Source of the DNA: Candidatus Aminicenantes bacterium | GTDB taxonomy: Bacteria > Acidobacteriota > Aminicenantia > UBA2199 | Length of the DNA stretch: 32,094 bases | Assembly: GCA_011049425.1 (NCBI GenBank) | Contig: DSBM01000014.1 | Location: forward strand, 1-32,094 | Direction of reading: 5' to 3' | Part shown: in pieces, positions 1 through 32,094 of the stretch | Layout of the letters: every line of letters starts with the position of its first letter | Position numbering within the stretch: the first letter of the stretch is position 1 | Translations under genes and position numbers: made by a program | Notes under the pieces: model-generated | What the model was told of the DNA's origin: nothing | Seen by the model: only the letters and a program-made list of their open reading frames with translations | Database searches by the model: none

Positions 1-207
1 AAGTTAAAAAGGTTTGAAAAGTTTTCACTTTCGAGTGTAGACTTTCGACTGAATATCCCTCGCCTCTTGCCACTTGCCACTTGCCCACTCTACTTTTCAC
101 TTTTCACTTGGTTGTCCTGTCTCCTGATACCTGACACCTGTCACCTGTCTTTTACTTTTCACTTTTCACTTTCCACTTTTATCTTTTCACTTTCGACTTT
201 CTCCTGC
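1..207. repeat. Core-less repeat tract: 8-bp arm joined to 7-bp-periodic arm
   Basis: Bases 1-25 are purine-rich and carry GTT(T)GAAAA-type octamers. From about base 26 the DNA changes to pyrimidine-rich heptamers that stay in phase to the moaA stop codon. The unit changes in blocks: TTTTCAC/TTTCGAC, then TTGCCAC, TTTTCAC, NNNCCTG (five in a row), then TTTTCAC/TTTCGAC again. The 13-mer TAGACTTTCGACT at 38-50 recurs at 25214-25226, and the left arm resembles 24837-24858. The tract ends directly at the moaA stop codon (208-210). No believable gene lies here; an open frame on the plus strand is low-complexity and then runs antisense to moaA/moeA. Confidence 0.8.
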
Positions 208-1014
208 TTACCCGCCGATCTGCCAATTGCCCACGGCATGACAGGACGTTCCGGCAGGGGGTTTGTCACGAATCGCCCTTTGGATGCAAGCCCGGATATC
301 CTGGAAGTCCACCGGGATCATCTGGTCGGAAAACAGGCAGGGTTTCAAAAATCCGTCCGCGGTCAGGCGGATGCGGTTGCAACGGTTACAGGGCAAAGGC
401 CGTTCAGCCGGGTTGGATACCGGGATGGAATTGTGGTCGCCCAGATTGTAATGGTGAATGCGCTGCAATCTCATATTCCTTTCGCGGCAGAAACGATCCA
501 ACGCCCGTATCTCCGCCTCGGTCGTATCCTGCATGACAACCATGTTGATTTTTGTGTTTTGAAACCCCGCGGATTCCGCCGCCCGGATGCCCCCGAGCAC
601 GCGGCTCAAATCCCCGACGCGGGTAATCATCCGGTACCGCCGCGGATCGATGCTGTCCACAGAGATGTTGAGGCGATCCAAGCCGGCCCGCTGCAAATCA
701 TCGGCATATCGGTCCAACAGTACGCCGTTGGTGGTCATGGCGATTTCACGGACCTTGGGAATGGCCCGCAACATTGCGACCAGGTCAACGACACCACGTC
801 TTACCAGGGGTTCACCCCCGGTAAGACGTATCTTCCAGAAGCCCATATCGGCAGCGGCTGCGGCGACCCTCGCCATTTTTTCATACGAGAGAATCTCGGT
901 ATGCCTTTTCAATTGAATACCGGATTCCGGCATGCAGTAGCGGCAACGCAGGTTGCAACGATCCGTTACGGATATGCGCAGGTAATGAATATCACGACCC
1001 CAGGAGTCGAACAT
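208..1014 (-). CDS. moaA: MoaA-like radical SAM GTP 3',8-cyclase, compact form
   Basis: Catalyses the first step of molybdopterin/tungstopterin synthesis, rearranging GTP to 3',8-cyclo-GTP in the cytoplasm. The N-terminus has the radical SAM cluster motif CNLRCRYC (residues 20-27) and the SAM-binding TGGEPLVR. The C-terminal half has the second cluster motif CNRCNRIRLTADG...C, including the NRIR arginines that contact GTP in this family, and the protein ends in the diagnostic Gly-Gly (NWQIGG). At 268 residues it is about 55-60 shorter than typical MoaA. The missing part lies between the TIM-barrel core and the second cluster, where only a short RIHHYNLGDHN-type linker is present. The start is supported by AAGGAGG eight bases upstream. 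It overlaps the end of moeA by 23 bases and is the last gene of the wtp-moe-moa operon. The function is well supported; the effect of the shortened middle is unknown. Confidence 0.88.
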   Translation of the reverse strand: MFDSWGRDIHYLRISVTDRCNLRCRYCMPESGIQLKRHTEILSYEKMARVAAAAADMGFWKIRLTGGEPLVRRGVVDLVAMLRAIPKVREIAMTTNGVLLDRYADDLQRAGLDRLNISVDSIDPRRYRMITRVGDLSRVLGGIRAAESAGFQNTKINMVVMQDTTEAEIRALDRFCRERNMRLQRIHHYNLGDHNSIPVSNPAERPLPCNRCNRIRLTADGFLKPCLFSDQMIPVDFQDIRACIQRAIRDKPPAGTSCHAVGNWQIGG

Positions 1015-2167
1015 AGACTTCCTCCTTGGCAGATAATTGTTTCACTCCAGCGGGGATTTCCAGCAACCCGTCCGCTCCGGGCAAGGCAAAAATATGGGCT
1101 GATCCATGGTAGTCGGGAATCACCGCCCGGCCACTTTCCAGCCGTACCGGCAGGAAGGTCGTGCGCCTCACTTTGCTCCTTCGCCAGGTATCGGCCATGG
1201 GCACCGCAACTGTTCTGGGGCGATACACATGGCCCATCATGCGATACAGGAACGGGCGGATCATAATCTCAAACACCACAAAAGCGGATACCGGGTTCCC
1301 CGGCAAACCGAACACAAAGCCCTTTTCATGACTGCCGAAAACCGTGGGCTTGCCCGGTTTGATGGTGACGCGGGTGAAATGCAAACGTACGCCCAGCGAC
1401 TCGAGCGCATCGGGCACGTAATCAAAATCACCCATGGAAACACCTCCGGACAAGATCACCAGGTCGGACTCCTCCAGGGCGTTGCGCAAGGCGTTGCGAA
1501 TGCATTGCGGATCATCTTCCACCCGGCGTGCAAATACCGCGTCAACCCCCATCTGGCGCAAATGAGTCCGGATGGATGTACTGTTGGAGTCAAAGATCTG
1601 CCCGGGCTTTAAAGACCCTCCCGGGGAAACAATCTCTGATCCCGTTACCAGGATTCCTACGCGGGGAATACGAAAAACCTGGAGACGTCCCCGCCCGATC
1701 GCCGCGGCCACGGCGGTTTCCGCCGGGCCCATGCGCGTTCCCCGTGCCAGGATAAGATCACCCGGCTTGACATCTTCTCCCTGCCGGCAGATATTGCGGG
1801 CCGCGTTACGGCTGGAAAAATAAACATTTCCACCCCGCTCCTCGCTGACTTCCCGCACCACCACCTGGTCCGCTCCCTTGGGAACAGGAGCCCCGGTCAT
1901 GATGCGCACGGCTTCGCCGGCGCCAACGGCTCTTTCGGGAAAGTCTCCCGCGGCCACGACTCCCGTTACCCTGAACTGCTGGGATTTGTCTCTAGAGTTG
2001 ATTGCGTACCCGTCCATTGCCGCCTTGTCAAACGGCGGCATCTCAATGGCTGAAACCAGATCTTCGGCCAGGATGCGGCCATAGGACCGGCTCAAAGGTA
2101 CAGACTCTACATCAGGCTGCAGTTCGGCTTGATCCAATATCGACAGGGCGTCTTTTAATCCAATCAT
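992..2167 (-). CDS. moeA: MoeA, molybdopterin molybdenum/tungsten transferase
   Basis: Inserts molybdate or tungstate into adenylylated molybdopterin, the final step of cofactor synthesis. The 391 residues match the usual MoeA length of about 400. Visible hallmarks are PPFDKAAMDGYA near residue 44 (consensus PPFDNSAMDGYA), TGAPVPKGADQVV, the MoCF/MPT-binding core VTGSEIV and LSGGVSMGDFDYV, KPGKPTVFG and GLPGNPVSAF. A C-terminal beta-barrel (domain IV) follows. It starts 12 bases after the wtpC stop and overlaps moaA, so it is translated from the same messenger. Lying directly behind a tungstate-type importer, it may load tungsten rather than molybdenum; the protein sequence alone cannot tell these apart. 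Confidence 0.93.
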   Translation of the reverse strand: MIGLKDALSILDQAELQPDVESVPLSRSYGRILAEDLVSAIEMPPFDKAAMDGYAINSRDKSQQFRVTGVVAAGDFPERAVGAGEAVRIMTGAPVPKGADQVVVREVSEERGGNVYFSSRNAARNICRQGEDVKPGDLILARGTRMGPAETAVAAAIGRGRLQVFRIPRVGILVTGSEIVSPGGSLKPGQIFDSNSTSIRTHLRQMGVDAVFARRVEDDPQCIRNALRNALEESDLVILSGGVSMGDFDYVPDALESLGVRLHFTRVTIKPGKPTVFGSHEKGFVFGLPGNPVSAFVVFEIMIRPFLYRMMGHVYRPRTVAVPMADTWRRSKVRRTTFLPVRLESGRAVIPDYHGSAHIFALPGADGLLEIPAGVKQLSAKEEVYVRLLGS

Positions 2168-2179
2168 GTTCTTTATCCT

Positions 2180-3190
2180 CTAATGTTCAAAACAACGGAT
2201 GGCCGAGACCTTAAGTGTGAGAATCACCTCATCGCCCACCCGTATCCCCATTTCATCCAGGCTGGTACGGGTAATTCCCACTACAAGCTCCACTCCAGCG
2301 TCAACCAGGACCTCCGCACCGGCGGAGTTGCCCATAACCGCACTGATGCGGCCCTTGACATGGTTGCGGGCGGATGAATCAAGGACGCTTCGCGATACCA
2401 GGATATCCTCTGCGCGAATCGCGGCATAGGCGAATTCCGATTCCTGTAGCGGCACCTGAATATCCCAATTGCCCACGCGCATCTTGCCCCCGCGCACCGG
2501 GCCCGAAAAGATGTTGCGGTAACCCATGAAGTCGGCGACTTCCCGACTGGCGGGGCGGGTCAGGATCTCGTCTGGTGGACCCGTTTGAATCAAACGTCCA
2601 TCCATCATCAACGCTACGCGGTCCGCCAGGCTCAAGGCCTCTTCAAAATCGTGGGTCACCTGCACAAATGTCGCACCGGTCAGGCTGTGAAGCCTGCGCA
2701 ACAGTTTCTGGGTTCGCAAGCGGTTGGCGCGATCCAACGCCGCGGTGGGCTCGTCCAGCAGCAACAATCGGGGCCGGATCGCCAGTGCCCGGGCAATGGC
2801 CACGCGCTGTTTTTCTCCACCGGAAAGGGTGCGTACATCCCGCCGCAATAGGTGCAACAGGTGCAATTCTTCAGCCAAACCGTGTACCCGTTCGCGGATT
2901 TCCTTTTTATCTATTTTCCGTACTTTCAAGCCGTACGCGATATTTTTAAATACATCCATGTGAGGAAAGAGCATGTAATCCTGGTAAATAAAGCCCAGCG
3001 CCCGGTCATCCACACCGTTTACCCGCCCGGAATCCGGAGAGGCGAGCCCGGCCATCAACTCAAGCAGCAAGGTTTTTCCCGCTCCCGACGGCCCCATAAG
3101 CACAAAAAACTCCCCTTCCTCGACGCAAAGATCAATATCTTGCAGGGAAAACCCGCCCAGGTTGCGCGTAACCCCTTGCATGCGGATCAT
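2180..3190 (-). CDS. wtpC: Tungstate/molybdate ABC transporter ATPase (WtpC/ModC type)
   Basis: Cytoplasmic ATPase that powers oxyanion import through WtpB. In order it shows Walker A GPSGAGKT (about residue 34), Q-loop YQDYMLFPH, signature LSGGEKQRVAIARAL, Walker B LLLLDEP, and the H-loop THD, followed by an extension of about 110 residues that looks like a TOBE/MOP oxyanion-sensing domain (VKGRISAVMGNSAGAEVLVDAG). The 336 residues fit ModC/WtpC. Its ATG overlaps the wtpB stop by four bases, indicating translational coupling. The family is certain. The choice of Wtp over Mod rests on the neighbouring binding protein. Confidence 0.9.
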   Translation of the reverse strand: MIRMQGVTRNLGGFSLQDIDLCVEEGEFFVLMGPSGAGKTLLLELMAGLASPDSGRVNGVDDRALGFIYQDYMLFPHMDVFKNIAYGLKVRKIDKKEIRERVHGLAEELHLLHLLRRDVRTLSGGEKQRVAIARALAIRPRLLLLDEPTAALDRANRLRTQKLLRRLHSLTGATFVQVTHDFEEALSLADRVALMMDGRLIQTGPPDEILTRPASREVADFMGYRNIFSGPVRGGKMRVGNWDIQVPLQESEFAYAAIRAEDILVSRSVLDSSARNHVKGRISAVMGNSAGAEVLVDAGVELVVGITRTSLDEMGIRVGDEVILTLKVSAIRCFEH

Positions 3191-3969
3191 CGGCGCCGTT
3201 CCTCCACCAGCCTCAAGCTGATAAAAACCACCAGGCTGATCAGAATCAACAGCACGGTGACCGGCAATGCGTATTTCAAGCCGAAATTCTGAAAGCGTTC
3301 AAAAATCATGACCGGCGCCGTCATGGGATGATATGCCAGGATGACCACCGCTCCGAATTCCGATATGCCTCGACCCAACATCATAATGGAACCCGAAAGA
3401 ATGGATTTGCGCACCATGGGCAAGCTGACAGAGAAAAAGGTTTTCCAGGGTCCCGCACCCAGGCTGCGTGCGGTTTTTTCATAGCGCTCGTCCACCATCC
3501 GGAAACCGCTCTTTGCCGCGTTTACAAGAAAAGGCACCGAAACAAAAAACATGGCCAGGGAAATGCCGGCTTCCGTGCCCACCACAGATATTCCGCTAAC
3601 CCGGTGAAAAAAGGATTGCCTCCCCCAAACAGACAAAAGCGCGATTCCGGCTGCCGTATGCGGAATGATCACGGGAAGATCAATAATGCCTTCCAGAACA
3701 CGCCTACCGGGGAAATTGCGCCTGGCCAGAATCCATGCCAGGGGGATTCCCATCACCAGTGCGGCCAGGGTCGCCCACAGGGATGCACGCAAAGTCAGCA
3801 TAATGGCGGAACGCACTTCGCTATCCGCGGCTGTCCGGGACAACTCGCTTGCATCCACCGTCAGGAGCATGCGCAATAGCGGCACCGCAATCAAAAGCAC
3901 CAGGGCAAAGCCAAAAACGGAAAAGACTCCCACAAAAAACCTGCGAGCATTCCCGGCACACGTTTTCAC
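3187..3969 (-). CDS. wtpB: Tungstate/molybdate ABC transporter permease (WtpB type)
   Basis: Inner-membrane subunit of the oxyanion importer, with about six hydrophobic helices over 260 residues. The coupling loop that docks on the ATPase is visible as EKTARSLGAGPWKTFFSVSLP. A signature shared with archaeal WtpB/ModB proteins follows (ISEFGAVVILAYHPMTAPV). The start codon is GTG at 3969-3967, preceded by GGAGAG; no ATG fits better. It lies six bases after the wtpA stop and overlaps wtpC by four bases. Resemblance to WtpB is stronger than to proteobacterial ModB, mainly from this long motif. Confidence 0.9.
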   Translation of the reverse strand: MKTCAGNARRFFVGVFSVFGFALVLLIAVPLLRMLLTVDASELSRTAADSEVRSAIMLTLRASLWATLAALVMGIPLAWILARRNFPGRRVLEGIIDLPVIIPHTAAGIALLSVWGRQSFFHRVSGISVVGTEAGISLAMFFVSVPFLVNAAKSGFRMVDERYEKTARSLGAGPWKTFFSVSLPMVRKSILSGSIMMLGRGISEFGAVVILAYHPMTAPVMIFERFQNFGLKYALPVTVLLILISLVVFISLRLVEERRR

Positions 3970-3975
3970 TGTGGA

Positions 3976-4941
3976 TTACTCTCCGCTTGCCAGTAATTCC
4001 GCCAACTTTCGGGGCAATCGTTCCGGGTAGTCAACCCGGGGCGGCGAAATAGAAGACTGGCCGTTTCGACTCATAATGCGCCGCCCTTCTTTTCCCAACA
4101 GAAAGGCAATGAATCTAACTCCCAGTGCGGGATGTTCAGCATTGCGTGGCAAAGTCACTCCATAGACCATCGGTGTGCCACGCATTTCAATCCATTCTCC
4201 CGGAGCATTTCCGCTCAGGCGTACAGAGACGGTTGCGTATCGCTGGGCCTGATGGGGCGATTTCAGGTTGATTTCATCCGGCAGGATCAGGAAGGGGGCG
4301 CGATGCTGTTCGGCCACACTGCGATAGATAAATATATAATCCAGTTCTCCTGCTTCCAACATGGCGATCAGGTCAACTTCTTTCGGTCGCAGATTGCGTA
4401 ACGGCATTGCGGCACGAAGTTTTTCGTCCAGATTCCTTGCCAGCGGATCTTTTATTGCATAGTAACGCGCAGCCAATTGCCATGTCATAACGGTTCGGTA
4501 ACCGCAGGGGTCGGCGTTTGGATCCGAGTGACCGTATTGCACCCCTTCACGCAACAGGATCCGGTACCAGTTATCCGCGTTGATTTCGCGGCTGTAGCGG
4601 CTGTCTTCGCGATACATGATCACCATCTCGTTGGTGGCGAAATCGATACACCAATGCGCGTGTTCGGGAATCAACAGGTTGCGGATCACCTGTGAATCCG
4701 CCGAAGCCATTACTTCGGCTTGCCGCCCCAGATCGCTGATCTGGCGGGCCGCTGTACGGCTGCCGTGCGCTTCAAGCCGGACTTTGATGCCGGGATTCTC
4801 CGCCATAAAGGCCGCGGCCGCTTCACGGAAAGGTACGGATAAGGAACCGGCATGAAGCACATGCATGGTGGTGATTTCGCTTTTCGAGCAGGATAGCCCA
4901 AGCAGCAGCGGGACCGCCGCCAGCAATCGCCAAATTCGCAT
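3976..4941 (-). CDS. wtpA: Tungstate/molybdate-binding protein WtpA (extracytoplasmic)
   Basis: Captures tungstate or molybdate outside the membrane and delivers it to WtpBC. Conserved WtpA features include LHAGSLSVPF near the N-terminus, FATNEMVIMY, SDPNADPCGYRTVM, PKEVDLIAMLEAGELDYIFI, YRSVAEQH and LPDEINLKSP; this series marks WtpA rather than ModA. The N-terminus MRIWRLLAAVPLLLGLSC is a signal peptide, probably lipoprotein type although the lipobox is not canonical. I place the start at 4941 (321 residues) because AAAGGAG lies at proper distance. The ATG at 4947 touches that site, and the open frame further upstream is the riboswitch. First gene of the operon, controlled by the leader RNA described below. 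Confidence 0.9.
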   Translation of the reverse strand: MRIWRLLAAVPLLLGLSCSKSEITTMHVLHAGSLSVPFREAAAAFMAENPGIKVRLEAHGSRTAARQISDLGRQAEVMASADSQVIRNLLIPEHAHWCIDFATNEMVIMYREDSRYSREINADNWYRILLREGVQYGHSDPNADPCGYRTVMTWQLAARYYAIKDPLARNLDEKLRAAMPLRNLRPKEVDLIAMLEAGELDYIFIYRSVAEQHRAPFLILPDEINLKSPHQAQRYATVSVRLSGNAPGEWIEMRGTPMVYGVTLPRNAEHPALGVRFIAFLLGKEGRRIMSRNGQSSISPPRVDYPERLPRKLAELLASGE

Positions 4942-4947
4942 ACGCAT

Positions 4948-4987
4948 CTCCTTTACAGGAAAAGGAGGACCGGGCCGATTCTCCTTT
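4948..4987 (-). promoter_or_regulatory. Translational expression platform of the wtpA riboswitch
   Basis: Reading the minus strand, AAAGGAG occurs twice: as the 3' part of the aptamer (4987-4981) and as the wtpA ribosome binding site (4954-4948). Between them lies CTCCTTT (4967-4961), complementary to both. Pairing with the second copy gives a perfect 7-bp hairpin with a six-base loop that hides the binding site. Pairing with the first copy would dismantle the aptamer P1 stem and free the site. This is a readable two-state switch. The inferred direction is OFF when the aptamer is closed by its ligand. Confidence 0.75.
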
Positions 4988-5094
4988 CCACGGCGGTTTT
5001 GAGCCGCCTTCCGGGAGGCCGGAGGATTTCTCCACCGACCCTGTCGGCCCCAACGGCATGGCCTGTACCGGCCGCAGCCGCGAGGCTCGGAGAA
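4979..5094 (-). promoter_or_regulatory. Moco/Tuco-family riboswitch aptamer
   Basis: The minus-strand leader contains, in order, CTCCGAGCC (5092-5084), GGCCTCCCGG and GTGGAAAGGAG (ending 4981), which I recognise as conserved segments of the molybdenum/tungsten-cofactor RNA. Stem P1 pairs 5094-5089 with 4984-4979 (6 bp). P2 pairs GGCCGG (5073-5068) with CCGGCC (5022-5017). Between them are hairpins CCGAC/GTCGG and GGAG/CTCC, and a GGCGG/CCGCC hairpin with a long loop lies at 5008-4992. It precedes a tungstate importer plus moeA and moaA, the known context of this family. Whether it is the Moco form or the P3-less Tuco form needs covariance-model scoring. Confidence 0.82.
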
Positions 5095-5101
5095 CAACCC
5101 C

Positions 5102-5130
5102 ATTCTACACTGCCCTGCTTTTTCCGTCAA
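5102..5130 (-). promoter_or_regulatory. Sigma70-type promoter of the wtp-moe-moa operon
   Basis: On the minus strand TTGACG (5130-5125) and TAGAAT (5107-5102) are separated by exactly 17 bases. Transcription would start near 5095, immediately before the riboswitch P1 stem, so the aptamer is the first thing transcribed. Confidence 0.75.
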
Positions 5131-5289
5131 CGTGAAGGAAAGCCACAATGTGGTAGAATCTCAAATCGCTTCAAACCAAATGATCTTGCCCAATCCCAAG
5201 ACAAATCCAACAGAGATCTTCACGGGTCTGACATGAACCCTGAGACTCTTCAATGCGTACCATTCCCGTATCTATAAAGGAGGCAAGTT

Positions 5290-5733
5290 ATGAAAACCGT
5301 TTTTTCTCTCGCCCTGATTGCGTTACTGCTGGGACTGCCGTTGACCGCGGAAACAGCCGGCGAACAAGAAGCCATTAAACAGACCATCATCTCGGCCTAC
5401 CAGGAGGGCCTGATCAACAACGGTGACACGGAAGCAGTGCTGCGGGGATTCCATCCCGGATTCAACCTGCTGATCAAGCGCGACAACATGCTGGAGAAAC
5501 TTCCCATCTACAACTGGATCCAATCCACGGAAGAGAAAGTAAAAGCGGGCCGGCTGCCCAGAAAAGACAAGGCGGAGTTCTCTTTCCCGCTGGTGGACAT
5601 CACCAACGATACCGCCGTAGTCAAAGTCCATTTCTCAATAGCAAACAAATTGATCTTTACCGACTACCTGCTGCTCTACCGCTTCGATGACGGTTGGAAG
5701 ATCGTTGCCAAAGTGTACCACAAGCACGAATGA
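5290..5733 (+). CDS. Secreted NTF2-like/lumazine-binding-like protein
   Basis: A 147-residue protein with a cleavable signal peptide (residues 1 to about 20, ending near LTAETAG). The rest follows the pattern of small NTF2-like cone-shaped domains: an N-terminal helix with AIKQTIISAYQEGLIN, then alternating strands ending in LLLYRFDDGWKIVAKVYHKH. The GWKIVAKVYH ending is typical of the putative lumazine-binding/SnoaL-like group. AAAGGAGG sits at ideal distance before the ATG. These domains usually bind small ligands or are enzymes without a fixed function; nothing here shows a substrate. It stands alone, divergent from the wtp operon. Confidence 0.75.
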   Translation: MKTVFSLALIALLLGLPLTAETAGEQEAIKQTIISAYQEGLINNGDTEAVLRGFHPGFNLLIKRDNMLEKLPIYNWIQSTEEKVKAGRLPRKDKAEFSFPLVDITNDTAVVKVHFSIANKLIFTDYLLLYRFDDGWKIVAKVYHKHE

Positions 5734-5738
5734 CGCGG

Positions 5739-5767
5739 TTGAATATCCATTGCTGACAAAGTATATT
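5739..5767 (+). promoter_or_regulatory. Promoter before the baeRF3 gene
   Basis: TTGAAT (5739-5744) and TATATT (5762-5767) are separated by 17 bases. Start would be near 5774, giving a leader of about 75 bases to the GTG at 5850. Confidence 0.55.
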
Positions 5768-5849
5768 GTTACTGGAGTGGAAAAGCGGCGGCCTGGTGTT
5801 TCGGCCGCCAATGATAATTCCGCTTTACGCACAAATGGGGAGGTTCACC

Positions 5850-7001
5850 GTGATCAACTTTAGAACGGATTTAGCGCTGGGAATTCTGGATTCCCACGAA
5901 GCTCCTTGCTTATCATTGTTTCAGCCGACCCATCGCCACCCGCCCCAGAATCGGCAGGACCCGATTCGCTATCGCAATCTGGTCAAAACGCTGGAAGCTT
6001 CATTGCGGCAAAAATATGGCAAACGTGAGACCGATGCCTTGTTGGATCCGTTTACGGCGTTGTCTGCCGATCAGGAATTGTGGTCCAATACCCTGGATGG
6101 ACTTGCCGTTCTGGGAAACAAGAACATCTTCCGTGTATACAAGCTTCAACGCCATGTACAGGAATTGGCGGTCGCGGCGGACAGTTTTCACATCAAACCC
6201 CTGCTCCGCCTGCTGCAAACCCGGGATAGCTACCACGTACTCGGAATCACCCGCAAACAGATTCGGCTCTATGAAGGAAACCGTGACGCTTTGGACGAAA
6301 TCCCCACGGCCGGTGAAATTCCCCGTACAATGATCGACGCCTTGGGAAAAGAAGTCACTGAACCCCATTTGACGGTTGCCTCTTACGGGGGATCCGGAAA
6401 CACGCAATCGCCGATGCATCACGGTCACGGTGGGCGCAAAGCCGAAGTGGACCTGGACACGGAACGTTTCTTCCGCAAAGTCGACAAAGGAATCCTCAAG
6501 CACCATTCGCAGCCATCGGGGTTGCCCCTGATCCTCGCGACTCTACCGGAACATCGCGCCATATTCAATCGCATCAGCCACAACCCACACCTCCTGGAAC
6601 AGGGTGTTGACACTCACCCGGATTCCTTAAACACGGAGGAGCTGCGCAAACGCGCCTGGCAGATTATGGAGCCCCACTTCAGGTCACGCCTGTCCACTCT
6701 GGCCGGCCGCTTCAATGAAGCCAGATCGCAGGGACGAGGTGTGGATGCCCTGGAAGATATCGCGGCAGCGGTTGTGGCCGGGCGCGTGGGCACCCTGTTG
6801 GTGGAAGCTGAAAAACTGATTCCTGGAAATATCGATCCTGTCAACGGCAAGATCGTTTTCGGCAGCCTTGACGATCCGGCAACAGACGACATCCTGGATG
6901 ACCTGGTCATGCTTGCCCTGAACACCGGCGCCGAAGTCCTGGTTGTACCGGGCGATACCATGCCCGCCGAAACCGGGGCGGCGGCGTTGCTGCGCTACTG
7001 A
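5850..7001 (+). CDS. baeRF3-type protein (bacterial archaeo-eukaryotic release factor family)
   Basis: Resembles family 3 of the bacterial archaeo-eukaryotic release-factor-like proteins, predicted to act on stalled or hibernating ribosomes. The N-terminal stretch CLSLFQPTHRHPPQNRQDPI followed by RYRNLVKTLEASL is the family signature. A middle eRF1 domain-2-like region follows, with a charged His/Gly-rich loop (MHHGHGGRKAEVDLDTERFF). The C-terminal eRF1 domain-3-like part ends with ALNTGAEVLVVPGDTMP. No GGQ peptidyl-hydrolase motif is present, as usual for this family. I choose the GTG at 5850 (383 residues) because GGGGAGG lies six bases upstream; the longer frame from 5766 starts inside the promoter. 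It converges on the Crp-type gene with only nine bases between them. Confidence 0.75.
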   Translation: MINFRTDLALGILDSHEAPCLSLFQPTHRHPPQNRQDPIRYRNLVKTLEASLRQKYGKRETDALLDPFTALSADQELWSNTLDGLAVLGNKNIFRVYKLQRHVQELAVAADSFHIKPLLRLLQTRDSYHVLGITRKQIRLYEGNRDALDEIPTAGEIPRTMIDALGKEVTEPHLTVASYGGSGNTQSPMHHGHGGRKAEVDLDTERFFRKVDKGILKHHSQPSGLPLILATLPEHRAIFNRISHNPHLLEQGVDTHPDSLNTEELRKRAWQIMEPHFRSRLSTLAGRFNEARSQGRGVDALEDIAAAVVAGRVGTLLVEAEKLIPGNIDPVNGKIVFGSLDDPATDDILDDLVMLALNTGAEVLVVPGDTMPAETGAAALLRY

Positions 7002-7010
7002 CAATAGGTG

Positions 7011-7679
7011 TTATTGTGCCTTATCTAGAGAAACAAGCCGGTATCGACCCCGGCCCTTTCTCTGGATGAAACCTTCCCGTTCGAGTTGACCCAGCACCCG
7101 GGAGAGGGAGGGGCGCGCAACCCCGAAAAACCCGCTCAACTCCTCCAGGTTGCGATCAAGCCTGCAATATCCATCTTTTTCCCGGGACAAGTCATGCAGA
7201 TAATCCAGGATTTTTTTGCGTATGGTTCCAAATGCCATTTCTTCCAGTCTCCGGGCCAGAAACTGCACCTGTGAGCTCACTATATCCAGAAAATTCTCTA
7301 AAATCGTATCATCCAGGCGAAAAAGCGCAATCAGTGAACCCCGTTCCATAATGAAAAGGCTTGAATCCTGATGAGCCTTCACTTCCACGGGAAAACGGCG
7401 ATCACGACCGAAAAGGAACCCCGGAGCCACGCAGCGCGAAGGTGCCAGCATCTCCACTTCAACCACCTGGCCGTTTTCATCGGTCATCTCTGAGCGCAGC
7501 ATGCCGGACAGCACTATCCTCAGGTGATCGCAGGCTTCTCCGCTGCGGACCACGGTTTCTCCCAGTGCGTATTGACGCCTCCCATAACGCACCCGCCCCA
7601 GCAATGAGGTCAACCGCCCCGGATCCAGGCTTTGAAACAACGCGCATTCCGTCAAGCTGGATTGCTCTTCCACCATCAT
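7011..7679 (-). CDS. Crp/Fnr-family regulator, HcpR-like
   Basis: A 222-residue transcription factor with an N-terminal cyclic-nucleotide-binding-type beta-roll (residues about 15-125) and a C-terminal Crp-type helix-turn-helix (RNLEELSGFFGVARPSLSRV, about residues 172-191). It has no Fnr-like four-cysteine cluster and the phosphate-binding arginine/serine signature of true cAMP receptors is not obvious, so it may sense another ligand or haem, as described for HcpR/Dnr types. It is transcribed divergently from hcp and a palindrome lies between them. That position suggests it senses nitrosative stress and activates hcp; this is inference from context. Confidence 0.85.
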   Translation of the reverse strand: MMVEEQSSLTECALFQSLDPGRLTSLLGRVRYGRRQYALGETVVRSGEACDHLRIVLSGMLRSEMTDENGQVVEVEMLAPSRCVAPGFLFGRDRRFPVEVKAHQDSSLFIMERGSLIALFRLDDTILENFLDIVSSQVQFLARRLEEMAFGTIRKKILDYLHDLSREKDGYCRLDRNLEELSGFFGVARPSLSRVLGQLEREGFIQRKGRGRYRLVSLDKAQ

Positions 7680-7707
7680 CGCGGATCTCCGGAAACAGAC
7701 TGAAATT

Positions 7708-7721
7708 GTAACCGATGTTAC
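7708..7721. promoter_or_regulatory. Predicted operator between regulator and hcp
   Basis: Perfect inverted repeat GTAAC-CGAT-GTTAC. It resembles Crp/Fnr-type palindromes, and similar GTAAC-N4-GTTAC sites have been assigned to HcpR regulators in other bacteria (from memory). A TACTAT -10 box for hcp lies at 7741-7746, which puts the palindrome centre roughly 38-42 bases before transcription start, the usual position for a class II activator. Confidence 0.65.
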
Positions 7722-7774
7722 GGAAAAGGGCCAGGTTCCATACTATCATCACCATGCATATAAAGGAGGATTCA

Positions 7775-9397
7775 ATGGAAATGTTTTGCTATCAATGCCA
7801 GGAAACGGTTGGGAACAAGGGCTGCACCCGTGTCGGAGTCTGCGGCAAGCAGCCGGATACCGCGGGCCTGCAGGATACTTTAATCTACACCTGTCGCGGC
7901 ATCGCCTTACTGGGTGAAAAAGCCTTTGATCTTGAAGCCGGTCGTTTCATTACCCGGGCCTTGTTCGCCACCATAACCAATGCCAACTTCGACAACCAAC
8001 GTTTCGTCACCCTGATCCAGGAAGGCCTGAACATCCGTGACAGTCTGAAGTCCGCTCTTTCCAAAAAGGATATTCCCGGCCACGATGCGGTAAACTGGAC
8101 GGGCGATAACCTGGATGATTTGATCGCCAAGGGCGCGGAAGTCGGCGTTCTGGCGACCAAAGATGAAGATATCCGTTCCCTGCGTGAATTAACCATCCTG
8201 GGCCTCAAAGGACTCAGCGCCTATACGGACCACGCCGCAATTCTGGGACATGAGGATGAGGGAATCTACCGTTTTGCTTTCAAAGCCCTGGCGGATACCA
8301 CCCGCGACCTGGATGCGGCAACGCTTACGAACCTGGTCATCAAGACGGGGGAAACCGCGGTGGCCGCCATGGCCTTACTGGATAAGGCAAATACCGCCAC
8401 CTACGGCCATCCGGAAATCACCGAAGTCCACATCGGGGTACGCAACAATCCCGGCATCCTGATTTCCGGTCACGACTTGCGAGACATGGAGGATTTGCTG
8501 CAACAAACCGAAGCCACCGGCATCGATGTATACACCCATAGCGAGATGTTGCCGGCCAACTACTACCCCGCTTTTAAAAAGTACAGCCACTTCGCCGGCA
8601 ACTATGGCAACGCCTGGTGGCGGCAGAAGGATGAGTTCGCTTCTTTCAACGGCCCCATCCTCATGACCACCAATTGCATCACTCCCGTACAAGACGCCTA
8701 CCGGGAACGTATTTTCACTACCGGCATGGCGGGATATCCCGGCATTCCCCATATCCCCGACCGCAAGGACGGCAAGCCCAAGGATTTTTCGGCGCTCATT
8801 CAACTGGCCAAGTCCTGTCCGCCACCGAAAGAAATCGAAACCGGAACCATCATCGGCGGATTCGCCCATCACCAGGTCATCGCCCTGGCTGAAAAAGTGG
8901 TTGAAGCCGTCAAGAGCGGCGCCATCAAACGCTTCGTGGTGATGGCCGGATGTGACGGCCGCCACAAATCCCGTGAGTACTTTACCCGGGTGGCCGAAAA
9001 ACTTCCCGCCGACGCCGTGATCCTCACCGCCGGCTGCGCCAAGTACCGCTACAACAAGCTGCAACTGGGCGACATCGGAGGCATTCCCAGGGTATTGGAC
9101 GCCGGTCAATGCAACGACTCCTACTCACTGGCCGTGATCGCCCTCAAGCTCAAAGAGGTATTTGAACTGGAAGACGTCAACGAGCTGCCCCTCTCTTTTG
9201 ACATCGCCTGGTATGAACAGAAAGCCATTACCGTTCTGCTGGCCCTCCTGGCCCTGGGATTTAAAAAGATCCGGCTGGGCCCTACCCTGCCCGCGTTCCT
9301 TTCCCCCAATGTAACCAAAGTGCTGGTGGAGCGTTTCAATATTCGTCCCACAGCCGAAGTGGATGCCGACGTGGCCGCCATCATGGCGGGAGAATAG
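7775..9397 (+). CDS. hcp: Hybrid cluster protein Hcp (hydroxylamine reductase / NO reductase), class I
   Basis: Reduces nitric oxide or hydroxylamine and protects anaerobes from nitrosative stress. The N-terminal cluster ligands are CYQC-x8-C-x5-C, the spacing of class I Hcp from strict anaerobes rather than the enterobacterial class II. Hybrid-cluster ligands are visible along the chain: His in SGHDLRDME, Glu in THSEMLPA, Cys in TTNCITP, Cys in AGCDGRHK (the persulfide position), Cys in [10 protein letters not shown], Cys in [10 protein letters not shown], and Glu/Lys in WYEQKA. The 540 residues match the family. The start at 7775 has AAAGGAGG; the open frame from 7715 begins inside the operator. 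No reductase partner (hcr) follows, so electrons must come from another donor. Confidence 0.96.
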
Positions 9398-9409
9398 AGA
9401 TCAGTCCCC

Positions 9410-9455
9410 GCGGCAGGTGTTTCGCCGGTTGCAACTCCCGTTGAACACCTGCCGC
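9410..9455 (+). terminator. Long hairpin after hcp
   Basis: GCGGCAGGTGTT (9410-9421) and AACACCTGCCGC (9444-9455) form a perfect 12-bp stem with a 22-base loop, 13 bases after the hcp stop. It is followed by an A-rich stretch, not a clean T run, so it may stabilise the 3' end or terminate weakly. The rest of 9398-9664 shows no gene. Confidence 0.55.
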
Positions 9456-9664
9456 AGATAAAAATTCTTACTGCCCTCGTTTCAGCTGCCGCGACCCAAA
9501 ACTTCTTCTGCTTAACAATCCAATAATCTTGGCAAATCATACCCCCAAATCCGTCAAATCGGTTGCCGGCCATTCTCTATTGGGAAACTGAGATTATCGC
9601 CAGAAATTCATATTTAACATATATGAAAGATGCATCACTATGTCGTGATGCCGGAGGGAATCAA

Positions 9665-10831
9665 ATGAAAATCGTTTCGATCACAATGAGTGTACTGATT
9701 TTGTTTGCAATGGCGGCTTCCCTGAAAGCATTGCCGCCTGATGAGACTTTGCCCAACATCCGCTGTGAGAGCATGCGCGCCATTGGTTGGAGTTATACAT
9801 TTCTTCCCAGCACTTTTACCGCCGGCGACACGGTAACCATCAAGTACCGCCTTGTCAACGACTCCAGTGTCAGCGCCGGGCCATTTCAGGTGGGCTTGCG
9901 CGTGGGGGGGACCATTGTGGACCGCAACGCCGTCGCGGAACTGGTCAACGGCGGCGAAGACAGCGGAGAATTTATTTGGACCGCTGTCTGCGGTGTTCCC
10001 GTTGAGGTTGTAGCGGATTGTGACAGTGCCGTTGCGGAAAGCAACGAGGACGACAACGTCATGACCGATCCGGGACTGGAATGCAGTCAACCCAACCTGG
10101 CTCTGCGGAACACATCCTTCAGCGGCACGGATCCCAGCCGCGTCAAGGCGGGGTTGTATTATCGCTTTGCAGCTCGGGTATACGGGGAAACTGCAACGTC
10201 CCGGAACGTGCGCGTGACCGGCGGCGTAGTCGGTGGCGCCGTGTTGTTGGACCGCACACTGGCGGTGATGAACCCGGGTGACAATGAGACCGTTGATTTC
10301 ACCTGGGAAGTCCCCGAAGGTTCAAGTCGAATTTACATCCATGTGGATCCGGACAACACCATAACTGAATCCAACGAAGGCGACAATCGCTGGGAGTTGG
10401 CCGTAACCGGCGTAGCCATTTCAACCAGCGAAGAGCGTTATGACCTGAGTCTGAAACTAAACAAAATGCCGGGGTTAAGACCCGTGGGGGCCAAACTCCT
10501 CGTTCCCGCCGGTAGAGCCCTCACCATTTCAGGAAAGTTCCGCGGCGCCACGGGTGCCATCCGCGACGTCACCATCGTCGGCGTGGTCAAGGTCAAAGGA
10601 AATCCCCCGCAAAAAGTGTACTCCACCACAATTCACCACATTGAAAGCCTGGTTGTTCCCTTCAGTTTTTCCTGGACACCGACCCAGCTCGGAGAGACCA
10701 CTATCAGTGTGCAAGTATCCCCGGGACCTTACGCAACCAGCCGCGGCGTCCGTGATTCCAACCCGGCCAACAACACCGACAGCATCAAGGTGACCGTCAC
10801 CAAACCCAAGCCATTACTGCGCAAAATGTGA
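9665..10831 (+). CDS. Secreted CARDB-repeat protein
   Basis: A 388-residue exported protein. A signal peptide occupies residues 1 to about 22 (MKIVSITMSVLILFAMAASL). Three Ig-like CARDB-type modules of about 110 residues follow, each ending in an acidic turn: ESNEDDN, ESNEGDN and DSNPANN. Before these turns are F.W..P/V segments (FIWTAV, FTWEVPEG, FSWTPTQ) typical of the fold. Such domains act as adhesion or spacer modules on cell surfaces; no enzyme domain or anchor is visible, though the protein ends in a short basic tail (KPKPLLRKM). GGAGGG precedes the ATG. It may share a transcript with the small repeat protein 78 bases downstream. Confidence 0.75.
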   Translation: MKIVSITMSVLILFAMAASLKALPPDETLPNIRCESMRAIGWSYTFLPSTFTAGDTVTIKYRLVNDSSVSAGPFQVGLRVGGTIVDRNAVAELVNGGEDSGEFIWTAVCGVPVEVVADCDSAVAESNEDDNVMTDPGLECSQPNLALRNTSFSGTDPSRVKAGLYYRFAARVYGETATSRNVRVTGGVVGGAVLLDRTLAVMNPGDNETVDFTWEVPEGSSRIYIHVDPDNTITESNEGDNRWELAVTGVAISTSEERYDLSLKLNKMPGLRPVGAKLLVPAGRALTISGKFRGATGAIRDVTIVGVVKVKGNPPQKVYSTTIHHIESLVVPFSFSWTPTQLGETTISVQVSPGPYATSRGVRDSNPANNTDSIKVTVTKPKPLLRKM

Positions 10832-10909
10832 ATTCATTCGATTTGCAATCTCGACGGTGAAACCTTGGTTCCACCCGGATCGTCTTATTAGGTGAATTCA
10901 GGAGGAACC

Positions 10910-11428
10910 ATGAACAACCGCAGACTGATTGCTTTACTAGCGGTGTTGTTTCTGCTTGCCGGCACACTTTTGGCGGCAAGCTTTCAAGAAAACCACTCCC
11001 AGGCAGACGAGGTGAAAAAGCAATCCAAAATGATCGATATGCAAGATTCGGATTTTGATATCGATCTGACTGAGTTGCGTCAACAATTAGAGAAACTCAG
11101 AAAGATTGAATTGGATGCAATCCGGAAGGCCCTGGCTGAAATTCCCGGACAGTTGGAAAAGGTTCGCGTGGAATTGGCCAACCTGCCCGCGCAGCTAAAG
11201 GCAATGAATCATGAACTGAAACAAGTGCCCGGTGTTCTTGAGAGAGTGGAAAAGGAATTGGACACACTTCCGGCCAAGTTGGAAAGCATGGGCAAAGAAT
11301 TGGAAAAACTCAAGCATCTGAACCTGGATAAAACCATTGAACAAGCGCTCGAATCGCTGGAAGGCCTGGATGAACGGATTGAAAAAGCGGTTGAAAAGGC
11401 TGTTGAGAAAAAGCGGAACGACCACTGA
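10910..11428 (+). CDS. Small exported protein with four 14-residue proline repeats
   Basis: Not recognised as a known family. The 172-residue protein has an N-terminal hydrophobic segment (residues 6-24) that is a signal peptide or membrane anchor, an acidic linker, and then a helical, charged region to the end. Residues 76-131 are four in-phase copies of a 14-residue unit, x-x-[ILV]-P-x-x-L-x-x-[VM]-x-x-E-L, with prolines exactly at 79, 93, 107 and 121. Flanking sequence (55-75 and 132-172) is heptad-like and proline-free. The pattern suggests kinked amphipathic helices able to lie on a membrane or pack side by side. AGGAGG is seven bases before the ATG. No partner is evident besides the CARDB gene upstream. 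Confidence 0.7.
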   Translation: MNNRRLIALLAVLFLLAGTLLAASFQENHSQADEVKKQSKMIDMQDSDFDIDLTELRQQLEKLRKIELDAIRKALAEIPGQLEKVRVELANLPAQLKAMNHELKQVPGVLERVEKELDTLPAKLESMGKELEKLKHLNLDKTIEQALESLEGLDERIEKAVEKAVEKKRNDH

Positions 11429-11538
11429 TTAGAACCGTTTGACGCTGGAATGCGGATGACGTTGTACCCCGGGATGCAATCCGGTTGAACCCGACTCCGT
11501 CCACCAGGCACGAAAAATGAGACTGCAGGCAGGCCGCT

Positions 11539-12546
11539 TCAGGAAGGGGAGACATCCAGATGGAGTGCTTCGAACTTGGGCTCGCCCTTGATAATGGTGA
11601 CACCTGCGGAGTGGACGGCATGGGGGAAATGCAAACGCAGGTCCTTGATGATGTCATAACCAGTCTCGCCGGATCGGGTGATCAATTCAAACTCGAAGTC
11701 ATAAGGGCCGATGGTTCGCAACAAGTAGATCACACCGGGCTGGTCCTTGAGGTATGTGCGGATTCGCTCCAGGGTTGTCGCTGAGGTATCGGTTAGTTTC
11801 AGGAGCACTTTCTGGTACATATAGCCCACGCGGGCAAAATCGATACGCACGTTGTAGCCGCTAATGATCCCCAGATCCTCCAGCTTCTGAATGCGATTGC
11901 GCACGGTAGATGGCGAGAGCCGCAATTGCGCGGCCAGGATTTTCTGGGTGGCGCGGCCGTCCTGGTTCAGACTCAACAGCAAGCGGCGGTCCGTATCGCT
12001 CAAATCGTATGTGGAATGCTTTTTCCCGAAATTCAGGGACCTGTCCGGAGGTGCAGGCGGATCCAGCAAAAATCCATAGGGCAAGTATTCGATGTGGGTG
12101 GCTACAGAGAACGATTTCTCTTGAACAAAATTGCCGAATCGGGAAATCACGTCGTCGAGCACGGATTGAAACTGGATGATATTTCGGCTCCAGGACACAA
12201 AGAAAAGGTCGTAGTCGCCCTCCAGGTACAATACCCAGGATACATCGGGATGATCCGCCAGATAACGGCGCAGCTCCTCTTCTTCATAGGGCTTGATTTT
12301 ATGCAGCTTGAGAAAGACGCGGTAGTGGGTCATGCCCAAGCGGTAAATGTCGATTACCGCGTAATAGCTGGAAATCACTTTGGTAGTTTCCAAACGGTTC
12401 AGGATGTAGCTGACCGCCTGCTTGCTGAGCCCCACCTGGCGGCCCAAGTCAGTTAAGGAGGCACGGCCGCAAAGGCTGAGATGGTATAGAACCTGGCGTT
12501 CACGCGGGGTCAGTACATAACCGGGCATTCTCTCCATGCTTGACAT
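11539..12546 (-). CDS. Double Lrp/AsnC-type transcriptional regulator
   Basis: The 335 residues contain two complete Lrp-type units in tandem. Each has a helix-turn-helix (first, LTDLGRQVGLSKQAVSYILN near residue 31; second, KILAAQLRLSPSTVRNRIQK near residue 205) followed by an alpha/beta effector-binding domain (VSWVLYLEGDYDLFF and VIYLLRTIGPYDFEF). Ordinary Lrp proteins are about 150 residues with one of each. Lrp proteins sense amino acids, and this one is divergent from an amino-acid-dehydrogenase-like operon, so it probably regulates it. No good Shine-Dalgarno site precedes 12546, and the -10 box lies only seven bases upstream, so the mRNA may be leaderless. Starts at 12537 or 12528 are possible. 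Confidence 0.85.
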   Translation of the reverse strand: MSSMERMPGYVLTPRERQVLYHLSLCGRASLTDLGRQVGLSKQAVSYILNRLETTKVISSYYAVIDIYRLGMTHYRVFLKLHKIKPYEEEELRRYLADHPDVSWVLYLEGDYDLFFVSWSRNIIQFQSVLDDVISRFGNFVQEKSFSVATHIEYLPYGFLLDPPAPPDRSLNFGKKHSTYDLSDTDRRLLLSLNQDGRATQKILAAQLRLSPSTVRNRIQKLEDLGIISGYNVRIDFARVGYMYQKVLLKLTDTSATTLERIRTYLKDQPGVIYLLRTIGPYDFEFELITRSGETGYDIIKDLRLHFPHAVHSAGVTIIKGEPKFEALHLDVSPS

Positions 12547-12553
12547 TTAGTAA

Positions 12554-12582
12554 ATAGTACTGCAAGAAAATGGGAAAGTCAA
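12554..12582 (-). promoter_or_regulatory. Promoter of the Lrp-type gene
   Basis: Minus-strand TTGACT (12582-12577), 17-base spacer, TACTAT (12559-12554). Transcription would start at or next to the first base of the ATG. Confidence 0.65.
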
Positions 12583-12585
12583 ACC

Positions 12586-12599
12586 AAATCAACCGATTT
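12586..12599. promoter_or_regulatory. Possible operator between divergent promoters
   Basis: Inverted repeat AAATC-AACC-GATTT just upstream of the Lrp-gene -35 box and about 25 bases upstream of the -35 box of the opposite operon. It is placed to control both, but the A/T-rich arms could arise by chance. Confidence 0.35.
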
Positions 12600-12624
12600 C
12601 CGACATTCTTTAGATAATTGCCGC

Positions 12625-12653
12625 TTGATGCGAATATTTGGATATGCTAAAGT
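12625..12653 (+). promoter_or_regulatory. Promoter of the four-gene dehydrogenase operon
   Basis: TTGATG (12625-12630), 17-base spacer, TAAAGT (12648-12653). Start near 12660, giving a leader of about 30 bases with GAGGAG before the ATG at 12690. Confidence 0.65.
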
Positions 12654-12689
12654 GTGGATGAACGGGATTGTCCGCATAGAGGAGTCAAC

Positions 12690-14114
12690 ATGAGATTGGA
12701 GCAACATCCCATCCTTGAATTTCATCGCGGCCGGCGCTTGACCATCGACTTTGAAGGCCGCGAAATCCCGGCGTTTGAAGGTGAACCCATTGCCGCCGCC
12801 CTGCATGCCGCCGGCGTGACAACCCTTTCCCACAGTGTTCGGACTCAGTCTCCTCGTGGCTTGTTTTGCGCCATCGGCAAATGTGCCGCCTGCGTTATGG
12901 AGGTAAACGGGATTCCCAATGTTCGCACCTGCATCGAACCCGTGCGCCGGGGCATGCGGGTACGCCGGCAGTCAGTTAGAGATGCCGCCCCGGCTGATCC
13001 GGACATCACCACTCCCCGATTCCATGAACCCGAAACCGTTGAAACGGATTTGGCCATTGTTGGTGGTGGACCGGCCGGCCTCTCCGCTGCCGTTTATGCG
13101 GGCCGGTTCGGCTTGCGGTCAATCGTGGTTGAGGAAAACTACCTGGTGGGCGGCCAACTCATCAAGCAGACCCACAAGTTCTTCGGCAGCCGCTCCCACT
13201 ATGCGGGCGTGCGGGGTGTGGACATCGCCGCCATCCTGATCCGCGAAGCCCGGGAAGCCGGCGCGGACATCTGGACCTCTTCCTCGGTTATCGGCTACTT
13301 TCCGCAAAAGGAATTGGGGGTGGTACGAAACGGAAGTTACCTGCGGATCCGCGCCCGCAACATCCTGGTTGCCACCGGCGCTTCGGAAAAGATGATCTCT
13401 TTTCCGGGGAACGACCTTCCGGGGGTCTACGGTGCCGGCGCCATCCAGACCCTGATGAATGTGTACGGAATTATTCCGGGACGCAGGGTGCTCATGGTGG
13501 GAGCCGGCAATATCGGCGTGATTGTGGCCTACCAACTCATGCAGGCGGGCGTACAGGTGGCGGCGGTGTGCGAAGGCCTCCCCCGGGTAGGCGCCTACCT
13601 GGTCCACTCCGCCAAGCTTTTGCGCCTTGGCGTACCGATCCTCACCGCACATACCGTATCCAAAGCCTGGGGAAACGGCCACCTGAAAGGCGTGGCGATT
13701 CAAGCCGTGGATTCACGCTGGCAACCCATCGCGGGAACCGAAAAGCGATTTGATGTGGACACCCTGGGTCTGGCCGTCGGATTGTCCCCTTCCGTGGAAC
13801 TCCTGTCCCAGGCCGAGGCGAGAATGTGCTGGATCCCGGAATTGGGCGGCTACGTGGCCTGGCATGATGAATTTATGCAGACATCCATTCCCGGTGTATT
13901 TGTCGCGGGCGATGTCGCCGGGATTGAAGAAGCTTCCGCGGCCATGATGGAAGGTCGCATCGCCGGAATCCACGCCGCCCAGCGCCTGCTGGGCCCGTCA
14001 GCGGAGTTGGACTCCCTGCACCAGGAACAGGCGGCTGAATTGGCGGTCATGCGCGACGGTCCGTTCGGAGAAAAAGCCCGCCTGGGCAACCAGCGCCTGC
14101 TGGAGGAGGCATAA
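12690..14114 (+). CDS. Dehydrogenase alpha subunit: 2Fe-2S domain plus pyridine-nucleotide-disulfide-type FAD domain
   Basis: Electron-transfer subunit of a multi-component amine/imino acid dehydrogenase. Residues about 10-100 form a plant-type 2Fe-2S domain with CAIGKCAAC...C ligands. A dinucleotide-binding domain starts at about residue 118 (AIVGGGPAGLSAAVYAG), with an active-site-like segment GGQLIKQTHKFFG, ATGASE, and a second nucleotide fold (VLMVGAGNIGVIVAYQL); the C-terminal FAD motif GVFVAGDVAG follows. This arrangement is that of HcnA/HcnB fusions, sarcosine oxidase alpha and the alpha subunit of dye-linked proline dehydrogenase PDH1. The 474-residue start has GAGGAG. Five bases separate it from the next gene. 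Confidence 0.85.
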   Translation: MRLEQHPILEFHRGRRLTIDFEGREIPAFEGEPIAAALHAAGVTTLSHSVRTQSPRGLFCAIGKCAACVMEVNGIPNVRTCIEPVRRGMRVRRQSVRDAAPADPDITTPRFHEPETVETDLAIVGGGPAGLSAAVYAGRFGLRSIVVEENYLVGGQLIKQTHKFFGSRSHYAGVRGVDIAAILIREAREAGADIWTSSSVIGYFPQKELGVVRNGSYLRIRARNILVATGASEKMISFPGNDLPGVYGAGAIQTLMNVYGIIPGRRVLMVGAGNIGVIVAYQLMQAGVQVAAVCEGLPRVGAYLVHSAKLLRLGVPILTAHTVSKAWGNGHLKGVAIQAVDSRWQPIAGTEKRFDVDTLGLAVGLSPSVELLSQAEARMCWIPELGGYVAWHDEFMQTSIPGVFVAGDVAGIEEASAAMMEGRIAGIHAAQRLLGPSAELDSLHQEQAAELAVMRDGPFGEKARLGNQRLLEEA

Positions 14115-14119
14115 TCCCA

Positions 14120-14596
14120 ATGGAATGCACCAAACTGGGATATTTCACCGATGACACCATCGATTTCCCTCCGCTGGAACGACTGGAAAAACGATTTGTC
14201 GCCATCGCCGAGTGCGGACAGGAGATTCCCTGCAACCCCTGCCAGGATGCCTGCCCGGTAGGCGCCATAACCGTTGGTGAAAATATCAACCATATTCCCC
14301 ACATCGATTTCCAGCGCTGCACGGGTTGTGGAATCTGCCTGGGAATCTGTCCCGGTCTTTCGATCTTCATGGCCCACCGCAAAGGCGATACCGGCTGGGT
14401 CACCCTGCCCTATGAATTGGCTCCTCCGGATGAAGGCGAAGAGGTCGATCTTCTGGACCGCCAGGGAAAAAAGGTCGGACGCGGTGTGGTGGAAAAGATC
14501 CGTCGCTTGAAACAGCACGACCGCACCCTGTTGATCACATTGCGAATGAATGCCGACTTGATCCTTGCCGTCAGGGGATTCCGGAGGTCCACATGA
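14120..14596 (+). CDS. 2x[4Fe-4S] ferredoxin-like subunit
   Basis: A 158-residue electron carrier with two cluster motifs, CNPCQDACP (about residue 38) and CTGCGICLGICP (about residue 67). A C-terminal domain of about 75 residues rich in charged beta-like segments (VTLPYELAPPDEGEEVDLLD) follows. A ferredoxin of this shape accompanies the alpha subunit in archaeal PDH1-type and clostridial amine dehydrogenase clusters. It is coupled to the next gene by a four-base overlap. Confidence 0.85.
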   Translation: MECTKLGYFTDDTIDFPPLERLEKRFVAIAECGQEIPCNPCQDACPVGAITVGENINHIPHIDFQRCTGCGICLGICPGLSIFMAHRKGDTGWVTLPYELAPPDEGEEVDLLDRQGKKVGRGVVEKIRRLKQHDRTLLITLRMNADLILAVRGFRRST

Positions 14597-14865
14597 ATGA
14601 ACGCATCGTGATCTGCCGTTGCGAAGATATTACCGAGAAAGAGGTTCTCGACGCCATTCGCGACGGAGCCACATCCATGGAAGAACTCAAACGCGTATTG
14701 CGAGTCGGCATGGGCCCATGCCAGGGTCGTACCTGCGGCTCACTGATCCGCGCCATGCTGGCCCGGGATCTGGGGGTTCCTGTCCAGGACATCAAAGAGT
14801 GGTCGCGTCGACCGCCGTTAAAGCCTGTACCTGCGGGAGCTTTTTTCCAGGGGGAAGGATCATGA
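14593..14865 (+). CDS. BFD-like [2Fe-2S] subunit
   Basis: A 90-residue protein with the bacterioferritin-associated-ferredoxin cluster motif: ICRCEDIT near the N-terminus (Cys-x-Cys) and GPCQGRTC (Cys-x4-Cys) in the middle, on the helical frame of this family. In related enzymes the domain is fused to the C-terminus of the alpha subunit; here it is a separate gene. Its ATG overlaps the ferredoxin stop and its TGA overlaps the ATG of the next gene (both ATGA), so all subunits are translationally coupled. Confidence 0.85.
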   Translation: MNERIVICRCEDITEKEVLDAIRDGATSMEELKRVLRVGMGPCQGRTCGSLIRAMLARDLGVPVQDIKEWSRRPPLKPVPAGAFFQGEGS

Positions 14866-15992
14866 GCTCCGTTACCTGTGATGTGGCCGTAATCGGAGCC
14901 GGCATCATCGGTACCGCGACCGCCCGCTACCTATCCGCCCGCGGTGCGGATGTGGCCGTGATTGACCGCAGCTTCATGGGATCCGGCTCAACCGGCCGCT
15001 GTATCGGCGGCCTCCGCCACCAGTTTTCCACCCCGCCCTCCATCCGCCTGATGAAAGAGAGCATTCAACTTTTCTCCGAGATGGAAGCTGAATTCGGCCA
15101 CTCCGTGGAATTCAACCAGGGAGGTTATCTCTTGCTGGCCCACAGCGATGAAATGGCGGCGACCTTCCGCGCCAACATCCAGGTGCAACGCGCCGAAGGC
15201 ATCAACGTCTCGCTTTTGGATCCGCAAGAGATCCACGACCTTGTGCCCCAACTCAACACGGAGGGTTTGGTTGCCGGCGCCTGGTGTCCGGATGACGGTC
15301 AGGCGTTTCCCTTCGCCGTGCTCAAGGGCTATCGTTCATTGACCGAAAAAGCCGGCGGCCGTTTCCTTTTGCACAACCCGGTCACCGAAATCCGACATTC
15401 CGCTTGCTTCCAACTGATGCTGGAAGACGGCACGCGGGTGGAAGCGCCCCAGGTGCTTCTGGCTGCGGGACCCTGGACTGGAGAATTGGCGAAGCCGTTG
15501 GGAATCGACCTGCCCCTGGCGCCGGAACGACACGAGGCCATGATCACGGAACGCATGCCACGCTTTCTTAAGCCCATGCTGGTCGACTACCGCCCGGACG
15601 GCTGCTATTTTCAACAGATGCTCGGCGGCCAGATTATCGGCTGTTACACGCCGGTGCCTGCGGTACCCGGAATCCGCGAAGATGTCTCCTTCGAGTTTCT
15701 GCCTCAGGTTGCCTGGCGCATGAGCCGCCTGGTGCCTCCTCTGCGCAATGCCGCGATTCTGCGCCACTGGGCGGGATGCTACACCATGACCCCGGACGGC
15801 AACCCCGTTCTGGACCGGACTCCCCTGGACGACCTGTTTGTAGCCTCGGGCATGTGCGGACATGGTTTCATGTTCGGACCCGCCATGGGACGCCACATGG
15901 CGGGTTTCATCCTGGACGGCGAATGGGGCATGGATTTTTCCGAGTTCGCCCTGGACCGCGATTTCTCGCCCGGCACCGAAACCCTCAAGTAA
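14862..15992 (+). CDS. DAO-family FAD dehydrogenase catalytic (beta) subunit
   Basis: Catalytic flavoprotein that oxidises a secondary amine or amino acid, passing electrons to the three iron-sulfur subunits. A Rossmann FAD motif lies at residues 7-20 (VAVIGAGIIGTATA), with GSGSTGRCIGGLRHQF next, where sarcosine oxidase and PDH1-beta bind or covalently attach FAD. The C-terminal motif TPDGNPVLDRTPLDDLFVAS and GMCGHGFMFGPAMGRHMA close the FAD site. Length 376 fits sarcosine oxidase beta, HcnC or L-proline dehydrogenase. Substrate cannot be read; proline, hydroxyproline or sarcosine are best guesses from the operon plan and the Lrp regulator. An in-frame extension back to 14619 overlaps the BFD gene and is not real. 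Confidence 0.86.
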   Translation: MSSVTCDVAVIGAGIIGTATARYLSARGADVAVIDRSFMGSGSTGRCIGGLRHQFSTPPSIRLMKESIQLFSEMEAEFGHSVEFNQGGYLLLAHSDEMAATFRANIQVQRAEGINVSLLDPQEIHDLVPQLNTEGLVAGAWCPDDGQAFPFAVLKGYRSLTEKAGGRFLLHNPVTEIRHSACFQLMLEDGTRVEAPQVLLAAGPWTGELAKPLGIDLPLAPERHEAMITERMPRFLKPMLVDYRPDGCYFQQMLGGQIIGCYTPVPAVPGIREDVSFEFLPQVAWRMSRLVPPLRNAAILRHWAGCYTMTPDGNPVLDRTPLDDLFVASGMCGHGFMFGPAMGRHMAGFILDGEWGMDFSEFALDRDFSPGTETLK

Positions 15993-16020
15993 TACGGCAT
16001 CCCGAACCTGTTTTTCATGT

Positions 16021-16026
16021 TAGAAT
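16021..16026 (+). promoter_or_regulatory. -10 box next to the IMPase start codon
   Basis: TAGAAT ends eight bases before the ATG at 16035 and no Shine-Dalgarno site lies between, so a transcript from it would be essentially leaderless. The -35 region is weak (ATCCCG at 17-base spacing). Confidence 0.4.
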
Positions 16027-16034
16027 GGCATTGA

Positions 16035-16814
16035 ATGGAAAAAATAAAGCGTGAAATCTTAAACACGGCGCTGAAAGCAGCTCATTGTGCCGGCAACCAC
16101 ATCGAAGCGCACCGCGAAAGAGAAATGGATGTGGATTTCAAGGGGGCCGTAAACCTGGTAACCCGCATGGATACGGATAGCGAAGAGATGATCGTGGCCT
16201 CCGTTTCAAATGCATTCCCGGAGCACGGCGTGGTTGCCGAGGAAGGCGGCGGACGGGATTCCGATTCCGCCTGGACCTGGGTGATCGACCCCCTGGACGG
16301 CACCACCAACTTCGCTCACGGCTTGCCGGTCTACGCCATCAGTATCGGTATACTTTACAACCAAATTCCCCAGGTTGGGGTGGTTTTCGCTCCCGCTCTG
16401 GGCGAAACCTTTTCCGCCCTGGCCGGTCAGGGGACATTCCTGAACGGTAATCGCATCAACGTCTCCAAACGGGATCATGTCAAACATTGCCTGCTGGCAA
16501 CGGGGTTTCCCTATGACCGTCAGGAACACACCCGTCAATACCTGCAACCATTCGAATATTTTCTTTCACGCGCCCGGGACGTGCGCCGTTGGGGAGCCGC
16601 GGCCCTCGACCTGGCCTATGTGGCCGCGGGACGCTTTGACGCTTTCTGGGAGTACGGTTTGAAAGCCTGGGACACCGCTGCCGGCGTCCTGCTGGTAACC
16701 GAAGCGGGCGGCCGCGTCACGGATTTCAGCGGCGAAAATTTCAATCCTTTCCGCCCTCAATGCCTGGCCAGCAACGGCCGCATCCATGATGCCATGTTGG
16801 CTGCTTTCAGCTAA
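16035..16814 (+). CDS. suhB: Inositol monophosphatase family protein (SuhB-like)
   Basis: Mg2+-dependent phosphatase acting on inositol phosphates or related sugar phosphates. The 259 residues carry the metal-binding motifs in order: VAEEGGG (about residue 68), WVIDPLDGTTNFAHG (about residue 82) and WDTAAGVLLVTEAGG (about residue 213), as well as the substrate-side RRWGAAALDLAYVA. All metal-ligand acidic residues appear present. It lies 42 bases after the dehydrogenase operon and may be read through from it, but has its own -10 box. Naming as suhB is by family; fructose-bisphosphatase or NADP phosphatase activity is equally possible. Confidence 0.85.
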   Translation: MEKIKREILNTALKAAHCAGNHIEAHREREMDVDFKGAVNLVTRMDTDSEEMIVASVSNAFPEHGVVAEEGGGRDSDSAWTWVIDPLDGTTNFAHGLPVYAISIGILYNQIPQVGVVFAPALGETFSALAGQGTFLNGNRINVSKRDHVKHCLLATGFPYDRQEHTRQYLQPFEYFLSRARDVRRWGAAALDLAYVAAGRFDAFWEYGLKAWDTAAGVLLVTEAGGRVTDFSGENFNPFRPQCLASNGRIHDAMLAAFS

Positions 16815-16893
16815 CCCGCTTTTCTTTCAATCATCTGCCGCTCCAGCTGACACATCTCTATCGCCGGCACTTTTTTCTACCCGACAAAAAAAT

Positions 16894-16933
16894 TTATCAA
16901 CCACTTGATAATCGACCCGCAGCGGGCTAGAGT
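16894..16933 (+). promoter_or_regulatory. Malic enzyme promoter with overlapping palindrome
   Basis: TTGATA (16905-16910), 17-base spacer and TAGAGT (16928-16933) form a promoter. The perfect inverted repeat TTATCAA-CCAC-TTGATAA (16894-16911) covers the -35 box and could bind a dimeric repressor. Confidence 0.6.
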
Positions 16934-16972
16934 AAAACCAGACTGGATATATTCTTATTACTGGAGGGAAGA

Positions 16973-18427
16973 ATGTCGCAAATCGATTTGTCTCTGTCCA
17001 ACTTGGACCAGATGTTCCCGGACCATTTCACGCCCGCGCAGACGGCCAGGGCCAAGACGGTATTCCTGAAAGAACTGGCCAGGTTGACCCACGCCTTCTA
17101 CAATGGCAAGATGGTGACCGTACCCAAGGCCGGCGTGTACGGATTCAACTGGTTCAACGTGTGGTACACCCCTGGAGTATCCAAGGTCTCCACCAGTATC
17201 CGGGACGATAACGACCTCTCGTTCAGCCTCAGCAATCGGGGCAACCTGGTGGCCGTGGTATCGGATTCCACCCGCGTATTGGGCGACGGGGACTGTACGC
17301 CTCCCGGCGGACTGGGGGTCATGGAAGGCAAGGCCTATCTGATGAAATACCTGGGCGGTGTAGACGCCGTGGCCCTTTGCGTGGACAGTTACAATGACAA
17401 GGGCGAACACGACGCCGACAAGATCATCGACTTCGTCAAGATGCTGCAACCCAGCTTCGGCGCCGTCAACCTGGAAGATATTTCCCAGCCCAACTGCTTC
17501 CGCGTACTGGATACATTGCGGGAAGAGTGCGATATCCCGGTATGGCACGACGACGCCCAGGGTACTGGCTGCGTGACCCTGGCTGGGCTCATCAACGCCC
17601 TGCGGGTGGTGGACAAGCCCACCGACAAGGTGCGGGTGGTCATGATCGGCGCCGGGGCGGCCAACACCACCATCGCCCGGCTGATCATCGCCGCCGGCGT
17701 GGATCCGGAAAAGGTCATCATGTTCGACTCCCGGGGTTCCCTCCACACCGGCCGGGACGACGTCAAGGCCGACCCCCGCTTCTACCGCAAATGGGAACTG
17801 TGCAGTACCACCAATCCGGACCGCGTGGATGGCATCGCCCGGGCAATGAAGGGCGCCGACGTGCTGATCGCGGTGAGCCAACCCGGTCCGGACGTGGTGA
17901 AACCGGAATGGATTTCCAGCATGGGCGAAAAATCGATAGTGTTTACCTGTGCCAACCCGGTCCCGGAGATCTACCCGTACGCGGCCAAGGAGGCTGGCGC
18001 CTACATCACCGCCACGGGTCGCGGAGATTTTGCCAATCAGGTCAACAACTCGCTGGGATTTCCCGGCATCCTCAAGGGATCACTGATCGTACGCGCCCGC
18101 AAAGTCACGGATGAGATGGCCATCGCCGCCGCCTACGCGCTGGCGGACTTCGCGGTAAAGAAGGGCATCCATCCCGACTACATCATCCCCACCATGGATG
18201 AAACCGAAGTGTTCGCCAACGAGGCAGCGGAGGTCGCCATGGCCGCCATCCAGGGCGGCGTAGCCCGGGTGAAAATGACGCGTCAACAGGTGTTTGACCG
18301 CACCATGAAAGATATCCGCCAGGCCCGCGATATGATCGACCTGCTCATGCGCGAGAACTTCATCAAGGAACCCCCAATCTCGCTGTTGGAAGAAGCCTTG
18401 AAAAAAGCGGTGGCCGAAGCATCCTGA
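16973..18427 (+). CDS. Malic enzyme (malate dehydrogenase, oxaloacetate-decarboxylating)
   Basis: Converts malate to pyruvate and CO2 with reduction of NAD(P). Family landmarks are the tyrosine motif YTPGVSKV (about residue 63), NLVAVVSDSTRVLGDGD, VMEGKAYLMKYLGGVDA with the catalytic lysine, LEDISQPNCF and WHDDAQGTG with metal-ligand Asp residues, a Rossmann glycine motif VVMIGAGAANTTIARLI (about residue 223) and the C-terminal TGRGDFANQVNNSLGFPGIL. At 484 residues it is longer than the short bacterial forms (about 390-430); extra sequence is at both ends. The segment after VLGDGD reads CTPPGGLG instead of the usual NIGP-type loop. GGAGGG precedes the ATG. It converges on the PP-loop gene with 39 bases between and no clear terminator. 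Confidence 0.9.
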   Translation: MSQIDLSLSNLDQMFPDHFTPAQTARAKTVFLKELARLTHAFYNGKMVTVPKAGVYGFNWFNVWYTPGVSKVSTSIRDDNDLSFSLSNRGNLVAVVSDSTRVLGDGDCTPPGGLGVMEGKAYLMKYLGGVDAVALCVDSYNDKGEHDADKIIDFVKMLQPSFGAVNLEDISQPNCFRVLDTLREECDIPVWHDDAQGTGCVTLAGLINALRVVDKPTDKVRVVMIGAGAANTTIARLIIAAGVDPEKVIMFDSRGSLHTGRDDVKADPRFYRKWELCSTTNPDRVDGIARAMKGADVLIAVSQPGPDVVKPEWISSMGEKSIVFTCANPVPEIYPYAAKEAGAYITATGRGDFANQVNNSLGFPGILKGSLIVRARKVTDEMAIAAAYALADFAVKKGIHPDYIIPTMDETEVFANEAAEVAMAAIQGGVARVKMTRQQVFDRTMKDIRQARDMIDLLMRENFIKEPPISLLEEALKKAVAEAS

Positions 18428-18466
18428 GACACGGGTTCCCGGTTCAGCCGACGAATCCCAAACAGG

Positions 18467-19954
18467 TTAAGCGGAAGAATCCGCTGCTTCCTCAAGTGGA
18501 TCGTATCCGAGCCAGCGTCCGCTTTCCCGTCTCAGGGCCCCGTCCGCGTGTTGCAGGTACAGGCTGAATAAAGGGCCACGCAAACTGCGAGGGATTGTTT
18601 CCAAAGGAGACCGCGCCGCGTCAAAACGCAGGTGCATGATCTCCGGTACCGGACGGAGAGGGCGATTCATTTTCACCAGACCCCGCTTTTGCAACAACCA
18701 CAGCATATGTCGGGCGCCGGCGACTTCCTGGTGCACCCCCCGGGACAGCAGTTCCTTCAGGGCTCGTTCCACATGTTCCGGTCTATAGCCCAATTGGCTG
18801 GAATCAATTCCCAATGCGGCAAGCATGCCGATAATGCGCCTGCACTTTTCGCAACGCCCGCACGGCCTGACCCGGCCATCTTCTCCTTGCAGGGCCGCAT
18901 GGCAGGAGACCTGTTGCGCGAACAGTTCCGGGTATCGTTGTGCCAGGATCTTCTGAATCAGGATCTCCGACAAGGAGCGCAGAATGGAAAACTGCTCCAG
19001 CCCCCAACCCTTGCCCTGGAAATAGCGGGTCAGGGCAACATCAAAAAAGCGACTCTGGTCATACAGGCCGTTATAGTGAGGAATTTTCTGATGCACGGCG
19101 TGGATGGTGGTATCGTACTCATCGCCCACCACGATACGGCCAAGTCCCCGTTTGCGTGCCAACGGCAGCGAGGCGAAAAGAAAAACGGCAACGGTCCACA
19201 AACGGATGGGATAGTCATCCGCCCGCACCGCGGCGAAGTCCTTGCGGATGCCGGGCATGCGGCGCAGCATCCAGGCAAACACGCGGTCGGAATTGATCCA
19301 GACCCGGGCTGTCCGGGCGATTTCTGAACGAAAATATCGATACGCATTCACCGCGGTAAACCAGTGGCGCCCGGACTCGTTGCCGAAAACGGGGTGAACC
19401 CGGCACCCTATCTCCCGCAACAGTCCAAAACTCAACAGGCTGTCCTTGCCGCCGCTGGACAATACCAGGCAGGCGTTGGTATCTATGGTCCAATGCTTCG
19501 CCTCATTTTTGTTTTCCACTTTTGCTGCATCCGGAAATATCAACTCTGCCTGACTAAACATTTTGCACGGCGCCACATCCACCTCATTCCAGGGCGGAGT
19601 CAGGAAAGGATTGGGTTGCAGGAATTTCTTAACCAGGATTTCGCGGGCGGTATTTTCCGTCATTTGCCGCAGAAAGCGCGTATCGCTGCGGTCGTAATTG
19701 CCCCGAAAAACAATGGAACGGCAGAAAAGACCGTAATTGATCGCCACCTGCGCTGCCATCATCGCCGCCAGATTCTGGTCATGGGAATCAGATGCATCAA
19801 AGACTGGCTCTCTAAAACGAAATATCAGGGAAGTGGCTTCGGAATCACCGTTGAACGGGAAAACCCGGTACTCTGCTTCCAGGCGGTCGGCACGCAATCG
19901 CGGTGGACCGACCTCAAGTCGATCAAAGCAGATCAGCGTGGACAAATCACTCAT
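18467..19954 (-). CDS. PP-loop ATPase related to MurL-type epimerases
   Basis: A 495-residue protein with the PP-loop adenylation motif SSGGKDSLLSFG (about residue 185), which binds ATP pyrophosphate, and a zinc-like CGRCEKC motif (about residue 363). The order and spacing, with FSILRSLSEILIQKIL and SCH before the cysteines, resemble MurL, which epimerises the L-Glu of UDP-MurNAc-L-Ala-L-Glu through an adenylate; QueC-like enzymes share the loop. I infer adenylation of a carboxylate but not its substrate. The start at 19954 overlaps the stop of the preceding gene remnant (ATGA), whereas the frame upstream of it is cysteine/glycine-rich and not family-like. Third gene of a minus-strand operon whose first two genes are damaged. 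Confidence 0.7.
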   Translation of the reverse strand: MSDLSTLICFDRLEVGPPRLRADRLEAEYRVFPFNGDSEATSLIFRFREPVFDASDSHDQNLAAMMAAQVAINYGLFCRSIVFRGNYDRSDTRFLRQMTENTAREILVKKFLQPNPFLTPPWNEVDVAPCKMFSQAELIFPDAAKVENKNEAKHWTIDTNACLVLSSGGKDSLLSFGLLREIGCRVHPVFGNESGRHWFTAVNAYRYFRSEIARTARVWINSDRVFAWMLRRMPGIRKDFAAVRADDYPIRLWTVAVFLFASLPLARKRGLGRIVVGDEYDTTIHAVHQKIPHYNGLYDQSRFFDVALTRYFQGKGWGLEQFSILRSLSEILIQKILAQRYPELFAQQVSCHAALQGEDGRVRPCGRCEKCRRIIGMLAALGIDSSQLGYRPEHVERALKELLSRGVHQEVAGARHMLWLLQKRGLVKMNRPLRPVPEIMHLRFDAARSPLETIPRSLRGPLFSLYLQHADGALRRESGRWLGYDPLEEAADSSA

Positions 19955-20256
19955 TTCTGTTTGGCATGCGCCAGAACAACATCCGCCAGCGCCCCGGCTC
20001 CCTCCCGCAACACATCCATGGCCGGCAGTCCGGTTTGTGAACGGATGGTTCGACAAGCAACCATTGTTTCGGAAACGGAAAGGTTTTCGTGATTAACCGT
20101 GATCGCCACCACGGGGCGGTCCGAGATGACATCCACCGCCTGGATCTGACGCGGAAGCGCGTGAACTGGGTATCCGGGAAAACCGTCATAATCCTTCCTG
20201 GCCGGAGCGTGCTGCATAACCACGATATCCGGGCGCGCGGCGGCAAGGATCTCAAA
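19951..20256 (-). pseudogene. DUF1611 family C-terminal fragment
   Basis: About 101 residues matching the C-terminus of DUF1611 proteins, the family that includes D-glutamate N-acetyltransferase DgcN: AAARPDIVVMQHAPARKDYD, GYPVHALPRQIQAV, VVAITVNHENLS, TGLPAMDVLREGAGAL. Complete members are about 340 residues, so roughly the first 230 are missing. The matching frame begins a few bases before the stop of the PLP fragment and there is no start codon with a binding site at the junction. The remaining tail overlaps the PP-loop ATG, which shows that a full-length gene used to be, or is in the real genome, the second member of this operon. Confidence 0.7.
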
Positions 20257-20734
20257 CCCCCAGTTCGGAAATCTCGCGCAAACGTTTGGTGTGATAAAGT
20301 TCCGGCAGAAAGACAATGCAACGCAACCCGGCCAGGTGCGCGGCGAAAGCCATGGCGACCCCGTAATTACCGCAGGTGGCCACGGTTATGGCATCATAGC
20401 CGCGTCGCATGGCGTCCATTGCCTGGGCGAAGGCAATGCGGTCTTTCTGAGTGCCGGTGGGATTGCCACCTTCAAACTTGAGGAAAACCTGGCGCAAACC
20501 CACGCGGCGTTCGATATTTCTCGCCCGCACCATGGAGGTGTCTCCCACCTGAGAGTCGACGATGTCTTCGTAAGCCTCTAGGCGCTCTTCCACATCAAGT
20601 TGCGTATCGGCGGCGACCTCATGCTGATCGCTTACCTCGTCACGAACCTGTTGCAGGTCGCCGTCGGCACCGTCCAGGATCTGCATGTCCAGACCTTCGC
20701 AGTTGTTCGACTCTACGTCCTTTTTTTCATCCAT
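20252..20734 (-). pseudogene. Threonine-synthase-like PLP enzyme, N-terminal fragment
   Basis: The 160 residues begin with an acidic N-terminus (about 60 residues) and continue with a fold type II PLP domain: VGDTSMVRARN, LKFEGGNPTGTQKDR where the lysine would hold PLP, ATCGNYGVAMAFAAHLAG (phosphate-binding loop region) and CIVFLPELYHTKRLREISELG. It then meets TGA exactly where the family continues for another 200 or so residues. The next bases are in another frame and belong to DUF1611. The start at 20734 has GGGAG. The gene belongs to the threonine synthase/cysteine synthase superfamily. It cannot be active as read, because the C-terminal PLP-binding half is absent. Confidence 0.72.
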
Positions 20735-20817
20735 GCCGTCTCCCGCGATTCGCACCCTCCTGTTCCGCTCTTCCCAACACCGGAACGGGCACGGCTGCAT
20801 CACGATTTTGCGCGGGA

Positions 20818-20846
20818 ATTATAGGATCAAACCACAACGGGTACAA
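20818..20846 (-). promoter_or_regulatory. Promoter of the PLP/DUF1611/PP-loop operon
   Basis: Minus-strand TTGTAC (20846-20841), 17-base spacer, TATAAT (20823-20818): a near-consensus promoter. The leader of about 75 bases can form a GTTCCG/CGGAAC hairpin before the start codon. Confidence 0.7.
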
Positions 20847-21005
20847 TAGGTGACGGGGTGTTTTTTCATTTTGTGGAAAGGCTCAATATAAAAAGACTTC
20901 CAGGAATCCATGCCTTCATGGATCCAACCGCCCTTCCAGCGTAAGGTCGATCCGGCGCCTGGAGCGGCGGACGGTATTATGGTAAAAGGATCGCGGAGGC
21001 ATGAG

Positions 21006-22208
21006 ATGACCCTAAGACTCTACCGCGACGACCCCCTGCTGCTGGAATTCGACGCCCGGGTTGAAGCCGTGGAAGGAAAGGGGCCTCACTGGCGCGTGAT
21101 CCTGGACCGGACCGCCTTCTATCCGGAGGGCGGCGGCCAACCCGCGGACCACGGTTCCCTGGACGCGATTCCTGTTATAGACGTACAGGAGGAAGGCGAT
21201 CGTGTGCTTCATTTCACTACCGCGCCCCTCACAAAGGGTCGGACCGTCCGCGGCCAAGTGAATGCCACACGCCGCCGTGATTTCATGCAACAGCATACCG
21301 GCCAGCATATTATCTCAGCGTCCTTCTGGAAAGAATCCTCCCTGGTTACCCAATCGGTACACATGGGGGAAAACGAAACCACCATCGACCTGGGTGCTTC
21401 AGAAATAGCGGAGAATCTGCTCGAAAGGGTGACGCGGCGCGTAGACGCGGTGATTGCCGCAGACATGCCCATGAGTGCCGTTGAAGCCGCCCCGGAAGAG
21501 CTGCCGCGCTTCACCCTGCGCAAGCCACCGCCGGTGGCGAGTGTTGTGCGCCTGGTTCGCATCGGCGATTTCGACTGCGTGGGCTGCTGCGGTCTCCACC
21601 TGTCCTCGACCGGCCCGGTGCGCCTGGCCCTATGCACCGGTTGGGAGCGCATCCGCGGCCAGGTGCGCACGCACTGGCAGATTGGTGACCGGGCCGTTGC
21701 TTACCTGGAGGAACGGCTCCGCATCCTGGGTGACCTGCGCAAACACTTGGCCACCCGGGATAAAGAACTGGCTGAATCGGTTCGGCGCCTCCAGGAGGGT
21801 AACACCGATCTGCGGGGCCGTGTGGGCCTGCTGGAACGCCGCCTGGCGGAATTTTTATTTCGTGACATGCTGGCCGCCACGGAAACCGTCGCGGAAACGA
21901 AAATGGTAACCCGCATTCTGGATAACGAGCCCCTTAATGTGGAAAAAAGTTTGGTTAAGGCCCTGCTGGCCGCTGATAATTGCGCTTTTGCCCTGGTGAA
22001 TCACCTGCCCGACCGCCTCTCCTGGACGCTGGGAGTTCCGCCGGGAATCAGCATGAATTTCCAGGAAATGAAAGCACTGCACCTGGATCCCCTGGGCATC
22101 CGCGGCGGCGGCCGGCCGCCCCTTTGGCAGGGCAGCGCCCCCGCCTCTATTGAAGCGGAATGTCTCCAGAAAACCCTTTCAAATATCCTGAAGGTAACCC
22201 TGAAATAA
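21006..22208 (+). CDS. AlaX-type alanyl-tRNA editing protein with DHHA1 domain
   Basis: Hydrolyses mischarged Ser- or Gly-tRNA(Ala) in trans. An N-terminal beta-barrel carries the RTAFYPEGGGQPADHG motif of AlaRS editing domains (about residues 36-51). The zinc site is formed by QHTGQH (HxxxH, about residue 96) and DCVGCCGLHL (about residue 192, normally CGGTH). A coiled-coil linker (about 230-290) joins a C-terminal DHHA1-like domain ending in GIRGGGRPPLWQGS, as in long AlaX proteins. The CGGTH motif reads CCGLH, keeping Cys and His but losing Gly and Thr. The start is set by GGAGG seven bases upstream; the in-frame ATG at 20910 has none. Length 400 residues. Confidence 0.88.
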   Translation: MTLRLYRDDPLLLEFDARVEAVEGKGPHWRVILDRTAFYPEGGGQPADHGSLDAIPVIDVQEEGDRVLHFTTAPLTKGRTVRGQVNATRRRDFMQQHTGQHIISASFWKESSLVTQSVHMGENETTIDLGASEIAENLLERVTRRVDAVIAADMPMSAVEAAPEELPRFTLRKPPPVASVVRLVRIGDFDCVGCCGLHLSSTGPVRLALCTGWERIRGQVRTHWQIGDRAVAYLEERLRILGDLRKHLATRDKELAESVRRLQEGNTDLRGRVGLLERRLAEFLFRDMLAATETVAETKMVTRILDNEPLNVEKSLVKALLAADNCAFALVNHLPDRLSWTLGVPPGISMNFQEMKALHLDPLGIRGGGRPPLWQGSAPASIEAECLQKTLSNILKVTLK

Positions 22209-22261
22209 TCATGACGAACTCCTGAAAGCGCGTTACCCGACGCTGTTCGACAGTCTGGATA

Positions 22262-22435
22262 TCAGCGGTAGAAGAGGTGGATGTAATACACCACCAGGTT
22301 GCGGGCTCCGGGAAAAGAACGCTCGATCACCTGGAACCCCGAGTGCATCACTTCCACCTCTTCCTTTTTGAGCCACTCGTTGACCCGGTTTTCCAGTTTT
22401 TCCAAACTCTGGCTGGAAAACACCTTAAACTTCAT
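22262..22435 (-). CDS. Small conserved-looking protein, possibly Cse60-like
   Basis: A 57-residue protein (MKFKVFSSQSLEKLENRVNE at its start) with pattern strand, helix rich in Leu/Glu/Lys, then two strands ending VVYYIHLFYR. The layout resembles small Cse60-type proteins of unknown function. I start at the ATG at 22435, preceded by GGGGG, not at 22492, which would add a non-homologous looking tail. It is convergent with the AlaX gene. No role can be assigned. Confidence 0.5.
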   Translation of the reverse strand: MKFKVFSSQSLEKLENRVNEWLKKEEVEVMHSGFQVIERSFPGARNLVVYYIHLFYR

Positions 22436-22492
22436 GATACCCCCATCGAATATGGTCAGAATACCATTATCATTCTCGCCGTGACAATCCAA

Positions 22493-22659
22493 ATGTCAAC
22501 ACCGGATTATTGTGAAGCACCACAACGCAATTCAGTTTTTACATTGGGTAAGCGCACTAAAGAAAAAAATTATTTGATTTAAATAAAATATGTTGAAATT
22601 TTTTTAACTTTCATTAACAATCTCAAGTGGGGAAAAACCAACCAAATGCGGAGGAGTTA
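22493..22659. other. A/T-rich upstream region of the protease gene
   Basis: Bases 22555-22625 are strikingly A/T-rich compared with all neighbouring DNA and hold several -10-like sequences (AAATAT, TATGTT) but no promoter with convincing spacing. GGAGG precedes the protease ATG. No gene seen. Confidence 0.4.
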
Positions 22660-24729
22660 ATGAAACACACAGCCCTTTGGCTGGCGGTCTGCACCCTGGT
22701 ATTCACCCTGGGTCTGCAGACGGCCGACGTACAGAAAGCGCCCACGATCACTGGAAAACCCGCCCTGGTACCCGGCGAGGTCGTCGTCATCTACGACGCG
22801 GCCGTCAAGGACGCGGGAAAATCCGCCTTGATGAAGCGCTACGGCTTGACCAAGAAACGAGACAGTCGCAAAGCCGGAAAATTCTCGGTTTACCATCATG
22901 GGAACCCGAAAGCGATCCTGAAACAACTGAACGCCGAGCCCGGAGTGGTGGTGGCTGAACAGAACGCCTACGCCTACAAGTTCGATGTTCCCAACGATCC
23001 CCTCTACAGTCCGTATCAGTGGCACATGACCAAGATCGGCATGGAATCCGCCTGGGACGTGTCTACCGGTTCCGGCGTGGTGGTGGCCGTAATCGACACC
23101 GGGGTTAAAAAGACCTTGGAAGACCTGGCAGGAACCCAGTTCACGGCGGGGTATGACTTCGTCAACAACGACACGGATCCCACCGATGACGAAGGTCACG
23201 GCTCACATGTCTGCGGCACCATTGCCCAGACCACCAACAACGGCGTGGGCGTGGCGGGAATCGCTTACAACGCCACCATCATGGCCGTCAAGGTATTGAA
23301 CCAGCGCGGCAGCGGCACGTACGATGACATCGCCGACGGCATCATCTGGGCCGCCGACCACGGCGCCCACGTGATCAACCTCAGCCTGGGCGGCTCAAGC
23401 AGCCTGCAAATTCTCGAGGACGCGGTCAACTACGCCTGGAATCAGGGCGTGGTCGTGGTCTGCGCCGCAGGCAATGACGGTGTCAGCACCCCCTTCTATC
23501 CGGCGGCCTATACCAACTCGATTTCAGTCAGCGCCACCACCTACCTGGACACCCTGGCTTCCTATTCCAACTACGGCTCCACCATCGACATCTCCGCCCC
23601 AGGCGGCGACAGCGGCGACAACAACGGCGACGGTTACGATGACATGATCCTGCAGAACACCTTTTCCCGCAACAGTGAGGGCTACTACTTCTATGCCGGA
23701 ACCTCCATGGCTTCGCCTCACGTGGCCGGCGTGGCCGCGCTGGTGAAATCCGCCAACCCATCCTTGTCCAACAGCCAGGTACGGTCCATCCTGGAATCGA
23801 GCGCAAAAGACCTCGGCGCCTCCGGCTGGGACTCCTATTTCGGCCACGGTCGCGTGGATGCCTATGCCGCGGTACTGGCGGCCGGTGGTTCTACGCCGGA
23901 AAATCAGCCGCCATCCGCCGGCTTTACCTTTTCCGTGGCGGACCTGAACGTCTCCTTTACCGACACCAGCAGCGACAGCGACGGTACCGTGGAAGCCTGG
24001 GCCTGGGATTTCGGCGACGGTGCCACTTCCAGCGCACAGAATCCGGAACACAACTACGCCGCGGCGGGAACATACTCCGTTGGCCTGACCGTTACCGACA
24101 ACGACGGCGCCACCGACACGGTTATTCACAACGTCACGGTCGAATCTACGACACCGGAAAACCAGCCGCCTTCCGCGGCCTTTACCTTTGCCGTGGCCGA
24201 CCTGAACGTCACCTTTACCGACGCCAGCAGCGACAGCGACGGTACCGTGGAGGCCTGGGCCTGGAACTTCGGCGACGGCGCCACTTCCAGCGCACAAAAT
24301 CCGGAACACAACTACGCCGCGGCGGGAACATACTCCGTTGGCCTGACCGTTACCGACAACGAAGGCGCCACCGACACAGTGATACATGATGTCACGGTGT
24401 CTTCCGGCGGCCCCAATCCCACCATGCACGTGGCGGATATTTCCATGAGTATCACAAAGCGCGGTCGCAACTACGCCGCCACAGCCGTGGTTACGGTTGT
24501 GGACGCCGGAAATTCACCAATCTCTAATGCCACGGTTACCGTTTCCTGGAGCGGCGTGGTCAGTGGCAGCGCCAGCGGCGTGACCGGAACGGACGGCCGG
24601 GTGTCCTTTACCTCGGGCAACGTCAAGTCATCCGGACCGTTTACGGTGACGGTTACGGACGTGGCCCACACTGTATACGACTACGATCCCGCCGCCAACG
24701 TGGAAACCACCGACAGCATCACTTACTGA
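22660..24729 (+). CDS. Secreted subtilisin-like serine protease with two PKD domains
   Basis: Extracellular protease for protein degradation. Signal peptide (1 to about 20), an I9-type propeptide/chaperone (about 35-110; VPGEVVVIYDAAVKDA to VVVAEQNAYAY), then an S8 domain with the triad Asp146 (AVIDTGV), His180 (GHGSHVCGT) and Ser349 (GTSMASPHVAG), and oxyanion Asn272 (AAGND). Two near-identical PKD domains follow (about 413-585), each with AWAWDFGDG or AWAWNFGDG, and a C-terminal Ig-like domain (DAGNSPISNATVTVSWSGVV). There is no cell-wall or type IX sorting signal. The ATG at 22660 has GGAGG upstream; the longer frame from 22627 is less likely. A strong terminator follows directly. Confidence 0.95.
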   Translation: MKHTALWLAVCTLVFTLGLQTADVQKAPTITGKPALVPGEVVVIYDAAVKDAGKSALMKRYGLTKKRDSRKAGKFSVYHHGNPKAILKQLNAEPGVVVAEQNAYAYKFDVPNDPLYSPYQWHMTKIGMESAWDVSTGSGVVVAVIDTGVKKTLEDLAGTQFTAGYDFVNNDTDPTDDEGHGSHVCGTIAQTTNNGVGVAGIAYNATIMAVKVLNQRGSGTYDDIADGIIWAADHGAHVINLSLGGSSSLQILEDAVNYAWNQGVVVVCAAGNDGVSTPFYPAAYTNSISVSATTYLDTLASYSNYGSTIDISAPGGDSGDNNGDGYDDMILQNTFSRNSEGYYFYAGTSMASPHVAGVAALVKSANPSLSNSQVRSILESSAKDLGASGWDSYFGHGRVDAYAAVLAAGGSTPENQPPSAGFTFSVADLNVSFTDTSSDSDGTVEAWAWDFGDGATSSAQNPEHNYAAAGTYSVGLTVTDNDGATDTVIHNVTVESTTPENQPPSAAFTFAVADLNVTFTDASSDSDGTVEAWAWNFGDGATSSAQNPEHNYAAAGTYSVGLTVTDNEGATDTVIHDVTVSSGGPNPTMHVADISMSITKRGRNYAATAVVTVVDAGNSPISNATVTVSWSGVVSGSASGVTGTDGRVSFTSGNVKSSGPFTVTVTDVAHTVYDYDPAANVETTDSITY
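23896..24411 (+). repeat. Tandem PKD-encoding direct repeat, 258-bp period
   Basis: The units starting at 23896 and 24154 are near-identical at the DNA level as well as the protein level, including long runs of silent sites (for example the block encoding NPEHNYAAAGTYSVGLTVTD). Only a few codons differ (D/N before FGDG, D/E before GATDT). This fits a recent duplication or gene conversion. Confidence 0.85.
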
Positions 24730-24743
24730 TCAACCAATTATGC

Positions 24744-24780
24744 AGCCCGGGCGCATTCCCCACGCCCGGGCTTTTTTTTT
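24744..24780 (+). terminator. Rho-independent terminator of the protease gene
   Basis: AGCCCGGGCG (24744-24753), nine-base loop, CGCCCGGGCT (24763-24772) and an unbroken run of T to 24780. Confidence 0.92.
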
Positions 24781-24858
24781 AGAGGAGAGTTGGAAAGTTG
24801 AGGAGTTGGAGAGTTGAATAGGGAAGAAGTTGAGCAGGTTTAAAAAGTTATTTACTTT
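24781..24858. repeat. 8-bp-periodic purine-rich arm (left arm of element copy A)
   Basis: GTTG recurs at 24789, 24797, 24805, 24813 and 24829, always in an 8-bp register (GTTGGAAA, GTTGAGGA, GTTGGAGA, GTTGAATA). It begins at the last T of the terminator. The end, GGTTTAAAAAGTTATTTACTTT, matches the left part of the tract at the window start. Confidence 0.75.
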
Positions 24859-24870
24859 GGATCTATTACG

Positions 24871-25185
24871 TTTTGTGTGGGTAAACGCGCATTGATCATC
24901 TGCGGGACGTTGTTAAGACGAGTACCCGCAGGGCATAAAGCATAAGTGAACGTAAACGTAGGTTCCGGGGACCCGTGGTCTGAGACAGGATGGTCGGCTG
25001 AGGGGTACACCCCGAAGACGAAAGATGGCCGCGGCACCATCCCAAACAGCCACCGTGGTCATCTTAAGACGTCGAAGACCGTAATGGGTCTGAACCGAAG
25101 TGGTGAGCGGTGATTTGTGCCCGAAAGGGTACTCTCCTGCACCCTTTCCCTTTTTTAATTAAGAACAATCCCCAAACCCACAAAA
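24871..25185 (+). ncRNA. Structured non-coding element, copy A (candidate mobile RNA)
   Basis: No plausible protein. The RNA can form nested helices: 24961-24965 with 25092-25096 (GGTTC/GAACC), 24970-24974 with 25086-25090 (GACCC/GGGTC), 24977-24980 with 25077-25080 (GGTC/GACC), 24988-24994 with 25036-25042 (GGATGGT/ACCATCC), and hairpin 25002-25013. A GCCC-GAAA-GGGT hairpin lies at 25119-25130. A 5' stem pairs 24876-24883 with 24923-24930. The ends carry an imperfect inverted repeat, TTTTGTGTGGGT (24871-24882) and ACCCACAAAA (25176-25185). It shares its 5' third with 31977-32094. It resembles ORF-less HEARO/IscB omegaRNA elements in size, structure and dispersal, but I cannot confirm the family. 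A group II intron remnant is the alternative. Confidence 0.65.
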
Positions 25186-25196
25186 AATGGAAGAGA

Positions 25197-25245
25197 ACCT
25201 TTACTTTCGACTTTAGACTTTCGACTACCGGCCTCCTGCCTCCTG
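25197..25245. repeat. 7-bp-periodic arm (right arm of element copy A)
   Basis: Seven in-phase heptamers: CTTTACT-type, CTTTCGA (25204), CTTTAGA (25211), CTTTCGA (25218), CTACCGG (25225), CCTCCTG (25232) and CCTCCTG (25239). The same units occur at 26-207. The last three heptamers encode, on the minus strand, the final residues and stop codon of the DUF302 gene. Confidence 0.75.
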
Positions 25246-25614
25246 CACCATTCGCAACATGGCAGACTCCACTTCCGCCGCGACCCGGGCCAGATCCTGG
25301 TCTTTGGACAATGCCGCCAGCATGGGTTGCGGACGGATAAAACCGATCCGGGTTTTCCCCATCTCCGTATAAACGGAAATCCGGCAGGGCAAGGCCATGT
25401 TCAGGCGCATGTCCACCGACAGAACCCCGGCCGCATGGACGGGACTGCACACTTCAAACACCCTGCATTCCTCAATGAAATCCAGGCCGCGCTTCCTGAA
25501 GCTGTTTCCCAGGTCATGAATATGCAGGACCCCGAATTGATTTCTTTCGACCGCGGTTTCAAGATCCGCCGCCGCCTGTTCAAAGGATTTCTCTGATTCA
25601 ATGATATGGTACAT
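25225..25614 (-). CDS. DUF302 domain protein
   Basis: A 129-residue cytoplasmic protein with the DUF302 pattern: an N-terminal helix SFEQAAADLETAVERNQFGV then a strand, the middle VFEVCSPVHAAGVLSVDMRL with NMALPCRISVYTEMGKTRIG, and PQPMLAAL. The conserved cysteines of VCSPV and LPCR are present; the family is thought to bind small ligands or metal, but its function is unknown. GAGGTG precedes the ATG. Its C-terminus (QEAGGR) is encoded by the heptamer repeat, so the repeat has replaced or grown into the original end of the gene. Confidence 0.85.
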   Translation of the reverse strand: MYHIIESEKSFEQAAADLETAVERNQFGVLHIHDLGNSFRKRGLDFIEECRVFEVCSPVHAAGVLSVDMRLNMALPCRISVYTEMGKTRIGFIRPQPMLAALSKDQDLARVAAEVESAMLRMVQEAGGR

Positions 25615-25707
25615 GCGTCACCTCACAAGTTTTCGAAAAACTCAATATTGTTCTACACTTATTCTACCCGAACCGGAGAAATGGTCAAGAAACTCCCAAG
25701 CAACCGG

Positions 25708-26517
25708 TCAGCGATGCCGGATGAGCCGCACCACGGAAAACACGATCAAGGCGGCCAATGCCCAATGCAACCATGAAAGCTGCGTTTGAAACACCAGCGG
25801 AGCGGCCAGAAATGGATAGAGGATGTTTGTTGAGTACTTCAGGGACGCAGTCTGGATCATGCCCGCTTTCTTGAGCGCCAGTTGCAGCGCTGCCAGGGAA
25901 AGCAGCGCGAAAAAGACATAGAGGTAAAGGTAGGCAGAGGAAAAATAGCGCGCCACGTCAAAGCCGAATTCCAATACCAGCAGGCGCAGGAACACCACCA
26001 TCAGGCCCGCGGACATTCCGGCAACGGCGCCGAAAAGAACAGCCCGGCTGCGCTTGGGCAATCCCCGCGCAAAACCCATCCCAAACACCGCCACAGGCAA
26101 CAATGAAATGCCCCAAAGGGCCGAGGATGCGCCTGCCGTATCGCCCGGGGCACGGTCCAGCAGGTTTAGGAACACGAACCCGACCACGAAAAGAAACGCG
26201 AACAATCCGTCGTTCCGGGTCAGGGGTTCACCCAGTACCCGATGTGAAAGAATCACCAGGAGCACAACCACCCAGCCGGAAAATGCGCCCACGATATGAG
26301 GCGGAAGATACTTCAAGGCCACGGCGCTGGGAATGCCGTAGAGGTTGGCCAGGACCAAGCCGGCCACCCACAGGCGACGGCTGCGGAAATAAGCACTCGT
26401 CTTTGGTCCCCGCCAGCCCAGCCAGGAGATCCCCACTTTCATGAGCATCTCCCCGCCGGCGATGCAGGAGTAGGCCAGCAAGGCCATGAAAACGGCAAAT
26501 ATTGTGGCGGGATTCAT
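25708..26517 (-). CDS. EamA/DMT-superfamily transporter-like membrane protein
   Basis: A 269-residue integral membrane protein with about eight to ten hydrophobic helices in two halves, as in drug/metabolite transporters (VVVLLVILSHRVLGEPLTRN is a typical EamA helix-loop with the E-P-L motif, which is usually followed by the next helix). It probably moves a small metabolite across the inner membrane; no substrate is visible. The ATG at 26517 lacks a Shine-Dalgarno site and lies 12 bases from a perfect TATAAT, suggesting a nearly leaderless mRNA. Confidence 0.75.
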   Translation of the reverse strand: MNPATIFAVFMALLAYSCIAGGEMLMKVGISWLGWRGPKTSAYFRSRRLWVAGLVLANLYGIPSAVALKYLPPHIVGAFSGWVVVLLVILSHRVLGEPLTRNDGLFAFLFVVGFVFLNLLDRAPGDTAGASSALWGISLLPVAVFGMGFARGLPKRSRAVLFGAVAGMSAGLMVVFLRLLVLEFGFDVARYFSSAYLYLYVFFALLSLAALQLALKKAGMIQTASLKYSTNILYPFLAAPLVFQTQLSWLHWALAALIVFSVVRLIRHR

Positions 26518-26528
26518 GAGAAGCAGAG

Positions 26529-26534
26529 ATTATA
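26529..26534 (-). promoter_or_regulatory. TATAAT box next to the EamA start codon
   Basis: Minus-strand TATAAT is followed by 11 bases and then ATG. A start site 6-8 bases downstream would leave a leader of about five bases. The -35 box at 17-base spacing is a weak ACTTTG. Confidence 0.45.
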
Positions 26535-26579
26535 CACCACTTCTCCTAAATCAAAGTCCTTCCCCTAAAAATCTGGAAA

Positions 26580-26762
26580 TCAGTTTTGTTTTTTGTTTGT
26601 CAGTACGTACAGGGCGAACAGGATCAGGGCGCCGATATACAGAAAAGGAACGGCCCAGGGCCACAATGGGTGCCCCGAAATGACAACCTTTGCCACCTTG
26701 AACAACGCGCCCGATACAACCGTGATCAGCAGCCAAATCGCAAAAATCTTCTTAAATGCCAT
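26580..26762 (-). CDS. Small two-helix membrane protein
   Basis: A 60-residue protein with two hydrophobic segments, IFAIWLLITVVSGALFKVAK (about 6-25) and WAVPFLYIGALILFALYVLT (about 36-55), and a basic tail KKQN. It has a very good ribosome binding site (GGGGAG, six bases before ATG), which supports that it is real despite its size. It lies between the coiled-coil gene and the EamA gene, all on the minus strand. Not recognised; function unknown. Confidence 0.65.
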   Translation of the reverse strand: MAFKKIFAIWLLITVVSGALFKVAKVVISGHPLWPWAVPFLYIGALILFALYVLTNKKQN

Positions 26763-26813
26763 GCGTTTCTCCCCTTTTTCCTCTTTTTATACATGTCATG
26801 CTGAAAGCCTTTC

Positions 26814-28487
26814 TCAAGGCAGGCTGGACAGATCCATTTGGGCCGCGAATTCACGCAGCAGTACCAAGCCTTTTTCAGAACTGGTTCCCAAGTCGATCAG
26901 GTAGCGGTCCTTGTGCGCCAGACTGATCCTGGCTTCGCCCGTTTCTTTATCCACGCTTTCCACCACTGGAACGCCGCCAATTGAGCTGACCCGGGAAAAC
27001 CGTTCCTCGTTGTCGATGCGAATGTTGGCCGCCAAAGTGAATTTGAAAGCGCTGATTATCATCGAATTTTCTGAACCGGCATCGGTGATGTGGACACGTA
27101 CGCTGTCTTCTCCCGAGATGTACCGGGTATCCAGTGTGGCGATCTGAATGTTTCCGGCGGCGCCTGAGCTGAATTCGGAATCCTGTTTCTTCCAGCCTTG
27201 CATCCCGGGCAACGCCCGGCTCAAATCGTTTTCTGATGCCACGGCTGATGGATCTGTTGACTCCGTATCAGCAAAGATCTGTCCCGATTGTTTTTTCATT
27301 TCCTCTAACTGCTCCGCCGCTTCTTTTGAAAATTCTTCCGCTTCTTTCTGAGATACTTCCGCTTCTTTCTGAGATAATTCCGCCTTGCGGCCCGCGGCTC
27401 TCTTCTCTATCTGCTCGGCAATCTCTTGATGAACTTTGCTTGCGGCTTTGATCGCGGCGCTTTTGCCGGACGCGGTTGCAGAGGAATCCTTCGGCGAAAG
27501 CAAAAGAATCAACCCCACAACAATGGCCGCCAACAACACCAGTCCGCCGATGATAATGGCCAGCATTTTTTTGTAGGCGCCGACTTGTGCTTCATCTTTT
27601 TGTTCCTCCAAACCGCTGATCGCCGCTTGAACGCCACTCATTTCAGTTCGAACAGTTGCAACCGCGGCCAGCTCCTCTTCCAGGCCGGGAAATTTTTCGC
27701 CGGAGTCGGCCAGTTTCTCTCCCAATGCTTTCTGGTTATTCTGCAAGCCTTTTTCAATCTCGTTCGACTTTTGCTTGTTTTGCGTCAACTCGCTTTTCAC
27801 GGCGGCAATCTTTTTGTCTAAATCAGAGATGATCTGTTTTTCTTCTTTGCGCAGCTCATCCAATTGTTTCTCCAAACCGTTCATGCCCTGTTCCAATGAA
27901 CCCGCGAGGTCTTTGACCGGTTTCGTGGATTCTTCGCGGGCATCAATGCCGGCCTGCAAGGCCTCGGCTTCCTGCTGCAACAAAGCCGGCATCTTTCCGG
28001 CTTCGGCCTTCTCTGCTTCCGTACTTTCCGGGCCGGCGCTCTTGTTCTCGAGTTGAGTCTGCTCACGTCCAATCGCGGCCAGCCTGTCTTTGGCGGTTTT
28101 TGACTTCTTTTCCGCCTCCTGCAGGATCTTTTTCTGTTCATCCAGGCGCTGGTCCAGGTCGCGTTTCTTTTCTTCAACACCTTTGCGAGCAGTATCCAAG
28201 CGTTCACTTTCATTTCGCTTTTTTTCTTCCAATTCCTGTTTGCGCTGCTCCAGTCCCTGATCATGCTTTTTTAATTCATCCAGGTTGCGCTGGGCTTCTT
28301 CCAAAGCGGTTTTTGCATCCGCAAAACTGGAAATATCTGATTTGGATTCCCACGCTTTTTTTCCCAATGCGGTGAAACGCTCATTGAGGATTTTTTCCTG
28401 TTTCTTGATTTGCTTGCCTTTTTTCCCCAGAGATTTGCGGCGTCGACGCTCCGCCATTCCTTGCTGGAATATGGTTTTTAGACTCAT
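26814..28487 (-). CDS. Large coiled-coil single-pass membrane protein, unknown function
   Basis: A 557-residue protein not assigned to a family. Residues about 1-30 are strongly basic. About 25-305 is long, highly charged coiled coil with few prolines and a break near 150-165. A single transmembrane helix is at 308-331 (MLAIIIGGLVLLAAIVVGLI). A second short coiled coil (about 340-395) contains SQKEAEV/SQKEAEE/FSKEAAE heptads, encoded by a 21-bp near-direct repeat at about 27340-27385. About 420-557 form a globular domain (ALPGMQGWKKQ, DSVRVHITDAGSENSMII, AHKDRYLIDLG) like small extracytoplasmic sensor/adhesion domains. With no signal peptide, the N-terminal coil should be cytoplasmic and the C-terminal domain outside. 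GAGGTG precedes the ATG. Confidence 0.8.
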   Translation of the reverse strand: MSLKTIFQQGMAERRRRKSLGKKGKQIKKQEKILNERFTALGKKAWESKSDISSFADAKTALEEAQRNLDELKKHDQGLEQRKQELEEKKRNESERLDTARKGVEEKKRDLDQRLDEQKKILQEAEKKSKTAKDRLAAIGREQTQLENKSAGPESTEAEKAEAGKMPALLQQEAEALQAGIDAREESTKPVKDLAGSLEQGMNGLEKQLDELRKEEKQIISDLDKKIAAVKSELTQNKQKSNEIEKGLQNNQKALGEKLADSGEKFPGLEEELAAVATVRTEMSGVQAAISGLEEQKDEAQVGAYKKMLAIIIGGLVLLAAIVVGLILLLSPKDSSATASGKSAAIKAASKVHQEIAEQIEKRAAGRKAELSQKEAEVSQKEAEEFSKEAAEQLEEMKKQSGQIFADTESTDPSAVASENDLSRALPGMQGWKKQDSEFSSGAAGNIQIATLDTRYISGEDSVRVHITDAGSENSMIISAFKFTLAANIRIDNEERFSRVSSIGGVPVVESVDKETGEARISLAHKDRYLIDLGTSSEKGLVLLREFAAQMDLSSLP

Positions 28488-28583
28488 GGCATCACCTCAA
28501 CTGATGGTTGATTTACTGGAATCATTGTAGAATCAACAGAAAAAATTATCAACTCAAGAAGCGAACCAGCGCATAAAATTAAC

Positions 28584-28615
28584 AGCCTTTTTATACGCGT
28601 TATACGCGCGAGGCT
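28584..28615 (-). terminator. Hairpin between tricorn and coiled-coil genes
   Basis: AGCCT (28584-28588) and AGGCT (28611-28615) flank a self-complementary TATACGCG-rich interior. On the minus strand it follows the tricorn stop by about 35 bases, then GTTAATTTT. Weak T run, so a tentative terminator. Confidence 0.35.
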
Positions 28616-28651
28616 TACTCTGAATAGGGAAACCACTGCCAACTTAACGGG

Positions 28652-31600
28652 CTATTTGTCAATCACATCAAGGAGAACGCGGATGGCGGCTTCGAGTTGC
28701 TGGTCGCGGCCTCTGTCAACAAAGCCGGGTATGTTTTTTACCATCACGTCCGGTTCGGTCTGGTTGTTTTCCAGCCATTCGCCGGCCTTGTTCCTGGCGC
28801 TCACGGGGATCGTGCCCCACAGGATGGTGCCGTTCTGCAGCATTTCCCAACCGGCAAAGCTGCAGGTGCCGGGTACGGGCATGCCGACCAGTTTGCCGAT
28901 ACCCAGGTCCTTATAAGCACAGGCAAAGCAGTGGCCGTCACTGTAGTTGGCCTCGTTGACCAGGGCCACGTGGGGCCGGGTCCAGCGATAATTGGGCTCA
29001 TAACCCAGGTCGCGCTGCTCAATGGCGTACGTCATGAAACGCTCGCCGGAAAGAAACATGGTGATGTCTCCCACCAGGTCGCCGCCACCGTTAAAGCGGG
29101 TATCCACGATCAGCCCTTCACGGTCGAAGTACTTGCCCATGGCTTTATCATACACATGACGATAAGAGCCGTCGCTCATGCCGGGAATGTGCACATAGCC
29201 CAAACGACCGTTTCCGGATTTTTCCACCTCTTGCTCGTTTAAACGCACCCAGCGCTCGTACAGCAGGGTTCTTTCCTCTTTGGATGAAATCGGGATCACG
29301 ACCAGGTCCGTGGTTTTCCCTGTCCCGGGGTCAAGTAGACTCAAGGCCGTACGCTTTTCCGCCAGGCGGTTGAGATAGCGCGCGCTGTCCGTTTCAGAGG
29401 AAACGGCAATTCCGTTGATCGCGGTGATCACCATACCGGGTTTGACATTGAAACCGGCACGATCAAGGGGCCCGTTGCGCATTACCTCGGTGATGCGGAT
29501 CCCTTCCCCGCTGTAATTGGTATCGATAAAGATCCCCAGCGAGGCTGTCTCGTCTGCATGGGGATTCTGCGCCATCGCGCGGGCGCCGCAATGAGAGACA
29601 TTCAACTCCCCCAGCATTTCCGAAAGCAGTTCAACGAATTCGCGGTCATTACCGATGCCGGCCAGCTTGGGGGCGTAAGCGATTTTCATGGCTTCCCAAT
29701 CCACGCCGTGAAACCCGGATTCGTAGAACATGGAGCGGGTCTTTTCCCATACGTGGCCAAACATCTCTTTTCTTTCAGCGGTCTCATCAAAGGTGATCTC
29801 TCCCCCGACGTGCACCGGTTTTTTTGACTTCTTTTCCGGATCCAGTTTAAAAATGTTCCCGTCCGCCAGCAAAAACAGGCTCTCGCTTTCGGCATTCCGT
29901 TGCAGTTGGCCCGAGCGCGCCCCCAGGTCCAGAATCTTCTCTGTTTCACGCGAACGCAATTTCGTGGCCCAGAGGTTCATGCCTTTCTCGAAACGCGCCA
30001 GGTAATAGAGGGTTTCACCGTCCTTTGACAGCACCGCGTCACCCAGGAAAGAGGAATGAATGGTCAGGCGTTTTCTGCGTTCCCTCATCCCCTCCCATTC
30101 AAAGCGGAGAGGCTGGATCGTCTCTTCCGGCTTTTCTTTTTTCTTTTTGTCTTTTTTGTCGCTCTTTTCCTCGTCCCCTTTGTCTTTTTCTTCCAGTTCT
30201 GTAAACAAACCGAATTCATCCTTGGAGAGGTTGGCGCGTTCCCATGCCTTGCGGGTAAAGTACAAACCGTACACATCCCGCTGCCGGGCACCAGAGTTGG
30301 CGTAGGCGCGCAGTCCGTGGCGATTGCTGAACCAGAGCATCAATTCACCTTTGCCCGCCCAGCTGGGGCGCATATCGTGATAGCCGCTTTCGGTCAGGTT
30401 GACCATCTCCTGCGAACCGTCCGCTTTCAACAACACGACTTCGGTATTGGCCAGGCGCGGCGTGTATTCCGCCAGCAGCCAGCGACTGTCCGGACTCCAT
30501 TGGAAATACTGGTCGCCGTCACCCATGTACACCAGGTTGTTTGCAGAAAGCAGGGTACGGGTCTCTTTGCTTTTCAGATCCATGACTTTCAATTCCCGCT
30601 TGTTCTCGATAAACGCCATGGACTTGCCGTCGGGAGAGATCAGCGGCATGTAATTGTCCGCTTCGGTAACCAGTAACGCTTCTTCCTCAAGAATGGTCGC
30701 TGCGTGGAAAAACTTCTCCTGCGGATCGCTCAATCTGGCGCGGTAAATCCCCCAGCGCCCGTTGCGTTCACCGGCATACACGATTCCCTTGCCGTCGGGG
30801 GTGAAAGAAACAAAACGCTCCGCCCCCGGAGTGGTTGTGATGCGTCGCACCATTTTGCGTTCGGTTGAGGTAGCGAAAACCTCTCCCCGGACCACGTAAG
30901 CCATCTCTTTCCCATCCGGAGAAACCGCCATCTCACTGACCTTGCCCTGAACGGGGATCAGGCGCCCGTCGTTCTCTTTGCTGGAAACAACCACGCGAAC
31001 CATCAACTTTTTCGGCTCGGCGCCGGGTTTCTGCACATAGAGGTCACCATGATGGGTGAAACACAATGTTCCCTGGTTGTCGATGCTGAGGAACCGCACC
31101 GGGTGGCCGGAAAACACGGTGACCGCCTCGTTTTTTTGCGGTTGCGCCAGTTCGAGACGATGTACGTTAAAACTGCCGCTTTCTTCGCTGAGGTAATAAA
31201 TGCTTTTTTGATCCGGAGCGAATACGGGGTTGCGATCCTCAAAAGGGGATGTGGTTAAACGCATATGATGATTTTTTGCTTTGTCGTACAACCAGATATC
31301 ACGGGTGACGGCGGAACGGTGATGCTTGCGCCAGTAATTCTCACCGCCTTTTTTGTCGATGTAAATCATCCGGGAACCGTCAGGGCTGACCTGGACCTCC
31401 TCTGCGGGGAAGGTCCAGACCTGTTCCACTCGGCCGCCGTTGGCGGGGACCTGGTACAACTCGGGCAAGTAGGTGGTGGGAAACCCGCGGTGCTTGAAAT
31501 CATCCAGGCGCGCCGCGCCGAACAGCACTTGTTTCCCATCCGCCGTGAACGCGTAGGGAACTTCGTCCGCCGAATGCCGGGTCAGGCGTACGGCTTCACC

Positions 31601-31891
31601 CCCGGCCGCGGCTACCACAAACACATCCAGATTGCCGTGACGGTCGGAAGCAAAGGCGATTTGCTCTCCGTCCGGGCTCCATACCGGGTGGTATTCATCA
31701 GCTTCGTGAATGGTCAGAATCCGCGCGTCTCCGCCGGAACCGGACACCAGGTAGAGATCGCCGTGACTGCTGAATACGATCCGCTCTCCGTCGGGTGAGA
31801 TCGCGGCCCAACGAATCCATTGGGGACTGACTTCGGGGAACATCAGTGACGCCGCAACAAACATACACAGCACCAAAAGAACTTTTTTCAT
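28652..31891 (-). CDS. Secreted tricorn-protease homologue (S41 family)
   Basis: A 1079-residue exopeptidase-like protein that would trim peptides. Signal peptide (MKKVLLVLCMFVAASLMF), a beta-propeller of PD40/WD40-like repeats (PVWSPDGEQIAFASDRHGNL and many ISPDGK/FTPDGK copies), a second propeller, and a Lys/Glu-rich linker (DKGDEEKSDKKDKKKKEK). The C-terminal part has a tricorn C1-like region, a PDZ domain (about 785-865) and the S41 core. Catalytic residues align with tricorn by motif: Ser-His at 766-767 (NVSHCG), nucleophile Ser984 (ANYSDGH) and Glu1046 (NQTEPDV). Unlike archaeal tricorn it is exported. The ATG at 31891 has AAGAGG; the open frame to 32077 crosses the repeat element. Probably works with the secreted subtilisin on extracellular protein. 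Confidence 0.93.
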   Translation of the reverse strand: MKKVLLVLCMFVAASLMFPEVSPQWIRWAAISPDGERIVFSSHGDLYLVSGSGGDARILTIHEADEYHPVWSPDGEQIAFASDRHGNLDVFVVAAAGGEAVRLTRHSADEVPYAFTADGKQVLFGAARLDDFKHRGFPTTYLPELYQVPANGGRVEQVWTFPAEEVQVSPDGSRMIYIDKKGGENYWRKHHRSAVTRDIWLYDKAKNHHMRLTTSPFEDRNPVFAPDQKSIYYLSEESGSFNVHRLELAQPQKNEAVTVFSGHPVRFLSIDNQGTLCFTHHGDLYVQKPGAEPKKLMVRVVVSSKENDGRLIPVQGKVSEMAVSPDGKEMAYVVRGEVFATSTERKMVRRITTTPGAERFVSFTPDGKGIVYAGERNGRWGIYRARLSDPQEKFFHAATILEEEALLVTEADNYMPLISPDGKSMAFIENKRELKVMDLKSKETRTLLSANNLVYMGDGDQYFQWSPDSRWLLAEYTPRLANTEVVLLKADGSQEMVNLTESGYHDMRPSWAGKGELMLWFSNRHGLRAYANSGARQRDVYGLYFTRKAWERANLSKDEFGLFTELEEKDKGDEEKSDKKDKKKKEKPEETIQPLRFEWEGMRERRKRLTIHSSFLGDAVLSKDGETLYYLARFEKGMNLWATKLRSRETEKILDLGARSGQLQRNAESESLFLLADGNIFKLDPEKKSKKPVHVGGEITFDETAERKEMFGHVWEKTRSMFYESGFHGVDWEAMKIAYAPKLAGIGNDREFVELLSEMLGELNVSHCGARAMAQNPHADETASLGIFIDTNYSGEGIRITEVMRNGPLDRAGFNVKPGMVITAINGIAVSSETDSARYLNRLAEKRTALSLLDPGTGKTTDLVVIPISSKEERTLLYERWVRLNEQEVEKSGNGRLGYVHIPGMSDGSYRHVYDKAMGKYFDREGLIVDTRFNGGGDLVGDITMFLSGERFMTYAIEQRDLGYEPNYRWTRPHVALVNEANYSDGHCFACAYKDLGIGKLVGMPVPGTCSFAGWEMLQNGTILWGTIPVSARNKAGEWLENNQTEPDVMVKNIPGFVDRGRDQQLEAAIRVLLDVIDK

Positions 31892-31941
31892 TTTTGCCTC
31901 TTTAGAGCGAATCACTACTGGTTTTACGGATATTAACAAAA

Positions 31942-31966
31942 AAGGTTGGAAAGTTGAAAAGTTTGG
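31942..31966. repeat. 8-bp-periodic arm (left arm of element copy B)
   Basis: GTTGGAAA, GTTGAAAA and GTTTGGAT in 8-bp register, then GGATCTCTTACG, which matches GGATCTATTACG in front of copy A. Confidence 0.7.
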
Positions 31967-31976
31967 ATCTCTTACG

Positions 31977-32094
31977 TTTTGTGTGGGTAAGCACACATTG
32001 GTGATAGGCGAGATTGTGAGGAATGAGTACCCATAGGGCATACATACCCGCAGGGCATAAAGCATAAGCGAACGCAAACGGCAGGTTCCGGGGC
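31977..32094 (+). ncRNA. Structured non-coding element, copy B, cut by the window end
   Basis: Starts with the same TTTTGTGTGGGTAA as copy A, has a different interior of about 35 bases, then the shared GAGTACCC...GGGCATAAAGCATAAG and GCAGGTTCCGGGG. The sequence stops at the point where the long-range helices of copy A begin. The GTGGGTA 5' strand can pair with TACCCATA or TACCCGCA. It contains an internal 17-bp tandem duplication (32028-32044 and 32045-32061) that copy A lacks. Confidence 0.65.

Follow-up and report, generated by a model that had tools for sequence, protein, structure and literature searches.

The window that we analyzed (32,094 nucleotides) is an entire contig from the 171-contig, 2.62-Mb draft genome of a Candidatus Aminicenantes bacterium (G000, contig C14). 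It includes an intergenic element of 341 bp at 24859-25199, flanked by a subtilase-PKD gene (22627-24729) and, on the minus strand, by a DUF302 gene (25225-25614). The limits of the element come from aligned copies and from a flanking 8-bp direct repeat. The original prediction was of a dispersed structured RNA element with no protein, between a protease gene and a DUF302 gene, at 24871-25185. This was right as to the neighboring genes and the kind of element (about 48 copies, with covariation and no open reading frame), and the alignment of copies moves the limits outward.

The window copy is a complete insertion, with both ends, an exact target duplication, and no conserved open reading frame. 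The 8-bp sequence TTTACTTT is present at 24851-24858 and again, as an exact match, at 25200-25207. Between these are the left terminal inverted repeat (GGATCTATTACGTTTTGTGTGGGT, 24859-24882) and the right one (ACCCACAAAAAATGGAAGAGAACC, 25176-25199), both identified from the alignment of copies. These 24-bp repeats are imperfect, as predicted (79% complementary), and they turn out to be transposon ends. Next to them are two subterminal segments, also from the alignment: the left one (24883-24919) varies between subfamilies, and the right one (25135-25175) has a run of T.

The interior is described on the plus strand. The 5' arm of the closing stem (GAGTACCC and GGGCATAAA, 24920-24939) pairs with the 3' arm at 25114-25134, which includes the GAAA-capped sequence that had been predicted (GTGCCCGAAAGGGTAC). 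The 5' arm contains a 17-nt unit, TACCCAGAGGGCATACA, which is present one to three times per element and differs in number among copies; its reverse complement may recur in the 3' arm of other copies. The structured RNA core spans 24930-25125, based on a covariance-model match (65 bits, E = 4e-13), covariation, and strand asymmetry. Within the core, the most conserved internal module has a 5' strand (AAGTGAACGTAAACGTAGG, 24944-24962) and a 3' strand (CCGAAGTGGTGAGCG, 25095-25109) that are both near-invariant across genera. A small side hairpin (GGGGTACACCCC, 25002-25013) is missing from some subfamilies, and the apical stem (AAGATGGCCGCGG / CCGTGGTCATCTT, 25022-25065) has compensatory changes between subfamilies.

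As predicted, the element contains no reading frame of note. The six frames have 2-8 stops, and the longest stop-free run is 81 codons; these counts rule out decayed coding sequence. We also found no promoter or terminator in the element by consensus.

A second copy lies at 31965-32094 on the plus strand, with one extra 17-nt unit, and is 73% identical to the first over 134 columns. It had been described as a recurrence of the 5' third, at 31977-32094. The copy is real, but it is a full copy that is cut by the contig end. The start of a tricorn-like protease gene (28652-31891, minus strand; PD40 repeats, Tricorn_C1, PDZ, and peptidase S41) faces this copy. Elsewhere in the window, we noticed a molybdenum/tungsten cofactor riboswitch at 4965-5104 on the minus strand (RF01055, 64.3 bits).

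Copies, ends, and insertion sites

A search with 24845-25200 of the window found 45 matches in its own genome. Pattern searches of this genome identified about 48 left ends and about 48 right ends, and a reversed control identified none. The copies are in unrelated intergenic sites, with no consistent orientation relative to the neighboring genes, and many are broken at contig ends. The "two copies" that were first reported are a large underestimate.

When copies are aligned with their flanks, the ends read GG(A/T)TCT...GTGTGGGT and ACCCACAC...GAGAACC. The flanks are unrelated, except for a strong preference for AAAAGTTG/CAACTTTT beside the ends. Among 12 two-ended copies, six have a target duplication that matches at 7 or more of 8 positions, while 1.1 would be expected with randomly re-paired flanks (p = 0.00025). 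At several two-ended copies (L032, L033, and L176-L178), we saw no direct repeat. Ends that are common to copies, a target duplication of fixed length (8 bp), and the absence of a transposase open reading frame are hallmarks of a MITE, and these three are present here.

The expansion of the element is lineage-specific: there are about 48 copies in G000 versus a few in G001, and 10 copies in G003 versus one each in G010 and G016. A comparison of the window locus with G001, which is the nearest same-genus genome that we compared, matched only repeats, as the two are too diverged.

We also observed dispersed low-complexity tracts with units of 7-9 bp (AGTTGAAA and CTTTCGACTTTAGA in genus g1; AAAAGTGAAAAGTG in genus g6). 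They are present at 24785-24825 and 25200-25230 in the window and at many loci in G000, G001, and the g6 genomes, and they recur in dozens of intergenic regions. Because many element ends adjoin them, these tracts look like insertion targets or footprints.

ISL3-type elements have GG(T/A)TCT... ends and 8-bp target duplications, and the ends and 8-bp duplication of our element resemble theirs. The PF01610 profile matches a single, truncated fragment of an ISL3 transposase in the host genome, at a contig edge; it is not flanked by the element's ends. Nor did we find an autonomous partner with the element's ends (GGTTCTCTTCCATTTTGTGTGGGT) in this draft genome, whose assembly breaks inside copies. 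Since no ISL3 element with matching ends was found, the driver of transposition is a matter of inference.

A conserved core, with and without the transposon shell

The RNA-like core is about 180-200 nt. Starting from a weak match in g6, a sister genus, we identified 20 sequences that are clearly related, and RNAalifold gave 63 pairs for these, 39 of them with compensatory changes. With a covariance model, we found the core in four genera (g1, g3, g6, and g8) of one family of Ca. Aminicenantes, and in 16 of 142 genomes of the class. A search of 396 genomes from the phylum, with strict filters that may lose weak members, found it in no other family. (For the wide searches, we used R1, a model that is based on g6 and is less sensitive to distant members.)

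Across 46 aligned members, 92.7% of the cells pair, versus 66.7% after shuffling, and the covariation score is 0.602, versus 0.168 if shuffled and at most 0.097 if slid. This alignment was fitted to the covariance model and is biased towards it, but MAFFT alignments that were built without the structure agree. The original prediction had pointed to stem-preserving changes between the two copies in the window. A pair of copies is too few to establish such a pattern, but the 46 members confirm stem-preserving change overwhelmingly, with both-sided changes in 53 of the 63 pairs. These results indicate that the fold of the core is maintained by compensatory change across related genera. The strongest conservation is not in the stems but in AAGCGAACGNAAACG and CCGRAGTGGTGAGCG, two strands that face each other and between which tandem and 3x3 sheared G-A loops could form.

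Outside of this family, an exact 20-base core pattern was searched against 84,980 species; besides the Ca. Aminicenantes genome G001 (the MAG Zod_Metabat.571, JAFGNX01), there were three stray matches of 20-21 bases, which is about the 3-4 expected by chance. Plasmid and phage collections and viral contigs gave no match to the element. In the literature, we found no paper that links Aminicenantes with non-coding RNA.

The core and its carrier do not always occur together. The g1 genome contains shells of about 140 bp (L176-L179) that share the element's ends and have a small CCC-AGA-GGG hairpin, but lack the core. Conversely, the core in g6 lacks the g1 ends and has a variable closing stem of its own. 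In G003, the core has a different repeat at its boundaries (AAATATCATT/AATGATATTT) and is often beside another dispersed repeat. Given cores without the g1 terminal repeats and shells without a core, the core is separable from its carrier. That other repeat (CTTTCGCCATCATCTAC...GCGAGAGTAGATAGATGGCTACGCCTGACACT) is directly upstream of most of the g3 copies of the core (in G003 and G016, loci L141, L144, L146-L148, and L152).

In seven g6 species, the core is found in the intergenic region between mfd and cca, in either orientation (L200-L213; these gene names were assigned by eye from translated starts). In the same region, other g6 species have a truncated copy of the core, a possible relic, or none. 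In G030, we noticed a short stem-loop in this region that resembles a miniature of the base of the core. In three species, the g6 core is above a DnaJ-like start. The two copies in G022 are 93.9% identical to each other despite being at different sites, but their identity to copies at the corresponding site in other species is 69-78%, which hints at within-genome homogenization.

Alternative explanations, mechanism, and related systems

An ordinary MITE might account for the element. If so, the fold would simply follow from a long DNA quasi-palindrome that is kept regular by template switching or by DNA-hairpin recognition during transposition, and no RNA would be involved. Terminal inverted repeats, target duplications, and palindromic shells without a core speak for this explanation. 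But the two strands are not equivalent. The plus strand has a minimum free energy of -124.9 kcal/mol (z = -4.14), with 0 of 100 shuffles as good, which bears out the nested complementary segments of the original prediction; on the minus strand, z is -1.59 and 7 of 100 shuffles are as good. Also, among the well-paired columns, 23 have G-U without A-C and 5 have the reverse (p = 0.0009), and the cells number 95 and 25, respectively. Because an A-C on the plus strand is a G-T on the other strand, this excess of G-U indicates that the plus strand has been selected as a single strand. Such selection would fit RNA or single-stranded DNA alike, and it speaks against a plain DNA palindrome. Furthermore, conservation is highest at loop bases that are unpaired or non-canonical, and the core persists in another genus without the terminal repeats. 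We consider an ordinary MITE to be rather unlikely.

Alternatively, the core could be a host non-coding RNA or an intergenic regulatory element (such as an insulator or a processing site), and a MITE would have captured it in the window's genus alone. The shared mfd-cca location in seven g6 species, in both orientations, and the copies above DnaJ-like starts are consistent with this, as is the conservation of the structure in g6 too. However, the core is missing from many genomes within the genus and the family, its copy number ranges from 0 to 48, and its orientation to neighboring genes is inconsistent. We consider this explanation quite improbable. The original prediction offered an ORF-less HEARO/IscB omegaRNA element, a degenerate group II intron, or an unnamed family as candidates. 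The element is dispersed, structured, and ORF-less, as either of the first two would be, but it matches nothing in Rfam, including the HEARO (RF02033) and group II intron models for which a scan had been proposed. At gathering thresholds, the scan gave nothing on the element; at relaxed ones, the window copy and one g6 member had no match at E ≤ 10, and the cores of further loci had none at E ≤ 5. RF02033 did not match several member types even at relaxed thresholds, and group II models (domain V / domain I) did not match either. Terminal inverted repeats with an 8-bp target duplication are the anatomy of a DNA transposon, which argues against a group II intron. A per-copy guide, as in HEARO, is not supported, as the variable left segment is specific to the subfamily and not to the copy. 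The RRXRR/IscB domain was found in 0 of 14 carrier genomes, but control genomes also gave no match. HEARO or a group II intron is very improbable, and among the three candidates, our results support the unnamed family.

We prefer the reading that the element is a MITE-like, non-autonomous, gene-less transposon that carries a new family of structured RNA, with a probability of about 70%. Its anatomy and its conservation have good support; its transposase, its transcription, and the role of the RNA are the parts that we infer. We propose that an ISL3-type transposase, supplied in trans, would move the shell, given the ends (GG(T/A)TCT(C/A)TT) and the 8-bp duplications. The core would be carried at the tip of the hairpin that the shell forms, and because we saw no promoter, we propose that it is transcribed by read-through. 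The conserved base of the core may be a ladder of probable G-A pairs that acts as a protein-binding or tertiary-contact site, for the element or for the host. This role is the least certain step of our proposal. A more specific idea is that the conserved purine module is the binding site of a trans-acting protein, which would employ the RNA in mobility or maintenance, whether as a scaffold, a guide, or a template; we think that this is unlikely to be correct.

If the RNA is active in the spread of the element, then this would be a new kind of RNA-bearing non-autonomous transposon. The core adds a well-supported family of structured RNA that matches nothing in Rfam 15, and it does so for bacteria that are known mostly through metagenomes. 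A single RNA fold can be traced both inside and outside a transposon shell. The reason why elaborate folds are retained in bacterial MITEs can thus be tested, by comparing shells that have the core with shells that lack it.

Of the known systems, ISL3-family insertion sequences resemble our element in their GG(T/A)TCT... ends and 8-bp duplication, but our element has no open reading frame. HEARO/IscB omegaRNA (RF02033; PMC9755519) is also a dispersed structured RNA that is tied to mobile DNA; in contrast, our element has terminal inverted repeats and a target duplication, and it lacks a guide-like 5' end that varies per copy. QMITE2 from Coxiella burnetii is described in the accounts we drew on as a prokaryotic MITE with terminal inverted repeats of 23-29 bp and direct repeats of 7-9 bp, and such MITEs as gene-less, with a stable folded transcript (PMC10969869, PMC5896051). 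The sizes of the repeats and the lack of genes are similar to ours, but the Aminicenantes core forms a family that spans genera and evolves by compensatory change, which those accounts do not claim for such MITEs.

In its behavior, the nearest analogue is the BOX element of Streptococcus pneumoniae (PMC3049150). BOX elements are dispersed intergenic repeats with terminal inverted repeats, target duplications, and a narrow host range. They are modular, with a variable number of internal units, and their terminal repeats pair in a tightly folded transcript (PMC3049150). Our element is also dispersed, with terminal inverted repeats, target duplications, variable internal units, and a narrow host range. 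However, the organisms are unrelated, and we saw no sequence homology (no match in Rfam or in phage or plasmid collections). Unlike BOX, the Aminicenantes core also occurs without its terminal repeats in sister genera, and it has a near-invariant purine-rich module.
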